Part shown: positions 1 to 64,000 of the stretch, one piece after another | Layout: each line of letters starts with the position of its first letter | Numbering within the stretch: the stretch's first letter is position 1 | Assembly: GCF_013184805.1 (NCBI RefSeq) | Contig: NZ_JAATNG010000005.1 | Span: 248,001 to 312,000, forward strand | Length of the DNA stretch: 64,000 nt | From: Pseudoruegeria sp. HB172150 | GTDB lineage: Bacteria > Pseudomonadota > Alphaproteobacteria > Rhodobacterales > Rhodobacteraceae | Direction: 5' to 3' | Made by a program: the position numbers and the translations under genes | The notes under the pieces: generated by a model | Seen by the model: only the letters and a program-made list of their open reading frames with translations | Told to the model about the DNA's origin: nothing | Database searches by the model: none

Positions 1-1
1 C

Positions 2-631
2 TTGGTGTTGACCGCCGCGCATTGCGTGATGGACCGTTCCGGAAAACGTTATGGCACCGAACTGCAATTCCGCGCCGGGTTGCGTGACGGAGTGGCTGTG
101 GCAGAGCGAGCAGCACTGCGCACCGTGGTTCATCCCAGCTACGATCCTGCCGACCCTGCCGCACAGCGTGTCCTTTACGATGCGGCGCTGGTGCAGCTGG
201 ACGCACCGATCCCGTCGGCGACTGCCGCACCCTTTCTTGTCTCCGAACCTTCCGGCAAGGGCAGCGAGATCAGCGTCGTCTCCTATGCCCGCGGCCGCGA
301 CGAGGCATTGTCACGACAGGCGGTGTGTGGGTTGCTCTGGCGCTACAAGGGGCTTTTGTCGTTCGATTGCGATGTGACCTTCGGCGCCTCGGGCGCGCCG
401 GTTTTCGAGCTGACCGGTCGCCGGGCGCGGATCGTGTCGCTGATATCCTCCGGTTTCCGCGAAGGTGGGCGAAGCATTTCCTACGGCATGGAATTGCCGG
501 CGCTGGTAGGGCGGCTGAAACGGCAGCTTGCCAGCGGTGAGGGCGTTCACCCCAACAAACCAATACTGGATGCCCGGCGCATTAGGGTCGGCGACAGCAC
601 GGGCACCGGCGCTAAATTTGTACGACCCTGA
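2..631 (+). CDS. Trypsin-like serine protease, 3' part (5' end outside window)
   Basis: The reading frame is already open at the window edge, so the start is missing and 209 residues remain. The first residues contain TAAHC, the catalytic-histidine signature of chymotrypsin-fold (S1) proteases. The aspartate follows in YDAALVQLD and the serine in FGASGAPVF, a variant of the usual GDSGGP. All three catalytic residues are therefore present. Secreted S1 proteases of this kind normally act in the periplasm or outside the cell, but the signal peptide would lie upstream of the window. The gene ends in TGA, followed at once by a perfect 14-base palindrome at 632-645. Family is fairly sure, substrate unknown. 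Confidence 0.8.
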   Translation: MVLTAAHCVMDRSGKRYGTELQFRAGLRDGVAVAERAALRTVVHPSYDPADPAAQRVLYDAALVQLDAPIPSATAAPFLVSEPSGKGSEISVVSYARGRDEALSRQAVCGLLWRYKGLLSFDCDVTFGASGAPVFELTGRRARIVSLISSGFREGGRSISYGMELPALVGRLKRQLASGEGVHPNKPILDARRIRVGDSTGTGAKFVRP

Positions 632-929
632 GCTTGGCGCCAAGCAAGTGCAGTTGCATTGGAACTACCGTCCGGGTTGTCGCAAAGCTGCATCCGGAGG
701 GCGGTCGCAGGGAAAAGCGATTTCAGACCGAGCAATCCTGCCGCGCCGTCGCCGAGACTTGAAGGCTAATCAAAATCCAGATCGGAAACGGCAAGACGCC
801 TCCTTGCGAATAAGCGGCGGAATGGTGATTGCAGGCTGAAGTGAAGGTAGCAGCTCTAATGGCCTGGCAGCTGGAAGATCCTGCGATCACAGTGTGTTGT
901 CTGCGCAGAGCCACCTAACCCGATAGGGA
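632..929. other. Non-coding stretch between the protease and the hsp20 promoter
   Basis: No convincing gene is seen here. Open frames are short, lack good ribosome binding sites and do not resemble proteins I know. The only structure noted is the palindrome GCTTGGCGCCAAGC at 632-645, just after the protease stop codon. It has no T-run, so it is not a classical terminator. Confidence 0.5.
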
Positions 930-957
930 CTTGAAATCGAGTTTTCCCTACCCAAAT
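930..957 (+). promoter_or_regulatory. Probable sigma-32 (RpoH) heat-shock promoter for hsp20
   Basis: CTTGAAA at 930-936 matches the RpoH -35 consensus exactly. After a 14-base spacer, CCCAAAT at 951-957 matches the -10 consensus CCCATNT at all but one specified position. Transcription would begin near 964, giving a leader of about 90 nt before the GTG start at 1055. That length suits the thermometer-like hairpin at the 3' end of the leader. Confidence 0.5.
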
Positions 958-1029
958 CTGGATCAGCCGGATGCCCACAAGGGGCCGGCGATCAGCGGTC
1001 CGTCCCTAGTGGAGGGCCAAACATACATA

Positions 1030-1052
1030 GTTGTCGCTCAATGGAGGATGAC
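1030..1052 (+). promoter_or_regulatory. ROSE-like RNA thermometer hairpin masking the hsp20 ribosome binding site
   Basis: The bases just before the start fold into a hairpin. GUUGUC (1030-1035) pairs with GAUGAC (1047-1052, two G-U pairs), G1036 is bulged, and CUC (1037-1039) pairs with GAG (1044-1046) around an AAUG loop. The left arm holds UCGCU, matching the U(U/C)GCU element of ROSE thermometers, opposite the Shine-Dalgarno GGAGGA (1043-1048). ROSE elements keep small heat-shock mRNAs silent until warming melts this helix. The pairing is visible in the sequence; the thermosensing role is inferred from the family. Confidence 0.6.
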
Positions 1053-1054
1053 CC

Positions 1055-1525
1055 GTGCGTAACTACGATCTTGCACCGCTTTACCGTGCGACCGTCGGCT
1101 TTGACCGTATCGCCGACCTGATGGACCGGGTGCTAACCAATGATGTCGCCCAGCCCGGCTACCCGCCCTACAACATCGAAAAAACCGACGAGAGCGCCTA
1201 TCGCATCTCGCTTGCCGTTGCCGGATTCACCGACGAGGAACTCTCGGTTGAGGTCCGCGAAAACGCGCTGATCGTATCGGCTCGCAAGGCCGAGGATACG
1301 ACGGATCGCACCTACCTGCACCGTGGCATCGCGACTCGCGCCTTCGAACGCAAGTTCCAGCTTGCCGACCATATCCGCGTGACCGGTGCAGTCCATGAGA
1401 ACGGTATGCTGCATATTGACCTCGTGCGCGAAGTGCCCGAGGCGCTGAAACCGCGGCAGATCGCGATCAGCAATGGAAAATCCGTCGACATGAAAGCCGT
1501 TGAAGCGGAGCAAGTCGAGGCGTAA
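1055..1525 (+). CDS. Small heat-shock protein, Hsp20/IbpA family
   Basis: The 156-residue protein is a typical alpha-crystallin-type chaperone that holds unfolding proteins for refolding by DnaK/ClpB in the cytoplasm. The alpha-crystallin domain spans roughly residues 35-135, starting near YNIEKTDESAYRISLAVAGF and ending with the conserved A-x-x-x-x-G-x-L type motif in AVHENGMLHIDL (113-124). A short tail follows. The start is GTG at 1055 with GGAGGA six bases upstream. The gene stands alone, with its own likely sigma-32 promoter and a ROSE-like hairpin, which fits heat control at both transcription and translation. IbpA-like proteins are usually 140-160 residues, so it looks complete. Confidence 0.93.
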   Translation: MRNYDLAPLYRATVGFDRIADLMDRVLTNDVAQPGYPPYNIEKTDESAYRISLAVAGFTDEELSVEVRENALIVSARKAEDTTDRTYLHRGIATRAFERKFQLADHIRVTGAVHENGMLHIDLVREVPEALKPRQIAISNGKSVDMKAVEAEQVEA

Positions 1526-1578
1526 CCGTCCTTTCGGATCATGTGTCGAAGGCGCGCTCTGCGGGGCGCGCCCTTTTG

Positions 1579-2334
1579 CTAGGTCTTGATCCAGCCGGTT
1601 TCGAGCATCGCGGCCCAGTCGTCGCGGCCTTCGCGCCGCGCCATTTCTGACATGCGCGAGGGATCATACGGCACAAGGCGGAAATTGACTCGCCAGCTGT
1701 CGCCTTTGCGTTCCAGTATCGCATAGTTGGCATCGGGCGTGCCGGCTTCGACCGCGTGGGGATAGGGCGTGTCATCGGTATAGCCTGGGACACCGACACT
1801 TCCGGGGTTCACGATCAACCGCCCGTCGGTGAGCCGGACGGCGCGGGGCAGGTGGGTATGTGCGCAGAGGATGACCTTGTGCGCACTGCTCCCCGCCAGT
1901 TCCGCGATCCCCTTGTGCGGCCGGCGGATCAGCGCGCCGTCGGGTCGTACCTCTTCCAGGAAATAGGTTTCGTCGTCCTGCGGAGTCGCGTGACACAGCA
2001 GCACTTCCCCCATCTCGGCCACCGGCGGCAGTGTTTCGAGCCAGTCAATGTGCCTTGGCTGCAGTTGGCGGTAAGCAGTGGCATCGGTCCGGTGCATCTC
2101 GGCCGGCAGATGTTCGATTAAGTAGCGGTCATGGTTTCCGCGTATGCAGGTCATCGGGCGAGAAAGCAGAATCTCGGCCGTTTCCGCCGCCGCCAATGGA
2201 CTGCTCAGGTGGTCGCCGAGGTTGACGATTTCGGCGTTACCCAGCGCGTCGATATCTGCGAGGACTGCGGTGAGGGCGTCGGCGTTGCCATGAATATCCG
2301 CAATGACGGCCAGTCTGTCGGGTGTAATATCCAT
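1579..2334 (-). CDS. Calcineurin-like metallophosphoesterase
   Basis: About 251 residues with the full metal-binding set of the calcineurin-like fold: DIHGN near the N-terminus, then GDH, GNHDR, a later histidine in LLCHATP, and CAHTH with GS(V)G downstream. Two divalent metals and hydrolysis of a phosphodiester or phosphomonoester are expected; the substrate cannot be read from the sequence. I chose the ATG at 2334, giving MDITPDRLAVIADIHGN, because family members usually begin just before the first metal motif. A TTG at 2370 is in frame and has a GGAG upstream, so a 12-residue longer form is possible. It is transcribed away from arsR. Confidence 0.85.
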   Translation of the reverse strand: MDITPDRLAVIADIHGNADALTAVLADIDALGNAEIVNLGDHLSSPLAAAETAEILLSRPMTCIRGNHDRYLIEHLPAEMHRTDATAYRQLQPRHIDWLETLPPVAEMGEVLLCHATPQDDETYFLEEVRPDGALIRRPHKGIAELAGSSAHKVILCAHTHLPRAVRLTDGRLIVNPGSVGVPGYTDDTPYPHAVEAGTPDANYAILERKGDSWRVNFRLVPYDPSRMSEMARREGRDDWAAMLETGWIKT

Positions 2335-2391
2335 GTCGGGCAGTAGGACGGAATTGCCGGCGGCCCGCAAGCGGATAGCGTTACTCCGTTA

Positions 2392-2421
2392 TTGACATGA
2401 AATCAAAATATCATGTAATCA
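2392..2421 (+). promoter_or_regulatory. arsR promoter with overlapping dyad (candidate ArsR operator)
   Basis: TTGACA at 2392-2397 is a perfect -35 box and TAATCA at 2416-2421 a weak -10 box, 18 bases apart. ACATGA (2395-2400) and TCATGT (2411-2416) form an inverted repeat with a 10-base spacer that covers most of this promoter, as expected for autorepression by ArsR. The arsR ATG at 2428 lies only seven bases beyond the -10 box, so the transcript may be leaderless or nearly so. Confidence 0.4.
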
Positions 2422-2427
2422 TGAAGT

Positions 2428-2760
2428 ATGGATAAAAATCGTGCTCTCTCCGCCTTCGCCGCGCTTAGCCAATCGACCCGTTTGGATGCGTTCCGCCTGC
2501 TGATCGCCGCCGGGGGGAAGGGCATGCTTGCCGGAGAGATCGGCGACGCGCTGGACGTGCGTCAGAATACGATGTCCGCGAACCTGTCGGTGCTGACACA
2601 GGCGGGGCTGCTGCGCAACCAGCGCGAGGGACGCGCCGTGCGCTATTTTGCCGATCTGAACGGTGTGCGGGGTTTGCTGGGGTACCTGATGGAAGACTGT
2701 TGCGGCGGACATCCGGAGCTTTGCCGCAATTTCATTGAGAAGATCGATCTGGCCTGTTGA
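2428..2760 (+). CDS. arsR: ArsR/SmtB-family metalloid-responsive repressor
   Basis: A 110-residue winged-helix protein. The helix-turn-helix lies around residues 32-58 (MLAGEIGDALDVRQNTMSAN), with the wing in REGRAVRYFADL. The C-terminus carries a cysteine cluster, EDCCGGHPELC, close to the arrangement expected for As(III)-binding ArsR proteins with C-terminal sites rather than the helix-3 site of plasmid R773 ArsR. Arsenite binding should release the DNA. The start ATG has no usable Shine-Dalgarno (GAAG sits only one base away), suggesting leaderless translation. The next gene is a reductase of the arsenate type, which supports an arsenic role. Confidence 0.88.
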   Translation: MDKNRALSAFAALSQSTRLDAFRLLIAAGGKGMLAGEIGDALDVRQNTMSANLSVLTQAGLLRNQREGRAVRYFADLNGVRGLLGYLMEDCCGGHPELCRNFIEKIDLAC

Positions 2761-2768
2761 GGTATGTC

Positions 2769-3284
2769 ATGGCTGAAAAAGTGAAAAACGTTCTATTCCT
2801 CTGCACCGGCAATTCGGCGCGCTCGCTGATGGCCGAGGCGATCTTGAACCGCGAGGGTCGCGGCCGGTTCCGCGCATTTTCGGCCGGTTCGCAACCCAAG
2901 GACGCGCCTCATCCCTACACGCTGGATCTGCTGAAACGGCTGAACTATCCGACCGAGGGCACCCGTTCTAAGAGCTGGGACGAATTTGCCGGGCAGGATG
3001 CACCAGAGATGAGCTTCGTTTTCACCGTCTGCGACCGCGCTGCAGCCGAGCCATGCCCGCTGTGGCCCGGCCAACCGATGACGGCGCATTGGGGTGTACC
3101 GGACCCGGTGCGTGCAGAAGGTAACGAGGCTGAAAAGCGGCTTGCCTTCTCCAACGCCTACCGAGTTCTGAACACCCGTATCGGTATCTTTACGTCGCTT
3201 CCGATGGAGTCCCTCGACCGTCTGAGCCTGCAGAAGCGGCTCGACGAGATCGGTCAGACGCAGCAGGAGCCCGAGCACGGCTAA
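2769..3284 (+). CDS. arsC: Arsenate reductase, low-molecular-weight phosphatase family
   Basis: A 171-residue cytoplasmic enzyme with the CX5R catalytic loop CTGNSARS directly after the first beta strand (VLFLCTGNSARS), followed by the family sequence TVCDRAAAEPCPLWPGQP with two further cysteines that could take part in the disulphide cascade reducing arsenate to arsenite. The start is ATG 2769 with GAGG six bases upstream; an earlier in-frame TTG overlaps arsR and is less likely. It is separated from arsR by only eight bases, so the two form an operon. No arsenite efflux gene (acr3 or arsB) follows, which is unusual because the product is more toxic than the substrate. Confidence 0.88.
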   Translation: MAEKVKNVLFLCTGNSARSLMAEAILNREGRGRFRAFSAGSQPKDAPHPYTLDLLKRLNYPTEGTRSKSWDEFAGQDAPEMSFVFTVCDRAAAEPCPLWPGQPMTAHWGVPDPVRAEGNEAEKRLAFSNAYRVLNTRIGIFTSLPMESLDRLSLQKRLDEIGQTQQEPEHG

Positions 3285-3316
3285 GGGCTCAGTTGACACT
3301 CTCACGCACAATTCGG

Positions 3317-3339
3317 CCCGGAGCGGTGTACGCTCCGGG
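3317..3339 (+). terminator. Strong hairpin after arsC, no T-run
   Basis: CCCGGAGCG (3317-3325) pairs perfectly with CGCTCCGGG (3331-3339) around a GTGTA loop. It lies 32 bases beyond the arsC stop and in the gap before the convergent vWA gene. There is no following T-run, so it is either a weak terminator or an mRNA-stabilising structure. Confidence 0.45.
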
Positions 3340-3505
3340 TCGGCGCGTCGCCGGGCTGTATCAGGTAGCCGGTTAGGTGGTGCCGGCGGCGCGTGGGAAT
3401 GAGCCCTCTCCCGAGGACAAGTCGGGGGAGGGGCCGTTGCCCGGCGGGTGGGCGTTGCAAAGCCGCGGCGGGGGAGAGATTGGAACCGCGGCCATGTCTT
3501 TCGGG

Positions 3506-5524
3506 TTACTGCGACAGGCTTTTGGCCAGCCGCATCAGTTCCACCGCCTGCCGGCGATAGCCGAACGGATCCTCGCCGATGGCAGAGTTCGCCAGGTCGA
3601 TAGCGTACTCATAGGACCAGTCGCCGGTATAGGCGCTGTCCTTCAGAAGCTGCCCGAACCCGGCGATGGCGGCGGCAAAGCGGGTGTCGGGCGTCACGGT
3701 TCCCATGCCTTCGGTGATCGGCACCTCGATCAGCTGGCTGGCGTCCTCGCCGGGCGCCTTGTAGCGCATCCTGAGGAACGCCAACTCGCCGTCATCCGAC
3801 GCCGCCGGTGCTACGGAACTGGCGCCATAGCGCAGTGGATCGTTCAGCACCGCGGGCGAGCCCACCGGCGTGATCTCGTAGATCGCCGTCACCGAATGCC
3901 CGGCACCGATCTCGCCTGCATCGACCTTGTCGTTGTTGAAATCCTCGCGCCGCAGCGCGCGGGTCTCGTAACCGATCAGCCGGTACTCGGCTACTTTGGC
4001 GGGGTTGAACTCCACCTGGATCTTCACGTCGTTAGCAATCGGGAACAGCGCACCGGTCAGCTGATCGACTAGCACCTTCCGCGCCTCGCTCAGCGTGTCG
4101 ATATAGGCGGCCGTTCCGTTGCCGTTCTGCGCCAGCGCCTGCATCGTCGCATCGTCCAGATTGCCCCGGCCAAAGCCGAGAACCGACAGGTAGGTTCCAC
4201 TGTCGCGCTTGTCGGCGATGAAATCCTTCAGCGCCTCAGGCTCGTAGATCCCGACGTTGAAATCCCCGTCGGTCGCCAGGATCACGCGTGTCACCTCGCC
4301 GTCATCCGCCATGCTCTCGGCCACGGAATAGGCCTGCAGCAGCCCCTGCTGCCCGGCGGTCGATCCGCCCGCCTCCAGCGTCTCAAGCGACGCCAGGATC
4401 TTGTCGCGCTCACCCGCCGGCGTCGCCTCCAGCGCCAGCCCGGCAGAGCCCGCATAGGTCACGATGGCCACCTGATCCTCCGGCCGAAGTTCGCTCAGCA
4501 TCAGCCTGAAGCTCTGCTTCAGCAGTGGCAGCTTGTTGGCGTCCTGCATCGACCCGGACGTGTCGATCAGAAAGACGAGGTTCAGCGGCGGACGATCCTC
4601 GACTGCCGGCATCTCGCCCTGCAGGCCGATGGTCATCAGCTGCGTGTCCGGATTCCACGGCGTCTCTGCCAGCGTGACTGTCGGCCGGAATGGGCCTTCA
4701 CCGGCCGCAGGCGCGGGGTAATCGTAGGGGAAGTAGTTCACCATTTCCTCGATCCGCACCGCGTCGGCAGGCGGCAATATGCCCGACATCAGCGAGTTGC
4801 GGACGATGGCATAACTCGCCGTGTCGACGTCGATGGAGAAGGTTGAAACTGGTTCCTCGGTGACGACCTTCACCGGGTTGTCGTCGTCTTTGGCGAAGGT
4901 CTCGGTGTTCGGCTCCTCGGGACGCACGGCATCCGCCGGGGCCGGCGCGACGATTCCGCCAATCACCTTGCCGGCCGGAGCTGAACGCATCTCAGAAGCC
5001 GCGCCGGCCAGCGGAGAGACGCTAGGCGACGGCGACGGCGGCGGCGCATAAAGGGTGCCATCAGAAATCTCTGCCATCGACGGCGCCACAATGATCGTCT
5101 CTTCCATCTCGACCGGCGCTTCCTCGGCAATATCCGCCTCCGAAACCGCATCATCCAGATCCGCAGCTGCCTCATCCGCCACGGCGCGTTCCCGCGTTTC
5201 CAGTTCGGGCTGTTCCAGCCCGCCCAGCGGCGAGGGCACGTCCCGCAATACGGGCAGCAGGGCAACGACGCCCACGGCGACAAGCGCGGTGGTCGCGGTC
5301 AACGCGGGGCGCGAGGTCAATGTGTTCAGCATATGTCTTACTCCTGTGGCAATGCCCGCCCATCCTTTCGGGCGGTCAGAAGTAGGACGTGCGCCGTCCG
5401 TCGATCCTTGGGCGCGGTCGAAAATTTTCTGCGCGTCGTCCTGATTGCGGGTCTTGCGGTCGGCATCCGGCTCCGGCGTTGCGCGTTCGAAGGCGCGCTT
5501 CAGATCGTCAAGCGGGTCACTCAT
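3506..5524 (-). CDS. Membrane-anchored von Willebrand factor A domain protein (YfbK-like)
   Basis: A 672-residue protein. Residues 1-70 are hydrophilic and probably cytoplasmic, one membrane helix lies at about 74-94, and residues 95-210 are an acidic and proline-rich linker. Next comes a region typical of YfbK-like proteins (VSTFSIDVDTASYAIVRNSL, 226-245), then a vWA domain with a metal-ion-dependent adhesion site: DTSGSM (321-326), a threonine in GGSTAGQQG and ILATDGD. The C-terminal third resembles DUF3520. It overlaps the upstream ECF sigma factor gene by ATGA, so the two are translationally coupled. The cytoplasmic segment is placed as an anti-sigma domain would be, but shows no recognised zinc-binding anti-sigma motif. 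Partner and ligand are unknown. Confidence 0.85.
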   Translation of the reverse strand: MSDPLDDLKRAFERATPEPDADRKTRNQDDAQKIFDRAQGSTDGARPTSDRPKGWAGIATGVRHMLNTLTSRPALTATTALVAVGVVALLPVLRDVPSPLGGLEQPELETRERAVADEAAADLDDAVSEADIAEEAPVEMEETIIVAPSMAEISDGTLYAPPPSPSPSVSPLAGAASEMRSAPAGKVIGGIVAPAPADAVRPEEPNTETFAKDDDNPVKVVTEEPVSTFSIDVDTASYAIVRNSLMSGILPPADAVRIEEMVNYFPYDYPAPAAGEGPFRPTVTLAETPWNPDTQLMTIGLQGEMPAVEDRPPLNLVFLIDTSGSMQDANKLPLLKQSFRLMLSELRPEDQVAIVTYAGSAGLALEATPAGERDKILASLETLEAGGSTAGQQGLLQAYSVAESMADDGEVTRVILATDGDFNVGIYEPEALKDFIADKRDSGTYLSVLGFGRGNLDDATMQALAQNGNGTAAYIDTLSEARKVLVDQLTGALFPIANDVKIQVEFNPAKVAEYRLIGYETRALRREDFNNDKVDAGEIGAGHSVTAIYEITPVGSPAVLNDPLRYGASSVAPAASDDGELAFLRMRYKAPGEDASQLIEVPITEGMGTVTPDTRFAAAIAGFGQLLKDSAYTGDWSYEYAIDLANSAIGEDPFGYRRQAVELMRLAKSLSQ

Positions 5525-6069
5525 GCACTCAGCTCCTCATCCCGCATGGCCTTCAGCCGCTTGCGGATTTCCGAAAGCCGCCAGCTGGCGGTCCCCTCGG
5601 ATATGCCAAGCGCCTCGGCGGCCTCGGCATGTGTCATCTCGTCCCCCATGGTCAGCGCCGCGGTGTCTCGCAGATCCTCCGGCAGCGCCGCCATCGCCGT
5701 CTGAAGCCAGTCCAGCCCCTCGGCGGTGTCGTCGGCCGCGGCACGCCGGTTCCGTTCCCAGTCGCCCCAGCCATCGGATGCCTTCGTCCGGCTCGCCGCG
5801 CGGCGCCGCGCATCATGCGCGGCATTCACCGCGACCCGGTAGAGCCAGGTGGAAAACTTCGCATCGCCCCGGAACCCGCTCAGCTTCGCGGGCAGCGCCA
5901 GGCAGATGTCCTGCGTCAGGTCCTCCGCCCCGTCACGCGTCCCGGTCAGGCGAAAGCAGACCCGGAACAGCCCGTCGTAATGCCGCGCCAGAAGCGCCGC
6001 GAACGCCTCGCGGTCGCCGCCCGCCGCGGCCAGGGCCAGCCCCGTATCGCCTGTTTCCATGCGCATCAC
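5521..6069 (-). CDS. ECF-type RNA polymerase sigma factor
   Basis: A 182-residue sigma-70 family protein with only regions 2 and 4. Region 2 includes FRVCFRLTGTRDGAEDLTQDICL and FRGDAKFSTWLYRVAVNAA; region 4 includes LPEDLRDTAALTMGDEMTHAEA with the helix-turn-helix ALGISEGTASWRLSEIRKRL. It should direct polymerase to a small regulon in response to an envelope or other extracytoplasmic signal. The start is GTG 6069, or the adjacent ATG 6066 or 6060; no good ribosome binding site separates them. The downstream vWA membrane protein overlaps by four bases and is the best candidate for the regulator or target. Confidence 0.9.
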   Translation of the reverse strand: MMRMETGDTGLALAAAGGDREAFAALLARHYDGLFRVCFRLTGTRDGAEDLTQDICLALPAKLSGFRGDAKFSTWLYRVAVNAAHDARRRAASRTKASDGWGDWERNRRAAADDTAEGLDWLQTAMAALPEDLRDTAALTMGDEMTHAEAAEALGISEGTASWRLSEIRKRLKAMRDEELSA

Positions 6070-6199
6070 ATTGGATAGGACGCAGCCCGCAGGTCAATCC
6101 TTGGGCGTGGAACTGAAAAAATCTGGATCTTGTTATGGCCAAGAACATCCCAAGGAGGTCTGGGGGAGACAACTTCCCCCGGCGCCTGCCGCATCCCAG

Positions 6200-6637
6200 T
6201 TACCAGCGGTTCAGCGCGTCCTCGTCTTCGTCCTTCGCCGCGACCCAGTCCGCACCTGCGTCGGTCACTTCGCATTTCCAGAACGGCGCGCGGGACTTCA
6301 GGTAGTCCATCAGGAATTCCGCCGCTGCGAAGGCGTCGCCGCGATGTCCGGCGGCGGTGATAACCATCATGATCTGCTCACCCGGCGCCAGATGGCCAAA
6401 CCGATGGATCACAAGGCAGTCCTTTAGGCCCCAGCGCTCCATCGCCTCCACCTCGATCTCTGCAATCGCCTTCTCGGTCATGCCCGGGTAATGCTCGATC
6501 TCCATGGCCCGCAGCCCGCCGTCGTCGCGCACGACGCCGGTAAAACTGACAACCGCGCCAATGTCGGTTCGTTCGGCGGCGAATGCCGTCAGCTCTGCAC
6601 CCGGATCGAACGGATCGGACTGCACCCGAACCGCCAT
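6200..6637 (-). CDS. moaE: Molybdopterin synthase catalytic subunit MoaE
   Basis: A 145-residue protein with the MoaE core: GAVVSFTGVVRD near the start, LRAMEIEHYPGMTEKA in the middle, then VIHRFGHLAPGEQIMMV and the catalytic FLMDYLKSRAPFWKCE, containing the conserved K-x-x-x-P-x-W-K pattern. MoaE inserts the dithiolene sulphurs into precursor Z, taking sulphur from the thiocarboxylated C-terminus of MoaD. moaD lies directly upstream, with one base between the coding regions. Length is normal for the family (about 140-150). Confidence 0.95.
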   Translation of the reverse strand: MAVRVQSDPFDPGAELTAFAAERTDIGAVVSFTGVVRDDGGLRAMEIEHYPGMTEKAIAEIEVEAMERWGLKDCLVIHRFGHLAPGEQIMMVITAAGHRGDAFAAAEFLMDYLKSRAPFWKCEVTDAGADWVAAKDEDEDALNRW

Positions 6638-6638
6638 C

Positions 6639-6887
6639 TCAGCCCCCGGTCATCGGCGGGAAAAAGGCGATCTCGCGCACGCCAGCGAGCGGGGCATCGA
6701 AATCCGACAACTCCTGGTCCAGCGCCACGCGCAGCGCTGATACATCGGCAAAGGCCGCCTCATACCGCGCCTCGCGAGCCTTCAGTTCCGCGACCAGCCC
6801 GGCAACAGTTTCGGCCGAGGTCTCAACCTTTTCCTTCGACAGGCCGATCCGTTCGCGGACCCAGGCGAAATAGAGCACGTCGATCAT
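6639..6887 (-). CDS. moaD: Molybdopterin synthase sulphur carrier MoaD
   Basis: An 82-residue ubiquitin-fold protein starting MIDVLYFAWVRERIG and ending in the diagnostic FFPPMTGG. The terminal Gly-Gly is adenylated and converted to a thiocarboxylate for transfer to MoaE. A longer frame exists upstream, but the ATG at 6887 overlaps the pgsA stop as ATGA and gives the normal family length. The order uvrC-pgsA-moaD-moaE with tight overlaps suggests one transcript. Confidence 0.95.
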   Translation of the reverse strand: MIDVLYFAWVRERIGLSKEKVETSAETVAGLVAELKAREARYEAAFADVSALRVALDQELSDFDAPLAGVREIAFFPPMTGG

Positions 6888-7573
6888 GTCTTTTCCTCGT
6901 CCTGGAAGAACGGCAGCGATTTCCGGAAATAATCCCAGCCGGTAATCAGTGTCAGCGCTGCCGCGATCCACAGCAGGACGACGCCGGCCCACCAAGTGTA
7001 CCAGGCGGCGGCGAAAATCCCGACAAGTCCCGCTTCGTCCGGCGCCGACCCTTCAAGGATGGCTGCGACCGTCGCCCGGTCCATGCCTTCTGTTTGCTGA
7101 ATCATGTTGTGCTCGAAGATACCCTTCGCGAACAGCACCGCGATGGCCACCATTTGCGCTGTCGTCTTCCACTTCGCGAGCTTCGTCACCTTCAGCGTCG
7201 CCGCATAGGAGCCAAGGAATTCCCGCAGCCCCGAGACAAAGACCTCGCGGAACAGGATAACCGTGGCGGGCAGCAGGATCCACGGATCCATCCCGTCCGG
7301 CCGGCCGATGCCGGAGAATGCAGTGATCACCAACAGTGCGATAACCACCATCGCCTTGTCAGCGATCGGGTCCAGCATTGCGCCAAATCGCGACTCCTGT
7401 TTCCACAAGCGAGCAAGATAGCCGTCGAACCAGTCGGTCACCGCAGCGCCGATGAAAAGCAGCATCGCCAGCCAGTCGGCCCAGGGGCGGACGAAATAGA
7501 GGAACATCACCGCGACACCGGGCGCGGCGAGCAGGCGCAGGACCGTCAGGATATTCGGGATCGTCCAGCTCAT
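6884..7573 (-). CDS. pgsA: CDP-diacylglycerol-glycerol-3-phosphate 3-phosphatidyltransferase
   Basis: A 229-residue inner-membrane enzyme that makes phosphatidylglycerol phosphate, the committed step to phosphatidylglycerol and cardiolipin. The CDP-alcohol phosphotransferase signature D-x2-DG-x2-AR-x8-G-x3-D-x3-D is intact in the segment starting TDWFDGYLARLWKQ and ending GAMLDPIADK. Several hydrophobic helices surround it, including IPNILTVLRLLAAPGVAVMF at the N-terminus. It follows uvrC after about 90 bases, an association seen in many proteobacteria, and overlaps moaD by four bases. Confidence 0.95.
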   Translation of the reverse strand: MSWTIPNILTVLRLLAAPGVAVMFLYFVRPWADWLAMLLFIGAAVTDWFDGYLARLWKQESRFGAMLDPIADKAMVVIALLVITAFSGIGRPDGMDPWILLPATVILFREVFVSGLREFLGSYAATLKVTKLAKWKTTAQMVAIAVLFAKGIFEHNMIQQTEGMDRATVAAILEGSAPDEAGLVGIFAAAWYTWWAGVVLLWIAAALTLITGWDYFRKSLPFFQDEEKT

Positions 7574-7663
7574 GACGTCTTCCTATCGTCAACCGCGGGG
7601 ACAGGGAAGGCGCTGCCTTGATCGTCTGGGAGAACCTGCTGCCCATCGGCTGTGCGTCCGGGA

Positions 7664-9544
7664 TCAACCGCGCTCGTGGAAAAAATCGTAGATCGTCTCG
7701 GCCAACTGATCCGAGATACCGTCGACAGCCTTCAGATCCGCAAGGTTGGCCCGGCTGACTGCCTTGGCCGATCCGAAATGCGCCAGCAGGGCCCGCTTCC
7801 GCGTCGCGCCCACGCCGGGCACATCGTCCAGCGGCGTCGCACTGACCGCCTTGGCCCGTTTCGCCCTGTGCGTCCCGATCGCGAAGCGGTGCGCCTCGTC
7901 CCGCATCCGCTGGACGAAATACAGAACCGGATCGTTGTGGCGCAGCGCGAAGGGACGCTGCCCATAACGGTGAAACTCTTCCTTACCCGCGTCCCGGTCC
8001 ACGCCCTTGGCTACACCTACCATCGCGAGATCCTCGACCCCCATCTCCGCCATGATCTCGTGCACGGCCGAGACTTGCCCGGCACCGCCATCGATCAACA
8101 GCAGGTCGGGCCACATCCCCTTGTCGCGGTCCGGGTCTTCCTTCAGCAGCCGCTTGAACCGGCGGCTCAGGACCTCCTTCATCATTCCGAAGTCGTCACC
8201 CGGTGTCAGCTCTTCACCCTTGATGTTGAACTTGCGGTACTGGTTCTTCATCAACCCTTCCGGCCCGGCCACGATCATCGCGCCCACCGCATGCGCGCCC
8301 TGGATGTGGGAGTTGTCGTAGACCTCGATCCGCTGCGGCGCGCTTTCCAGTCCGAATGCCTCGGCCAGCCCGGACAACAGTTTGCCTTGCGTGGCGGTCT
8401 CCGCCATCTTGCGAGCCAGGCTCTCTCGCGCGTTCCTGAGCGCGCTTGAGACCAATTCCATCTTCTCTCCGCGTTGAGGTACCAGGATTTCGACTTTGCG
8501 GCCCGCCTTCTGCGACAGAGCTTCCGCCATCAAATCGGCATCCTCGATCTCGTCCGACAGGATCAGTTGCCGTGGCGGTTCCTTGTTGTCGTAGAACTGG
8601 CCTATGAACGCCTGCAGAACCTCCGCCGCGCTCTCGGTGCCACCTAGTCGGGGGTAGTAATCCCGATTGCCCCAGTTCTGGTTCGCCCGGATGAAGAACA
8701 CCTGCACGCAGGCCTGTCCCGACTCCATGTGTAGCGCGATCACGTCCGCCTCGGTGACGGCCTTCGGATTGATCCCCTGGTTCGACTGAACCTGCGTTAG
8801 CGCCCGGATCCGGTCGCGCAGGGCAGCGGCGCGCTCGAACTCCATAGACTCGGAAGCGGCTTGCATCTGCTCGGCCAGTTCCGATTGCACCTTCGTCGTC
8901 TTGCCCTGTAGGAACCGCTCTGCATCGGATAGCAGACCGGCATATCCGATCTCGTCAATGTAGCCGACGCAGGGCGCACTGCAGCGCTTGATCTGGTACA
9001 GGAGGCAGGGCCGCGTCCGGGTTTCGAAGGTGGAATCCGAACAGTTCCGCAACAGGAACACCTTTTGCAACTGGTTCAGCGTCCGGTTCACGGCGCCCGC
9101 ACTCGCGAAGGGGCCGTAATAATTGCCTTTTGCCTTCTTAGCGCCGCGGTGCTTCTTGATCTGCGGAAAGGCGTGATCCTTGGCCACGAGGATGTTCGGG
9201 AACGATTTGTCGTCGCGCAGCAGCACGTTATAGCGCGGCTTCAACTGCTTGATCAGGTTCTGCTCTAGCAGCAGCGCCTCAGTCTCGGTCCGGGTGGACA
9301 GGAACATCATCGATACCGTTGCCGCGATCATCCGCGCGATCCGCGGGCTGTGGCCGGAGGGGCGCGCGTAACTCGACACCCGCGCCTTCAGATTGCGTGC
9401 CTTGCCTACGTAAAGCACCGCTCCTCGGGCATCGAGCATGCGGTACACCCCCGGCGACGAGTCCAGCGTCTTCAGATAGGATTGAATACATGCATGGCCG
9501 GAAAGTTGCGGAGCCGGCGCGGTTTCGGACATATCGCTGCTCAT
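7664..9544 (-). CDS. uvrC: Excinuclease ABC subunit C
   Basis: A 626-residue UvrC, the nuclease subunit that cuts on both sides of a lesion in nucleotide excision repair. The GIY-YIG domain for the 3' cut lies at about residues 30-110 ([20 protein letters not shown]). CSAPCVGYI follows, then the UVR domain (about 215-250, with [17 protein letters not shown]). The RNase H-like domain for the 5' cut contains [18 protein letters not shown] and [10 protein letters not shown], and the tandem helix-hairpin-helix is at the C-terminus ([20 protein letters not shown]). The first ATG (9544) has AGAGG very close; an in-frame ATG four codons on is also possible. Length is normal. Confidence 0.97.
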
Positions 9545-9851
9545 GACCTCTAGATTGTGATTCTCCTTCGTGGCTGCAATCTTAGCAGTCTGAAAACAAG
9601 GAAAAACATGTCCACGGATTCTGTGGAGAACTCTGGTGGTATGTTTCGAAAAGCGCGAATTTTTCCTTGTTTCTTGATGGGTTCGTCGGGTTGCTTAATT
9701 TTTGAGCATTAGTTTAACCCTTTGAAAAAAAGAGAAATTATTATGAAGCAATTGTAACTTCAATCAAATTGTAAAGTAAATGTTACGATTTCAAGACATT
9801 CCGGGAAGCGGTGTACAAGTTTGACGCTGTGTCAACTGATGGCGCGGGGTG
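9545..9851. other. AT-rich intergenic region upstream of uvrC
   Basis: This 307-base gap separates the uvrC start from the stop of the SDR gene. Bases 9721-9780 contain 12 G or C out of 60 by hand count, in a genome of roughly 65% GC. An imperfect dyad is formed by ATTGTAAC near 9741 and GTTACGAT near 9783. No LexA-type GTTC-N7-GTTC box was found in front of uvrC. The region could hold promoters, a nucleoid-protein binding site or a small RNA; none can be assigned from sequence. Confidence 0.5.
9608..9712 (+). CDS. Possible 34-residue small protein upstream of and divergent from uvrC
   Basis: An ATG at 9608 preceded by AAGGA (five-base spacing) opens a 34-codon frame ending at TAG 9712. The product begins [11 protein letters not shown] and ends [11 protein letters not shown] recognise no family, and a frame this short is not significant alone. 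The ribosome binding site and the extremely AT-rich DNA that follows make it worth a mention. Confidence 0.2.
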
Positions 9852-10634
9852 CTACTGGTCGAGTGCAACCTCCGGTGTCTTCCACAACAGGTGCTGTCCG
9901 GCGTCGGTGCATAGCAGCTGGCCGGTCACGGCCGGTGCATGCACGAAGTAGAGCAATGCTGCGGTGATGTCCTCCGGGTTCGACCCACGTTCAAGGAGCA
10001 TCGCCTCGCGCTGACGGCGGAAGTGGTCTTCCGTCTGCCGGGCGCCCTGCACTGTCGGGCCGGGACCGACCGCGTTCACCCGAACCCTGGGTGCAAGCGC
10101 CTGCGCGGCGGTCTGGGTAAAGGCCCAGAGCCCCATCTTGGCGATGGTGTAGCTCATGAATTCGGGTGTCAGCTTGCGGACGCGCTCATCGATCATGTTG
10201 ACCACCAGCGCCTCTGCCCTGACCTCTCCGCGCTCATCAGTCGAGGGGGCTGGTGCCTGCGCCGCGAGTGCCTGGGTCAGCACGAAAGGCGCGCGCAGGT
10301 TCGACTCGATGTGACGGTCCCAGCTATCCCGCGTCGCGCTGCGGATGTTGTCGTATTCAAAGACTGAGGCGTTGTTCACAAGAACGGTTATCGTGCCAAG
10401 CTCCTCCGCCGCCCGCGGCAGCAGGGTCTGCATTGCGTCCTCATCCAGCAGATCCGCCTGCAATGCCACCGCACGTCGGCCCATTGCCTTGATTTCCGCG
10501 ACGGTCTCCTCCGCTTCCTTTTCGGAACTGGCATAGTGCACCGCGACATCGAAGCCGTCCTCGGCCAGTGCCAGCGCGTTGGCGCGGCCCAGGCGTTTCG
10601 CGGCGCCGGTGACGAGGGCGGTGCGGATCTGCAT
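9852..10634 (-). CDS. SDR oxidoreductase, pteridine-reductase/FolM-like
   Basis: A 260-residue short-chain dehydrogenase. The cofactor site reads TGAAKRLGRANA, the K-R-L form found in pteridine reductase PTR1 and FolM dihydromonapterin reductases, which favours NADPH. NNAS follows the fourth strand, and the catalytic pair is in MSYTIAKMGL (Y-x-x-x-K intact). The end, AVTGQLLCTDAGQHL, is typical of SDRs. A role in reducing a pterin or a related compound is plausible but not proven. It is the last gene of a minus-strand set after the Ca/Na antiporter, with 18 bases between them. Confidence 0.82.
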   Translation of the reverse strand: MQIRTALVTGAAKRLGRANALALAEDGFDVAVHYASSEKEAEETVAEIKAMGRRAVALQADLLDEDAMQTLLPRAAEELGTITVLVNNASVFEYDNIRSATRDSWDRHIESNLRAPFVLTQALAAQAPAPSTDERGEVRAEALVVNMIDERVRKLTPEFMSYTIAKMGLWAFTQTAAQALAPRVRVNAVGPGPTVQGARQTEDHFRRQREAMLLERGSNPEDITAALLYFVHAPAVTGQLLCTDAGQHLLWKTPEVALDQ

Positions 10635-10652
10635 CGAAAGACCTCCGGATGA

Positions 10653-11597
10653 TCAGGACAGGATCAAGAAGACATAGATTCCGTAGGCCGCCGTCAAGAC
10701 AGCGCCGGTGACCCGGCCCATATTGACGGGCCAGAACACGAAAGGTGCAAGCATCAACGACGCACCAAGCATCACCCAAAGATCGAAGCGCAGGAAGTCC
10801 GGATCGACGGGAATCGTACCGAATAAGCTCGCGAGGCCGATGATACCCAGCAGGTTGAATACGTTCGACCCGATCACATTGCCAAGAGCCACATCCGCTC
10901 GCTGCCGGTAGGCCGCAATTGTCGTTGTCGCCAGCTCGGGCAGCGAGGTGCCGACGGCGACCAGCGTCAGGCCAATGACGGTTTCGCTGACGCCCAAGCG
11001 CGTCGCGATCCGAACAGAACTGTCGACCAGCAGGTCGGCACCGAATGGTAACGCGGCAAGACCGGCGACCAGATAAGAGCCGATTTTCCATTTCGGCATG
11101 TTCGGATCGGCACCTTCGACCTCTTCCTTTGGCTCGTTCCGGCTGGCCATGCGGTGCTTGCGGGCAGCGAGAAGCTGCTGAAGCTGCACTGCCGCGAAGG
11201 CGGTCAGCAGGATGAGACCGTCAATCCAGGTGATCGGCCGCACGAACGCCAGCCCGATGAACAGCAAGGTCGAAAGGACCATGATCACGTAGCTCAGGCG
11301 GGTATCGTGCGCACCGCTGGCCAGACCGAACAGCAATGCCGGCAGACCCAGAACCAGCAGGATGTTCGCCGTGTTCGACCCGACCACGTTGCCCAGCGCA
11401 AGCCCCGGGGCACCTCGCAAGACCGATTGCACAACCACGATCAGTTCCGGCGCGGAGGTTCCAAAGGCCACGATGGTCAGGCTTACGACCAGAGCGGGAA
11501 TGCCGAGCCGAAGCGCCATGTTGACGGCGCCGCGCACCAGAAGCTCTCCGCCGATCAACAGAAGGACCAGGCCGGCGGCGGCGATAAGGTAATCCAA
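10653..11597 (-). CDS. Calcium/sodium antiporter, CaCA family (YrbG-like)
   Basis: A 314-residue inner-membrane protein with about ten hydrophobic helices and the two inverted alpha repeats of the Ca2+/cation antiporter family. Repeat 1 holds TIVAFGTSAPELIV with GNVVGSNTANILLVLGL; repeat 2 holds TLVAVGTSLPELATT with GNVIGSNVFNLLGIIGL. The acidic residues in both GTSxPE motifs line the ion path. It should exchange Ca2+ for Na+ or H+. The start is TTG at 11597, giving MDYLIAAAG, only three bases after the preceding 53-codon gene, so expression probably depends on coupling. Confidence 0.92.
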   Translation of the reverse strand: MDYLIAAAGLVLLLIGGELLVRGAVNMALRLGIPALVVSLTIVAFGTSAPELIVVVQSVLRGAPGLALGNVVGSNTANILLVLGLPALLFGLASGAHDTRLSYVIMVLSTLLFIGLAFVRPITWIDGLILLTAFAAVQLQQLLAARKHRMASRNEPKEEVEGADPNMPKWKIGSYLVAGLAALPFGADLLVDSSVRIATRLGVSETVIGLTLVAVGTSLPELATTTIAAYRQRADVALGNVIGSNVFNLLGIIGLASLFGTIPVDPDFLRFDLWVMLGASLMLAPFVFWPVNMGRVTGAVLTAAYGIYVFLILS

Positions 11598-11600
11598 TAG

Positions 11601-11762
11601 TCAGCCCTTTCGGCAGTCGCAGGGCCCTTTGCCGATGCGGTAGCGGCCGCAGCGGGGGCATTTTCGGTTGCTCAGGTGTTTCTGCCCGGGCAGGCGCAGT
11701 TTTCCGAACATCGCCATGACACCCATCGCTACCAGGAAGAGGACGACGATCTTGACGATCAT
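11601..11762 (-). CDS. Small membrane-anchored zinc-ribbon protein (53 residues)
   Basis: The frame starts at an ATG that overlaps the S49 peptidase stop as ATGA (11759-11762) and ends at TGA 11601-11603. The product starts with one hydrophobic helix, MIVKIVVLFLVAMGVMAMFG, continues with a basic stretch LRLPGQKHLSNRK, and ends in a four-cysteine ribbon, CPRCGRYRIGKGPCDC. The C-x2-C and C-x-C pairs are suited to hold one zinc. It is a single-pass protein with its ribbon probably in the cytoplasm. Overlap on one side and a three-base gap on the other place it firmly in an operon. I recognise the type from Rhodobacteraceae but know no function. Confidence 0.75.
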   Translation of the reverse strand: MIVKIVVLFLVAMGVMAMFGKLRLPGQKHLSNRKCPRCGRYRIGKGPCDCRKG

Positions 11763-12559
11763 AGACCGAACCGGGCGAACAGGCCGCGTTCTTCCATCAC
11801 GCCCAGCGCATTGTCTGCGACCTGACCGCTCAGGCGCGAGAACAGGCCCTTTTTCTTGGCATAAGGAATGAAGCGCACCTTTTCGCCGAAGACATCCTTC
11901 ATCTTCGGGACGAGATGCCCGACGCCATCGGCAAGCCCGACATCCACCGCCTTTTCGCCGATCCAGACATTCCCGGTGAACAAATCCGGCTCATCGGCCA
12001 AACGCGCGCCACGCCGGTCCTTCACGTAGTCGATGAAGCTGTCGTGGATCTGGTCCTGCCAACCTTTCAGTTTTTCAATGTCCTCGGGTTTCTCTTCCCG
12101 GAACGGATCCAGCATACTCTTCGACTTGCCAGCGGTGTGCACCCGACGTTCGACTCCGTAGCGCGCGATCAGGTCCTGAAATCCGAAACCGGAATAGACC
12201 ACGCCGATTGAGCCGACGATGGAACTGGGATCGATCCAGATCTCGTCTGCCGCACAAGCCAGCCAGTAGCCACCGGAGGCCGCAACATCCTCGGTGAAGG
12301 CATAGACCTTCACGTTCTTCTCCGCCGCTAACCGCCGGATCCGTGCCGCGATCAGCGAGCTTTGTACCGGCGAGCCACCGGGCGAATTGATGACCAGCGC
12401 CACCGCATCGGGTTTACCCTTGCGAAATGCCCGCTCAATCATCGGCGCGAGGCCGGCATCGTTGAGTGCGTTGCCGCGATTGCCGCTAGCGATCATGCCC
12501 GTGAGCCGAACCACTGCGACCTTCGGGCCCGAATTGAGGAATGGGAACCAGTTTCTCAT
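11759..12559 (-). CDS. S49-family signal peptide peptidase (SohB/SppA-like)
   Basis: A 266-residue protease from the ATG at 12559; a longer in-frame start at 12595 seems less likely. After an N-terminal MRNWFPFLNSGPKVAVVRL comes the ClpP-like core: NSPGGSPVQSSLI, then AFTEDVAASGGYWLACAADE with the nucleophilic serine in ASGGYW, and SSIVGSIGVV. A lysine in VHTAGKSKSMLDPF fits the general base of the Ser-Lys dyad. These membrane-associated enzymes degrade signal peptides left in the inner membrane. It heads an operon with the zinc-ribbon protein, the antiporter and an SDR. Confidence 0.9.
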   Translation of the reverse strand: MRNWFPFLNSGPKVAVVRLTGMIASGNRGNALNDAGLAPMIERAFRKGKPDAVALVINSPGGSPVQSSLIAARIRRLAAEKNVKVYAFTEDVAASGGYWLACAADEIWIDPSSIVGSIGVVYSGFGFQDLIARYGVERRVHTAGKSKSMLDPFREEKPEDIEKLKGWQDQIHDSFIDYVKDRRGARLADEPDLFTGNVWIGEKAVDVGLADGVGHLVPKMKDVFGEKVRFIPYAKKKGLFSRLSGQVADNALGVMEERGLFARFGL

Positions 12560-12614
12560 GGCAACCGATGTAGCGGGCCGGATGCGCCGTAACAAGGTGG
12601 CGGCCCGTTCTATG

Positions 12615-13376
12615 TCAGCTCTTGATCCGCCACCCGGTCCGGAAGATCCACCAGATGATCCCGAGGCACAGCAGCGTGAACCCGGCGATCGCCAGCAGTG
12701 ACCAGCCCAGCGCCACGTCAGCCATCCCGAAGAACGACCAGCGGAAGCCGGACACCAGGTAGACCACGGGGTTGAATAGGGTGATGTTCTGCCAAATCGG
12801 CGGCAGCATCGAAATCGAGTAGAACGAGCCGCCTAGGAATACCAAAGGCGTGACGATCAGCAGTGGAACCAGCTGCAGCTGTTCGAAGTTCTTCGCCCAG
12901 ATGCCGATGATGAAGCCCATCAGCGAGAAGGACAGGCAGGTCAGCACCAGGAACGAGATCATGGCCAGCGGGTGCAGGATCTGTACATCGACGAATAACG
13001 CCGCTGTTGCCAGGATGATCAGGCCGATCATCAGCGACTTGGTGGCAGCCGCCCCGACGAAGCCGATCACGATTTCCAGAAAGTTGATCGGGGCGGATAG
13101 GTATTCGTAGATCGTGCCGATGAACTTCGGGAAATAGATCCCGAACGACGCGTTCGAGATCGCCTGCATGATCACCGACAGCATGATCAGCCCCGGCACG
13201 ATGAAGGCGCCGTAGGAAACGCCTTCCACCTCGTCGATGCGGCTGCCGATGGCTGTGCCGAAGACCACGAAGTAGAGTGAGGTGGATATCACCGGAGAGA
13301 CGATGCTCTGCCAGATCGTCCGGAAGGTCCGGGCCATCTCGAACTGGTAGATGGCGGCGATGGCGCGCCAGTTCAT
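12615..13376 (-). CDS. ABC-2 type transporter permease
   Basis: A 253-residue permease with six predicted helices, starting [20 protein letters not shown]. The ABC-2 signature appears in [20 protein letters not shown] followed by [18 protein letters not shown]. It resembles the YadH/NodJ group, which pair with a separate ATPase to export lipid- or polyketide-like molecules or drugs; the substrate is unknown. The ATG overlaps the ATPase stop as ATGA. A much longer open frame runs on upstream, but its N-terminal part is out-of-frame translation of the ATPase gene. Confidence 0.92.
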
Positions 13377-14302
13377 GCCGCGTCCTCCTTCACGAGGCCG
13401 ACGAAGATCTCTTCCAGGCTCGACTGTCGGGTGGAGATGTCGCGCAGGACCAGGCCGGCGGATTGCAGGTCGGTCAGCAGCCGGGTGATGCCGGTCCGTT
13501 CCGCCGCCGTGTCGTAGGTAAAGACGATCTCTGTCGGTTCGCGCCCGTGGCTCAGGTTGTAGCCCGACAGACTTTCGGGGATCGCGTCCAACGGCCGGGC
13601 GAGTTCTATCACCATTTCCTTGCGGCCCATCCGCTTCATCAGCGCGCCGGTCTCCTCGATCAGCAGGATCTCGCCCTTGTTGATCACGCCGATGCGGTCG
13701 GCGATGGCTTCGGCCTCTTCGATGTAGTGGGTGGTCAGGATAATCGTCACGCCCTGAGCCTTCAGGTCGCGGACCACCTTCCACATGTCCTTGCGCAGCT
13801 CGACATCGACGCCCGCTGTGGGTTCGTCGAGGAACAGGACGCGCGGCTCGTGGCTCAGCGCCTTGGCGATCAGGACCCGGCGCTTCATGCCGCCGGAGAG
13901 TTCGCGGATGGGGCTGTCGCGCTTGTCCCAGAGGGAGAGCTGGCGCAGGACGGATTCGATATGGGCGTCGTCGCGGCGCAGGCCGAACAGGCCGCGAGAG
14001 TATTTGACGGTGCGCGTCACCGTTTCGAACGGCTCCATCGTCATTTCCTGGGGGACGAGGCCGATCAGGCTGCGGGCGGACCGGAAGTCGCGGATCACGT
14101 CGTGGCCGCCGACCTCGACGGTGCCGGAGGTGATCGTGGTCAGGCCGCAGATGATGGAGATCAGGGTCGTCTTGCCGGCGCCGTTGGGGCCGAGAAGGGC
14201 GAGGATCTCGCCCTCTTCGATCTCCAGGTCGACCCCGCGCAGGGCGTCGCCGCCGCCCTGGTAGGTCTTGCGGACGGCCCGCACTGATATCATGGCACTC
14301 AT
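13373..14302 (-). CDS. ABC-2 type transporter ATP-binding protein
   Basis: A 309-residue ATPase. Walker A is [13 protein letters not shown], the ABC signature [16 protein letters not shown], and Walker [14 protein letters not shown] followed by the H-loop in [10 protein letters not shown]. The C-terminal 80 residues are the extension usual in YadG/NodI/DrrA-type exporters. The start ATG at 14302 has GGAGGAG seven bases upstream; an earlier in-frame start (14386) lies inside the 67-bp repeat and is unlikely. Its permease follows with a four-base overlap. Confidence 0.94.
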
Positions 14303-14378
14303 GAGGTCTCCTCCCTGTCCGGCGGAAACTAGGTCGGAGGCGGCGAATTGGAAACCGGCTTTGGCGCACAGTCGATGT

Positions 14379-14445
14379 GTCCCCATGGGGACGGGGGGTC
14401 AAGCCATTGATTTCAGGCGTGTTAGCGCTAACCTCTGTTGAGGAC
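14379..14445 (+). repeat. 67-bp dispersed repeat, copy 1
   Basis: This copy begins with the 14-base palindrome GTCCCCATGGGGAC (14379-14392) and contains CATTGATTTCAGGC and the palindrome GTTAGCGCTAAC, ending TTGAGGAC. The second copy is at 56595-56661 in the same orientation. In the 34-base core starting TCAAG, 31 bases agree. This copy sits between the Hint-domain gene and the start of the ABC ATPase gene. Confidence 0.8.
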
Positions 14446-14472
14446 GGGGCGATTTTTCGACGGTCTGGCGGG

Positions 14473-15096
14473 TCAGATCAGCCGGGACACTTCGGACCTG
14501 CGGCGCGGCACCGCCGCGCGTTCCCGGCTGCCGAAGGCGGCAGGTTCGTATTCCAGTTCCGGGAACAGCCGGTAGAGTTCGTTCCGCTTCGGCTTGCCGA
14601 TCCCGCGAAGGCCGGCGGAGGGATGGAAGCACTCGGTTTCCGCACCGTTGCAGTAAACGATCTCGTGGGTGTCGAGCAGAAAGTGGAAATAGGTGACTTC
14701 TTCGACATCGCGTTCCGGCGTGATCGACACGTCATTGACCAGCGCGGCGGCGGGCACCAGTACCTCGTCCTCGCCGAACAGAAGTTCGCAGCGCCAGCCG
14801 CCGAGCAGCACACATTGCTGCGGCGAGACGACGATATCGGTCGCTGGCAGGCCGAAGCCGAGGGCTCCGGCGCGGATCCTGACCGGACGCAGCGACGGAT
14901 CTTCGGCCAGTGCCTTGGCACCGAGGCGGCGGGACGCGACCCAGCGCACCGGCTGATAGCCGTTGTCCTTGGTCCGCACCCGGATGCCGGGCTTCAGCAT
15001 GGTCACGGGTCGCCGGCCGTATTCGACATCGATCATCGTTCCAGCTGGAAGAGGGCAGACATTCGATGTGATTGCGCCGGGTCCGATATGAGGCAT
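14473..15096 (-). CDS. Hint (Hedgehog/intein) domain protein
   Basis: A 207-residue protein of the Hint type common in Rhodobacteraceae. The features are [19 protein letters not shown] with the N-terminal cysteine region, [20 protein letters not shown], the block [14 protein letters not shown], and [20 protein letters not shown] with a D-T-H-E motif. Hint domains in inteins and Hedgehog cleave their own chain; in these short bacterial proteins the activity is mostly untested. There is no attached repeat or RTX domain here, which is often seen in larger relatives. It lies downstream of a small gap from an uncharacterised gene and is not obviously in an operon. Confidence 0.75.
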
Positions 15097-15330
15097 GTTT
15101 GGACTTTCGAAACGGTGTGTTGTTCGCCTATTTGAAGCGCAGAACGCGCTTGAATACCGTCAAAATTGTGATCAAAGGATGGAATATCTCCTATTGGGAG
15201 ACAGTTCCGCCTGAATGCCCTTCATTGTTGCCAGCACGGTGAATCGCGAGGGGGTCGATGCGCGATCCTCCGCGCACCCGTAAAGGCTTTTTGCGCGATC
15301 CTGCCATAATGTTTTTGCCTGTTCGCCGGG

Positions 15331-15957
15331 TCATAGCCCCAGCCAGCGGTTCGGGGACCGCAAATCCGGCACCTTCGTGGCGGCCAGGGCCCAGGCCAAT
15401 TTGAACCGGCGGCGCGACAGCGAAGTGCCGACGCGGCCGCGTGCAATCTCTCGGGTCACGAGTTCCTTTCGTTCTATCATCGACAGGATGGTTCGGGCGC
15501 CCTTCATCAATTCCTCGTCCTCGCTGATATCGGCCTTTACCTCTTCGGCGAGGAAGGTCAGCGACGACTGGAAATTGTTGACCGGCACCACAATGGGCAG
15601 CGTGTAGAACGGCCCGTAGCGCTGGCGCAGCGTTTCGTCGTCGGCCATCTCGCCGTGCTCGTCCAGCAGGTCCGAGGAGCCGACCGTACCGGCGATCAGG
15701 TTCACGTGTTCGTTCGACAGGATCATCGGGTCGGCCCAGGCGACCAGATCCTTTGAAGCGGAAACGACGGTGCCGTCGGTGGCGGTCACCCCCACCTTGG
15801 TCGCGGCGTCACACATGTCCCAGACAGTGACCGCGAGGATGCTTTTCAATTCGCCCTGTCCGCGGCCGATCTTGCCTTCGGATTTCAACGCCTGCAGTCG
15901 CCGGAACACTTCGCCGGTAACCTCGGATAGCGGAATCCAACCTTCTTCGAAAAACAT
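15331..15957 (-). CDS. Uncharacterised conserved-looking protein
   Basis: A 208-residue soluble protein starting MFFEEGWIPLSEVTGEVFRR, with AGAGGA nine bases before the ATG. It shows no signal peptide, membrane helix or motif I can assign. The composition is balanced and the coding pattern is like its neighbours, so it is very probably a real gene. It stands between the type II secretion operon (same strand, upstream) and the Hint gene. Function unknown. Confidence 0.6.
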   Translation of the reverse strand: MFFEEGWIPLSEVTGEVFRRLQALKSEGKIGRGQGELKSILAVTVWDMCDAATKVGVTATDGTVVSASKDLVAWADPMILSNEHVNLIAGTVGSSDLLDEHGEMADDETLRQRYGPFYTLPIVVPVNNFQSSLTFLAEEVKADISEDEELMKGARTILSMIERKELVTREIARGRVGTSLSRRRFKLAWALAATKVPDLRSPNRWLGL

Positions 15958-16023
15958 GCCTGCCGTCCTCTGCCGTGCCTCCCCGGGCTTTGTGCCAAGG
16001 AATCCGCGAGCGATCCAGTGGGT

Positions 16024-17223
16024 CTATCCGGCGATCGCGGCCTGAAGGTCGAAGATGGGCAGCAGGACCGCCAGCACGACGGTCAGCACGAAGGCCCCGA
16101 CGACCATCATCAGGATCGGATCAAGCAGCGCTGCGATGCGCTTTCGGTCGTTCCGGAGCTGCGTTTCAAGGAGTTCCGCAGCGCGCGCCGCCATCGGGGC
16201 AATGCGCGCGGTTTCTTCGCCTACTTTCAGCAGTTGCAGCGCGACGGGGGGCAGCAGGGTGATCCTGCGGACGGCTTTCGCGATCGGCTCGCCCTGACGC
16301 AGCGCCGAGATTGCGGCGTCGGCGCATGCCCGATGGGTGGATACCTGCAAAACGCCCGCTGCTGCTGTCGCGGCGTCCAACGCGGTCTGCCGGCTGGCCA
16401 GCACCAGTGCCAGCGTCCGAAGATATTGCGCCGCCATCGCACGGCGCCGGAGCTGGCCAAACAGCGGGATGCGCAGAGCGAACCGCACGGCGCGATCACG
16501 GATGGCCGGGGCCGATCCCGCGAAGAGTGCCAAGATGAATGCCGCAGCCAGAGCTATCGTAACCGCGCGCCAATGTGCTGCCAGCCAGTCCGACAGGCCC
16601 AGTACTGCCGCCGTGATGGCAGGCAGTGGCTGGCCTGTCGCCTCGAACATTGCGTCGAGTTCCGGCGCCACGGTGGTGACGAGAATGCCGCAAACCGCCA
16701 GTGACACCACAGCCACGAAGCCCGGGTAGATCAGCGCGGTGGCGATCTCTGCGCGTGCACCAGTCTGGGCCTCCAGATGGTCGGCGAGGCTGCCGAACAC
16801 CGCTGCCAGGTCACCCGATTTTTCCCCGGCTCCGAGCGCGGAGGCGTAATAGGGTGGGAAGCCTGATCGCAGGGTGGCGATGCCCTGAGAGATCGGAAAG
16901 CCCTCTAACACCGCCGCTTTCAGCGCGGTGGCGAAACCGTGCAGCGACCGCGATCCGTCGCTTTCGATCACCGCGTCGAGCGCCGCTTCGACCGGGAGGC
17001 CCGCGCTCAGCAGGACCGCCATCTGGCGTGAGAAGACGGCCCTGTCACCGGCATCCGGCTGTCGGTGCCTTCGCGCCGGCAAGTGGGCGCGCGCCGCGAT
17101 CTCTGTGGCCATCAGCCCCCGAGCCTGCAGCGCCGCGTAGGCTGCGCGTTCGCTCTCTGCGACCAGCGTGCCGGTTTTCCGCTGCCCGTTGCCGGTATAG
17201 GCAATGTACGCGAAGGGACGCAT
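16024..17223 (-). CDS. gspF: Type II secretion inner-membrane platform protein GspF
   Basis: A 399-residue protein starting MRPFAYIAYTGNGQRKTGTL. It has the two GspF repeats, each ending in hydrophobic helices: the first around FSRQMAVLLSAGLPVEAALDA, the second around LRTLALVLASRQTALDAATA. The final helix is MMVVGAFVLTVVLAVLLPIF. GspF links the ATPase GspE to the pseudopilus assembly platform. It directly abuts gspE (start at 17223, gspE stop at 17224) and is the last gene of the operon. Confidence 0.94.
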   Translation of the reverse strand: MRPFAYIAYTGNGQRKTGTLVAESERAAYAALQARGLMATEIAARAHLPARRHRQPDAGDRAVFSRQMAVLLSAGLPVEAALDAVIESDGSRSLHGFATALKAAVLEGFPISQGIATLRSGFPPYYASALGAGEKSGDLAAVFGSLADHLEAQTGARAEIATALIYPGFVAVVSLAVCGILVTTVAPELDAMFEATGQPLPAITAAVLGLSDWLAAHWRAVTIALAAAFILALFAGSAPAIRDRAVRFALRIPLFGQLRRRAMAAQYLRTLALVLASRQTALDAATAAAGVLQVSTHRACADAAISALRQGEPIAKAVRRITLLPPVALQLLKVGEETARIAPMAARAAELLETQLRNDRKRIAALLDPILMMVVGAFVLTVVLAVLLPIFDLQAAIAG

Positions 17224-18636
17224 CTAGTGGTCCCCCAGAACGCGGTGGACCTCTTGCAGCGAGGTCAGCCCCTTCGCGGCCAGTGCCAGCCCCTGTTCCA
17301 GCAGGGTTTCGCCGGGAACGCGTTGTCGCAGGTCTGCCTCCGGCGCGTTGGCACCGATCAGGGTGGCGAGGTCGTCGCTGATTTCCACGATCTCGAACAC
17401 GCCGCGACGGCCGGAATAGCCGGTGCCGCCGCAGCCCGTGCAGCCTGTGGCGTGGGCCAGTTCCCTGGGTGGCGTGGCGAACTGACTGGCTTCCTCCTTC
17501 GTGGGTGGGGCTGTTTCACGACAGTCCGGACAGAGCATCCGCAGCAGTCGCTGCGCCAGCACGCCGCGCAAGGTCGCCGCGATCAGGTAGTTCTCAAGCC
17601 CGAGGTCGCGCAGGCGTGTCACCGCGGCGATGGCGTTGTTGGCGTGCAGCGAGGAGAAGACGAGGTGGCCGGTCAGCGAGGCCTGCGCGGCGACCTGCGC
17701 GGTTTCGGCGTCGCGGACCTCTCCGACGAGGATCACGTCCGGGTCCTGCCGGAGCGTGGCGCGGAGGCCGGCGGCGAAGGTCAGGCCGATGCCCGCGTTG
17801 GTCTGGGTCTGCGAGATGCCGGGCAGGTGGTATTCGATCGGGTCCTCGACGGTGACGATGTTGCGTTGACCCCGGTCGGCGAGGCGCAGGAGAGAGTAGA
17901 GCGTGGTGGTCTTGCCGGAGCCGGTGGGGCCGGTGGCGAGGACGATACCGTCGGGGCGGGCGGCGAGGCGGCGGAGGGTGGTTTCCTGGGTTTGGGTCAG
18001 ACCGAGGGTGTCGAGCGGCAGGAGGCCGGTGTGCCGGTCGAGCAGGCGCAGCACCACACGCTCGCCGAACTGGCCGGGCAGGGTGGAGATGCGGACGTCA
18101 ATGTCGCGGCCGCCGTGGCGCAGGGCGATGCGGCCGTCCTGCGGCAGGCGTGTTTCCGAGGTGTCGAGGCCGGCCATGACCTTGAGCCGCGAGGTGACGC
18201 GGCGGACCGGCACGTCGTTCCGGTCCATCACGGTGCGCAGCATGCCGTCGACGCGCAGGCGGGCGCGGAGGCCGGTTTCGTGCGGTTCCACGTGCAGGTC
18301 GGAGGCGGCGGCGCGGACGGTGCGGCGGAGGAGTTGGTTGACCAGTTCGATGACCGGCGCCTCGGTGGTGTCTTCGAGGAGGTCGCGCAGGACGGCGCTG
18401 TCGCGGGGTTCGACATCGAAGGTGAGGTCGGCGTCGGTTTCCTCGGGGTGCTGGTAGGCGGCGTTTAGGCGGGTTTCGAATGCGGCGGTTTCCACGCGCT
18501 CCACTGTCAGCGGCTGCCCGGCCCGCCGCCGCGCTTCGCGCAGGCCGAGGGCGGTGGCGGCGGGTCCGCAGATCAGGCGGTCACCCTGCAGCAGGGTCTG
18601 CTGGTCGCGGGCGAAGGAGAAGGGGAGCTCGGGCAT
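17224..18636 (-). CDS. gspE: Type II secretion ATPase GspE
   Basis: A 470-residue cytoplasmic ATPase powering pseudopilus assembly. Walker A is ATGPTGSGKTTTLYSLL. The Asp box lies in TVEDPIEYHLPG, Walker B in LRQDPDVILVGEVRDAETA, and the His box in GHLVFSSLHANNA. Near the C-terminus the tetracysteine zinc-binding motif is complete (CPDCRE and CTGCGGTG). The N-terminal domain is shorter than in gammaproteobacterial GspE (about 500 residues), which may reflect a different fit with GspL. It precedes gspF and follows gspD with 14 bases between. Confidence 0.95.
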   Translation of the reverse strand: MPELPFSFARDQQTLLQGDRLICGPAATALGLREARRRAGQPLTVERVETAAFETRLNAAYQHPEETDADLTFDVEPRDSAVLRDLLEDTTEAPVIELVNQLLRRTVRAAASDLHVEPHETGLRARLRVDGMLRTVMDRNDVPVRRVTSRLKVMAGLDTSETRLPQDGRIALRHGGRDIDVRISTLPGQFGERVVLRLLDRHTGLLPLDTLGLTQTQETTLRRLAARPDGIVLATGPTGSGKTTTLYSLLRLADRGQRNIVTVEDPIEYHLPGISQTQTNAGIGLTFAAGLRATLRQDPDVILVGEVRDAETAQVAAQASLTGHLVFSSLHANNAIAAVTRLRDLGLENYLIAATLRGVLAQRLLRMLCPDCRETAPPTKEEASQFATPPRELAHATGCTGCGGTGYSGRRGVFEIVEISDDLATLIGANAPEADLRQRVPGETLLEQGLALAAKGLTSLQEVHRVLGDH

Positions 18637-18650
18637 GGCGGGCGGATGGG

Positions 18651-20582
18651 TCAGGGGGAGCCGTTGAACTGGATCCGCGATGGCAGGGGCGGGAAGCCGT
18701 GGGAGCGGACGTAGGGATCGATGAAGCCGGCGTCGAAGGGCTGGTCGAGGTTGGCGCCGTCATAGGGGAAGCTGGAGGCGGGGAGGTTGGGATACTGGTT
18801 GTCCTGGGGCAGTCGGATCGCGTCGGAGGCGCGGCGGGCGTCCAGCGCGATCTCGCTGGTAAGGCGGTTCGCCTCGGCATCGCTGCGGACGACGCGGGGC
18901 CTGAGCAGCAGGAGCAGCACGCGCTGGTTGCGGTTCACCGCACGGCCCCGGAACAGGGCGCCGAAGAGCGGCAGCTTGTTGAGGCCCGGCACGCCCTGCT
19001 GCTCGGTGCCGGAGCCGTTTTCCAATAGGCCACCCAGCATGATCACGCGCCCGTCGCCGACAAGGACGTTGGTTGTCAGCGTACGTTTCGATGTAATTTC
19101 ACCGCCGGCGGCAGAGGTCGTCCGGGTCAGGTTCGACACCTCCTGCCCGATGGACATGCGGACCGTGTTGTCACCTGTGATCTGCGGGGTGACACGCAGG
19201 GTCAGGCCGACATCTTCGCGTTCGATGGTCTGGAACGGCTGATCCGGCACAGCGCTGTCGCCGACGGTGGAGTAGCTCCCGGTGACGAAGGGCACGGATT
19301 GCGCCACCACGATCTCGGCCTGGGTGTTGTTCAGCGTCATTACCGACGGCGTAGACAGCAGCCTTGCCGAATTCGACGCGGTCAGAGCGGTCAGAAAGCC
19401 GACGAACCCGTCGTCCCCGCGCAGCCGCAGTCCGCCGGCAAAACCGCCATTACCGGGCCTCACCGCCTTGCCGTCGATGGCCGCCGAGACAAGGCTCGTC
19501 AAACTGGGGCGGCCACCGATGGAAAACTCTGCCCCGCCGAACAGGGCGTTGTTCATAAGCGCGCCGAACTGCGCCGAGAGGTCGGACAGGGTCTGCACCG
19601 AAAGCTCGAAGATCACCGCCTCGACCAGAACCTGGCTGGGTCGCTGGTCAAGCCGTTTGACCGCGGCAGTGATCGTGCCGATCCGGTCCGACGGGGCCGT
19701 CACAAGAATGGAATTGGTCTGCGGTTCCGCGACCACCGTTACCTCACCCGGCTGGTCGGCACTGGCCGCCAGCACCGACCGGGCGATGACCGATTCCAGT
19801 TCCAGCGCGTCGGCGTAGTTGAGCTGCACCACCGCCGTCGCGACCGACCGCTGCGGTGTGTCGAGCTGCATCACCACCTGCCTTATGCGGCTGCGGAACT
19901 CGTCGTTTCCGGAAACCACGATTGCGTTGGACCGGTGGTCCGCCGACAGACTGCCGCCCGGTGGCACGATATCCAGCGACTGCAGTGTTGCGAGGAGGTC
20001 GGGCGCGGTGGAATGTCCAAGCCGGATCGTCTCGATCGCAGCACTCGCCGGGCGGTCGAGACGCTCGATCAGGCCGGCGATCCGGTCGATGTTCTCGCGC
20101 CGGTCCGAGATCACCAGAAGCCGGGACTGGTTGACGGTGGACAGTACCGCCTCGGATGGCAGCAGCGGGCGGATCACCTCCACCACCTGATCCAAGGGGA
20201 TGTTGCGAACTGCGAAGACGCGGGTCTCGAAGGCACCGCCCGCCGTGCGCACCCGTTCCCCCGGGGCCAGTTCCCGCGCCAGATCCAGCGGCACGATACG
20301 GTCGACCTGTTCGCCCTCGATGATGGTCAGGCGGTTCAGTTCCAGTACGTCGAGGAAGATCTCGTAGAGCGCCGACGTGCTGACCGTACCAGGTGCGATG
20401 ACCGTCACTGTTCCCTGTACCCGTGCATCCAGGGTGAAGTTGCGGTTGGTGGCGTCGGCAACGATTTCGACAAAGCTGCGCAGGTCGGCATCGCGCAGGT
20501 CCAGCGCGATCTGCGCCCGTGCCGGAACCGCCATCGCGCAGAGCATGGCAAACGCAAGGAAGATGAGGCGTATGCGCCTCAA
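18651..20582 (-). CDS. gspD: Type II secretion outer-membrane secretin GspD
   Basis: A 643-residue secretin forming the outer-membrane channel. A signal peptide (RIRLIFLAFAMLCAMAVPA) is followed by the N0 domain (IALDLRDADLRSFVEIVADA) and N1-N3 repeats, with the secretin core at the C-terminus, including RLLSTPSVMTLNNTQAEIVV and GLNKLPLFGALFRG. I chose the TTG at 20582, which gives the normal short signal peptide and overlaps the gspC stop as TTGA. The frame stays open far upstream, but that region is gspC read in another frame. Confidence 0.93.
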   Translation of the reverse strand: MRRIRLIFLAFAMLCAMAVPARAQIALDLRDADLRSFVEIVADATNRNFTLDARVQGTVTVIAPGTVSTSALYEIFLDVLELNRLTIIEGEQVDRIVPLDLARELAPGERVRTAGGAFETRVFAVRNIPLDQVVEVIRPLLPSEAVLSTVNQSRLLVISDRRENIDRIAGLIERLDRPASAAIETIRLGHSTAPDLLATLQSLDIVPPGGSLSADHRSNAIVVSGNDEFRSRIRQVVMQLDTPQRSVATAVVQLNYADALELESVIARSVLAASADQPGEVTVVAEPQTNSILVTAPSDRIGTITAAVKRLDQRPSQVLVEAVIFELSVQTLSDLSAQFGALMNNALFGGAEFSIGGRPSLTSLVSAAIDGKAVRPGNGGFAGGLRLRGDDGFVGFLTALTASNSARLLSTPSVMTLNNTQAEIVVAQSVPFVTGSYSTVGDSAVPDQPFQTIEREDVGLTLRVTPQITGDNTVRMSIGQEVSNLTRTTSAAGGEITSKRTLTTNVLVGDGRVIMLGGLLENGSGTEQQGVPGLNKLPLFGALFRGRAVNRNQRVLLLLLRPRVVRSDAEANRLTSEIALDARRASDAIRLPQDNQYPNLPASSFPYDGANLDQPFDAGFIDPYVRSHGFPPLPSRIQFNGSP

Positions 20583-21076
20583 GGCCGGTTCCCGAGGTTG
20601 GCCGCGGGACGCATGTCGCGGGCAAGATGACCGGTCTCGGGGCGCTGCACCGGGATAAGCTGCCTTTGGCCGCGCCAGAGTATATGGACGCCTTGCGCGT
20701 CGATGGCCGTTACGGTTTCGCCGCCTTCCAGACGATCGCCCGGCCGCACCACCTGCTGAATGCCGCCCGAGGAGACCAGCGCCCAGCCATCCTGTGCATC
20801 GGCCACCAGCCCGGTGAGGCGGTAGTCGTAGCGGAGTTCCGGCTCTGGCAGCGGGGCGGCGGCTGGTGTTGCCTCTGCCGGAAGCGGAGCGATCCCGAAG
20901 ACCGGCGGCCATTCGCGAGCGATCTCGGGCGCATTGTCTTTTGTCGGCTTCCCCATGGGCTCCGGCGCCGTAAAGGGCGCCGGAGGCTTTGCCGTGAGTG
21001 TCCCCCCCAGGCCACTCACGGCGAGCCCCAATGCGCCGAGCGCGGCGGCGAGGGCTATCTTCGGCAACAACGGCAT
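20579..21076 (-). CDS. gspC: Type II secretion protein GspC
   Basis: A 165-residue protein with a single N-terminal helix (PKIALAAALGALGLAVSGLG), a proline-rich linker, and a homology-region-like domain (YDYRLTGLVADAQDGWALVS and VVRPGDRLEGGETVTAID) that normally contacts the secretin N0 domain. There is no PDZ or coiled-coil region, so it is a short GspC. It connects the inner-membrane platform to GspD. About 95 bases separate it from gspM, the widest gap in the operon, with room for an internal promoter. Confidence 0.82.
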   Translation of the reverse strand: MPLLPKIALAAALGALGLAVSGLGGTLTAKPPAPFTAPEPMGKPTKDNAPEIAREWPPVFGIAPLPAEATPAAAPLPEPELRYDYRLTGLVADAQDGWALVSSGGIQQVVRPGDRLEGGETVTAIDAQGVHILWRGQRQLIPVQRPETGHLARDMRPAANLGNRP

Positions 21077-21171
21077 TCGTTAACGACTCACTCGTTCCGG
21101 TAACGGGTCCTTAACCACACGCTCCGCCGCAATTCTTGAAATCCCGTTAACGCTTGGCTGGCTGGTGCCTG

Positions 21172-21639
21172 TCAGTGTGTCGGTGTCAGCGTGAAACGCG
21201 CTGTGACCAGGCCGGACGTCACGCGCGCGATGCGGTATGCTGCAACGTCGTACCCCCAGCGCGGCGATGTATCGTGCAGCCATTGGGTCAGCGCGTCGAA
21301 CCGGACCGGGCCGAAGGCGATTTCCACGCCGCCGGGAGTGTCCGCCAGCCGTGTCAGAGCGCTGCGCAGCCCGGCCGCGACGAGGCTTTGCTCCAGCGCG
21401 GCGAGGCTTGTCTGTGCGAAGGGTTTCCGGGTTTCCATCGGACCTTCCGATGGCAGATCCGCCACACGGAGGGCGACCCAATTGCGCAGGTCTTCCGCCT
21501 CGGCCGCCGCGATCCGGGCAGTCGTGCGTGTCTCGAGCAGAGGCATGACAACGAGAAGGATCAGCGCCAGAGGCACAATGGTGCCGAGCAGTATCAGCAG
21601 GGCGCTTTCGCGCGGGGAAAGGGGCGCAAGGCGGTTCAT
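21172..21639 (-). CDS. gspM: Type II secretion protein GspM
   Basis: A 155-residue inner-membrane protein. It has a short cytoplasmic start, one helix (ALLILLGTIVPLALILLVVM) and a periplasmic ferredoxin-like domain containing VAAGLRSALTRLADTPGGVE. GspM pairs with GspL in the assembly platform. The ATG overlaps the gspL stop as ATGA. Identity rests on size, topology and gene order, because GspM sequences are poorly conserved. Confidence 0.85.
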   Translation of the reverse strand: MNRLAPLSPRESALLILLGTIVPLALILLVVMPLLETRTTARIAAAEAEDLRNWVALRVADLPSEGPMETRKPFAQTSLAALEQSLVAAGLRSALTRLADTPGGVEIAFGPVRFDALTQWLHDTSPRWGYDVAAYRIARVTSGLVTARFTLTPTH

Positions 21640-22757
21640 TGGGAGCCTGTCGCCGCCGTGAGAGTCAGGCTTGCGGAGACACCGTTGTCGCTCGTGGTCG
21701 GGTCCCGTATCTCAACCGCGAACATTCTGCCCCGCAAGCTCCGTGCCAGCGCTTCCAGCTCGGCAAAGCCGCCGGTCTCGACCGTTGCGATCAGCCCGGT
21801 GTCTGCGCTGTACTCGACAGAGCGCACGGTGGCGGTGGCAAGGTCTTGCGCGGCGCGCTGGAACAGGTGGAACGGGTCGGCAGGCGGGGAATGCGGAGAC
21901 TTGGCAAGCGCGGCGTCGACCTGTGCGCGGATATCGAGGATCGGTCCGGTCGGAAGAACATGGGCGCGCAGCATCGCCTCGGTATCATGGCGGGCGGTGG
22001 CGTCGCGGTATTGCAGGTCTCGGGTCTCGAAGGCGACGCCGGTCAGCCAGGTTGCAAGGGCCAGACCCGCGACGGCGGCGGGGGGTGCCCAGTTCCGGTG
22101 CAGTGTCCGCCGCCTGGCCAGCGGTGCGCGCAGGTTGCAGCCCCGCGTCGCGTCGGGCCAGCGGAGCAGGCGATGCCCGGTTTGGGCCAGCGTTTCGGCG
22201 CTGGCGTGAAGTGGAACGCGGGTGGCGCGCAGGGCGGAGTCGATGGCTTCGTGGGGGGCGCCGAGGCGGAGGACGGCCTGCGGGGGCGATGAAATTGCCC
22301 GTTCGAGCAGCAGGGCGGCCAGTTCCGGCTCTGCGGTGAAGCCGTCCTCTGGCCCCAGTCTTGCGCGGACGGTGTCGCCGGTCACCTCGACCGTCCAGAC
22401 GCCATTTGCGCAGGGCAGGGCGAGGTAGTCGGGCAGCAGGGCATGAGCGCCGCGGCCGAGCGCGTGTCGCCACTCGGACAGCTGGGCGGGATCGGCGGCT
22501 ATGGCGCGGCTCCAAGGGCGCTGAGGCTGACGGAAGGGATGGAGTTCGACGCGATCCGGTGGCAATGCAAGCTGTTCGGCGAGCTTCCGGCATCCGGCAC
22601 GGTCCCTTGCGCGGCCTTTGATGCCGTCGGGCAGGTCGACCGGCAGAAGGGGCAGGTCCGCGCCCGGCGCAAGGGCCACATGCGGTGTGGTGGGCGGCGT
22701 GCCATCGCCGATGAGCCAGATCGCCGGTTGGCCGGGGATGTGAACCTTGGCAGTCAT
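21636..22757 (-). CDS. gspL: Type II secretion protein GspL
   Basis: A 373-residue bitopic protein. The N-terminal cytoplasmic actin-like domain (about 1-240) would bind GspE, a helix follows near APPAAVAGLALATWLTGVAF, and the periplasmic part would pair with GspM. Residue conservation is low, but the architecture and the position between gspK and gspM are diagnostic. The start ATG lies 52 bases after gspK. Confidence 0.85.
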   Translation of the reverse strand: MTAKVHIPGQPAIWLIGDGTPPTTPHVALAPGADLPLLPVDLPDGIKGRARDRAGCRKLAEQLALPPDRVELHPFRQPQRPWSRAIAADPAQLSEWRHALGRGAHALLPDYLALPCANGVWTVEVTGDTVRARLGPEDGFTAEPELAALLLERAISSPPQAVLRLGAPHEAIDSALRATRVPLHASAETLAQTGHRLLRWPDATRGCNLRAPLARRRTLHRNWAPPAAVAGLALATWLTGVAFETRDLQYRDATARHDTEAMLRAHVLPTGPILDIRAQVDAALAKSPHSPPADPFHLFQRAAQDLATATVRSVEYSADTGLIATVETGGFAELEALARSLRGRMFAVEIRDPTTSDNGVSASLTLTAATGSQ

Positions 22758-22809
22758 CCGTGCGCGCCGGATGCGCGTTTGGGTGCGCGTGAGATGCCGG
22801 ATTTCGCCA

Positions 22810-23691
22810 TCAATCGGGCTCGGCCCAGCGATAGGCGACCCCGATCCGACCTTCGTCGCGGCCGGTTCTGGTGCGGTCGCGGAACAGGATCGTGGTGCGG
22901 CGTGCGATGCGGTCGTCGCGTTCGACGGTAAGATCGGCCCGGAACCATGTGCTGGTGACCGTCAGGCGGTCGAATGGCAGGTGGCCGATATCCTCCGTTT
23001 CCAGCGCCGCGATGGTGCGGTGGCGCAGGTCGCGCAGGTCTTCCAGTGGCGGGTCTTTGGCACGTTGAGTGTATGCGGCGCGGATCTCGGGCGGGAAAGG
23101 GTGGAGAACCGCGCGCAGGACGGGGGCGGAGGCGGTGTTGAGGTTCAGTTTCGTCTCGGCCGGCAGGGCGGCGAGGTGGCGCGTCAGGATCGCGAAATCC
23201 GCTGGTATCAGGCCGGGGACGCCGCGCAACTCGTCGAGGAGCGATACCGGGCCGCCGTGGCGGCCGTCGACACTGAGGAAGGCACGGATATCGTCGGGCA
23301 GGCTGGGCGGAAGGTTGAGCTCGGCGAAGAGGCGGCGGAAGGTCTCGTCGACATAGGCGTCGGGCGGGGCGGACAGCCAGTTCACGTTGAGCCGGCCCTG
23401 CAGGTCGGTGATCGCGGCATCGGCGCGGCTTTCTCCGAAGTCCGCGTGTTGTGCCATTGACCAGTCCTGCCGGAGATATACTGGCTGGCCGTCCCGTCCC
23501 ACGGATGCAAGCGACCTGACGGTCAGGGCCTCCATTGCATCTAGACCGGTTTCGATCCGCGATGCTTCCTGCGCGGCGGTGGTTCTGGCGCGGGCGGCAC
23601 TGCTGCGGCCGAGCATCGTTGCGACGACAGAGGTGATGACCAGCACGACCACGAGAGCATTGATCAGGATGAAGCCACCGTCGCGTTTCAT
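22810..23691 (-). CDS. gspK: Type II secretion minor pseudopilin GspK
   Basis: A 293-residue minor pseudopilin, much larger than the others, as expected for GspK. The prepilin leader is MKRDGG followed by FILINALVVVLVITSVVATM. Position +5 of the mature protein is asparagine rather than glutamate, consistent with GspK lacking Glu5 at the pilus tip. A large alpha domain follows, with SAPPDAYVDETFRRLFAELN and NLNTASAPVLRAVL. The start ATG (23691) overlaps the gspJ stop as ATGA. Confidence 0.92.
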   Translation of the reverse strand: MKRDGGFILINALVVVLVITSVVATMLGRSSAARARTTAAQEASRIETGLDAMEALTVRSLASVGRDGQPVYLRQDWSMAQHADFGESRADAAITDLQGRLNVNWLSAPPDAYVDETFRRLFAELNLPPSLPDDIRAFLSVDGRHGGPVSLLDELRGVPGLIPADFAILTRHLAALPAETKLNLNTASAPVLRAVLHPFPPEIRAAYTQRAKDPPLEDLRDLRHRTIAALETEDIGHLPFDRLTVTSTWFRADLTVERDDRIARRTTILFRDRTRTGRDEGRIGVAYRWAEPD

Positions 23692-24335
23692 CTCAGGCTC
23701 ACCAGCGTCTGCAACTGGTCGAGGGTCTCGTGTTCCAGTGTGACGCGGATCGCGGCAGGGAGTGCGAGCGCATTCTTTTCCGGGTTCGGGAAGCCACCTG
23801 TCCACCCGCTGCCGGTATCGTAGGTTTCGAACATGAGCGCATGGACCTGGTTGAAAATGACCAGTTCCGGACCGGCGGCAAGCATGTTGACGGGGGCCAG
23901 CGAGGTCCAGAGCTGGCGTGTGATAGTGCCGGACTGCTTGTCCAGCCGCCAGACCGCGCGGGCGGTTGCCGGTCCGCTGGCGTCGAACCTCGGCTGGCCG
24001 CCGAGGCTCAGGTCGAAACGCTGCTCGCCCGCCGTGACATCGAGAGCGGGGCGGGCGGGGCCGTCCGGTGGCAGGAACGGCAGAGCGATCGCGGAGTTCA
24101 GGTCGTGGCGCAGCAGAGCGAGACCGTAAGACAGGTCCGCCGTTTCGGCATCTCGTGCCGCAAGCTGCCGGTCGGCGCGCAATGTCTGCGCGATCACCTG
24201 TGCGCCGATCAATGCGACGCCGGCGAAAACAGCAAGGACGACCGTAAGTTCCAGCAGCGAGAAGCCCCGGTCGCGCCGCCGCGACAATATTTGGCCACCG
24301 GGTTCCGTCACCGCCTTATCCCGGGCCGCGCTCAT
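23688..24335 (-). CDS. gspJ: Type II secretion minor pseudopilin GspJ
   Basis: A 215-residue minor pseudopilin. The leader is 23-24 residues long and ends RRRDRG before FSLLELTVVLAVFAGVALIG, with Glu at +5 of the mature form. The C-terminal half is the globular domain that joins the GspI-J-K tip complex. It overlaps gspI by ATGA at 24332-24335 and gspK by the same arrangement. Confidence 0.92.
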   Translation of the reverse strand: MSAARDKAVTEPGGQILSRRRDRGFSLLELTVVLAVFAGVALIGAQVIAQTLRADRQLAARDAETADLSYGLALLRHDLNSAIALPFLPPDGPARPALDVTAGEQRFDLSLGGQPRFDASGPATARAVWRLDKQSGTITRQLWTSLAPVNMLAAGPELVIFNQVHALMFETYDTGSGWTGGFPNPEKNALALPAAIRVTLEHETLDQLQTLVSLR

Positions 24336-24700
24336 TCTCCGGCACTCTCCACGTAGGCCACGGCCAAACCGCCCGGCTGCCCGTCTGCCCTGGCCTGTAC
24401 GGTGGCGGTGACCAGACCTTGTGGTCCTGCTGCCACCGCCAGTTCCAGGGTCCAGACCAAGGGTCCGTGGCCCACCGTCGCAGGCAATCGTCGCCCGGCT
24501 TCCAGGCCAAGGAGTTTCAGTTCTTCCGCCCGGTTCAGCGCGGCCTCCCGCGCGAAAAGGCGGGGTAAGTCCCCCTGTGCTTCGCGTCGGGCCTGACCAA
24601 CGGCCCGGAACCCAACGGCAACTGCAGCGGAGAGTACCAGGAGTGCAACCGCCACCTCGATCAGGCTGACGCCCCGCTCCTGGTCTATGGTCCGGAGCAT
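24332..24700 (-). CDS. gspI: Type II secretion minor pseudopilin GspI
   Basis: A 122-residue minor pseudopilin. The leader MLRTIDQERG precedes VSLIEVAVALLVLSAAVAVG, with Glu at +5. I chose ATG 24700 because GGAGGG lies seven bases upstream; the ATG at 24715 would place that ribosome binding site inside the gene. It overlaps the 3' end of gspH by 16 bases. Confidence 0.9.
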   Translation of the reverse strand: MLRTIDQERGVSLIEVAVALLVLSAAVAVGFRAVGQARREAQGDLPRLFAREAALNRAEELKLLGLEAGRRLPATVGHGPLVWTLELAVAAGPQGLVTATVQARADGQPGGLAVAYVESAGE

Positions 24701-25101
24701 GCGATTGCCCTCCATTCGTCTCCCAGGCAGGTCACGTCGGCGAATTGGATCCGCGCCGGCGTGGATCGGCCGTTCGGCAGGAAGGCCAGGACCGGCTCCG
24801 CCCCGCTGGGCCGTTCGATCCGTACCGGGCGATCCCAGGTGACAATGTCCCCGCGCGCCTCCCAGTCGCCGCCGACGCGGCGCATGCGGGTGTAGCCCTC
24901 TGCCGTCAGCATGAGCCCGAGCACCTGTTGCCCGGTTACGGCCTGCACGCGCATCCGGTCATGGGCGTCGCGAAACTGTTCCCAGCCCGGGGCGGTTTCA
25001 GGCCGGTTCGTTCCCAGCGTGGCCGAAACAGCGAGGGCGGAGAGGATCGCGATGGCGACCGCCAGTTCAACCAGGGTAAACCCCCGGTCTTCGGAGGTCA
25101 T
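24685..25101 (-). CDS. gspH: Type II secretion minor pseudopilin GspH
   Basis: A 138-residue protein from the ATG at 25101, which overlaps the gspG stop as ATGA. The leader MTSEDRG is followed by FTLVELAVAIAILSALAVSA, with Glu at +5. The remainder is a small beta-rich domain with one cysteine pair (VTCLGDEWRAIAC) that could form a disulphide in the periplasm. Gene order and size identify it as GspH. Confidence 0.9.
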   Translation of the reverse strand: MTSEDRGFTLVELAVAIAILSALAVSATLGTNRPETAPGWEQFRDAHDRMRVQAVTGQQVLGLMLTAEGYTRMRRVGGDWEARGDIVTWDRPVRIERPSGAEPVLAFLPNGRSTPARIQFADVTCLGDEWRAIACSGP

Positions 25102-25550
25102 TCCAGCGTCCATGTTCCGATATCCGTGTCGAACCCGGTGCCCCCCTGCGCCCCGTCCGCGCCATAGGAGAAGATGTCGAATGCGCCGTGCACGCCCGGT
25201 GACAGATACAGGTATTCGTTGCCCCAGGGGTCTTTCGGCAGCCGGTCAACATAACCGCCGCCGGCCCAGTTCGCCGGTACCGGATCGCTTGCAGGAGGCG
25301 AGACCAGCGCGCCTAAACCCTGATCCGTGGTTGGGTAGGTCAGGTTATCCAGCCTGTAGAGCTGTATGGCACTGGACAAGGTTGTGAGGTCGGCCCTGGC
25401 CCGCGTGACGCGCGCCTGGTCCGGGCGGTCGATGACTCGCGGCACGATGACCAGCGCGAGGATCGAAAGGATCGCCACGACGACCATCAGTTCCAGAAGA
25501 GAAAAGCCCTCATCGCGCGCGGGGCGCGGGACACTCTTACCATGGCTCAT
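25098..25550 (-). CDS. gspG: Type II secretion major pseudopilin GspG
   Basis: The 150-residue major pseudopilin and first gene of the operon. After a basic leader ending RPARDEG comes FSLLELMVVVAILSILALVI, the classic prepilin helix with Glu at +5. The globular part has the GspG signature YPTTDQGLGALV and LPKDPWGNEYLYLSPG, with the calcium-loop region near the end (FDIFSYGADGAQGGTG). GAGGG precedes the ATG. No promoter box could be assigned in the 63 bases before it. Confidence 0.95.
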   Translation of the reverse strand: MSHGKSVPRPARDEGFSLLELMVVVAILSILALVIVPRVIDRPDQARVTRARADLTTLSSAIQLYRLDNLTYPTTDQGLGALVSPPASDPVPANWAGGGYVDRLPKDPWGNEYLYLSPGVHGAFDIFSYGADGAQGGTGFDTDIGTWTLE

Positions 25551-25613
25551 CAGAGCCCTCGAAACTCGTTACTACGTCATCAGGGTAGCAAACCCTGTGG
25601 TCGCGCTCAAACT

Positions 25614-26498
25614 TTATTCCGCGGCGGTCCTTTTGAAGGCAGGCTCCATCAAGATGGGAAGCAGCGCGTCGCACAGGACCCTGGCCACGCGGCGGTGCAC
25701 CACGGGACCGAGCATTTCGCACGCGGCCTCCGCCTCGAACTGACCGTAGATCATGTCGGGCAGGCCGGCATCGATCTCTGCCTGGGTCGCGACAACCTCG
25801 ATCAGCTGTGCACCGGTTTCGCAGACGGCATTCAGCATCGCCCTGTCGACGAAAAGCGGTTCATGGCAGATCGTGCCGCCGTCCTGCCGGGAATATGGCG
25901 CATGATCGGACATCCATAGCAGGACGACCGGACCGGGGATCTGGCCGACGAGCGCCCGCATGCGCGCGACCCAGGCGGTCTGCAATTCCCGCCGGACGAG
26001 TTGCAGGCGTTTCGGGCAGGTGCGGGCGAGTGCGGTGAGCATGTGCTCCGTCCGCTCAAACTCGCGAAAGTCGACCTCTGGGTAGATGTCCTTGAGCTTG
26101 CGGCCGGCACGGATGAAGTAGTCGTTGCGGCGCGGGTCGACGGTGTAGAACCTGTTCGACATGCTGATCGCGCCCATGACCTGGATCACGGTCACCCGGG
26201 AGCCGGCGGCGATATCTATGAGGCTGGGATTTGCCAGAAAGGCATCGAGCCCGGCATCGCGGCAGCCCAGGTTGATGCAGGGTGTGCCAAGGGATCGTTC
26301 GAGCAGTTCGGGGTACGGTTCGGAAATGAAACGGCCGAAGGTTTCCGTGTTCCCGATACAGGTGATGTAGTCGCCCGCGGCCTTGCGCTGCGGGCCGCGG
26401 AACAACAGCCGGGACGTCCCGTACTGACAGGGAGCGTAGTCCAGCGCTCGGGCTCGAGCGGTCTGCATGGTCAACTGCATTCTCGTCGCGACGTTCAT
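25614..26498 (-). CDS. DUF6473-like protein
   Basis: A 294-residue soluble protein with YGTSRLLFRGPQRKAAGDYI, then CIGNTETFGRFISEPYPELL and CINLGCRDAGLDAFL, a pattern I associate with the Rhodobacteraceae family DUF6473. The Gly-Asn-Thr-Glu and later Leu-Trp-Met-Ser-Asp-His segments (VVLLWMSDHAPYS) hint at an SGNH-hydrolase-like or sulphotransferase-linked fold, but no catalytic triad can be defended. It sits 63 bases upstream of gspG on the same strand and could share its transcript. Function unknown. Confidence 0.65.
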   Translation of the reverse strand: MNVATRMQLTMQTARARALDYAPCQYGTSRLLFRGPQRKAAGDYITCIGNTETFGRFISEPYPELLERSLGTPCINLGCRDAGLDAFLANPSLIDIAAGSRVTVIQVMGAISMSNRFYTVDPRRNDYFIRAGRKLKDIYPEVDFREFERTEHMLTALARTCPKRLQLVRRELQTAWVARMRALVGQIPGPVVLLWMSDHAPYSRQDGGTICHEPLFVDRAMLNAVCETGAQLIEVVATQAEIDAGLPDMIYGQFEAEAACEMLGPVVHRRVARVLCDALLPILMEPAFKRTAAE

Positions 26499-26715
26499 CT
26501 TTGGCCTTCGTTCAGCATGTCAAACCGGGCTTGCCGTTTGGCTAAGATTTAAGCTGCAATTCGAGCGAAATCGTTACAGCGGGTGGAACTGCCGCCCATG
26601 TTTTGAGTGGGCGAGTCGATCTCGACCTGGACAACTTTAGGGCGTGAATGGGCGACGGCAAGCCCCTTGTGACCAACACTGGACACAAGTCTGTCGCAAT
26701 AGCGGTTATGTGACT

Positions 26716-27717
26716 TTAGGTCAGCTTTCTGCCGTGTCGCATCTGCCACGTCGGGAACGGATCGTTCCCCGCCGGCGCGGCGAGATACACGCCGCGCGCA
26801 ATGGCGCGGGCGAGGCACAGCGCCGCCGCGTGACCTATCGCGATCTGGTCTGCCATCAGGTCGGCAAGCGGGCGCTGGCCGGTGGCGGCGGCGAAGACGA
26901 GGTCGCCATCGGCCAGGGTGTGGCTGGGCACGACCGCGCGGGCGATGCCGTCATGCGCGGCCACGGCCATGCGTGTCGCCTGGGCCTGGTTGAGCGCGGC
27001 GTCGGTGGCGACGACGGCGATGATGGTGTTGGCGTTGCGGAGCTGGCCCTTGGTGGTGAAGCGCAGCGGGTCGGGATCGGGGGACGGGCCGAGGCCGCCG
27101 AATTCGCCGTTCAGTTCGAACGGGGCGGCCCAGAAATGGGGGCCATCGCCGGTCGTGGCGCTGCCGATGGCGTTGACGGCGGCGAGAGCGCCGACGGTGT
27201 GGCCGGAGGGCAGTCTGAGGGAGGCGGAGCCGAGGCCGCCCTTGAGCCCGGCGGTGGTGCCGCCGGTGCCGGCGCCTGCAGTGCCCAGTTCGAAGGTCTC
27301 GGCGGCACCGGCGAGGGCGGCGCGGCCGAGCGCCTTGTAGGGGTTATCGGTCCAGTCCTTGTCGCCGCCGTTCAGCAGGTCGTTGATGATGGCGCCGGGC
27401 ACGATGGGGACGATCTGTCCGCGGATGTCGATGCCCCGGCCGGCGGCGCGCAGTGCGTCGGCGACGCCGCTGCCGGCGTCGAGACCGAGAGCGGAGCCGC
27501 CGGACAGGACAAGCGCGTGCACCTGCTGCACCGCACGATCGGGGGCGAGGAGATCGGTTTCCCGCGTGCCGGGCGCGCCGCCCATGACGTGGACGGCGGC
27601 GGTGAACGGGTCTTCCGCCGTTACTACGGTCGCGCCGGTCTTAATGCGGTGGTCTTCGGAATTGCCGACCAGGATGCCTGGAACGTCGGTGATCAGGTTG
27701 CGTGGGCCGGGTTGCAT
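26716..27717 (-). CDS. P1-family (DmpA-like) aminopeptidase
   Basis: A 333-residue Ntn-type hydrolase from ATG 27717, which has AAGGA five to six bases upstream. It begins NLITDVPGILVGNSED, the usual opening of P1 peptidases, and continues with HALVLSGGSALGLDAGSGV and the processing region TAGAGTGGTTAGLKGGLGSA. Members self-cleave at an internal Gly-Ser/Thr and then remove N-terminal residues from peptides, D-amino-acid amides or beta-peptides. The substrate cannot be predicted. It follows the cupin gene after 41 bases. Confidence 0.85.
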   Translation of the reverse strand: MQPGPRNLITDVPGILVGNSEDHRIKTGATVVTAEDPFTAAVHVMGGAPGTRETDLLAPDRAVQQVHALVLSGGSALGLDAGSGVADALRAAGRGIDIRGQIVPIVPGAIINDLLNGGDKDWTDNPYKALGRAALAGAAETFELGTAGAGTGGTTAGLKGGLGSASLRLPSGHTVGALAAVNAIGSATTGDGPHFWAAPFELNGEFGGLGPSPDPDPLRFTTKGQLRNANTIIAVVATDAALNQAQATRMAVAAHDGIARAVVPSHTLADGDLVFAAATGQRPLADLMADQIAIGHAAALCLARAIARGVYLAAPAGNDPFPTWQMRHGRKLT

Positions 27718-27758
27718 TCTGGTCCTTGGGATGGGGCGTGCAGTGGGAATTCGTGCCG

Positions 27759-28109
27759 TCAGATCCGCGGCTTGGCCGCCGCAGTGGCTGGATCGCCGGT
27801 GTTTGGCTCGCCTTTCGGCTCGATCAGGAGGACCTTGCATTCGGTTTCGGCGCGCGGGCGGTGGGTGACGCCCTTGGGGACGACGAACAGCTCGCCCGGT
27901 CCCACTGGGATGCTTTCGCCGTCGACATCCATGATCATCTCGCCTTCAAGGACAAGGAAGAAGTCGTCGGTGGTTTCATGATGGTGAAACGGGAAATCTC
28001 CCTGAAATTTCACCACCATGACGTCGTTGCCGTTGTAATCGGCGACGACGTGCGGGTCCCAGTGGCTGGAGAATTGCGCGAGTTTCTCGGCGAGGTTGAC
28101 CTTGGGCAT
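27759..28109 (-). CDS. Small cupin-domain protein
   Basis: A 116-residue single-domain cupin. Metal ligands are visible in FPFHHHETTDDFFLVLEG (histidines and glutamate of motif 1) and GVTHRPRAE (histidine of motif 2). The similar fold of mannose-6-phosphate isomerases and small dioxygenases leaves the reaction open. Its ATG overlaps the TGA of the SDR gene (TGATG), so the two are coupled. Confidence 0.85.
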   Translation of the reverse strand: MPKVNLAEKLAQFSSHWDPHVVADYNGNDVMVVKFQGDFPFHHHETTDDFFLVLEGEMIMDVDGESIPVGPGELFVVPKGVTHRPRAETECKVLLIEPKGEPNTGDPATAAAKPRI

Positions 28110-28849
28110 CAGATACAGCGTCCTCCGTCGACTTCCATGGCAACCCCGGTGACCATGCTGGCCTCGTCGGAGCAGAGAAAACAGGCGGCGTTGCCCATGT
28201 CCTCGGGCGTCGAGAACCGGCCGAGGGGGATGGTGGCGAGGAATTTCGCCCGCATTTCCGGCGTGTCCTGTCCCATGAAGCTTTTCAGCAGCGGCGTTTC
28301 GCCCGCGACGGGGCAGAGCGCGTTCACGCGGACGCCGTGGGGCGCGAGTTCGACGGCCATGGTCTTGGTCGCGGTGATCATCCAGCCCTTCGACGCGTTG
28401 TACCAGTTCAGGTTCGGGCGCGGCGACAGGCCGGCGGTGGAAGCGATGTTCAGGATCGCGCCAGTCTTGCGGGATTTCATGTGCGGGACCAGATACTTGG
28501 CGGTCAGGTAGACGGATTTCGCATTGACGGCAAGGACACGGTCGAACTCGTCCTCCGGCACGTCTTCCATCGGCATCGGCAGGTGGGTGATGCCGGCGTT
28601 GTTCACCAGTATGTCGAGTGCGCCAAAACCGTCGACGGCGGCATTGGCCATCGCGGCGACGCTGGCGCCGTCAGCGACGTCGACGGTCTGGGCCGTGCCG
28701 CCGATCTCTGCCGCGATTTCCGTGGCGGCCTCTGTGTTGATGTCGGCCACCATCACCTTCGCGCCTTCGGCCGCGAATTTCCGTGCGATTCCAGCGCCGA
28801 AGCCGGAGCCGCCCCCGGTGACGATGGCGGTCTTTCCGTCGAGCCGCAT
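28109..28849 (-). CDS. SDR-family oxidoreductase
   Basis: A 246-residue classical short-chain dehydrogenase: TGGGSGFGAGIA for the cofactor, NNAGITH, the serine in NIASTAG and WYNASKGW (Y-x-x-x-K). The aspartate in VMVADIN after the second strand favours NAD over NADP. It ends MVTGVAMEVDGGRCI. The substrate is unknown; the neighbouring cupin and P1 peptidase suggest a small catabolic operon. Confidence 0.88.
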   Translation of the reverse strand: MRLDGKTAIVTGGGSGFGAGIARKFAAEGAKVMVADINTEAATEIAAEIGGTAQTVDVADGASVAAMANAAVDGFGALDILVNNAGITHLPMPMEDVPEDEFDRVLAVNAKSVYLTAKYLVPHMKSRKTGAILNIASTAGLSPRPNLNWYNASKGWMITATKTMAVELAPHGVRVNALCPVAGETPLLKSFMGQDTPEMRAKFLATIPLGRFSTPEDMGNAACFLCSDEASMVTGVAMEVDGGRCI

Positions 28850-28979
28850 ATGACCTCCCCATTTACTGCGGCCACATTACGCCGCAGGGCGCGGATGCCA
28901 AGGGCGTTGGCCGGTACACTGTCGCCGATGCGCAAGGCGGGAAAACCCGACCCTTGGTTGCGAGGGCGGTGAGGCGTTA

Positions 28980-28992
28980 ATATTAGTAATAT
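28980..28992. promoter_or_regulatory. AT-rich perfect dyad upstream of the TelA-like/AAA+ cluster
   Basis: ATATTA (28980-28985) and TAATAT (28987-28992) form a perfect inverted repeat around a single G. It sits in the gap between the divergent SDR gene and the first gene of the cluster, about 145 bases before the ATG at 29136. It could be a regulator site or part of a promoter; no clear -35/-10 pair was found. Confidence 0.3.
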
Positions 28993-29135
28993 ATTTCAGT
29001 TGGTTGACTGCAGGAGTAGTTGAAGAAGCCCCACTATTGCCCAGACTTCGCCTTGCCCGAAACCGGATGACGGGCTCTTGTAAACCCGATAAACATTCCA
29101 ACGTAATCCTTATTGATTGCCAGGCGAGGAGAGAG

Positions 29136-30212
29136 ATGAGCGACTTTGACACCCAGGTGCGGGACAGCCAGGCCCAGGTGGCCGAGGCGCAGGCCAAGAT
29201 TTCAGAACTGACCAGCCGCGTGGAGACGATGGGTGCGAAGGCGAAATCGGGCGAAGACATCTCGATCGACATCGAGAACGCCACGCTGGAGGACGTTCAC
29301 GCCCATACCGAGCTGATGAACGCCAACATTGCCGAGCTGATCATGGGGCTGGATGACGTCACTTCCGGCTTTTCCAAAGATTTCGATGAGATGCGGAACA
29401 AGACTGGCTGGGAGAGCTTTGTCGGCTTCTTCTCTCAGGGCCGGTCGGACACGCTGCGTCAGGAGCGGATCCGCACCGCGAATATCGATGACAAGCTGCA
29501 GGACCTGATAGCCAAGTCCGACACCATCGTGAAGCTGCTGGAAAACCAGCTTGGCGTGCTGAACGAGCACAAGGAAAAGGTCGAAGTGAACCTGACCGGC
29601 ACGCTGGACGAGCGCGAGGCGGTCGTCGGCGAACTGGAAAGCCTGCGCGCCGAGATCGTGGGCATGGACCCGAAGATCATCGAGCTGGAGAACAAGATCT
29701 CTGTCGAGCAGGACGCCGCAGCGCGGACCAAGCTGGAAAGCGAGCTGGCGGCGCTGAACGCACAGTACAACGAGATGGTCCAGCAGGAGCAGGTCAAGCT
29801 GGCCAAGTCGCAGACGCTGGAGCGGTATATCGAGAAGGGCAAGACCTGGGTCGACAGCCTGCAGAACCAGGCGGCGACGCAGATGGTGCTGATCAACAAG
29901 CTGCAGACGGATACCAAGCAGCGCGTGGTGCTGTACGACGCGCTGACGAAGTCGCTGAAGACGGCACAGCAGCAGGATGTTGCGCACCGGATCAACGAGA
30001 TCGGCGTGCAGACCGACAAGGAGGCGCAGACCGCCATGGCGGCCATCGGTTCGGCCACGAACCAGCGGATGGCGGACATGATGGAGGCGCACGAGGATCA
30101 CATGGTCTTTGCCCGCAAGGTGCTGGAGCAGAAGGCGAAAGCGGATGAACGCTTTGCGCGGCGGTTCCAGGCCATCGTCGAGAAGCACGACAAGAACCTG
30201 TACGGGGCGTGA
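29136..30212 (+). CDS. TelA-like coiled-coil protein
   Basis: A 358-residue, highly charged, mostly helical protein, starting MSDFDTQVRDSQAQVAEAQA. Long coiled-coil stretches lie at about 5-35, 130-240 and 290-350. The layout resembles toxic-anion-resistance TelA: an early helix, a short aromatic segment (KTGWESFVGFF), then long coiled coils ending in many Gln, Asn and Lys. Direct similarity to TelA is inferred by eye and not certain. There is no signal peptide or membrane helix. GAGGAGAG precedes the ATG; a longer in-frame start at 29004 is unlikely. It opens a plus-strand cluster that includes a AAA+ ATPase, its likely partner. Confidence 0.65.
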   Translation: MSDFDTQVRDSQAQVAEAQAKISELTSRVETMGAKAKSGEDISIDIENATLEDVHAHTELMNANIAELIMGLDDVTSGFSKDFDEMRNKTGWESFVGFFSQGRSDTLRQERIRTANIDDKLQDLIAKSDTIVKLLENQLGVLNEHKEKVEVNLTGTLDEREAVVGELESLRAEIVGMDPKIIELENKISVEQDAAARTKLESELAALNAQYNEMVQQEQVKLAKSQTLERYIEKGKTWVDSLQNQAATQMVLINKLQTDTKQRVVLYDALTKSLKTAQQQDVAHRINEIGVQTDKEAQTAMAAIGSATNQRMADMMEAHEDHMVFARKVLEQKAKADERFARRFQAIVEKHDKNLYGA

Positions 30213-30275
30213 TGCGCCAAGCGGGCGCGGTTCAAGAAGGCCGTTCGCGGCCCGGTGCGGGTGGCACGGGTAGCC

Positions 30276-31415
30276 ATGTCTGACACGATCAAGGACGATC
30301 TTGTGCGAGACCATGTCGGTCTGACCGACACCTTCGCGGCGCGGCGGTATTTCCGGAAGTTCGAGACGATCACCGGCCACCTGATGCGGGTGGCGGCGGT
30401 GATGGAGCAGGAAGGCCGTATCTCGAAGCTCGACGTCAAGGTGATCGGCGGGTACCTGCAGCGGCTGGCGGCGACGTTTCAGGCGCTGTCGCTGAAATAC
30501 CTGATGACCGGGCGGGACACGGGCACGTTTTTCGGCTCGATCTCCATCGACCGTACGGAAAGCGGGTTTCCCGTGTTCCGGGAACTGCTGACCATGGCGA
30601 ACGACGCGCAGCAGGCGGAGCGCCATCTGGCCGGGACGATGAATACCCATCGGCTGAAGGACGAGATGATCCGGCAGATCGTGGGCGAGCTGGAGATCCC
30701 GACGAAGCTGCAATTCGCGATGTCGCAGCGGCTTTACTACGAGGAACTCGTAAAGGGCGACCTGTTCTGGGGGCAGAACGATCCGCAGGCGCACTGGCTG
30801 GGGGATCTGGGGCCGGGCCGGCGGCGGTATCTGGTTCACTGGAGCGTCTACGACAGCCAGGTGAACCTGCCGACGATCTACCTGATGGAGGTGGAGGACA
30901 CCGGCGCCCGCGGGCTGCCGGTGGATGACCGGCGCTGGCCCGAGGTGCAGGCGCATCTGATCGCGCAGTCGCTGGCGGGGCTGAAGCTGCTGACCATCGC
31001 GCAAGGGTTCGACCGGGATTTCGGCGACCTGCATCCGAAGCTGCTGCGCCGGATTCATGTCGGGCCGATGTACTCCGCCGCCTACACCCTGCAGACCGGG
31101 CCGATCCACGACGTGCTGGACGAAGCGCATTCGCCGGAGGGTCAGGACTGGGCGCTGGCGTGGACGTCGGAGCGGCTGGAAAGCGAGCGGGTTGAGACGG
31201 AGCGGGCCGGCTGGTTCGGGACGGTGGAGCGCGAGATCTTCGCGCTGGACCCGTTCGCCGGGCGTGGCATCGACACCGGGGCCACGGCGACGGAGCGGGC
31301 GATCATCATGCCGGCGCGGCCGTTCCAGGTGCTGGCCGAGAAGAACCCGCCGGGGTTCCGCGAGGTGCGCAAGTTCGTGGTCTCGCCGAGCGGTCAGGTG
31401 GTGAGTTACCGGTGA
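30276..31415 (+). CDS. Uncharacterised soluble protein of the AAA+ cluster
   Basis: A 379-residue protein starting MSDTIKDDLVRDHVGLTDTF. No signal peptide, membrane helix or catalytic motif is recognised. The N-terminal third is helical (ETITGHLMRVAAVMEQEGRI), the middle is mixed with a well-formed stretch YLVHWSVYDSQVNLPTIYLM, and the C-terminus is basic and aromatic. It follows the TelA-like gene after 63 bases and its stop overlaps the next gene's GTG. Its place between the coiled-coil protein and the ATPase suggests an adaptor or structural partner, which is inference only. Confidence 0.6.
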   Translation: MSDTIKDDLVRDHVGLTDTFAARRYFRKFETITGHLMRVAAVMEQEGRISKLDVKVIGGYLQRLAATFQALSLKYLMTGRDTGTFFGSISIDRTESGFPVFRELLTMANDAQQAERHLAGTMNTHRLKDEMIRQIVGELEIPTKLQFAMSQRLYYEELVKGDLFWGQNDPQAHWLGDLGPGRRRYLVHWSVYDSQVNLPTIYLMEVEDTGARGLPVDDRRWPEVQAHLIAQSLAGLKLLTIAQGFDRDFGDLHPKLLRRIHVGPMYSAAYTLQTGPIHDVLDEAHSPEGQDWALAWTSERLESERVETERAGWFGTVEREIFALDPFAGRGIDTGATATERAIIMPARPFQVLAEKNPPGFREVRKFVVSPSGQVVSYR

Positions 31416-32977
31416 GCGTCGTCGGCGAAAGGGAAAGCACCCGCTGGAGCCTGAATGACGCCGTGGCGGTGCCGGTTGCGCTGGTGTTCCTGGCCGCCGG
31501 GATATGGCGGCACCGGGGCTATTTTCACGACGACGCCTTTATCTCGCTGCGCTATGCGCTGAATCTCGCGAAGCATGGAGAGCTGACCTGGAACCTCGGC
31601 GAGCCGGTCGAGGGGTATACGAATTTCCTGCATCTCTTGGGTGCGGCCGGTCTCATCAGGCTGGGCGTCGCGCCGGAAACCGCCGTGCTGGCGATCAACC
31701 TTGCCGGGGCGCTGGTGCTGGTCGTTGTCGCCTTCATGGCCGCGCGGGTGGTGGCGCCCGGGGAGGACCGCGCGCTGGAGCGGATCGCGGCGGTTGTCGC
31801 GGTTGGAGCTACTCCGGGCATTGCGGTCTGGGTGACGGGGGGGCTGGAGGCGGTTCCGCTGTCGGCGATGCTGGCCGCGGGGTTGTGGGGCGTTCTGCTG
31901 CTGTCGAGGGATCCGGAGCGGGGCGGCGTGATCGCTGGTGTCGTGCTGGCCTTCAGCCTCGCGGTGCTGACGCGGATGGATGCGGCGGTGTTCATCGCGG
32001 CGAGCGGGCTGGGGCTGCTGCTGGCAAGCGGGGGCGAGACGCGCAAGCGCCTGATCGCGGCGCTGGTCGTTGTCGGTGTTCCGGCTCTCGTGTCGCTTGG
32101 CCATATGGCCTGGCGGTACGAGACCTACGGAACGCTGCTGCCACTGACATTCGATGCCAAGACCTCGCTGCCAATGGCGAGCCGGATGGCTGGGCTGCAG
32201 CCATTCTTCACGGCATCGCTGACCTGGGCGCCGATCATCGCGCTTTCGGTTATCGGGCTGTTTGCCGGTCTTCTGTTCCGGCTGCGGGGACGTGATTTCG
32301 CGCTGCTGGCGACGGTCTTCGGTGTGCATCTGGCCTATGTGATCTGGTCGGGCGGCGACCACATGAAGGGGTCGCGGGTGTTGCTGGTGATCGTCCTGCC
32401 CGCAGCTTTGCAGTTGCTTTCGGTGGCGGAAACGTTGAGCCGGACTGCGGGGCGCGCGATCATGGTGGTTGCCGCGCTGGCATCGGTCGTGGCGCTGTAC
32501 CTGCGCCCGCCGTTGCAGATGGACCCGGCCGCCTATGTCGGCTCCATCATCGGGCGCCACATCGCGGCGGAATGGCCGGCGGACAGCCTTGTCGCGGTGC
32601 ACACGGCGGGATCGACGCCGTTTCAGGCCTTGGATCTGCGGTTCATCGACATGCTCGGCCTCAACGATCCGGTCATCGCGGCGCGCAAGGACGTGCCGAT
32701 CCGCGCCTTCATGCAGCTGTTGCCGGGCCACATGAAGGGCGACGGAGCCTATGTGCTGTCTCGCAAGCCGGACTACATCATCGCCGGATTCGCACAGGGC
32801 AGCCCGGTGGAGGAGCAGACCTTCCTGACTGACGTCGAATTGGCCGAACTGCCGGAATTCGCCAAATGCTACGAGATGCGGCAGGAGAACGTGGCGATCC
32901 CAGAAGATCTGGCTGGGCGGGGTGAGCCGCCATCCGATCCCCTGGTGTTCAGCTTTTACGAGCGAGTGTGCGAATGA
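31412..32977 (+). CDS. Multi-pass membrane protein, GT-C glycosyltransferase-like
   Basis: A 521-residue protein with about nine hydrophobic helices in the first 380 residues and a soluble C-terminal domain. The first external loop has YFHDDAFISLRYALNLAKHG and then GEPVEGYTNFLHLL, the acidic DD motif and layout of GT-C enzymes that use polyprenyl-phosphate sugars (arabinofuranosyl- and mannosyltransferase-like). No acceptor can be named. The start is GTG overlapping the previous stop (GTGA). The enzyme type is unlike the rest of the cluster, so this gene may be a later insertion. Confidence 0.75.
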   Translation: MSVVGERESTRWSLNDAVAVPVALVFLAAGIWRHRGYFHDDAFISLRYALNLAKHGELTWNLGEPVEGYTNFLHLLGAAGLIRLGVAPETAVLAINLAGALVLVVVAFMAARVVAPGEDRALERIAAVVAVGATPGIAVWVTGGLEAVPLSAMLAAGLWGVLLLSRDPERGGVIAGVVLAFSLAVLTRMDAAVFIAASGLGLLLASGGETRKRLIAALVVVGVPALVSLGHMAWRYETYGTLLPLTFDAKTSLPMASRMAGLQPFFTASLTWAPIIALSVIGLFAGLLFRLRGRDFALLATVFGVHLAYVIWSGGDHMKGSRVLLVIVLPAALQLLSVAETLSRTAGRAIMVVAALASVVALYLRPPLQMDPAAYVGSIIGRHIAAEWPADSLVAVHTAGSTPFQALDLRFIDMLGLNDPVIAARKDVPIRAFMQLLPGHMKGDGAYVLSRKPDYIIAGFAQGSPVEEQTFLTDVELAELPEFAKCYEMRQENVAIPEDLAGRGEPPSDPLVFSFYERVCE

Positions 32978-33011
32978 GCGGTAGAGCCGGAGAGATGCGG
33001 GAGAGAGAGCG

Positions 33012-34952
33012 ATGACGCAAAGCGCGGATCTGATGGAACTGCGCGAGGAGGATATCCGGTCGCATTACCCGGCTGTTGTCGCGATGCTGGAAGGGTTCGA
33101 TCACACGCCCCGGATCGCGAAGGCGACGGATCGCCCCGCGCCGGAGCGGTCCTCTGGCATCGGGACACGGCGCCGGTTCCGGTCGACCACGCCGGGGTTG
33201 GTCACACGCTCGACGGCGCGGCCGGAGGGCGTGCGCCTGCTGGAACGGATCGAGGAGTCCGATGGCGGCGATGCACTGGTGTCGCCGGTACAGGCTACTG
33301 TGATGCAGAGTCTGCGGCGGGCCTTGGCGATATCGCTTGCGGTAGGAGAAAACTATTCCGAGGCGACCGGGCTGAAGGCACTGAAGAAGGAAAACCTCGA
33401 GGGCCGGTTGGCCGCCGGCCAGTCGGCGGAGTTTTCCGAACTGTTGCAGGCGGAGGCGCTTGCCGTTCTCTACACATTCGGCAATGCCGCTGCGTTCCTG
33501 CTGGCGTCGTCGGCGAGCGAGGTGAGCGTCGAACTGGGCGGCATCGACGAGCTGCTGACCGACAATGCGCAGCTGGCGCTGCACGGTGCATTGTGGGAGC
33601 TGGATCAGGATCTTGAGCGCTTTGCCGATAACGAGGCGAAGCTGGTGGCCGTGGTGCTGGCATTCGCGGAAGTGCTGATGGAGCGGGTCGCATTACGGGC
33701 GCAGACCGCACCGCGGCTGGGGGCGTTCACCGGCGCTTCATGGCGGGTCGAAGCGGACGATTTCACGATTCAGGGGTTTTCGCCCGCGCGGAAGGCGCGC
33801 GGTTCCACCCTGACCATGCAGTTCAAGAAGCCGAACGAAGTCGTGGGCAACCACATCGCCAAGTACCAGGCGATGAAGCTTGCCAAGATGCTGATGGCCT
33901 ATGATTTCGAGCGAAAGCTGAATCCCTTCGCCGAGATGGGCGGGTTCATCTTTACCTTCATGGGGGACGGCAAGCCGGGCACGGGCAAGACCACGCTGAT
34001 CCAGATGATGGCGGGGCTGATCTCGGAATACTGCACGAATGCGGGGTATCCGTTCCGTTACCAGAATTTCGGCATCGACAATATCGACAGCTATCAGGGC
34101 AAGTCCGGCCAGAATGCGAAGGCGTTCATCAACAACGTGCTGGACCCGAACGTGATCGGCTTCGGCACGGTGGACGACATCGACCAGATCGCCGGCAAGC
34201 GCGGCGACCGGCAGTCTAGCGCGGGGCAGCAGGAAGTGACTGCCGTACTGATGGAAGCCTTTGCCGGCGCGAACACCGTGGTGCGGGGCAACTGCACCTT
34301 CGGCATGTTCTCGAACTACCCGGAGAACGTGGACGATGCGCTGCGGCAGCGGGCGGGAGCGCGGTTCCTCGTCGACGGTCCGCAGACGCGGGACGACTAC
34401 ATCGACATTCTGGCTTTGCTGCTGGGCAAGAAGCACGATGTTCCGCTGGGGGATCACGACCTTTACGCGGCGCAGGAGATCAAGCGCGCGGTGGCGCGGT
34501 CCTTCGAGCAGCATGGCCGGCCGCAGGAGGACGGGTTGCTGCGCGTCTGGCAGGAAACCGAAGCGAAGATCGGCCGGCTCGACACGATCGCGAAGCTGGG
34601 GACCTACCTGAAGGCGATCCAGGAGGCGGACGAGCGGTTCACCGGGCGGGCGATCAAGAACATCACCGACGCGGTGAAGGTCCGGGCGATGGATTTCGAG
34701 CTGCCGGACGAATGGATGGAGGACCCGGAACTGTTCCTGTTCCGGCCCTATGACGAGAAGCTCGCGATGCTGGAGGAGATGCGGCAGCCGATCACCGTCG
34801 AGATGGTGATACAGGAAATCAACCGTTACGCGGACAGCGAGTTCCGCTATGCCGACAAGTCGGACGAGGTGGCCATCGAGGCGATGGTGCGCGATTTCGG
34901 CCGGCAGGAAGAGGCGAAGCGGCGGTATCTTGGCGGGAAGGGGGGAGCCTAG
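33012..34952 (+). CDS. AAA+ family ATPase
   Basis: A 646-residue cytoplasmic protein. Residues 1-270 form a helical, family-specific domain. The AAA+ module follows: Walker A GKPGTGKTT at 320-328, Walker B in GFGTVDDIDQIAGKR (with DD instead of the common DE), sensor 1 in CTFGMFSNYPENVDDALRQR, and arginines in RQRAGARF in the place of the Arg finger. The C-terminal 150 residues are helical. AAA+ modules of this kind remodel protein complexes or pull chains apart. Here the likely clients are the coiled-coil protein and the membrane proteins of the cluster. The start is ATG 33012, 34 bases after the GT-C gene. Confidence 0.85.
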   Translation: MTQSADLMELREEDIRSHYPAVVAMLEGFDHTPRIAKATDRPAPERSSGIGTRRRFRSTTPGLVTRSTARPEGVRLLERIEESDGGDALVSPVQATVMQSLRRALAISLAVGENYSEATGLKALKKENLEGRLAAGQSAEFSELLQAEALAVLYTFGNAAAFLLASSASEVSVELGGIDELLTDNAQLALHGALWELDQDLERFADNEAKLVAVVLAFAEVLMERVALRAQTAPRLGAFTGASWRVEADDFTIQGFSPARKARGSTLTMQFKKPNEVVGNHIAKYQAMKLAKMLMAYDFERKLNPFAEMGGFIFTFMGDGKPGTGKTTLIQMMAGLISEYCTNAGYPFRYQNFGIDNIDSYQGKSGQNAKAFINNVLDPNVIGFGTVDDIDQIAGKRGDRQSSAGQQEVTAVLMEAFAGANTVVRGNCTFGMFSNYPENVDDALRQRAGARFLVDGPQTRDDYIDILALLLGKKHDVPLGDHDLYAAQEIKRAVARSFEQHGRPQEDGLLRVWQETEAKIGRLDTIAKLGTYLKAIQEADERFTGRAIKNITDAVKVRAMDFELPDEWMEDPELFLFRPYDEKLAMLEEMRQPITVEMVIQEINRYADSEFRYADKSDEVAIEAMVRDFGRQEEAKRRYLGGKGGA

Positions 34953-34959
34953 GGCGCGG

Positions 34960-35346
34960 ATGATCGACGCGAAGCCGATATCTTTCCTGAACACCGGTGT
35001 GCCGCTGATCCTGCTGGGGGCGCTGGCGGTGCTGATCCCGTTGCTGATGGTCCCGCGCGGGACGCGGTCTCAGGTCGAGGTTGCGGTGGGGATCTGGGCG
35101 TCGGCCGGGATGCTGCTTTTGGCCGGACTGGCGGTATTCGCGGTGATCTACGCGGTCGAGGGGATCGGCGTATGGTCTGCCTTCGGAAAGGCGCCGCTGG
35201 CGACGGGATGGTTCTTTCTGACGCTCTCGGGCTACGCGGCGGTGGCCTGGGGGCCGGTGCTGTTGCTGACCTGGCTGGGGCTGGCGCAGCGGGTGGAGAA
35301 GCGGAAGGGCGAAGATCGGGCGAAGGGAGGGAGAAATGGGGCGTAG
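34960..35346 (+). CDS. Small three-helix membrane protein of the AAA+ cluster
   Basis: A 128-residue protein with three hydrophobic segments: GVPLILLGALAVLIPLLMV, GIWASAGMLLLAGLAVFAVI and LATGWFFLTLSGYAAVAWGP, and a basic tail. The ATG at 34960 is seven bases after the ATPase stop. The last 11 bases overlap the start of the low-GC mrr gene, so the C-terminal few residues may have been changed when mrr arrived. Family not recognised. Confidence 0.65.
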   Translation: MIDAKPISFLNTGVPLILLGALAVLIPLLMVPRGTRSQVEVAVGIWASAGMLLLAGLAVFAVIYAVEGIGVWSAFGKAPLATGWFFLTLSGYAAVAWGPVLLLTWLGLAQRVEKRKGEDRAKGGRNGA

Positions 35347-36262
35347 GTTCGTAGTGGAAGCCGAAGGTCTGCCTGACTTGCCAGGCATGATGCTGGTTAC
35401 CCTAGAGGCTCTGAGAGAGATTGGGGGATCAGCCACCATTCAAGAACTGGATGAAAAAGTTGCGGAGCTCGAGGGCGTTTCCGAGGTTGAGCAGTCCTAC
35501 GCAATGTCAGGCGACGACCCCCGACCAAGGCTCAACTATTATTTGGCGTGGGCCAGGACCTTTTTAAAGCGCGGCGAAGCAGTCGAGAATTCATCTCGAG
35601 GTGTTTGGGCCATCACTGAGGTCGGGCAAAAGATAACTGTCTATGAGCAGACCAAGACTATCTACGACAGGGTGAATGCGGAAGAGCGGGAGAAGGCACG
35701 GGAAAAACGGCAAAAAACAAAGACTGCCGAAGGGAAATCCATCTCAAAGGTAGGCCAAGAAACGCTCATGGAAGCGCCTTCGGCGGTGGCTCTCGAGGAG
35801 AATAAGGACTGGAAAACGGAGCTTCTTGAGGTTCTGAAGGCAATTGAGCCTTCTGCGTTTGAGCGGTTGTCCCAGAGACTATTGAGAGAGAGTGGATTTA
35901 CCAAAGTTGAAGTGAGGGGAAAATCGGGGGATGGAGGAATTGATGGTGTCGGCGTCCTTCGGGTTAATCTCGTATCCTTCCAAATCTTCTTTCAATGCAA
36001 AAGATACAAAGGAAGCGTTGGCGCATCGGAGATCCGTGATTTTAGAGGCGCAATGCAGGGTCGGGCCGATAAGGGACTCTTTATCACAACAGGTAGTTTC
36101 ACCGCACAAGCCTCTGATGAGGCAACGCGCGATGGTGCAACCGCTATTGATCTCATCGATGGGGAGCGCCTGTGCCAGTTGTTAAAAGAGAACGCGCTCG
36201 GAATTTCGACTGAAATGATTGAAAAGGTGTCTGTAGACGCCGATTGGTTCAAGAGCATCTGA
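35336..36262 (+). CDS. Mrr-type restriction endonuclease
   Basis: A 308-residue protein. Residues 1-100 are a winged-helix Mrr N-terminal domain (TLEALREIGGSATIQELDEK and RGVWAITEVG), 105-160 a charged linker, and 165-300 the Mrr catalytic domain. The PD-(D/E)XK-like site is visible: GDGGIDGVG with Asp203, then FFQCKRYKG with Gln220-x-Lys222. Such enzymes cut DNA carrying foreign modification (type IV restriction). GC content is clearly lower than in its neighbours (27 of 60 bases at 35701-35760, against 42 of 60 at 36601-36660). It overlaps the gene before by 11 bases and has its own strong site GGGAGGGAGAA. These are signs of insertion into an existing cluster. Confidence 0.88.
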   Translation: MGRRFVVEAEGLPDLPGMMLVTLEALREIGGSATIQELDEKVAELEGVSEVEQSYAMSGDDPRPRLNYYLAWARTFLKRGEAVENSSRGVWAITEVGQKITVYEQTKTIYDRVNAEEREKAREKRQKTKTAEGKSISKVGQETLMEAPSAVALEENKDWKTELLEVLKAIEPSAFERLSQRLLRESGFTKVEVRGKSGDGGIDGVGVLRVNLVSFQIFFQCKRYKGSVGASEIRDFRGAMQGRADKGLFITTGSFTAQASDEATRDGATAIDLIDGERLCQLLKENALGISTEMIEKVSVDADWFKSI

Positions 36263-36266
36263 CCAG

Positions 36267-37628
36267 ATGAAACGCCTTATCGAAATGGGTCTGATGTTCG
36301 GAAACCTCGTTCGGGTGGACTCGCCGGCGCTGGTGGAGCGGTACAATCGGGCGCTGACGCATCTGACCGGGAAGACGACGGAACAGACGGATTTCCACAT
36401 CGACATTTCGGGCTTCAGTCCCGAGATCGGCGACGAGCTGGGCGATGACCTATACCTGAACCCGAACGGCTGTAACCGGCAGTTCATCCTGCTGACGACC
36501 GAGCAAAAATCGGCGCCGCTGCTGAACGCGCGGTTCTCGTTCTCGCGCCGGGTGCTGCGGGATTTCATCGAGGCGAACGAGGCGAAGCTGTTCGCGCTGG
36601 TCACGCGGGATGCGGTGGCGGGGGAGCTGATGAACTCGGTGCTGGAGGTTGGCTCGCCGCAGCGCCTGTTCGATATCCAGCGGATCGTGGTCGAGGCGGA
36701 TACGACCGGCGGCGACGTGCGCAATGCGCGGAAGCTGCAGGAGAAGATCGAGCGGTTCCGCAACGAGGACGACGCCTGGTGGGACGACGTGCTGATCGCC
36801 GAGATGATCGGGCTGGCGAAGCAGACCGGCGACGTGACGCGGAATCCGGTGGACCTGAGCACGTTCGACCTGCAGGTCCCGGATTTCTGGACGGCGCATT
36901 ACGGCGGCCTTTACGTGTTCCGCGGTGTGGAGCACCCGGCGGCGATCGCATCCGGCGACCGGGAAGCGCTGGGCGAGTTGCCGATCAGGTATGTTCTGGG
37001 CCTGAACGAGCCGAACCGGATCGCGAAGTTCTTCGAGCTGAACGGGCTGGTGGAACCGATCGTGAAGGCGCGCGGCATCGACGGGGCGGCGATCCTGCGG
37101 CAGAAGATGGACTTCATCCTCGTGGATGCCGCCGCGACTCTGGGCCACGACATGAGCGTCGCGACGCGGCGCGATCTGCGGATGCTGGCGCGGCAGCTGG
37201 GGTCCGCGCTGCCGGAAGCCTATCACGGGCTGGCGGCGCTGCTTCGCTGGGCGGAGGGCGGTGGCGACTGGCCGCGGATCGCCAGCGATCACCCGGCGTA
37301 TTTCTACACCCTGCGCGCGGCGGCGGGTCCGCAGATGGAGCTGGTGAACCAGCTGCTGGCGGAGCTGACTCCGCTGGACGTGCGGCAGCTGTTCATCTGC
37401 CACAAGCAGTTATTCTACGACCTGTACCGCGGCTGGAGCGAGGCGAAGAAGGAATACGTGGCCGAGTTCCTTGCCGCCGAATACGCGGTGGACAAGGCGG
37501 GCACGCGTGCGGCGCTGTTCGGGCAGGAGCCGGGGATGGAAGAGCCCGAGGCGGAACAGGAGCCCGTGGCGCGGCGCGAGGACCTGATCAACCTGGTCGG
37601 CCCCTGGGGCGCGGTGCGGCGGAGCTAG
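36267..37628 (+). CDS. DUF6638-like protein of the AAA+ cluster
   Basis: A 453-residue soluble protein whose pattern I associate with DUF6638 of Rhodobacteraceae. It begins MKRLIEMGLMFGNLVRVDSP, then has ISGFSPEIGDELGDDLYLN, TGDVTRNPVDLSTFDLQV and VRQLFICHKQLFYDLYRGW. No catalytic motif or membrane helix is seen. The ATG is four bases after the mrr stop with no clear ribosome binding site, consistent with a gene that once followed a different neighbour. It returns to the high GC of the cluster. Function unknown; it travels with the AAA+ ATPase here. Confidence 0.7.
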   Translation: MKRLIEMGLMFGNLVRVDSPALVERYNRALTHLTGKTTEQTDFHIDISGFSPEIGDELGDDLYLNPNGCNRQFILLTTEQKSAPLLNARFSFSRRVLRDFIEANEAKLFALVTRDAVAGELMNSVLEVGSPQRLFDIQRIVVEADTTGGDVRNARKLQEKIERFRNEDDAWWDDVLIAEMIGLAKQTGDVTRNPVDLSTFDLQVPDFWTAHYGGLYVFRGVEHPAAIASGDREALGELPIRYVLGLNEPNRIAKFFELNGLVEPIVKARGIDGAAILRQKMDFILVDAAATLGHDMSVATRRDLRMLARQLGSALPEAYHGLAALLRWAEGGGDWPRIASDHPAYFYTLRAAAGPQMELVNQLLAELTPLDVRQLFICHKQLFYDLYRGWSEAKKEYVAEFLAAEYAVDKAGTRAALFGQEPGMEEPEAEQEPVARREDLINLVGPWGAVRRS

Positions 37629-37630
37629 CG

Positions 37631-37906
37631 ATGGGATTTCTGCGGCTGATCTTTTTCGGGTTCATCGGGCTGAGCATCATCTACGGGCTGCTCTGGCTGT
37701 ACTCCCGCTCGGTACGCCGCGAAAAGCTGGAGGACGCCTGGGATGCCGAACATCCGGAAGGGGGTGATCCCGAGGCGCGGGATGCCTATGTGGAGAAGGG
37801 AATGAAGGCGTATCATGCCAGCCTGCGGCCGAAGCTGCTTTTGCTGGTATACGTCGTCCCGGCGGTGGTCGCCGCCGTGGTGCTGATCGTGATGAACTGG
37901 ACCTGA
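37631..37906 (+). CDS. Small two-helix membrane protein
   Basis: A 91-residue protein starting two bases after the DUF6638-like gene. One helix is near the N-terminus (LIFFGFIGLSIIYGLLWLYS) and one at the C-terminus (LLLLVYVVPAVVAAVVLIVM). Between them is a charged cytoplasmic or periplasmic segment with many acidic residues (WDAEHPEGGDPEARDAYVEK). No family is recognised. Tight spacing on both sides shows it belongs to the same transcript. Confidence 0.65.
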   Translation: MGFLRLIFFGFIGLSIIYGLLWLYSRSVRREKLEDAWDAEHPEGGDPEARDAYVEKGMKAYHASLRPKLLLLVYVVPAVVAAVVLIVMNWT

Positions 37907-37916
37907 GGCTGCCTGA

Positions 37917-38612
37917 ATGCGCTACGTGAAATGGACCTTCTACACCATCCTGTTCGTGCTGCTGTTCGGGCTGCTGCACTACACCTTGCCGCAGCATGAC
38001 GTGGTCCGCGTGGTCAACACCTACCAGGAGCGGCAGGACCTGGACGACTGGACGCGGATATTCTGGGCGAAGCCGGACGATCAGTCGACCGGGCTGATCA
38101 ACCGCGATGTCCAGTTCATCCAGACGGTGCAAAAGAAAACCTGGCTGCTGGGCTTCATCCGGCGCGACGCCGAAGGTGTGATGGTCTATCGCAACGAGGA
38201 TACCGGCTGGTCGTGGCCACCATACTTCAAGTTCGACACGGCGAGCCTGCAGACCGAGGCGGATGACCTGCGGTCAACGCGCGAAAGCCCGAAATGGGCG
38301 GTCATCACGCATTACGGCTGGCGTAACGAGCTGTTCTCGGCATTTCCGAACGCAATCGCGATCCGGGAAGTCGAGTCGCCCGACGTGGTGGTGATCCCGT
38401 GGTTCAACATCTTCTTCTTCGTCTTTGCTATAACCGTGATCCTGTTCATCCGTGCGATGTGGCGGCAGTTCCGCGAACGGTCGGTCGATCCGGTGCTGGA
38501 AAGTGCGGGCGACGCCTGGGACCGGGCCGATGCACAGATCGACGACACGCGCGGACGGTTCCGTCGCTGGCTGGATTCGTGGAAGCGCAAGCCGAAGGGG
38601 CCGGTGAAGTAA
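37917..38612 (+). CDS. DUF1523-like membrane protein
   Basis: A 231-residue protein with an N-terminal helix (WTFYTILFVLLFGLLHYTLP), a periplasmic domain (QHDVVRVVNTYQER, RDVQFIQTVQKK) and a second helix (WFNIFFFVFAITVILFIRAM) before a basic cytoplasmic tail. The opening MRYVKWTFYTILF and HYTLPQHDVVRVVNT are, as I recall, typical of DUF1523. Function is unknown. It is the last gene of the plus-strand cluster and faces a short minus-strand gene. Confidence 0.72.
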   Translation: MRYVKWTFYTILFVLLFGLLHYTLPQHDVVRVVNTYQERQDLDDWTRIFWAKPDDQSTGLINRDVQFIQTVQKKTWLLGFIRRDAEGVMVYRNEDTGWSWPPYFKFDTASLQTEADDLRSTRESPKWAVITHYGWRNELFSAFPNAIAIREVESPDVVVIPWFNIFFFVFAITVILFIRAMWRQFRERSVDPVLESAGDAWDRADAQIDDTRGRFRRWLDSWKRKPKGPVK

Positions 38613-38627
38613 CAGTCGCGGGCGCGG

Positions 38628-38870
38628 TCAGGCGGGGTCGTTGCGGCGGAGGCGGTAGACCCCCTCCGGCAGGTTCAGCGCCGCCGAAAGATCGCGGAGC
38701 TGCGTGATCGAGAAGGTGATCTTCTCTACCCTGTCGGTCTGCGGATTGAGCTGTTCCACCGTGACGCAGTCGTCGAAGGCGTTGACGATGACGTCCTCCT
38801 GCAGATGGCTTCCGCCCTCGTCGACGAGGGTGACCACGGTGGCGTCGAAATCGTGCTCGATGGTAAACAT
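38628..38870 (-). CDS. Uncharacterised 80-residue protein
   Basis: A small acidic protein starting MFTIEHDFDATVVTLVDEGG and ending LNLPEGVYRLRRNDPA. It appears to be a compact beta-rich domain with one cysteine and no membrane helix. The frame fits the codon pattern of the area, and its stop lies 15 bases from the convergent DUF1523-like gene. No family recognised. Confidence 0.55.
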   Translation of the reverse strand: MFTIEHDFDATVVTLVDEGGSHLQEDVIVNAFDDCVTVEQLNPQTDRVEKITFSITQLRDLSAALNLPEGVYRLRRNDPA

Positions 38871-39011
38871 GGCCCGACCCTAGCGGCCCTTCCGGCCTTT
38901 GCCCAGTGCCCGTAGCCGGCCATCGGCGAAAGCTTGATCAGGATCAAGGCGGAGGCCGCCGAAATCTGTCAGAATTACCATATTGGATGGGTTGTTTAGG
39001 GAGCCGAACCG

Positions 39012-39260
39012 ATGAGCAATCGACTGGTAGAGGCAAAAACGGCCTGTCTGATGCAGGGTATGTCGCGGGTTCTGGGAACGAGTCCGGACCTTATCGAGGG
39101 CGAACTGGGATCGGATCGACTGGACGCGATGGTGCAGACTTGTCGCTCCTGTGCCCGGGCCGACGATTGTATCCTGTGGCTGCTGGATCATCAGGCGGGG
39201 TCCCGGAGGGCGCCGGAGTACTGCCTGAACGGAGAGCAGCTGGAAGCGCTGAGCGTCTGA
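39012..39260 (+). CDS. DUF6455-like small cysteine protein
   Basis: An 82-residue protein with four cysteines arranged as CRSCARADDC plus YCLNGEQLEAL near the C-terminus, a pattern I associate with DUF6455 of Rhodobacteraceae. A metal or Fe-S ligand role is possible but undemonstrated. AGGGAG lies eight bases before the ATG. The gene is followed by a strong terminator, so it is a single-gene unit. Confidence 0.72.
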   Translation: MSNRLVEAKTACLMQGMSRVLGTSPDLIEGELGSDRLDAMVQTCRSCARADDCILWLLDHQAGSRRAPEYCLNGEQLEALSV

Positions 39261-39307
39261 CCGGTCAGCCTGCGGAGGGCGGGCTGCGGTGCGATGCCGG
39301 CTAATAG

Positions 39308-39347
39308 GCCGCCCCCTTGCGGAATCCGCAGGGGGCGGCTCTATTTT
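39308..39347 (+). terminator. Rho-independent terminator after the DUF6455-like gene
   Basis: GCCGCCCCCTTGCGG (39308-39322) pairs with CCGCAGGGGGCGGC (39326-39339) with a single bulged T, followed by a run of T around 39343-39349. Stem and T-run are both good. It isolates this gene from mscL, 107 bases further on. Confidence 0.85.
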
Positions 39348-39392
39348 TTGCCGACAAAGTCGCAAGAGATCCCCGAAAATCCTGTTACAGTC

Positions 39393-39418
39393 GACCCGCG
39401 GCCCCTATAGGGCGGGTC
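39393..39418 (+). promoter_or_regulatory. Hairpin in the leader region of mscL
   Basis: GACCCGC (39393-39399) pairs with GCGGGTC (39412-39418) across a 12-base loop containing CCCCTATAGGG. It sits 28 bases before the mscL start. A role in mscL expression is only possible; no promoter boxes were assigned. Confidence 0.25.
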
Positions 39419-39446
39419 GGACAAGAGCTGGTACAGGGGGCAGAAC

Positions 39447-39881
39447 ATGCTTAGCGAATTCAAGGCATTCATCGCCAAGGGCAATGTCATGGACATGGCC
39501 GTGGGCATCATCATCGGCGCCGCGTTCACGGCGATCGTCAATTCCATGGTCGGCGACCTGATCAATCCCTTCGTCGGTCTGTTCCTGGGTGGAATCGATC
39601 TGACCAACTGCTTCATCGTGATCTCGGGCGACGGCGAATACGCGTCTCTGGAGGCCGCGCGCGAGGCGGGGGCTGCAGTCTTTGCCTACGGCGCCTTCCT
39701 GATGGCCGTCATCAACTTCCTGATCATCGCCTTCGTGGTCTTCATGCTGGTGCGCTACGTGAACCGGGTGAAGGATATGACCACCAAGAAAGAAGACGAA
39801 GCGGCCGAAGAGGCACCAGCCGGTCCGACGGAACTGGATGTTCTTCTGGAGATCCGGGATTCGCTGAAAAAGCCGGTCTGA
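39447..39881 (+). CDS. mscL: Large-conductance mechanosensitive channel MscL
   Basis: A 144-residue inner-membrane channel that opens under osmotic downshock. The N-terminal [20 protein letters not shown] leads into helix 1 ([20 protein letters not shown], with the pore-lining glycine pattern), a periplasmic loop, helix 2 ([20 protein letters not shown]) and a cytoplasmic helix ending [13 protein letters not shown]. Length and motifs are fully typical. It is transcribed alone, with a five-G ribosome binding site upstream. Confidence 0.97.
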
Positions 39882-39929
39882 GGGGCCGGCGCGGGGGTGA
39901 TCCAAGCCCCGCCCGCCCGGGACCTGCGG

Positions 39930-41270
39930 CTATTTCGTTGCGGGCCAGGTCGGATGTTCGTCGTCGATCTGCACGGGGTGGCTGTGGATCCAGCCACGGC
40001 CGCGCCGCGTTGCACCCCGAAGATGCGGATGATCCTGCGGGAGGCTGGTGTGTTCATGCTCCAGCTGGTCCGGCATGCCGCCGGGCCAGAGGATTATCGC
40101 CACGAATGCCGCGGCCAGACCCGCAGCGCCGAGCCCCAACATGGCGACCGGGACGCCTGCCGTGCTGCCGAGCCATCCCGCGACCGGATAGGCGACCAGC
40201 CAGCAGGCATGGCTGAGCGCGAATTGCGCGGCGAAGAGAGCCGGACGATCCTCTGTTTCGGCGGAGCGGCGCAGCAGTCGGCCTGACGGCGTCATCACGC
40301 CCGCCAGCGCCGCGCCGATCAGGAACCAGAGCAGCAGGACCATCGGCCATGTCGGCCAGCCGGAAAACAGGATCGCAAGACCGAGGGCGGCCATCGCTCC
40401 GCTGCCGAGAAGGGCGCCGGTCAGCATGACCGGGCGGTCCGGCACGCGGTCAAGCAGGGGCGGCAGGGCCAGCGCGCCAAGCATCGATCCCGCGCCATAG
40501 GCGCCAAGCAGCACGGCGAGGTCCCGTTCGGCGCCATCATAGACGGACCGCGCGATGACCACCGTCAGTACAAGTATGACGGCGCTGACGGCGGCGACAG
40601 TCGCTGTCAGCGCCAGAAGGCCGCGCAGGCGCGGGGTGGCAAGGTAGATGCGGATGCCGCGGGTCAGACGCTCGCGGAAAGGGCGCGGTCTGGCGTCTCC
40701 GGGTGCCGGGATATGGGAGCCCAGCACCAGCGCAGCCGATGCGAGAAAGCCGAGCGATGTCCCTGCGAACAGCCAGTTCGGCTCTATCAGGCTGAGCAGC
40801 AGGCCGGCCAGAACCGGGCTGGCGAGGTTTTCCATGTCGTAGGCGAGGCGTGCCAGTGACAGGGCACGGGTATAGTTCGCCTCGTCCGGCAGGACGTCCG
40901 GCAGCACCGCCTGGTAGGTCGGGGTGAAGGTGGCGGACGCGGCCTGCAGGACGAATATCAGCGCGTAGATCTGCCACGCGGCGTCGATGAAGGGCAGGCA
41001 AAGTGCGGCGGCGGCGCGGACAAGATCGGCGGCGATCAGCACCTTGCGCCGGTTGAGACGCGCGAACAGGGCCGTGGCGACGGGTGACAGGCCGACATAG
41101 GCCAGCATCTTGATCGTCAGCGCGATGCCGAGAACCTGCCCCGCCTGATCGCCCGCAAGGTCGAACGCGGTCAGCCCCAAGGCGATGGTCAGAAGACCCG
41201 TGCCAAGCAACGCCACGACCTGCGCGACGAACAGGCGCAGGTAGGTCGGGTTTCGCAGGATTTTCAGCAT
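39930..41270 (-). CDS. MFS transporter with histidine-rich C-terminal tail
   Basis: A 446-residue protein from ATG 41270, with about twelve hydrophobic segments, starting MLKILRNPTYLRLFVAQVVA. The MFS motif between helices 2 and 3 appears as ALFARLNRRKVLIAADLVRA. The C-terminal tail holds EHEHTSLPQDHPHLRG and HSHPVQIDDEHP, at least eight histidines that could bind a transition metal. An upstream in-frame extension was rejected because the family starts at the short helix-1 leader. It is divergent from the halogenase gene. Substrate unknown; the tail suggests metal sensing or transport. Confidence 0.82.
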   Translation of the reverse strand: MLKILRNPTYLRLFVAQVVALLGTGLLTIALGLTAFDLAGDQAGQVLGIALTIKMLAYVGLSPVATALFARLNRRKVLIAADLVRAAAALCLPFIDAAWQIYALIFVLQAASATFTPTYQAVLPDVLPDEANYTRALSLARLAYDMENLASPVLAGLLLSLIEPNWLFAGTSLGFLASAALVLGSHIPAPGDARPRPFRERLTRGIRIYLATPRLRGLLALTATVAAVSAVILVLTVVIARSVYDGAERDLAVLLGAYGAGSMLGALALPPLLDRVPDRPVMLTGALLGSGAMAALGLAILFSGWPTWPMVLLLWFLIGAALAGVMTPSGRLLRRSAETEDRPALFAAQFALSHACWLVAYPVAGWLGSTAGVPVAMLGLGAAGLAAAFVAIILWPGGMPDQLEHEHTSLPQDHPHLRGATRRGRGWIHSHPVQIDDEHPTWPATK

Positions 41271-41452
41271 CGGCGCACGCGGCTTTCCTTCCGGGAAAGC
41301 ATTTGCCGGATCGAGGCGCGATGCAAGGGAGTGCGTGCGCATCGGCAACGCAACCCTGGAATGGCATCTCAAAGGGTGACAGGCGCGTATTTGATTGGAT
41401 AGGCTTAACGCGACGGAAGGGTGTGCGGCGCCGGTAGCAGTGGGGGACAGCC

Positions 41453-43171
41453 ATGGCGGAACCGATCCGGGAAGTGACGATCGTTGGTGGCGGAACGGCG
41501 GGCTGGATGGCGGCGCTGCTGCTTCTGCTGGGGTTGCCGGCCGGCCGCAAGGCGAAGATCACGCTGATCGAGTCGCCCAATGTGCCGACGGTGGGCGTCG
41601 GTGAGGCCACGGTGCCGGGCATGCCCCGGACATTGCGGGAAAGCGGCATATCGGAGCGGGATTTCTTTCGGGCCTGCAACGCCTCGTTCAAGCTGGGCGT
41701 CGACTTTGCCAACTGGAACGTCGATCGCAAAGGCGACTTCATTTCCTACATCAACCCGTTTTCGCGGCCGAACGTGCTGGATCGTGTCGATGTCGGCGTC
41801 TACTTCACCGAGTTCGGTGCCGGCAATCTCGACTACGTGCAGTCCATGTGCTTCGCCAAGGATTTCATACAGGCATGCAAAGCGCCGCGGATGTCAGGTT
41901 CGCAGGAATACGAGGCCAAGTTGGGCGTGGGTTTTGCCTATCACCTGGATGCCGGACGGTTCGCCAAGCTGATGCAGAAGTCCTGCACCCTGAAAGGCGT
42001 GCAGCACGTGCTGGACGACGTCGTCGATGTCGAGATGGACGAAGATGGCAACGTCGCGGCGCTACAGCTGGAACGCACCGGGCGGCATCCTGTCGAACTG
42101 GTGATCGACTGCACCGGGTTCCGGGGGCTCATCATCAACAAGGCGATGAAAGAGCCGTTCCTGAGTTACTCGCAATACCTCGCCAACGACCGTGCGATGG
42201 CGGTGCAGATCCCGCATGCCGATGAAAAGAAGCTGGAACCTGTGACGCGATCCACGGCGCTGGGGGCGGGGTGGTCATGGCGCGTGCCGCTCTACAACCG
42301 GATCGGTACCGGATATGTCTATTCCAGCGCGCATCGCAGCGACGACGAGGCGCGGGAGGAGTTCCTTGCACACCTCGGACCCGAAGGCAAAGGCGCCGAA
42401 CCGCGGGTGATCCCTATGCGGGTGGGTCGGAACAGGAACGCCTGGGTCAAGAACTGCGTCGCGATTGGCCTGTCTGGCGGGTTCATCGAGCCGCTGGAGT
42501 CCACGGCGATCCACATGATCGAGATGGGGATGCGCTGGCTGGTCACCTATTTCCCCGACAAGGACTTCGCGCCACCGCTGCGGGACCAGTACAACCGCCT
42601 GACCGGCAAGATGTACGACGAAGTCAGGGATTTCATCTGCCTGCACTATGCCCTCGGCAACCGTACTGACACGCAATATTGGATCGATGCGCGCGAGGCG
42701 CTCGAGGTCCCCGACAGCCTTGCCGAGTTGCTCGAGGTGTGGCGCTACGTTCTGCCCGGCCATTATGATCTGAAATTCGCCTCGCTCTTCGATCACGCCA
42801 CCTATCAGGCGGTTTTACTGGGCAAGCGGGTGTACGAGACCGGATACGGGGCCGGAAGCCTGACGCGCGGGGCGCAGTTGGACGCGGCGAGGTGGAAAAG
42901 CTACCTGGGGCAGGTGCGAGGAAAGGCCAAGCAGGCAGTTTCGGCAGCGGCCGATCACCGGACCTATCTGGCCGAACTGCGTGGCGACATGGAACCCAAG
43001 GTGCAGTTTCCGATGCCGCAGAAAGCGCCGACGCAGTTCGGGCAATTCGGGCAGTTCGGGATGGCACAAGCAACCGTGCCATTGCCGGGGACGCCGGTGT
43101 CTCAGATGGTCAGGGCAACGGCACCGAAACCGCCGAAAGAGCTGGATCAGGACGACGCCAGCCTGCTGTAG
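41453..43171 (+). CDS. Flavin-dependent tryptophan halogenase-like protein
   Basis: A 572-residue protein with the key motifs of FADH2-dependent halogenases. The nucleotide fold is VGGGTAGWM (11-19). Lys80 in NASFKLGVDF matches the lysine that activates HOCl (Lys79 in PrnA). WSWRVP (274-279) matches the W-x-W-x-I-P motif, and Glu349 in FIEPLESTA matches the PrnA glutamate 346. All needed residues are therefore present. The C-terminal 75 residues are unusual: low complexity with three QFG units (TQFGQFGQFG) and prolines. No flavin reductase, NRPS or PKS is nearby. The natural substrate is unknown. Confidence 0.88.
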   Translation: MAEPIREVTIVGGGTAGWMAALLLLLGLPAGRKAKITLIESPNVPTVGVGEATVPGMPRTLRESGISERDFFRACNASFKLGVDFANWNVDRKGDFISYINPFSRPNVLDRVDVGVYFTEFGAGNLDYVQSMCFAKDFIQACKAPRMSGSQEYEAKLGVGFAYHLDAGRFAKLMQKSCTLKGVQHVLDDVVDVEMDEDGNVAALQLERTGRHPVELVIDCTGFRGLIINKAMKEPFLSYSQYLANDRAMAVQIPHADEKKLEPVTRSTALGAGWSWRVPLYNRIGTGYVYSSAHRSDDEAREEFLAHLGPEGKGAEPRVIPMRVGRNRNAWVKNCVAIGLSGGFIEPLESTAIHMIEMGMRWLVTYFPDKDFAPPLRDQYNRLTGKMYDEVRDFICLHYALGNRTDTQYWIDAREALEVPDSLAELLEVWRYVLPGHYDLKFASLFDHATYQAVLLGKRVYETGYGAGSLTRGAQLDAARWKSYLGQVRGKAKQAVSAAADHRTYLAELRGDMEPKVQFPMPQKAPTQFGQFGQFGMAQATVPLPGTPVSQMVRATAPKPPKELDQDDASLL

Positions 43172-43174
43172 TGG

Positions 43175-44065
43175 TCAGGGCCACTTTGCTAGCGGCGGCA
43201 GACTCATCAGTACGGCGTTGGCGTCATGCCCGGTGGCGAGTCCGAATTTCGTGCCACGGTCATAGACCAGGTTGTATTCGGCGTAGAGTCCGCGGTGGAC
43301 CAACTGCGTCTCGCGGTCTTCCTCTGTCCAGGGCGTATCGCGGCGGCGTTCGGTCACAGGCACGAAAGCGGGCAGGAAGGCGCGACCTACATCCTGCGTG
43401 AAGGCGAAATCCTTTTCCCAGTCGCCTGTGTTCAGATCGTCGTAGAAAATGCCACCAACCCCCCGCGCGCGGTGGCGGTGCGGGATAAAGAAATACTCGT
43501 CGGCCCAGGCCTTGAAGCGTTTGTAGTAGTCGGGATCGTGCGGGTCGCAGCCGGCCTTGAGGGCGGCGTGGAAGGTTTCGGTGTCCTCGGCATATTCGAT
43601 GCAGGGATTGAGATCGGCGCCGCCGCCGAACCACCAGGCATTCGGCGTCCAGAACATGCGCGTGTTCATGTGGACGGCCGGCGTATGCGGGTTCTGCATG
43701 TGCGCAACAAGGCTGATGCCCGAGGCCCAGAAGCGCGGGTCGTCCTCGATACCGGGTACGCCGCGGGCCGCCATGGTGGTCTGCGCCGCACGGCCCAGCG
43801 TGCCGTAGACGGTGGAAATGTTGACGCCGACTTTCTCGAAGACACGACCGCCGCGCATCACGCTCATCAGACCGCCGCCTGCGTCGGCTTCCCCCTCGGC
43901 GGCCCGCTTGGTCTCGGTCACCTCGAACCGGCCGGCCGGGTGGCCTGCGAAGGGTCCGGTTTCCTGCGTCGCTTCCAGGTTTTCAAAGGCCGCGACAATC
44001 TCGTCGCGCAGGCTGCGGAACCAGTCGGCGGCGCGGGATTTCTTGACGTCGAATGTGTCGGACAT
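43175..44065 (-). CDS. hemF: Oxygen-dependent coproporphyrinogen III oxidase
   Basis: A 296-residue HemF, converting coproporphyrinogen III to protoporphyrinogen IX with oxygen in haem and chlorophyll synthesis. Typical sequences are HMNTRMFWTPNAWWFGGGAD, CDPHDPDYYKRFKAWADEYF and GGIFYDDLN. The ATG at 44065 with GGAG five bases upstream is preferred over the GTG at 44071. The stop is three bases from the convergent halogenase gene. No FNR-type box was found upstream. Confidence 0.96.
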   Translation of the reverse strand: MSDTFDVKKSRAADWFRSLRDEIVAAFENLEATQETGPFAGHPAGRFEVTETKRAAEGEADAGGGLMSVMRGGRVFEKVGVNISTVYGTLGRAAQTTMAARGVPGIEDDPRFWASGISLVAHMQNPHTPAVHMNTRMFWTPNAWWFGGGADLNPCIEYAEDTETFHAALKAGCDPHDPDYYKRFKAWADEYFFIPHRHRARGVGGIFYDDLNTGDWEKDFAFTQDVGRAFLPAFVPVTERRRDTPWTEEDRETQLVHRGLYAEYNLVYDRGTKFGLATGHDANAVLMSLPPLAKWP

Positions 44066-44178
44066 GGGCACTCCGGTTTGGCTGCCGCTTGATGCGGCGC
44101 ACCGGGGCGGAGGTCAACCGATGTGTGCGGCACGGCCCCGGTCCGCGTCTCGTCAGACGAAATCTGCGCCGTCGAATG

Positions 44179-44982
44179 TCAGTGGGCGGCGGTAGCCACC
44201 GAGTCGACCAGCGAGCGGCCGCCATCGACGGTCAGCACCTGCCCGGTCATGAAGCCGGAGCCGTCCGAGGCCAGAAAGCGCGCGGTCTCGGCAACCTCGC
44301 CGGCACTGGCGATGCGCGCGAGCGGCGTGTTGCGGATGATCTCGTCGCGGCAGTTGGTTTCCTTGAGCGTGTCCTTCAGGCTGGCGCTCATCACCGAGCC
44401 CAGGGCCAGCGCGTTCACGCGGATCCGGTTCGGTGCGAGAACCACGGCCATCGCGCGGGTCATCTGTTCGACCGAAGCGCAGCTGATGGAATAGGCCAGC
44501 AGGTCGGGATGCGCGCGCTGGGAGGCGATCGAACTGAGGTTGACGATCGAGCCCTTGGGGGCGTCCGTGTCCTCTTCCGACTGCTTGATCATGCGTTTGG
44601 CCACAAGTTGCGTCAGCCGCAGGCTGGTCATCAGATTCTGGCGGATCAACATCTCGACAGCGTCGTCATCGGGGTTCAGCGGTTCGGACTCGGTGATCTG
44701 GCGGCTGCCGTTGATCAGGATGTCGACCCGGTCGAAGGCGTCGATGGTGGTCGAGAGAAGATTGGCAAGAGTCAGCTTTTCGCGCAGGTCGCCGGCGAAA
44801 TAGCGAACGTGGGAGTCGTCCTTGCCGGCGATGTCGCCGACCTCGGCCTCCAGCTTAGCCTCGTCCATGTCTGCAAAGACGACGTTGGCGTCCTGCTCCA
44901 TGAAATGGCGGGCGATGGCAAGGCCGACTCCGTTGGCGGCGCCAGTCACGATGGCGGTCTTGCCTGCGATTGAGAATGACAT
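44179..44982 (-). CDS. SDR-family protein with altered active site
   Basis: A 267-residue short-chain dehydrogenase-like protein. The cofactor loop TGAANGVGLAI is normal, but the active site is not. The motif at Tyr164 reads AYSISCASVEQ, so the lysine of Y-x-x-x-K is Cys168 (codon TGC). NNAG is replaced by INGSRQI (91-95). Serine in NLSSIAS is present. It may be a nucleotide-binding protein without dehydrogenase activity or use another mechanism. Otherwise it has the normal SDR length and C-terminus (FMTGQVLTVDGGRS). It lies 113 bases from hemF on the same strand. Confidence 0.82.
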   Translation of the reverse strand: MSFSIAGKTAIVTGAANGVGLAIARHFMEQDANVVFADMDEAKLEAEVGDIAGKDDSHVRYFAGDLREKLTLANLLSTTIDAFDRVDILINGSRQITESEPLNPDDDAVEMLIRQNLMTSLRLTQLVAKRMIKQSEEDTDAPKGSIVNLSSIASQRAHPDLLAYSISCASVEQMTRAMAVVLAPNRIRVNALALGSVMSASLKDTLKETNCRDEIIRNTPLARIASAGEVAETARFLASDGSGFMTGQVLTVDGGRSLVDSVATAAH

Positions 44983-45009
44983 GAGTGGTCCCTGATTCCT
45001 TCGGTCAGG

Positions 45010-46005
45010 TTAACGGGTCACACCGCGTGCCGCGACGGGCTTTGCGGCGGTGAGTATCTTGAAGCGGCCGGTGCTGTGGATTTCCTGCACTTCGCGGAAC
45101 CGGGCGCGGGTTTCGGCCTCGTATGGAAGATGGCGGTTGGCCACAAGCCAGAGACGGCCGGAGGGTTTCAGCATCGCGGCGGCTGCGGCGATGAAGCCAC
45201 GGCCAAGGGCCGGGTCTGCCGTGCGCGACTGGTGGAAAGGCGGATTGGTCACGACGGCGTCGAACGGCTCTTCCGGCGTGAAGTGCAGCGCGTCGGCCCA
45301 GTGGAACCGCGCGCGGGGGTCGGTGACGTTGCGGCGGGCGCATTCCAGCGCGGCATACTCCGCCTCGATCAGGTGAAGCTCCTCGACACCGTCGTGTTTC
45401 TGCAACTCGGCTGACAGATAACCCCAGCCGGCGCCGAGATCGGCAATGCGCTTTGGCAGCTTTTCGGGCAGGGCGGCGGCAAGGGCGGCGGAGCCCTCGT
45501 CGACCGCGTCGGCCGAAAAGATTCCGGGCGCTGTCACGAAGCCGCCGGCGATTTCGGTGCCCTTCGGATCGGCGGCCCATGCGGAGTAGTCTCCGGTTGC
45601 ACGGAACAGCTTGCCATGCGCCTTGGAGAGTACCTCGCCAACTTCTCCGGTCCTGCGGCACTCCTTCAGCAGGCTTTCGACACCGTCGACCTTCTGCCCG
45701 TCGACAATGACCATGCCGCCGGTCAGCGCCGCCGCTTCGGCGACCAGAGCGCGCGCCTCGGCCTTTGCCCGTGGGACGCAGACCAGTGCGGCGGCAAATT
45801 CGCCGGTGGGCGCGACCTGCGTGTCATACCCCTGCGCAGTGAAGACGTCGTAATCTGGGCGGAAACCCTGGATGACCTGCACGCGGTCCTTCGGCAGGGC
45901 GGACAGGTCCATATCTGCACGCGGCCGGAACACGGCGATGCGGCCGTCGTCCGGAATGGCGAAGACGCCGCCCTGCAGCGCTGTGGTCAGACGGGATCCA
46001 GACAT
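45010..46005 (-). CDS. Class I SAM-dependent methyltransferase, RsmC-like
   Basis: A 331-residue protein with an N-terminal degenerate domain and a C-terminal catalytic domain, the arrangement of RsmC (16S rRNA m2G1207). SAM binding is in IADLGAGWGYLSAEL and the N-methylation motif NPPF in AVVTNPPFHQSRTAD. The chosen ATG (46005) lies 16 bases after the clpS stop; an upstream frame was rejected. RsmC identity is likely but other rRNA or DNA guanine methyltransferases share the motifs. Confidence 0.83.
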   Translation of the reverse strand: MSGSRLTTALQGGVFAIPDDGRIAVFRPRADMDLSALPKDRVQVIQGFRPDYDVFTAQGYDTQVAPTGEFAAALVCVPRAKAEARALVAEAAALTGGMVIVDGQKVDGVESLLKECRRTGEVGEVLSKAHGKLFRATGDYSAWAADPKGTEIAGGFVTAPGIFSADAVDEGSAALAAALPEKLPKRIADLGAGWGYLSAELQKHDGVEELHLIEAEYAALECARRNVTDPRARFHWADALHFTPEEPFDAVVTNPPFHQSRTADPALGRGFIAAAAAMLKPSGRLWLVANRHLPYEAETRARFREVQEIHSTGRFKILTAAKPVAARGVTR

Positions 46006-46021
46006 GGGAGCGGGCCGTGCC

Positions 46022-46363
46022 CTACTCCTTTTCCATTGTGCACTGCAAAGGGTGCTGGTGGCGGCGGGCAAAATCCATCACCTGGCCGACCTTGGTTTCG
46101 GCAATCTCGAAGCTGAAGACGCCGACGACGGCGACGCCTTTCTTGTGAACCGTCAGCATCAGCTCGAAAGCCTGCGCGTGGTTCATGCCGAAGAAGCGTT
46201 CCAGAACGTGAACGACGAACTCCATCGGAGTGAAGTCGTCGTTGAGCAGAAGAACCTTGTAGAGCGGCGGACGTTTCGTTTTCGCACGCGTTTCAACAAC
46301 GACGCCGGTGTCACCGTCGTCATCGTTCTGGTTCTTGCTCATGATGAATGGCGAACGCGTCAC
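46022..46363 (-). CDS. clpS: ATP-dependent Clp protease adaptor ClpS
   Basis: A 113-residue adaptor that passes N-end-rule substrates to ClpAP. The core has [20 protein letters not shown] with the N-degron pocket residues, then [20 protein letters not shown]. The GTG at 46363 has GGAG nine bases upstream; an in-frame ATG at 46342 would give the shorter form MSKNQND. The disordered acidic start is usual for alphaproteobacterial ClpS. It precedes the methyltransferase gene. Confidence 0.95.
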
Positions 46364-46481
46364 GCGGGTTCACTCCATCGGCCGTCTGTGTTTGCTTGGA
46401 AGCGACTATATATGTTCCCGCCGACCCGTGAAAAGGGGGTCGGGCGCAGCTTTGGGCTGCAAGCGACGGTAAGGTACGGAA

Positions 46482-47180
46482 ATGGCGGAAACGTTAACCA
46501 CAATCGGCTTCGACGCGGACGACACGCTCTGGCACAACGAGCAGTTCTTCAAAATGACGCAGCAGCGATTCTCGGAGTTGCTGGCCGATTTCGCGGATGC
46601 CGAGCACCTGGATGCCAAGCTGCTGGCCGCCGAGCGGCGGAATGTCGGGCATTACGGGTTCGGGATCAAAGGCTTCGTGCTGTCGATGATCGAGACGGCC
46701 ATTGAGGTGACGGACGAGAAAGTGCCGGCGCGGGTGATTTCGGAGATCATCGCCGCGGGGCAGGAGATGCTGCGCCATCCCATCGAGTTGCTGCCGCACG
46801 CGAAGGAAGCGGTCGAGGCGGCGTCGGACCGGTTCCGTGTGCTGCTGATCACCAAGGGCGATCTGATCGATCAGGAACGCAAGCTGGCGCAATCGGGACT
46901 GGGCGAGTTGTTCGACGGGGTCGAGATCGTCTCGAACAAGACACCGGATGTCTACGCCCGGATTTTCGCGGAGCATGGCGATGGGCCTGCGAGGGCGATG
47001 ATGGTGGGCAACTCGATGAAGTCCGATGTGGTCCCCGCGATCAAAGCTGGCGCCTGGGGTGTCTTCGTGCCGCACGACCTGGCCTGGGCGCTGGAACACG
47101 AAGAACCGCCTGACGATCACGAGCGGTTTCGCGAGATCGAAACATTGGGTGGGCTGGTGTCACTTCTGGGCGGATTTTAA
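46482..47180 (+). CDS. HAD-superfamily hydrolase
   Basis: A 232-residue haloacid dehalogenase-like protein. Motif I is GFDADDTLWH (nucleophile and acid Asp), motif II the threonine in VLLITKGD, motif III a lysine near NKTPDVY, and motif IV VGNSMKSDVVPA. A helical cap lies between motifs I and II, as in phosphoglycolate-phosphatase-like members. It is divergent from clpS. Substrate unknown. Confidence 0.88.
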   Translation: MAETLTTIGFDADDTLWHNEQFFKMTQQRFSELLADFADAEHLDAKLLAAERRNVGHYGFGIKGFVLSMIETAIEVTDEKVPARVISEIIAAGQEMLRHPIELLPHAKEAVEAASDRFRVLLITKGDLIDQERKLAQSGLGELFDGVEIVSNKTPDVYARIFAEHGDGPARAMMVGNSMKSDVVPAIKAGAWGVFVPHDLAWALEHEEPPDDHERFREIETLGGLVSLLGGF

Positions 47181-47338
47181 TAAATTTCGAAGGTAGCATT
47201 TCCGCAACAGAGAAACATGTTGGTGGTTGGATTTGTGCATCCGCTACATGTTGACACCTCCTTTAAGAAGAAATTCAAAACCTTTGAAACTTCGGTATTT
47301 TCTCGTGATGGCTGTCGTGGTACCTTCTGGTTAATAAA

Positions 47339-47367
47339 TCGACCGGACGTCAGATCCGGCGTATAAC
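47339..47367 (+). promoter_or_regulatory. Possible promoter for the carboxypeptidase gene
   Basis: TCGACC (47339-47344) and TATAAC (47362-47367) are separated by 17 bases and match the standard -35 and -10 boxes at four and five of six positions. Upstream, TTAAGAAGAAATTCA near 47263 resembles a TTAA-N7-TTAA CtrA site at all but one base, but only by eye. Confidence 0.35.
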
Positions 47368-47391
47368 GAGGCAGTACGGGATAGGGACGTG

Positions 47392-48960
47392 ATGGTGCGT
47401 CTATGGCAGTGGGTCCGCCTGGGCCTGTTCTTCATTTCTGTGGCTTTGGTTCTGTCGGGACCAGCAGGTGCGGCACCTTATGCGGCGCTGGTTATGGACA
47501 TGCGATCGGGCGAGGTCCTGCATTCCGAGAACGCGGATACGCGTCTGCACCCGGCCTCTCTTACCAAAATGATGACGCTCTACCTCGCCTTCCAGGCGGT
47601 CGAGCATGGCGAGCTGACGATGGACACCGTCATCACGGTGTCGAACAAGGCGGCATCGGAGCCTCCTTCGAAACTGGGCCTGCGGGCCGGACAGAAGATC
47701 AAGCTGCGCTACCTGGTCCGCGCGGCCTCGGTGAAGTCGGCGAACGACGCCGCCACCGCGATCGGCGAGGCGATTGCCGGATCGGAAGCGGCCTTTGCCC
47801 GCCGGATGAACCGTACCGCCAAGGCGCTGGGCATGACGCGGACGACCTTCAAGAACGCACACGGGCTGACCGAGGAAGGGCACCTGTCCACCGCGCGGGA
47901 CATGACGCTTCTGGGCCGTCATCTGTTCTTCGACTATCCGGAATACTACAACCTGTTCTCGCGCATGACGACCGACGCGGGAATGCGCGAAGTGGCAAAC
48001 ACCAACCGCCGCTTCCTTGGCTCCTACAAAGGCGCCGACGGGATCAAGACCGGGTATACGCGCGCGGCGGGCTTCAACCTCGTCGCTTCGGCCGAGCGCG
48101 GCAGCGAACGGATCATCGCGACGATGTTCGGCGGACGGTCTTCGGCGCAGCGGAACGAGCAGGTGTCTAAGCTGCTCGACCTTGGTTTCAAGCGTGCGCC
48201 GACCCGTGTTGCCCTGCGCAAACCGGCGAAGCCGGCCTATGACTCTTCCTTTCGCGAATACGCTGCGTATGAGGAAGAAGGTGGTGCGGGTAAGACGATC
48301 CGACTGATCAAGGCACCTTCGAAGAGCCCGTTCCCGGTTCTTCGGCCCGGGCCGGCGTCTGTTGAGCCGCCGGAGGAAATGCTGGTCGCGATGGCAGAGA
48401 CGATCGCGGAAACAGTCACGGCAGTTACCGCCACAGTTGCCAAAACACCTCCGGCACTACCTGAAACCGCGCTGGCGCCGCCGCCGATGAAACCTGATTT
48501 TCAGCCGGTCTCCAACGTGGGTATCGATGCCGGTGTCGAGGTTGCCATGGCCGATGTCGCGAGCGATGTGATCCCGGAAGGTGACGTCGTGGAGGAGGTT
48601 ACCGAAAACGAGGTCGCCTTCGCGCCGGTTCCGCGGCCGGACGAGCTGATGGAACATGTAGAAGAGGCTGGCGATGCCGACGAGGCGCCGGTTGTGGTGG
48701 AACGGCTGTCGACGAGCGGTGACCGCCATTGGGGAATCAATGTCGGACGCTATCCCACCGAGTTCCAGGCGGAGCGTGTTCTGCTGCAGACCGCGCTGAC
48801 CGAACTGGGCACGCTGGACGAGGCGCTGCGCAAGGTGAAGCGCAGTTCCCAGGGCTTCGACGCGAATTTCGTCGGAATGACGCAGGATGGCGCCGCTCTC
48901 GCCTGCCGCCGTCTGGTGGCACGCAACATCGAGTGCGCTACGCTGGGGCCGGCATCGTAA
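47392..48960 (+). CDS. D-alanyl-D-alanine carboxypeptidase with SPOR domain
   Basis: A 522-residue penicillin-binding protein (PBP5/6 class). A signal peptide (LGLFFISVALVLSGPAGA) precedes the peptidase domain. The catalytic Ser56 is in PASLTK, S-x-N in KSANDAA and KTG in GIKTGYTRAAG. A long acidic, Pro/Ala-rich linker follows, then a C-terminal SPOR domain (HWGINVGRYPTEFQAERVLL) that would bind denuded glycan at the septum. The enzyme trims the fifth residue of peptidoglycan stem peptides. The ATG has AGGGA five bases upstream; the GTG just before it is inside the frame. Confidence 0.93.
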   Translation: MVRLWQWVRLGLFFISVALVLSGPAGAAPYAALVMDMRSGEVLHSENADTRLHPASLTKMMTLYLAFQAVEHGELTMDTVITVSNKAASEPPSKLGLRAGQKIKLRYLVRAASVKSANDAATAIGEAIAGSEAAFARRMNRTAKALGMTRTTFKNAHGLTEEGHLSTARDMTLLGRHLFFDYPEYYNLFSRMTTDAGMREVANTNRRFLGSYKGADGIKTGYTRAAGFNLVASAERGSERIIATMFGGRSSAQRNEQVSKLLDLGFKRAPTRVALRKPAKPAYDSSFREYAAYEEEGGAGKTIRLIKAPSKSPFPVLRPGPASVEPPEEMLVAMAETIAETVTAVTATVAKTPPALPETALAPPPMKPDFQPVSNVGIDAGVEVAMADVASDVIPEGDVVEEVTENEVAFAPVPRPDELMEHVEEAGDADEAPVVVERLSTSGDRHWGINVGRYPTEFQAERVLLQTALTELGTLDEALRKVKRSSQGFDANFVGMTQDGAALACRRLVARNIECATLGPAS

Positions 48961-48995
48961 ACTGGCCAGACGACAGATTTGTGGAACAACAGCTC

Positions 48996-49014
48996 GGGGC
49001 GCAGTTTGCGCCCC
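48996..49014. terminator. Hairpin between convergent genes
   Basis: GGGGCGCA (48996-49003) and TGCGCCCC (49007-49014) form a perfect stem around GTT, 35 bases after the carboxypeptidase stop and 77 before the end of the convergent yejF-like gene. It may end transcripts from both sides, though the T-run is poor. Confidence 0.5.
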
Positions 49015-49090
49015 GCTTGCATTATTCCAGTGTTGAATGTTGATCGCACCCCGAAATAGCGTGGAAAATTTCAACTATCGGACGAATACG

Positions 49091-50698
49091 TCAAGCAACA
49101 GCACCTTCTGCGTGCAGGTCAAAAGCAGCCGCCATTAGCTGTTTCGTATAATCGGTCTTCGGATTCTCGAAGATCTCGACGGCGTCTCCGGCTTCGACAA
49201 CATCGCCCTGTTTCATGACCATGACCTTGTGGGACAGCGCCCGTACCACTTTCAGGTCGTGCGAGATGAAGAGGTAGGCCAACCCGTACTTTTCCTGCAG
49301 TCGCCGCAGCAGAGCGACGATCTGGACCTGCACGGTCATGTCCAAAGCAGAAGTGGGTTCGTCCAGAACTACCAGCCTGGGCCGCAAAACCATGGCCCGG
49401 GCGATAGCGATCCGCTGGCGCTGGCCGCCGGAGAATTCGTGGGGATACCGGTCCATCATGGACGGTTCCAGCCCTACCTCGGTCATGATTTCGGAGACCA
49501 GTTGGCGTTCCGGCCGGCCGTCGCCGACGCGGTGGATCTTCAGGCCTTCTGCGATGATCTGTTCCACGGTCATGCGCGGGCTGAGTGAACCATAGGGATC
49601 CTGGAACACGATCTGCATGTCGCTGCGCAAGGGCCGCATTGCGGTGCCGCTCATCTCGTGGATGCCCTTGCCCATGAAGCGGATCGGTCCATCACTGGAA
49701 ATCAGCCGCATGATCGCCATCGCCAGCGTGGTCTTGCCCGAGCCGCTTTCGCCGACAATGCCCACGGTTTCGCCTGCCCGCACGGTCAGTGTGGCGTCGT
49801 TGACCGCCTTCACATGGCCGACGACGCGGCGCAGAAGCCCGCGCTGGATCGGGAACCAGATGCGCAGATGCTCGGTTTCGGCGATGGTCTCCGCACCTTC
49901 CGGGACCGGGCTGGGCCTTCCCGCAGCCTCGGCGCTTAGCAGCATCTTCGTGTACGCGTGCTGCGGGTTGTCGAAGATTTCCTTCGTCACTCCCTGCTCG
50001 ACGATCTCGCCGTCTTTCATCACGCAGACCCGGTCAGCAAAGCGGCGCACGATGGTCAGGTCATGGGTGATGAACAGAAGGCTCATGCCTTCCCCGTCCT
50101 TCAGTTCCGCCAGCAACTCGAGGATCTGTGCCTGGATCGTGACGTCGAGCGCCGTAGTCGGTTCGTCCGCGATCAGCAGGTCCGGACCGTTGGCGAGAGC
50201 CATGGCGATCATCACCCGCTGCCGCTGCCCGCCGGACAGCTGGTGAGGATAATCGGCCAGACGGCTTTCGGGGTCACGGATGCCGACCTTGTCCAGCAGC
50301 TCGATGATCTTGGCGCGGACGGCGGTGCCTTCGAGGCCTTGATGCAGTTCAATCGACTCCCGCAACTGCTTTTCCAGCGTGTGGAGCGGGTTCAGCGAGG
50401 TCATCGGCTCCTGGAAGATGAAGCTGATATCGTTGCCACGCACCTTGCGCAGATGCGCGTCGGAGGCGCCGACCATCTGTTCGCCCTTGTAGCTGACGGA
50501 ACCGGTGACATCAGAGCTGTCCGGCAGAAGCGAAACCGTCGACAGGGCCGTCACCGACTTGCCGGAACCGGATTCGCCCACCAGCGCGACCGTTTCGCCC
50601 TTGTCCACATGGAAGGAGACACCACGCACGGCCTGTACGTTGTTGCCGTCCTGCCGGAAGGCGATAGTCAGGTTCTTCACGTCGAGCATGCGGGTCAT
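49091..50698 (-). CDS. yejF: Dual ATPase of a peptide ABC transporter (YejF-like)
   Basis: A 535-residue protein with two complete ABC domains. The first has [29 protein letters not shown] and [12 protein letters not shown]; the second has [29 protein letters not shown] and [12 protein letters not shown]. Both carry the Opp/Dpp-type C-terminal extension. This fused arrangement is that of YejF, which powers import of microcin C-like peptides and oligopeptides. The start overlaps the yejE stop as ATGA. Confidence 0.93.
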
Positions 50699-51927
50699 GT
50701 GAAGGTCTTCCTCGGGTCGAAGGCATCCCGGACGCCTTCAAAGATGAACACCAGCAGCGACAGCATGATCGCGAAGGTGAAGAAGGCGGTGAAGCCCAGC
50801 CAGGGCGCCTGAAGGTTCTGCTTCGCCTGAAGCGTCAGTTCACCCAGCGACGGGGCGGAGGACGGCAAACCGAAACCCAGAAAGTCCAGCGAGGCCAGCG
50901 TGCCGATGGTGCCGGTGATGATGAAGGGCAGCATGGTCAGCGTCGCCACCATCGCGTTTGGCAGCATGTGGCGGAACATGATGGTCCAGTTCCCGACGCC
51001 AAGCGCGCGGGCGGCCCGCACGTATTCGAAGTTCCGCGCACGCAGGAACTCCGCGCGGACCACGCCGACCAGGGCGGGCCAGCCGAACAGCGCCGTCAGG
51101 AAGACCAGCAGCCAGAAACTTCGGCCCAGGATCGCGAACATGATGATGATGATGTAAAGCGACGGTGTACTGACCCAGATCTCGATCAGTCGCTGGAACA
51201 CAAGGTCCAGCCAGCCCCCGAAGAAGCCCTGCACCGCCCCTGCGATGATACCGATCACGCTGGCTATAGAGGTTACGATGATTGTGAACAGGATCGACAG
51301 GCGGAAGCCGTAGATCACCCGCGCCAGAACGTCGCGCGCAGTATCGTCGGTGCCAAGCCAATGCACGCTGTCGGGCGGCGAAGGAGCGGTGCCGTCGATG
51401 TCGTTGATCGTATTGTAAGAGAACGGAATTGGGGGCCAGACCAGCCAGCCACGCTCGATCTCCTCTCCGTCCACCACTCCGGTCTGTGCCTGCTCGATGA
51501 TACCTTCCGGATCGTCGAAGCAGGTGTCGAGCCCGCCGGAGATGATCAGGCACTGCACCTCGATATCGGAATAGACCGCCTCTGTCCGGAAATCGCCGCC
51601 AAAGGCGGTTTCCGGGTAGAACCGGAAGATCGGCATGTGAAGCTGGCCGCGATAGCTGACGAGGATCGGCTTGTCGTTGGCGATGAACTCGGCAAACAGC
51701 GTCAGGCCGAACAGGATCCCGAAGATGATCAGGGACCACAGGGCGCGGCGGTTGCGTTTGAAGTTGCGCCAGCGGCGCTGGTTCAGCGGCGACAGCCACA
51801 TCCGTTTGCGCTGAACCGGCGGCGGAGGTGCGCCTGGATCGCCGGGGGTCGGCTCCGGCTGCGGTTCCGGCCTTGGCTCGTCCGGCGAGGTTGGCTTGGG
51901 ACGGTACTGATCGTCTGGCATCGCCAT
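50695..51927 (-). CDS. yejE: Peptide ABC transporter permease (YejE-like)
   Basis: A 410-residue permease. An extended proline-rich cytoplasmic start (PDEPRPEPQPEPTPGDPG) and basic NQRRWRNFKRNRRALWS lead to helix 1; a large periplasmic loop with cysteines (VQCLIISGGLDTCFDDPEG) follows. The EAA loop is ARALGVGNWTIMFRHMLPNA. Long N-terminal and loop regions are typical of YejE. I chose ATG 51927 with GGAGGG five bases upstream. The yejB stop is just before it. Confidence 0.92.
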   Translation of the reverse strand: MAMPDDQYRPKPTSPDEPRPEPQPEPTPGDPGAPPPPVQRKRMWLSPLNQRRWRNFKRNRRALWSLIIFGILFGLTLFAEFIANDKPILVSYRGQLHMPIFRFYPETAFGGDFRTEAVYSDIEVQCLIISGGLDTCFDDPEGIIEQAQTGVVDGEEIERGWLVWPPIPFSYNTINDIDGTAPSPPDSVHWLGTDDTARDVLARVIYGFRLSILFTIIVTSIASVIGIIAGAVQGFFGGWLDLVFQRLIEIWVSTPSLYIIIIMFAILGRSFWLLVFLTALFGWPALVGVVRAEFLRARNFEYVRAARALGVGNWTIMFRHMLPNAMVATLTMLPFIITGTIGTLASLDFLGFGLPSSAPSLGELTLQAKQNLQAPWLGFTAFFTFAIMLSLLVFIFEGVRDAFDPRKTFT

Positions 51928-51928
51928 C

Positions 51929-53023
51929 TCAGCCCTCCCTTTTTTCGAAATCGATACGCGGATCCACGAAGACATACATAAGGTCCGAGATGATCCCGAT
52001 AACCAGAGACATCAGCCCGAATACAAAGAGCGTGCCGAAGATCACCGGGTAATCGCGGGCGACGGCAGCCTCGAAGCCAAGGCGGCCGAGCCCATCGAGA
52101 GAGAAGATCGTCTCGATGATGATCGAGCCGGAGAAGAACACGCCGATGAACACCGCCGGGAATCCGGCGATCACGATCAGCATCGCATTGCGGAAGACGT
52201 GACCATAAAGGACCCGACGCTCGGACAGGCCTTTTGCCCGCGCGGTGACGACATACTGCTTCTTGACCTCGTCGAGGAAGCTGTTCTTCGTCAGCAGCGT
52301 AAGGGTGGCGAAGCTGGAGATCAGCGAGGCGACGACAGGCAGGGTGATGTGCCACATGTAGTCGAGGATCTTGCCAATCAGCGACAGTTCTTCCCAGTTG
52401 TCGGAGGTCAGGCCCCGCAGCGGGAAGATCTTCCAGTATGAGCCGCCGGCAAACAGGACCAGCAGCAGGATCGCGAACAGGAAGCCAGGGATCGCATAGC
52501 CCACGATGATCGCGCTGGACGTCCAGGTGTCGAAGCTGGTGCCGTCCTTGACGGCCTTGCGTATGCCCAGCGGGATCGAGATCAGGTAGGCGATCAGCGT
52601 CGACCAGAGGCCCAGAGAGATCGAGACCGGCATCTTCTCGATGATCAAGTCCACCACCGAGATCGACCGGAAATAGCTCTCTCCGAAGTCGAAATGCAGG
52701 TAGTTCCACATCATCGTCAGGAACCGTTCGAGCGGCGGCTTGTCAAAGCCGAATTCCTTTTCCAGCTCTTCGATGAAATCCGGCGGCAGGCCGCGAGAGC
52801 CGAGGTACCGGTCGCCCGCGCTGCCGCTGGTCGCACTGTTCTGCGCCGCTTCGCTGCCGCCGCCGGCGATGGATTCAAACACGTTCCCTTCGCCCTCGAG
52901 GTTGGCGATGATCTGTTCGATCGGGCCACCGGGGACGAACTGGGTCAGGGTGAAGTTGACGATCATGATCCCCAAAAGCGTGGGGATCACGAGCAGGAAA
53001 CGTCGAAGGATATAGGCTCCCAA
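51929..53023 (-). CDS. yejB: Peptide ABC transporter permease (YejB-like)
   Basis: A 364-residue permease starting [20 protein letters not shown], with the usual N-terminal membrane helix of OppB/DppB proteins. It has a periplasmic insert ([20 protein letters not shown]) and a conserved EAA loop in [20 protein letters not shown]. It lies 19 bases after the solute-binding gene and two bases from yejE, in one operon. Confidence 0.93.
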
Positions 53024-53042
53024 GGGGCGGGGCTCCGTTCGC

Positions 53043-54923
53043 TCAGTTGATCGCGCCGGCGGCGCGCAGCTCTTTGGCAGCGTCCTCGTCGTACCACCAG
53101 AAGCTCAGGGTTCCGAGCGAATAGGGCGGCAGAGAGTCGGGATGGCGGTACATGTTGTAATAAGCCACCGTGTAGCTGTCCTTGAACCACTGTGGCACCC
53201 AGAACCCGATCGAACGCAGAACGCGGTCAAGCGCGTGGGTCGCCGTGGTCAGTTCTTCCAGCGTCTCGGCGTCGATGACGGCCGGCAGCAGGCGGTCGAC
53301 AGCCGGGTCCTGCAGGCCCATCAGGTTGCGTGAGCTGTCGCCCGCGGTTTCCGAGGCGTACCACTGCTTCAGCCCCGCGCCGGGTTCGAACCCCATGTCG
53401 AAGGTATGCGACACGAGGTCATAGTCGCCGTCACGGCGGCGGTCGACATATTGCGAGATGTCCACCCGCTCCAGCTTGGCATCGATGCCGATGGACCGGA
53501 GATTGTCGATGAATGGGTTGATGATGCGGTCGAAGGCCGGGCTGTAGTTGAGGATCACCAGCGACAGATCCTTGCCGTCCTTCTCGCGCATCCCGTCGGA
53601 GCCGGCAATCCAGCCGGCTTCTTCAAGCAGGTTGAGCGCCTGGCGTCGCGCGCGCCGGGAGGGCAGATTTTCCGTAGCTTCGTTCTCTGGCGCCATCACA
53701 ACTTCGTCGGTCAGGATCGACTCGGGTAGCAGGCCCTCGTCCACCAGCGGCTGCAGCAGGGCCAGTTCCCCTTCGGAAGGAGTGCCCGTCGCTTCGAGGT
53801 CGGAGTTTTCCCAGAACGAGTTCACTCGTTCGTACAGGTTGTAGAACAGTTTTTCATTCGACCATTCGAAATTGAACATCAGCCGCACGGCTTCGCGTAC
53901 GCGCGGGTCCTGCCATTTCTCGTCGCGCAGGTTGAACACCCAGGATTGCGCGGATCCGATGTTACCGTCAGGCAGTTCAGCCTTGATGGCCCAGCCTTTG
54001 TCGAGGGCCTCGAAATCATAGGCAGTGGCCCAGTCCTTCGAGTTGTTCTCTGTGCGGTAGCCGTATTCGCCTGCCTTGAATGCCTCGAGCGCGGCGGAAC
54101 TGTCGGCGAAGTACTCGTAGCGGACGGTGTCGAAGTTGTACTGGCCGATGTTGAATGGGTTATCGGCACCCCAGTAGTTCGGGTTTCGGCCATAGATCAC
54201 CTGCCGGCCGGGATCGAAACTCTCCACGATGTAGGGCCCGGTGCTCATGAACGGCTCGAGCGTGGATTCGTCGATCCGCGCACCGGTTTCTTCGAACCAT
54301 TTCTTGGAGAAGACGACGCTGCCGCTGCCAGCGAACTGGATCGCCTCGCGGCGCGGCGCCTCGTCGGTGAAGGTGAATTTCACACGTTGCGGATCAAGGA
54401 CCTCGACGTTCTCGTAGTAGGCGTTGAAGATATTGCGGTATTCCGCGATGCCCTGTTCCAGGAACAACTGGTGGGTAAAGGCCACATCCTCGGCCGTCAT
54501 CGGCGAACCGTCCGAGAAGGTCACGTCGTCGCGCAGGTTGAAGATCACCCAGTCGCGGCTTTCCGGATACTCCATCGTGGTGCAGAGGTAACAGTAGGCG
54601 GTGTAGACGTCATCCGCCGTGCCCACGAGGATGCTTTCGTACATCAGGCTCATGCCGTCGGCGGCGACGCCTTTGCGGGTGTAGTTGTTGAAGCTGTCGA
54701 AGCCGCCCTGTGCCCATGTGCTGAACTCCCCGCCTTTCGGTGCGTCAGGATTCACATAGTCGAGATGCTCGAACTCCGGCCCGTATTTCGGTTCGCCGAA
54801 ATTGGTGATCGCATGGGTGACGATCACATCCTCTTCCTGCGCTGTTGCGATCGTGGCCGTCCCAAGGGACAGCACGGGCAGCATCAGAAGACGCGGGATA
54901 AGGGGAATGGGGCGGACGGACAT
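53043..54923 (-). CDS. yejA: Periplasmic peptide-binding protein (YejA-like)
   Basis: A 626-residue solute-binding protein of the SBP_bac_5 family. A signal peptide ends near ATIATAQE; the mature protein has [40 protein letters not shown] and later [20 protein letters not shown]. The size (over 600 residues) and the YejA-type opening suit a binder of longer peptides or microcin C-like cargo. ATG 54923 has AAGGAG six bases upstream; an earlier frame start is unlikely. First gene of yejABEF. Confidence 0.92.
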
Positions 54924-54984
54924 GAACGGCTCCTTCGGGCTGCTCGTTACGGGGTATCGCAAGGATACGCGTCTTGCGCGAATT

Positions 54985-55023
54985 TTAGGAAAAATATCCT
55001 AATAGCAAGTTGCAACCCGTCAA
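54985..55023 (-). promoter_or_regulatory. Promoter of yejABEF with overlapping dyad
   Basis: Read on the minus strand, TTGACG (55018-55023) and TAGGAT (54996-55001) are 16 bases apart. The perfect inverted repeat TTAGGA (54985-54990) / TCCTAA (54997-55002) overlaps the -10 box, a normal place for a repressor site. The repressor is unknown. Confidence 0.4.
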
Positions 55024-55056
55024 ACGCCTGTGATCCGCATGTTAACTGCCCGTGAC

Positions 55057-55089
55057 ACAAAAAGGCCGCCCCGAAACGAGGCGGCCCTG
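55057..55089 (-). terminator. Rho-independent terminator of the cytochrome c gene
   Basis: GGCCGCC (55064-55070) pairs with GGCGGCC (55080-55086), with further pairing outwards. On the minus strand, the stem is followed by five T (A-run at 55059-55063). It lies 27 bases past the cytochrome stop. Confidence 0.8.
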
Positions 55090-55112
55090 AGACAATGGGT
55101 TGGCCGACAGGA

Positions 55113-55637
55113 TCAGTTGCCCAGCGAGTCGAGCCAGGCGATCAGGTTGGCGCGGTCCTCGACGTCGGAAATGCCCTTGAAGGACATCTTGGTGCCCGGC
55201 GCGGCTGCCTTCGGATCGGTCAGGAAGTGGTTCAGGTTCTCGGGCGTCCAAGTGTCGCCCACCTGCTCAAGCGCGCCGGAGTAATTAAAGTCGGGAACGG
55301 AGTCGATCGCGCGGCCTACGACGCCGTCCAGGTGCGGGCCCGTGCCATTGCTGCCGTCAACCTTGTGGCAGGACTGGCAGGCGCGGAATTCCTTTTCGCC
55401 TGCGGCCGGATCGGCGGCGGCGTAGACCTCGCTGAAATCGATTTCGGGTTCCGGTTCGGAATCGTCCCCGCCCTCGCTTTCGCCGGTGTCGATTGTATAG
55501 GCCTGGTGATGTTCCTCGCCGTGGCCGGACTCGCCGACATGGTACAGGCTTTCGGCTACCCAGTTCCCCAGCAGGAAGATCAAGAACATGCCGCAAAAGC
55601 CGCCCACGATCTTGGTCATCGTCATAGTGTCGAACAT
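55113..55637 (-). CDS. Membrane-anchored cytochrome c (CycM / c-y type)
   Basis: A 174-residue cytochrome. The N-terminal helix (IVGGFCGMFLIFLLGNWVAE) is an uncleaved anchor, an acidic flexible linker (SEGGDDSEPEPEIDF) follows, and the class I c domain has the haem motif CQSCH and the axial methionine in GTKMSFKG. Such cytochromes carry electrons from the bc1 complex to the oxidase, or to photosynthetic reaction centres in phototrophs. It has its own terminator and is divergent from pheA. Confidence 0.92.
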   Translation of the reverse strand: MFDTMTMTKIVGGFCGMFLIFLLGNWVAESLYHVGESGHGEEHHQAYTIDTGESEGGDDSEPEPEIDFSEVYAAADPAAGEKEFRACQSCHKVDGSNGTGPHLDGVVGRAIDSVPDFNYSGALEQVGDTWTPENLNHFLTDPKAAAPGTKMSFKGISDVEDRANLIAWLDSLGN

Positions 55638-55754
55638 GTCGCGTCCCGTTCCGTCCAGATTCCGGCGCTATCTACCCGCTTCCGTCCCCCCGGTTCAAGG
55701 TATATGAGGCGCGACCAATCGCCCAACAGGGCTTTTTGACGGAAAGACAGACAG

Positions 55755-56585
55755 ATGAGCGGATGTATCGCCTTTCAGGGGGAGCCAGGCGCGTATTCTC
55801 ACCAGGCCTGCCGCGAAGCACGGCCCGAAATGGAGGCGCTGCCCTGCGGGACGTTCGAGGACGTGATCGAAGCGGTGCGGTCGCGTCAGGCGGACCTGGC
55901 GATGCTGCCGGTGGAAAACTCGACCTATGGGCGGGTGGCGGACATTCACCGCCTTCTGCCGGAGTCGGGGCTGCATATCGTCGACGAGGCTTTCGTGCGG
56001 GTTCACATCAGCCTGATGGCGTTGCCGGGGGTGAAGATCGGCGACATCCGCAAGGTGCGGGCGCATCTGGTGCTGCTGCCGCAATGCGCGGCGTTCCTGG
56101 CGGAGCATGGAATCAAGGGCGAGGCGGCGGCGGATAGCGCGGGGGCGGCGGCGGAACTGTCGGAGGCGGGCTATACCGACCAGGGTGTTCTGGCGTCGGA
56201 TCTGTCGGCCGATATCTACGGCTTGGACATTCTGGCGCGGCATATCGAGGACCATGCGCATAATACGACCCGGTTCCTGATCATGGCACGGGAGGAGGAT
56301 GCGGCGCGGCGGAGCGACGAGATGATCACCACCTTCGTCTTCCGGGTGCGGAACATTCCGGCGGCCCTGTACAAGGCGATGGGGGGGTTCGCGACGAATG
56401 GCGTGAACATGACCAAGCTGGAGAGCTACATGGTGGACGGGTCGTTCACGGCGACCCAGTTCTATGCCGATATTCAGGGCCATCCGGATGATCCGGCGGT
56501 GGCTCGGGCGCTGGAGGAGCTGGACTATTTCACCTCCTACCTGAAGATTCTGGGGACCTATCCGGCGGACCTGCCGCGGAGCTGA
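55755..56585 (+). CDS. pheA: Prephenate dehydratase
   Basis: A 276-residue enzyme making phenylpyruvate in phenylalanine synthesis. The dehydratase domain opens with IAFQGEPGAYSHQACREA and has AMLPVENSTYGRV; the catalytic TRF triplet lies in HNTTRFLIM. A C-terminal ACT domain (IPAALYKAMGGFATNGVNMT, then KLESYMVDGSF) gives feedback control by phenylalanine. No chorismate mutase domain is present, normal for alphaproteobacteria. The ribosome binding site is weak. Confidence 0.95.
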   Translation: MSGCIAFQGEPGAYSHQACREARPEMEALPCGTFEDVIEAVRSRQADLAMLPVENSTYGRVADIHRLLPESGLHIVDEAFVRVHISLMALPGVKIGDIRKVRAHLVLLPQCAAFLAEHGIKGEAAADSAGAAAELSEAGYTDQGVLASDLSADIYGLDILARHIEDHAHNTTRFLIMAREEDAARRSDEMITTFVFRVRNIPAALYKAMGGFATNGVNMTKLESYMVDGSFTATQFYADIQGHPDDPAVARALEELDYFTSYLKILGTYPADLPRS

Positions 56586-56594
56586 TTTTGGGGC

Positions 56595-56661
56595 GTCCCC
56601 ATGGGGACGCCTTTCAAGTCATTGATTTCAGGCATGTTAGCGCAAACGTCCGTTTGAGGAC
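56595..56661 (+). repeat. 67-bp dispersed repeat, copy 2
   Basis: The second copy of the element at 14379-14445, in the same orientation, starting with GTCCCCATGGGGAC (56595-56608) and ending TTGAGGAC. Here the second palindrome is imperfect (GTTAGCGCAAAC). It begins ten bases after the pheA stop and lies between convergent genes, so it is unlikely to be a simple operator. Confidence 0.8.
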
Positions 56662-56682
56662 AGGTTCGGTCATCGGCCCGAT

Positions 56683-57651
56683 TCAGAACCACCAAGGGAA
56701 GATGTAATTCACCCCGACAGGGCCGATCGGCAGGCAGAGCAATAGACAGATCCACCAGCCGGACCGGTCCAGCACCGGCAGGCGGAAACCGAACCTGCTG
56801 GTCTGCAACCAGATCACCATCGCGGCGGCATAGAAGGTGAAGACCAGCCACCGGCCATAGTCGTCGCCGAACAGGTTCAGCCCGAGCGGCGCCAGCACTG
56901 CCAGAAACAGCAGGTCCGGGCGCCGGCGGTTGGCCCGGTAGAACCAGAGAAAAAGCGCAAAGACCGCCAGGTAGAAGGCGACGAGAAGGGCCGTCACGTA
57001 CCACGACAGCGCGAAATCAAAGAACAGCACCTCGCGGTCCCATGCATTCGTGCCGTTGCCTACGGTGATGCCTGCAGCTCTTTCCGACTCGGCGAAAAGG
57101 AAGATCGCGACGACAACGATGGCCGGCAGCAGGAGCAGCGGCAACAGGCTTTGCCAGCGTTTCCCGGACCGCAGGAACTGAGCAACAATTGCCAGAGGCA
57201 GGCCATAGAACAGGATGGCGGAATGGACGAGGACGCCGATAGTGAGCGCCGCGCCCGCCAGTAGCGGGCGATCCCGAAGGACCAGCGCCAGAGCGGCAGC
57301 GAGAAGCAGCATGTTCAGCAGGTCGAAACGGCCCTGATCGTAGCCGACCTGCACCGCCCCGAGGCAACCAACAGCCAGCGCGGTGCGCAAACCGTGGCGG
57401 AGGTCAGGTGTTTCCGCCTCCGCATGCGGCAGAGCGCGGTCCGCCAGAACCAGAGCGGCGGCGGAGGTCGCGAAAAACACGATCCACGAGGCGATGGCGG
57501 CGGTCAGCGCCGGGTCTTCCGCAAGCATCACGAAGGGATGGAACAGTGTCCCGACCAGTCCGCGCCGGACGAAGCCATGCTCGAAATAGTTCACGACATA
57601 TTGGGTTATCATCCAGTCGCGCATGGGCAGATGGACCGATCCCAGCGGCAC
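56683..57651 (-). CDS. Multi-pass membrane protein of unknown function
   Basis: A 322-residue protein from the GTG at 57651, with about eight hydrophobic helices. It starts MPLGSVHLPMRDWMITQYVV and has YFEHGFVRRGLVGTLFHPF, a pattern seen in polyprenol-linked sugar enzymes of the GT-C type, but no acidic catalytic motif is clear. The frame stays open for 37 codons upstream and would encode another helix (LAAALACLAGLIFRYWQWV), but contains no ATG, GTG or TTG. The true start is therefore uncertain. Confidence 0.65.
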   Translation of the reverse strand: MPLGSVHLPMRDWMITQYVVNYFEHGFVRRGLVGTLFHPFVMLAEDPALTAAIASWIVFFATSAAALVLADRALPHAEAETPDLRHGLRTALAVGCLGAVQVGYDQGRFDLLNMLLLAAALALVLRDRPLLAGAALTIGVLVHSAILFYGLPLAIVAQFLRSGKRWQSLLPLLLLPAIVVVAIFLFAESERAAGITVGNGTNAWDREVLFFDFALSWYVTALLVAFYLAVFALFLWFYRANRRRPDLLFLAVLAPLGLNLFGDDYGRWLVFTFYAAAMVIWLQTSRFGFRLPVLDRSGWWICLLLCLPIGPVGVNYIFPWWF

Positions 57652-57762
57652 CCATTGCCAGTAGCGGAAGATCAGCCCCGCGAGGCAGGCCAGCGCGGCG
57701 GCAAGCTTGAAATGGCGAGAAAGGAACAGCAGGGCGAGTGTCCCGCGATGAATTTCGGACTG

Positions 57763-58248
57763 TCAGCCAATATGCTGCGCTTTTCGTCCGCTTCCATGTT
57801 TGTCTTCGATATGCTTCGCGAAATCGTAGATCCGGTTCGCGAAACGTTTGCTGATTTTGGATTTCGCGAGCTTCATCGACTGGATCATCAGACGCGCGGC
57901 CAGATTGCGCGGGCGCAGATCAAGCGAAACCATCAGCCGGGTTCGCCGGGGGGACAGCGCGAGAAGTTCGGCGCGGAGTTGTCCGTCGAGACCGCCGGAA
58001 TGACTGTCTATCGAGAGCGTGTTGGGGCGGTCGAATTCGGCGATCTTCGCCTCGATCTCGCGTGGCCTGCCGCGAAAGGTGAATGTCACCTCCCATTCGG
58101 ACCCGATACCGGGCGCACCCTGCCCATCGGTCCGGGTCACCTCTGCCCCGCGGCGCAGCGCCTGCCTTTCGAAGCTGTCGAAGTCGGAAACGGCCGCCCA
58201 GACACGATCGATCGATGCCTCGATATCCTCTCGGGTGGAGAATTTCAT
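57763..58248 (-). CDS. SRPBCC-family protein
   Basis: A 161-residue START/Bet v1-like protein starting MKFSTREDIEASIDRVWAAV and continuing SDFDSFERQALRRGAEVTR, the usual opening of the family, with a large internal cavity expected to hold a hydrophobic ligand. The C-terminus is basic (AKSKISKRFANRIYDFAKHI). Ligand unknown. Its stop is in frame with the following membrane protein gene. Start ATG 58248. Confidence 0.82.
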   Translation of the reverse strand: MKFSTREDIEASIDRVWAAVSDFDSFERQALRRGAEVTRTDGQGAPGIGSEWEVTFTFRGRPREIEAKIAEFDRPNTLSIDSHSGGLDGQLRAELLALSPRRTRLMVSLDLRPRNLAARLMIQSMKLAKSKISKRFANRIYDFAKHIEDKHGSGRKAQHIG

Positions 58249-58278
58249 GTCTGCTGTCCGTGCCTTATGCGCCCCGGA

Positions 58279-59265
58279 TCAGTCTAGACGGTCGGCCAGC
58301 CAGTTCCAAATCAGGAATTGGGCGATAGCCCCGCGGCGGGCGGGTTTCATCGCTGTGCTGTTGCCCGCAAACACCTCCATCATCTCTTCGCGGGTGACCC
58401 AGACGGCATCCTCGATCTCGACGGGGTCGATGGTGATCTCGCGGGTCAGCGCCTCGCCCCGGCAACCGAACATCAGCGATGAGGGGAACGGCCAGGGCTG
58501 TGACGAGAGATATTCCACCGGCCCGACACGGATGCCGGCTTCCTCAAAAACCTCGCGGCGGACGGCGGCCTCGATGGTCTCGCCCGGTTCCACGAATCCG
58601 GCCAGCAGGGAATACATCCCCTCGGGCCAGTGCGGGCTGCGTCCCATCAGCAGCGAATTGCCGTGCGTGATCAGCATGATCACAACCGGATCGGTGCGCG
58701 GGAAGTGGTGTGCGCCGCAGGCAGGGCAGTCGCGCTGCCATCCCGACATGGCGATGTCGGTTGGCGCGCCGCAGACGGCGCAGCGCCCGTGCGTCGCGTG
58801 CCAGCCGGTAAGCGCCTTGGCGGTGGCGAGAAGTTCCGCCTCGCGCGGGGTCAGCCGGCTCATCGCGCCACGCAGTTCCGCGAAGACATAGCTGCCGGGC
58901 AAATCTGGGTGCCGCTGTTGCGATGGATCGGTGAAGGCGCCGACGGTTTCCGAGGTCTCTTCCGGCTCCCACGCGGAGATGTCGCAGGCAAAGCGGGGCC
59001 AGCCCTCGTCAAGGCCGAGCAGGACGGGATCTGCCGACAGGATCTTGTGGTCGGTGGCGATCCAGCCCGGCTGTTCCAGCGTTTCGTCGGCAAACAGCGG
59101 CTTTCCGCGCCAGAGCGGAATTGTGCGGGCTGCCGGATCGGCGCGCAGTTCGGCCACTGCCTTGGCATTGCCTCTTAATTCGGCTGCGCGATTCAGCGCC
59201 GAGCCGCCGAAAGTCACCGTTTCCGCTATGCGCAAGTGCCGCGCCTCCGTTACCCTGCCTCTCAT
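58279..59265 (-). CDS. nudC: NAD(H) diphosphatase NudC
   Basis: A 328-residue Nudix enzyme that cleaves NADH and can remove NAD caps from RNA. The zinc ribbon (CAVCG and CPACG) precedes the Nudix box (GFVEPGETIEAAVRREVFEE) and the NudC-specific SQPWPFPSS. An N-terminal domain of about 150 residues is present, as usual. The ATG at 59265 was chosen over 59340 because it starts just before the conserved domain. Confidence 0.95.
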   Translation of the reverse strand: MRGRVTEARHLRIAETVTFGGSALNRAAELRGNAKAVAELRADPAARTIPLWRGKPLFADETLEQPGWIATDHKILSADPVLLGLDEGWPRFACDISAWEPEETSETVGAFTDPSQQRHPDLPGSYVFAELRGAMSRLTPREAELLATAKALTGWHATHGRCAVCGAPTDIAMSGWQRDCPACGAHHFPRTDPVVIMLITHGNSLLMGRSPHWPEGMYSLLAGFVEPGETIEAAVRREVFEEAGIRVGPVEYLSSQPWPFPSSLMFGCRGEALTREITIDPVEIEDAVWVTREEMMEVFAGNSTAMKPARRGAIAQFLIWNWLADRLD

Positions 59266-59410
59266 TGGCACGGGTTCGCGGCCGGTGCAATTCGCGCATG
59301 CGCCGATTTCCGGCGCGTGGGACAACACGCGAATGCGCAACCCCAGGCTATCGCTTTGGTGTCACATGCCGCCGCTATAGCCTCGGCCCGAGTAGTCAGG
59401 GAGAATCAGA

Positions 59411-61390
59411 ATGACTAAAGATAGACACGTACGAGTAAACCGCCGCGCATTTCTTGCCGGCACTGCAGCCGGAGCATCTTTGATCGCTCTCCACCCGTTT
59501 TCGGCCCGGGCTGCCGCCAACCAGGTCCACCTGCGTCTGATGGAGACGACGGACCTGCACGTCCACGTCTTCCCCTATGACTACTATTCCGACAAACCGG
59601 TCGACACGGTTGGCCTGGCGCGCACCGCCTCTATCGTCGACGAGATCCGGGCGGAGGCCACCAACTCGATGCTGGTGGACAACGGCGACCTGATCCAGGG
59701 CAACCCGATGGGCGATTACGTCGCCTATGAGCGCGGCATGAAGGAGGGTGACCTGCACCCGATCATCGCCGGGATGAACGTGCTGAACTACGACGCCGCG
59801 ACGATCGGGAACCACGAGTTCAACTACGGGCTCGATTTCCTGATGAAGTCGATGGCGGGGGCGAATTTCCCGGTCGTGCTGTCGAACATCTCGAAGGAAA
59901 TGGGCGGCGGGCCGCGGGACGACGTGACGCTGTTCAAGCCTTACGTGATCCTCGAGAAGACCCTGACCGATGGCGCCGGGGGCGAGCATCCGATCAAGGT
60001 CGGGATCATCGGGTTCACGCCGCCGCAGGTGATGAACTGGGACCGCAAGCATCTGGAGGGCAATGTCGAGGCGCGGGACATCGTCGCCACGGCGGAAGCC
60101 TGGGTGCCGGAAATGCGCGAGGCGGGCGCGGATATCATCATCGCGCTGTCGCATTCGGGGATCGGCGGTGCGGATCACGTGGACGGGATGGAGAACGCCT
60201 CTGTCCCACTGGCGGCGGTCGACGGGATCGACGCGGTGATGACCGGGCACAGCCACCTGGTGTTCCCGTCGGATACCTATGCGGATTTCGCGGCGGTGGA
60301 CATCGAGCAGGGTACGCTGCACGGCAAGCCGGCGACGATGGGCGGTTTCTGGGGTTCTCACCTCGGACTGATCGACCTGATGCTGGAGATCGACGGCAAC
60401 GAGTGGAAGGTGATGGGCTTCGAGACCTCGACGCGGCCGATCTCACAGCGGAACGAGGACCGGTCGATCACGCCGCTGGTGGAGAGTCATCAGGGCGTGC
60501 TGGACGCGGTTCAGGCGGATCACGACGCGACGCTGGCCTATGTGCGGCGCGCGGTCGGGAAGACGTCGGCGCCGCTGCATTCGTATTTCGCCCTGGTGGC
60601 GGACGATCCGTCGGTGCAGATCGTGTCGAACGCGCAGACCTGGTACATCGCCGAGATGCTGAAGGGCACCGAGTACGAGGGGCTGCCGCTGGTCTCTGCC
60701 GCGGCGCCGTTCAAGGCCGGGGGCCGGGGCGGGCCGGAGTATTACACGGACGTGCCGGCGGGGGATGTCGCGATCAAGAACGTGGCGGACCTGTACCTGT
60801 ATCCGAACACCATCCGCGCGGTGAAGGTGACGGGGCAGGAGCTAAAGGACTGGCTGGAGCGGTCGGCCGGGATGTTCAACCAGGTCGAGCCGGCCGCGGC
60901 GGACGCGGTTCTGCTGAACCCGGATTTTCCGAGCTACAACTTCGACGTGATCGACGGGGTGACCTATCAGATCGACCTGTCGCAGCCGTCGAAATACGGC
61001 CCGAAAGGCGAGCTGGAATACCCGGATGCGAACCGGATCGTGAACCTGGAATACGACGGGGCGCCGGTGGATCCGGCGCAGGAGTTCGTGATCGCCACCA
61101 ACAACTACCGCGCCGGCGGCGGCGGCAGCTTTCCCGGCGCGGACGGCTCGACGATCATCTTCGAGGGGCCGGACACCAACCGCGACGTGATCGTGCGCTA
61201 CATCGTCGAGCAGGGGACCATCAACCCGTCTGCCGATGCGAACTGGACCTTCGCGCCGCTGGATGGCGCCACGGTGCTGTTCGACACCGGACCGGCAGCG
61301 TCTGGCTACATCGCCGATGTGAAGGGCGTGACCATCGAGGAAGCGGGCGAGGGGCCGGACGGCTTCGCGCGTTACCGCATCCAGCTCTGA
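59411..61390 (+). CDS. cpdB: 2',3'-cyclic-nucleotide 2'-phosphodiesterase/3'-nucleotidase
   Basis: A 659-residue periplasmic enzyme that salvages nucleotides from RNA breakdown. The signal has a twin-arginine motif, NRRAFLAG, followed by a hydrophobic stretch ([13 protein letters not shown]). The metallophosphatase motifs are [38 protein letters not shown] and TGHSHL. The C-terminal 5'-nucleotidase domain includes [16 protein letters not shown]. Length is right for CpdB. Confidence 0.95.
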
Positions 61391-61396
61391 TCTCTG

Positions 61397-61428
61397 GCGG
61401 CCCGCTCCCCTTGGGGCGGGCCGCTTTC
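61397..61428 (+). terminator. Hairpin after cpdB
   Basis: GCGGCCCGC (61397-61405) pairs with GCGGGCCGC (61416-61424) with further inner pairing, followed by TTTCC. It begins six bases after the cpdB stop. Good stem, short T-run. Confidence 0.65.
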
Positions 61429-61472
61429 CATTGAGCGCCTGCGGCGCACGCTTTCTGGCACTTCGTGCTGTA

Positions 61473-61535
61473 GGGGGCTCTGCCCCCGTCGCTTCGCGAT
61501 TCCCCCGGGATATTTTCAGCCAGAAGAAGCGGCTG
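61473..61535. repeat. REP-like intergenic element of Rhodobacteraceae type
   Basis: GGGGGC (61473-61478) and GCCCCC (61482-61487) form a hairpin, followed by CCCCCGGGATATTTT and CAGAAGAAG. I recall very similar sequences repeated between genes in many Rhodobacteraceae genomes. Its right end enters the last codons of the dioxygenase gene, which supplies the tail AASSG. Confidence 0.45.
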
Positions 61536-62646
61536 GCCCGTTGCCACGGGAAAGGACGCGGAGGCGGCTGTCGAATTCCTGGCGGTCGACATAGAAGCCG
61601 TGAAGGTGGCGGAAGCCGGTGTTCGGGTCGAAGCGGGTCCGTCCGTGCAGGGTGCGGCGGTTGTCGAAGACGACCATCTCGCCGCCTTTCAGCTTCAGCG
61701 TGACGCCGTAAGCCGGATCGTCGAGCCGGGCGAGCCAGCGACGGAAAGCCGGGTAGAAGGCGGTCATCGCCTCGGGCGCCATGTCGAAGACGTCGACGAG
61801 GTGCCCGCTATGGGTGATCTCCCGGAGCCGGCCGTCGGGAAACAGGTCAATCACCGGGCGGTGACTGCGGATATCCGCCGTGCTGTCGTGGAAGCGGAAC
61901 GGCACCGGCGTGCGGCTGAGAAGGGCGTAGTCCTCGGGCGCTTCGGCCTCGACATCCGCGGCGACCGCGAAACCGTCGACGAAGATGGATCCGCCGCCCA
62001 CCGCCTCGTTCGCGAGGCAGTGCAGGAACTGGTAGCCCGGCGGCAGTTCCTGGTTCGGCAGGTCGGTATGGAGCGGCAGCGCCTCTGCCGTGTAGGCGAG
62101 GTTGTTGGGATTCGGGATCGTCCGGACCGCGAAGGTGGTGCCGAAATTGGTTTCGCGCAGGAAACCGACGCGGCGGGCGATCTCCGGGCCGGCCTCGACA
62201 CGGTCCGCGACGCCCTCGACGATGGTCAGACCGTAGCTGGCGGTATCCTTCATCCAGGCAACGAGCGCCTGATCGCTGGCGAGGATGTCTTCCGCCGTGT
62301 AGCGCCGGATGCCGTCGGCGCCCAGATCGCCGCGCCAGAAAACGCGCTCGACACGGGCCGGGTCCGGCACCGCCTCTCCTGGGACGTGGGACAGAAGCCA
62401 GTCGAGTTCGAAGGCGCTGCTGTGACCGTCGGCCCAGTTTAGCGACAGGCGGTCGCCGATGAGCTCGGCGCAGGCGAGCACCGGGTTCTCCGGCAGGTCG
62501 CGCAGGTCGAGGATGCGTTCCTCAGTCTCGGGGTGGAAGGCGGTGGGGCAGTTGTGGCGCAGCCAGATCAGCGGATAGACCGCGTCGGCGGCTCCGGTGC
62601 GCGCAAGATGCAGCCCGTCAGGCGCGATGCTGGCCGATTGCGGCAT
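61516..62646 (-). CDS. Gamma-butyrobetaine hydroxylase-like dioxygenase
   Basis: A 376-residue Fe(II)/2-oxoglutarate enzyme. The N-terminal DUF971-type zinc domain (YPLIWLRHNCP) is followed by the TauD-like catalytic domain with H-x-D in LPLHTDLPNQE, the distal histidine in RTLHGRTRF, and the 2-oxoglutarate arginine in FRHLHGFYVD. It is related to gamma-butyrobetaine and trimethyllysine hydroxylases of carnitine metabolism. ATG 62646 has GGAGGA six bases upstream. Confidence 0.9.
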   Translation of the reverse strand: MPQSASIAPDGLHLARTGAADAVYPLIWLRHNCPTAFHPETEERILDLRDLPENPVLACAELIGDRLSLNWADGHSSAFELDWLLSHVPGEAVPDPARVERVFWRGDLGADGIRRYTAEDILASDQALVAWMKDTASYGLTIVEGVADRVEAGPEIARRVGFLRETNFGTTFAVRTIPNPNNLAYTAEALPLHTDLPNQELPPGYQFLHCLANEAVGGGSIFVDGFAVAADVEAEAPEDYALLSRTPVPFRFHDSTADIRSHRPVIDLFPDGRLREITHSGHLVDVFDMAPEAMTAFYPAFRRWLARLDDPAYGVTLKLKGGEMVVFDNRRTLHGRTRFDPNTGFRHLHGFYVDRQEFDSRLRVLSRGNGPAASSG

Positions 62647-62779
62647 GGCTGGTCCTCCGTCCGTTTTGCAGGACAGGCTGCCGCGCCGCATGCGGCGGGT
62701 CTTGCCGGGATGCGACCTGTCTGTCGTTTCGGGGCAATATGGTTGCACCCGGCGCCAAGACGCACTAAATCCACTGGTC

Positions 62780-62873
62780 GAGAGGTTGGCGCGGGCGAGC
62801 GCCTCGCCAACCCGGTCAGGTCCGGAAGGAAGCAGCCGTAACGAGCCCCGCTTGGGTCGTTGTCCAGCCTCTC
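62780..62873 (+). ncRNA. ffs: Signal recognition particle RNA (4.5S, small bacterial type)
   Basis: The universally conserved apical loop GGTCAGGTCCGGAAGGAAGC is present at 62814-62833, followed by AGCCGTAACGA. The ends pair: AGAGGTTGG (62781-62789) with CCAGCCTCT (62864-62872), one G-U pair. The small Alu-less form of about 94 nt is normal in alphaproteobacteria. It binds Ffh for cotranslational membrane targeting. Exact ends are approximate. Confidence 0.95.
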
Positions 62874-62946
62874 ACCCTAGAACGGAGGGCGTACGCATGG
62901 AGATTGTGGCCCAATAAGCCAAGGGCAGTTCAAGCTGCCTCTGAGG

Positions 62947-62974
62947 TCGCGGATATCCGTCCGCGAGGCTTTTT
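62947..62974 (+). terminator. Rho-independent terminator between ffs and rsgA
   Basis: TCGCGGA (62947-62953) pairs with TCCGCGA (62960-62966), then GGC and five T (62970-62974). It is about 75 bases beyond the ffs 3' end and 22 bases before the rsgA start. Confidence 0.8.
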
Positions 62975-62995
62975 CCGTTCGAAGGAATTCTTCCA

Positions 62996-64000
62996 TTGAC
63001 TGACATTTCATTGGCCGGCCTGGGCTGGTCCAACTTCTATCTGGCGCAGCTCGACGGCGAGGATGCCGAGGCTGCGCCCTGCCGCATCGTGTCCGTTGCA
63101 CGCGACAGGGTGACGGCGCTTTCGCCTGCGGGCGAGACGGTGCTGATGACCGGCGGGCATCTGTCCGCCGGCGAGATCGCCTGCGGTGACTGGGTGCTGA
63201 GCGATGGCGCGCGCGTGCTGCGGGTGCTGGAGCGGCGGACCCTGCTGCAGCGGCGGGCGGCAGGGCCGCGCGCCGAGCGGCAGCTGATCGCGGCGAATGT
63301 GGATACGCTGGGGATCGTCACCTCGTGCAACGCCGATTTCAACGCGGCGCGGCTGGAGCGGTACCTGGCGCTGGCGGCTTCAGGCGGGTGCCTGCCGCTG
63401 GTGGTGCTGACCAAGGCGGATCTGGCGGAGGATGCCGCGGGGTTCGCGCGGGCGGCGGAGCGGCTGTCGCCGCTGGTGGCGACGGTGGTGCTGGACGCGC
63501 GCGATCCGGAGGCGGTGGCGGAGGCGCTGGCGCCGTGGTGCCGGGGCGGGCAGACGCTGGCGCTGGTCGGATCGTCGGGGGTGGGGAAGACCACCCTGAC
63601 GAATGCACTGACCGGCGGCGCGGAGGCGGTGCAGGGTATCCGCGAGGACGACGCCAAGGGGCGGCATACCACGACGGCGCGGGCGCTGCGTCCGGTGGCG
63701 GGCGGCGGCTGGCTGATCGACACGCCGGGGATGCGGGAGCTGGGGCTGACCGGCGCCTCGGACGGGATTGCGGCGGTGTTCGCGGATCTGGAAGAGCTGG
63801 CGTCGGATTGCAGGTTTTCCGATTGCGCGCATGAGGGCGAGCCGGGATGCGCGGTGCAGGCGGCGATCGACGCGGGCGATCTGGAGCCGGAGCGGGTTCA
63901 GCGCTGGCGCAAGCTGCAGCGCGAGGATGCCCGCAGCACCGAGACCATCGCCGAGAAGCGGTCGCGCAGCCGCGCCTTCGGGAAGCACATCGCCAGGATC
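62996..64000 (+). CDS. rsgA: Ribosome small subunit-dependent GTPase A (truncated by window end)
   Basis: An open frame of 335 codons to the last base, starting at TTG 62996 with AAGGAA eight bases upstream. It has the circularly permuted GTPase order of RsgA: G4 LTKAD first, then G1 GSSGVGKTTL, G3 DTPGM. An OB-fold precedes it and a zinc site follows (CRFSDCAHEGEPGC), with a basic helix near the end (RWRKLQREDARSTETIAEKR). RsgA checks maturation of the 30S decoding region. Its 3' end lies outside the window. Confidence 0.93.
   Translation, partial: MTDISLAGLGWSNFYLAQLDGEDAEAAPCRIVSVARDRVTALSPAGETVLMTGGHLSAGEIACGDWVLSDGARVLRVLERRTLLQRRAAGPRAERQLIAANVDTLGIVTSCNADFNAARLERYLALAASGGCLPLVVLTKADLAEDAAGFARAAERLSPLVATVVLDARDPEAVAEALAPWCRGGQTLALVGSSGVGKTTLTNALTGGAEAVQGIREDDAKGRHTTTARALRPVAGGGWLIDTPGMRELGLTGASDGIAAVFADLEELASDCRFSDCAHEGEPGCAVQAAIDAGDLEPERVQRWRKLQREDARSTETIAEKRSRSRAFGKHIARI

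Follow-up and report, generated by a model that had tools for sequence, protein, structure and literature searches.

Among the closest described systems are ESCRT-III/Vps4 and the PspA-AAA+ gene neighbourhoods, and according to the portion of PMC11237479 available to us relatives of PspA and Snf7 lie beside AAA+ genes in some bacteria. That portion mentions no counterpart of two of the proteins described below, B and G, and neither TelA nor DUF1523 is named in the main text of the article. Within the window, the whole 64-kb stretch of DNA that was analysed, positions 29136-38612 are filled by nine ORFs all of which lie on the plus strand, as a sequence-only reading of the same DNA had described (Table 1). 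The gene types named in that reading hold with the exception of a TelA-like protein, and its list lacked the polytopic membrane protein C (10 predicted transmembrane (TM) segments) and the Mrr protein F. Genome comparison indicates that A, B, D and G are one unit and that only part of the nine-gene cluster is one system.

Table 1 Genes of the cluster with their coordinates in the window
Gene	Product	Position	Strand	Basis or remark
A	Alpha-helical long coiled-coil protein, 358 aa, without family	29136..30212	+	
B	Soluble alpha+beta protein, 379 aa, without family	30276..31415	+	
C	Polytopic membrane protein, 521 aa, weakly glycosyltransferase-like	31412..32977	+	Local insertion
D	Classical AAA+ ATPase (by sequence), 646 aa	33012..34952	+	Pfam AAA
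E	Small multi-TM protein, first gene of the D-G slot	34960..35346	+	4 hydrophobic segments
F	Putative Mrr-type (type IV) restriction endonuclease, predicted D-G slot cargo	35336..36262	+	Mrr_cat, Mrr_N
G	DUF6638 protein, 453 aa, fourth core member	36267..37628	+	PF20343
H	91-aa protein, two predicted TM segments, apparent membrane module	37631..37906	+	Hydropathy
I	DUF1523 protein, two predicted TM segments, apparent membrane module	37917..38612	+	PF07509

Rather than being scattered in related genomes, A, B, D and G always occur together: each is present in the identical 22 of 61 relatives, with no carrier of a subset. The module is carried by 22 of the 37 sampled genomes of the window's own family, and a species-level genome collection yielded at least 561 confirmed encoding sites. 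The A-B-D-G order is also found in rhizobia, in Vibrio and in G1090, a genome which like G460 (below) belongs to a class other than the window's. In G1090 the order is kept although A and B are only ~20 % identical, and HMMs built without this genome recovered its core (A 5e-11, B 4.9e-7, D 3.8e-64, G 4.4e-47; E-values with Z set to 4000). Full A-B-D-G order together with a membrane partner was seen in 103 of 116 loci, one of the 103 without a called D, while the remaining 13 are shorter or incomplete; these loci overlap partly between collections, contain 110 distinct D sequences and exclude three plasmid loci (L165-L167), and loci L170-L176 are called rhizobial-type from their similarity to S. 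meliloti. Of the DUF6638 genes above cut-off in 385 genomes sampled at class level, 7/7 adjoin D, and an eighth, sub-threshold match (in G285) is not beside D. Our paper searches found no description of the A-B-D-G module, and none of the matches found was to a well-characterised system.

Mean pairwise identity was 0.709 for A, 0.704 for D, 0.575 for G, 0.570 for B, 0.503 for I and 0.461 for H, making A and D the two most conserved proteins of the core and H and I the lowest of the six compared. The overall distribution is patchy, and D from G460 is 72 % identical. We compared D with TelA in six pairs, three of them within the family, where identities to this genome were 77/78.5, 70/72.6 and 69/65 % (D/TelA); the other three TelA pairs gave 30 % (G461), 31 % (G465) and 17 % (G460, against 72 % for D), the last of which is probably not an ortholog. 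A search for phage origin returned no match to the module in 50,697 phage records, and 146 and 5 stretches of viral contigs fitted a pattern with none confirmed. Nor was a fixed genomic partner found, the largest flank cluster being present in 46 of 110 loci and on both sides.

The claim that D is a true AAA+ ATPase was borne out by a single Pfam AAA domain (PF00004, 44.5 bits against a cut-off of 21.2, E 2.7e-11), with Walker A at residues 320-328 as proposed. Across the 110 distinct sequences G320 and P322-K326 of Walker A, N435 of sensor 1, the Arg fingers R445, R447 and R451 in the second region of homology, and G363 of the pore loop Y361-Q362-G363 are invariant; T327 is replaced by Ser in one sequence and Y361 by Phe in one (each 109/110), and G545-R546 are conserved in 109-110. 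The pore loop aligns with that of an i-AAA protease (5ubv, where it reads YVG) and also with fidgetin-like 1 and Afg2. Walker B reads Asp-Asp (D388-D389) in 110/110, departing from the catalytic Glu of the hhhhDE pattern, and may slow ATP hydrolysis. The N-terminal region of ~300 residues belongs to no family and the C-terminal region has no Pfam match; neither a MIT domain (Pfam, E ≤ 1) nor a peptidase domain was detected. A D-family profile retrieved no PDB chain at the strict limit of E ≤ 1e-5, a single-sequence search reached 5ubv at 2.9e-6, and the NCBIfam matches to Cdc48 (0.0014) and CbbX (0.073) are below cut-off. By its motifs D is a classical AAA+ with predicted parts of a substrate-threading AAA+.

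A is present in 113 of the 116 loci and is most conserved at residues 221-280 and 61-80. It has no family above cut-off in Pfam or NCBIfam. The sequence-only reading had called it TelA-like, an identity we rejected: Pfam gave no PF05816 match at E ≤ 1, hhalign probabilities were 0.2 % and 11 %, and a separate true TelA (E 1.3e-108) is encoded by this genome on a different contig. The proposed link to toxic-anion tolerance is not supported, on the same HMM and profile tests and the genome's own TelA. PspA was likewise rejected by sequence (no PF04012 match at E ≤ 1; hhalign 13 %) and is encoded elsewhere in the genome, and Pfam gave no Snf7 match at E ≤ 1. The profile comparisons of A with TelA (11 %) and PspA (13 %) fall below the 24 % of a TelA-PspA control pair. 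The AF2 model of A is all-helical (pLDDT 72.1) and resembles generic helical bundles; no ESCRT-III or PspA chain was among the 50 listed, which excludes nothing. Foldseek/VIA-align returned ClyA/AhlB-type and syntaxin/STAT helical bundles (Z ≤ 14.1, rated by the tool as possible chance for bundles), from which we conclude nothing, and no match at E ≤ 0.001, and the A profile gave 18 coiled-coil-type matches to PDB sequences, all at E 0.024 or weaker.

B had no matches in Pfam, NCBIfam, PADLOC or PHROGs. A Foldseek search of the PDB with its AF2 model (pLDDT 85.5, pTM 0.85) gave nothing at E ≤ 0.001. The model is weakly reminiscent of the tunnelling fold, with urate oxidase, DHNA and QueF-type rows at Z 4 to about 5, which may serve as a lead only, and we do not propose that the fold is new; the single match of the B profile to PDB sequences is at chance level. 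G, previously described as DUF6638-like, is a DUF6638 protein (Pfam PF20343, 754.9 bits against a cut-off of 27, E 3.4e-227), as are the copies from Vibrio (2.7e-59) and G1090 (1.8e-29). No match of the G profile to PDB sequences was found, and none of the papers searched mentions 'DUF6638'.

D and G are separated by a variable slot of co-directional genes, many of which encode small membrane proteins; nuclease genes or genes of toxin-antitoxin-like type are sometimes present as well. It is occupied by co-directional ORFs in 93 of 106 loci with a median spacing of -4 bp at both ends; D and G are ≤ 100 bp apart in 9/106, and by TM/soluble criteria 19 loci are without a slot gene. The scan covered the 49 slot representatives from the D-G interval (one per single-linkage cluster, ≥ 100 aa); 23 further representatives lie outside it, in the gaps on either side of B (A-B and B-D). 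Two or more TM segments, counted by a hydropathy threshold rather than a dedicated predictor, were present in 29/49 of these and 3/49 flank controls, and PADLOC matches in at least 3/49 and 0/49 respectively. This control is imperfect: the flank ORFs were length-matched and taken one per cluster, and came from a naive six-frame caller on both strands with shadow ORFs included, whereas slot ORFs are all co-directional; many flank ORFs are nevertheless real since 29 Pfam families occur among them. The PADLOC families of the slot trace to L058, L084 and L091, save PDC-S37 and Hhe for which no member was traced. Slot contents include DUF559, a PIN/DUF433 pair, AbiJ-type, DUF2971, Mrr and small multi-TM proteins.

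In this genome the slot holds E and F. Homologues of this copy of E occur in 8 of 116 loci, and it looks related to the largest slot cluster of 31 ORFs. F matches Mrr_cat (5.4e-32) and Mrr_N (2.8e-14), both above the Pfam cut-off, and mREase_IV in PADLOC (9.2e-33); its GC3 is 0.547 against 0.79-0.89 in the other eight genes, it is restricted to this genome's locus (1/116), and it is predicted to be acquired cargo. C is a local insertion outside the system, found at this genome's locus only (1/116 loci, 1/61 genomes), and its best family lead, the NCBIfam LA_3751 glycosyltransferase, is weak (E 0.055).

The last gene, I, had been described as DUF1523-like and is a DUF1523 protein (PF07509, 221.9 bits against a cut-off of 23, E 4.7e-66). 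G is followed by DUF1523 or DUF2333 in 111 of the 116 loci, DUF2333 (PF10095) being the rhizobial counterpart of I; H is present in 102 of 116. Membrane-type ORFs, judged by eye, lie 3′ of G in G1090, and the Vibrio megaplasmid has mfd directly 3′ of G in place of a membrane-protein gene. DUF1523 occurs in 32 of 61 genomes, ten of which are without A, B, D and G, and of 11 loci in which no core gene adjoins DUF1523, 7 have H next to it. Because DUF1523 is also present in the ten relatives without the four genes, H and DUF1523 look like a second module, and the coupling of the core to the membrane is drawn from neighbourhood only. With C and F inserted locally and DUF1523 found without the core, the single machine of nine genes proposed in the sequence-only reading is not supported; the part that holds together is A-B-D-G. 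None of the paper titles found for DUF1523 or DUF2333 concerned the A-B-D-G system.

We tentatively infer that A, B, D and G form an obligate soluble machine in which D threads or remodels A at the inner membrane. D would form a hexamer and pull on a protein through its pore loop; the likeliest candidate is the C-terminal half of A, which is highly conserved. A itself would form an elongated assembly on the cytoplasmic side of the inner membrane. B and G may be adaptors or regulators that couple A to D, and the faster-evolving membrane neighbours (H and DUF1523, or DUF2333 in rhizobia) may anchor the assembly or be its target. In such a cycle A would assemble at the membrane and D with ATP would disassemble or reshape it, with timing set by B and G. 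The idea of an ATPase remodelling a coiled-coil assembly close to membrane proteins is thus kept as the best guess, although not for all nine genes, because the genes are linked, no characterised match was found and the parts needed for substrate threading are present in D.

Less probable, and in our view unlikely, is a chaperone or activase role like that of CbbX or MoxR proteins, dedicated to one enzyme or membrane complex, where A, B and G hold a client that D remodels. The single AAA domain of D, its below-cut-off Cdc48 and CbbX matches, the lack of a family for A and B and the sole assignment of G to DUF6638 would agree with it; no flank family is common to most loci, however, and hence no fixed client gene is linked. 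An anti-phage or conflict system, in which A-B-D-G sense and transmit while swappable slot genes are the effectors as in interchangeable-effector systems, we consider quite unlikely. The tightly spaced and TM-rich slot, its PADLOC matches, the patchy distribution and the highly similar D in another class point towards such a system. Yet PADLOC has no match for B or G, only weak coiled-coil-type matches for A (best 0.0028) and weak ones for D (TRIP13 3.8e-5, 21 bits; IetA 0.014), some loci have a short D-G gap or no slot gene, and the 49 scanned flank ORFs carry no defence signal. Within the family D behaves as an ordinary vertically inherited gene would, its identities being like those of TelA, and the module was not found in the phage records and viral contigs searched.

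A broader two-module scheme, very doubtful in our estimate, would have an all-or-none soluble module act on the membrane module while the slot loads interchangeable membrane or nuclease effectors, the AAA+ being a general trigger of swappable outputs that include phage defence. Least probable of all is a TelA- or PspA-type system for envelope stress or toxic-anion tolerance; the coiled coil, the membrane proteins and the bacterial neighbourhoods noted at the outset are consistent with it, but A matches neither family by HMM or above the control pair by profile, and separate TelA and PspA proteins are encoded in the genome. Under the remodelling reading which we prefer, the all-or-none inheritance of the four genes makes the module directly testable. 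The D-G slot is also a practical place in which to search for new defence genes and small membrane effectors.

Compared with known systems, the core A, B, D and G fits no PADLOC model of an anti-phage system, and A is like TelA (PF05816) in length and helical content only, and neither sequence nor profile comparison detected a relation. DUF6638, DUF1523 and DUF2333, to which G, I and the counterpart of I in rhizobia respectively belong, are families that carry no function. With the i-AAA protease 5ubv, Vps4, fidgetin-like 1 and Afg2, D shares the Pfam AAA domain, Walker A, an aromatic-x-Gly pore loop, sensor 1 and Arg fingers, and differs from them in its invariant Asp-Asp Walker B and its own N-terminal region and, from Vps4, in having no MIT domain by Pfam at E ≤ 1. 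The likeness to ESCRT-III/Vps4 and to the PspA-AAA+ neighbourhoods described in PMC11237479 is one of analogy, in that a coiled-coil protein is encoded next to membrane proteins and a classical AAA+; A has no PspA_IM30 or Snf7 match. If the module is an ATP-driven coiled-coil remodeller, it would be a bacterial machine that works like Vps4 on ESCRT-III although its components are unrelated or only very distantly related.

The nine ORFs of the cluster, all on the plus strand within 29136-38612, bear out the number and strand given by the sequence-only reading, although its gene list had left C and F unnamed. No match above cut-off was obtained in NCBIfam for any of the nine proteins.

Features of the cluster, with Pfam families above cut-off and hydrophobic segments counted by a simple hydropathy rule
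Feature	Position	Strand	Pfam family	Hydrophobic segments	Remark
A	29136-30212	+	none	0	coiled coil
B	30276-31415	+	none	0	
C	31412-32977	+	none	10	polytopic, weakly glycosyltransferase-like
D	33012-34952	+	AAA (PF00004)	1	ATPase
E	34960-35346	+	none	4	
F	35336-36262	+	Mrr (Mrr_N, Mrr_cat)	0	
G	36267-37628	+	DUF6638	0	
H	37631-37906	+	none	2	
I	37917-38612	+	DUF1523	2	
D-G slot	34953-36266				variable gene position
Small ORF	39012-39260				just downstream of cluster; contains cysteine; presumably resembles DUF6455 proteins

A, B, D and G are one functional unit, the strongest result of this analysis, since each was found in an identical set of 22 of the 61 genomes compared (G000-G004, G007-G011, G013, G014, G016, G017, G020, G022, G026, G027, G030, G032, G035, G036), no genome among the 61 carried only a subset, and D adjoins the DUF6638 gene in all seven genomes of the class sample (n = 385) where this family exceeds its cut-off. 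An eighth match, in genome G285, fell below the cut-off. The unit is obligate within the sample and its order is kept: across 26 regions of 18 kb, one from the window's genome and 25 from others, A, B, D, G and I occur in order in 26/26 and H in 25/26. In the co-occurrence and gene-order check proposed earlier, A-B-D-G held together among the relatives, unlike C and F, which were present only in the window's own region among the 26. A search of the 60 relatives at E ≤ 1e-20 turned up no homolog of C, leaving the window's genome as its sole carrier among the 61.

Across 116 loci (26 + 80 + 9 + 1, the 80 being the best loci of a species-level scan), the order A-B-D-G-H-I was seen in 88 and A-B-D-E-G-H-I in seven; a rhizobial form with a DUF2333-type gene replacing H-I accounted for seven, including one in which no D was called, and shorter or incomplete orders, some at contig ends, for 13. 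The nine-gene form occurs once, in the window.

At E ≤ 1e-15, D was identified in 26 of 398 genomes of the phylum sample, 14 from the window's family (itself included), 11 from other families of the class and one from another class. Further copies lie in plasmid records of Sinorhizobium (4), Vibrio (4), Shinella (1) and Rhizobium (1). S. meliloti pSymB has the order A-B-D-(endonuclease, IS)-G-DUF2333, and a Vibrio parahaemolyticus megaplasmid A-B-D-G followed by mfd. Two of 321 genomes from a second class carry D. One of these, G460, holds the whole cluster, probably through transfer between classes, as its D is 72 % identical to the window's. The other, G1090, shares the gene order, its proteins being only 18 % (A), 19 % (B) and 24 % (D) identical to the window's; profiles built without it recovered its A (E = 5e-11), B (4.9e-7), D (3.8e-64) and G (4.4e-47), and profiles also lacking rhizobial and Vibrio sequences recovered A, D and G and missed B. 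Reach beyond the phylum was covered by the species-level scan alone, through its best 80 loci, and the phage records and viral contigs searched contained no core match.

DUF1523 was detected in 32 of the 61 genomes: all 22 core carriers and 10 that lack the core. The orphan copies number 11 (L231-L241), one being a second copy in G008, whose core lies elsewhere. H lies beside DUF1523 at seven of these 11 loci; L236 also has a homolog of gene E (E = 1.3e-7), and L232 and L234 contain, by eye, similar small membrane ORFs upstream of H. No remnants of A, B, D or G were detected above chance at the 11 loci. Downstream flank genes of L232 and L236 are common to 9-10 core-bearing loci, and upstream flank genes of L233, L237 and L238 to 7-11, so it appears that the same genomic site can either carry or lack the core. 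Our reading is that the soluble module comes and goes as a whole next to a membrane module of wider distribution. At rhizobial-type loci (L165, L170-L172, L174, L175) a DUF2333-type protein replaces H and DUF1523.

We surveyed the slot at 106 distinct loci that have D and G on the same strand. D and G lie ≤ 100 bp apart in nine, four have a longer gap that holds no co-directional ORF of 60 aa, and the other 93 contain at least one such ORF. Slot genes are mostly integrated tightly into the operon, with a median spacing of -4 bp at both ends and distances within 30 bp in 72/93 and 75/93. Their G+C is on average 0.061 below that of D. TM-bearing ORFs were found at 69 of the 106 loci, soluble ORFs of ≥ 120 aa at 23 and neither at 19; at least two TM segments were present in 29/49 slot representatives versus 3/49 length-matched flank ORFs, and PADLOC matched at least 3/49 versus 0/49. 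Small multi-TM proteins are abundant in the slot, and nuclease or toxin-antitoxin-like genes sometimes occur there. Its Pfam families include Mrr, DUF559, a DUF433/PIN_10 pair, AbiJ_NTD4, DUF2971 and DUF3825 (one representative each); a DUF559-type endonuclease occupies it in 5/7 rhizobial-type loci. F is probably a recent arrival, judging by its GC3 of 0.547 versus 0.79-0.89 in the other eight genes. Since D and G adjoin in some loci (L168, the G460 locus, L169, L052, L053 and G1090 among others), we regard the slot as a position for accessory genes, not an essential part.

The description of D as a true AAA+ protein is borne out: it belongs to the classical AAA+ proteins, with one motif as the exception. 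Among 110 distinct sequences, Walker A (GxPGTGKT), sensor 1 N435 and R445, R447 and R451 show little or no variation, whereas Walker B (residues 388-389) is Asp-Asp in 110/110 in place of the classical Asp-Glu. Walker B deviates in other AAA+ proteins too, such as Bcs1. The aromatic-x-Gly pore loop of AAA+ proteins grips substrate; the corresponding position in D is Tyr in 109 sequences and Phe in one, with an invariant Gly two residues on, and the loop aligns with those of the i-AAA protease (5ubv), fidgetin-like 1 and Afg2. From its motifs, D is predicted to bind ATP, form hexamers and thread protein, perhaps at a low rate.

The earlier label of A as TelA-like found no support: A has no Pfam match to TelA, and profile comparison gave 0.2 %, or 11 % when broader alignments were used, against 24 % for a TelA-PspA control pair. 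True TelA exceeds its cut-off in 54 of the 61 genomes of the family, the window's included. That genome also has its own PspA (E = 2.5e-20), and the core matched neither TelA, PspA nor a known defence system. A and D are equally conserved (mean pairwise identity 0.709 vs 0.704, 800 random pairs). In A the strongest conservation falls at residues 221-280 and next at 61-80, a pattern that is unusual for a coiled coil and suggests fixed contacts at these residues. The predicted model of A is all helix, of modest confidence and with generic structural matches. The model of B is good (pLDDT 85.5), yet Foldseek matched it to nothing in the PDB at E ≤ 0.001; in a second comparison many of the rows, at Z 4-5, were tunnelling-fold enzymes, over about residues 180-340. 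No family was found for A or B.

Neither the term DUF6638 nor a description of A-B-D-G was found in the literature searched, which left most subscription journals and bioRxiv outside. Of an ESCRT survey (PMC10936438) and a PSP survey (PMC11237479), the latter describes PspA/Snf7 with AAA+ neighbours, and its main text names neither TelA nor DUF1523. The four genes make up a genuine, widespread AAA+ module that is uncharacterised in the literature searched. It has a distinct membrane partner and a slot for cargo genes; it is firm as a unit and its function is putative. D would remodel A, B and G may regulate, and the membrane proteins could anchor the assembly or receive its action. By analogy the module might work like Vps4 on ESCRT-III or, alternatively, like an activase.
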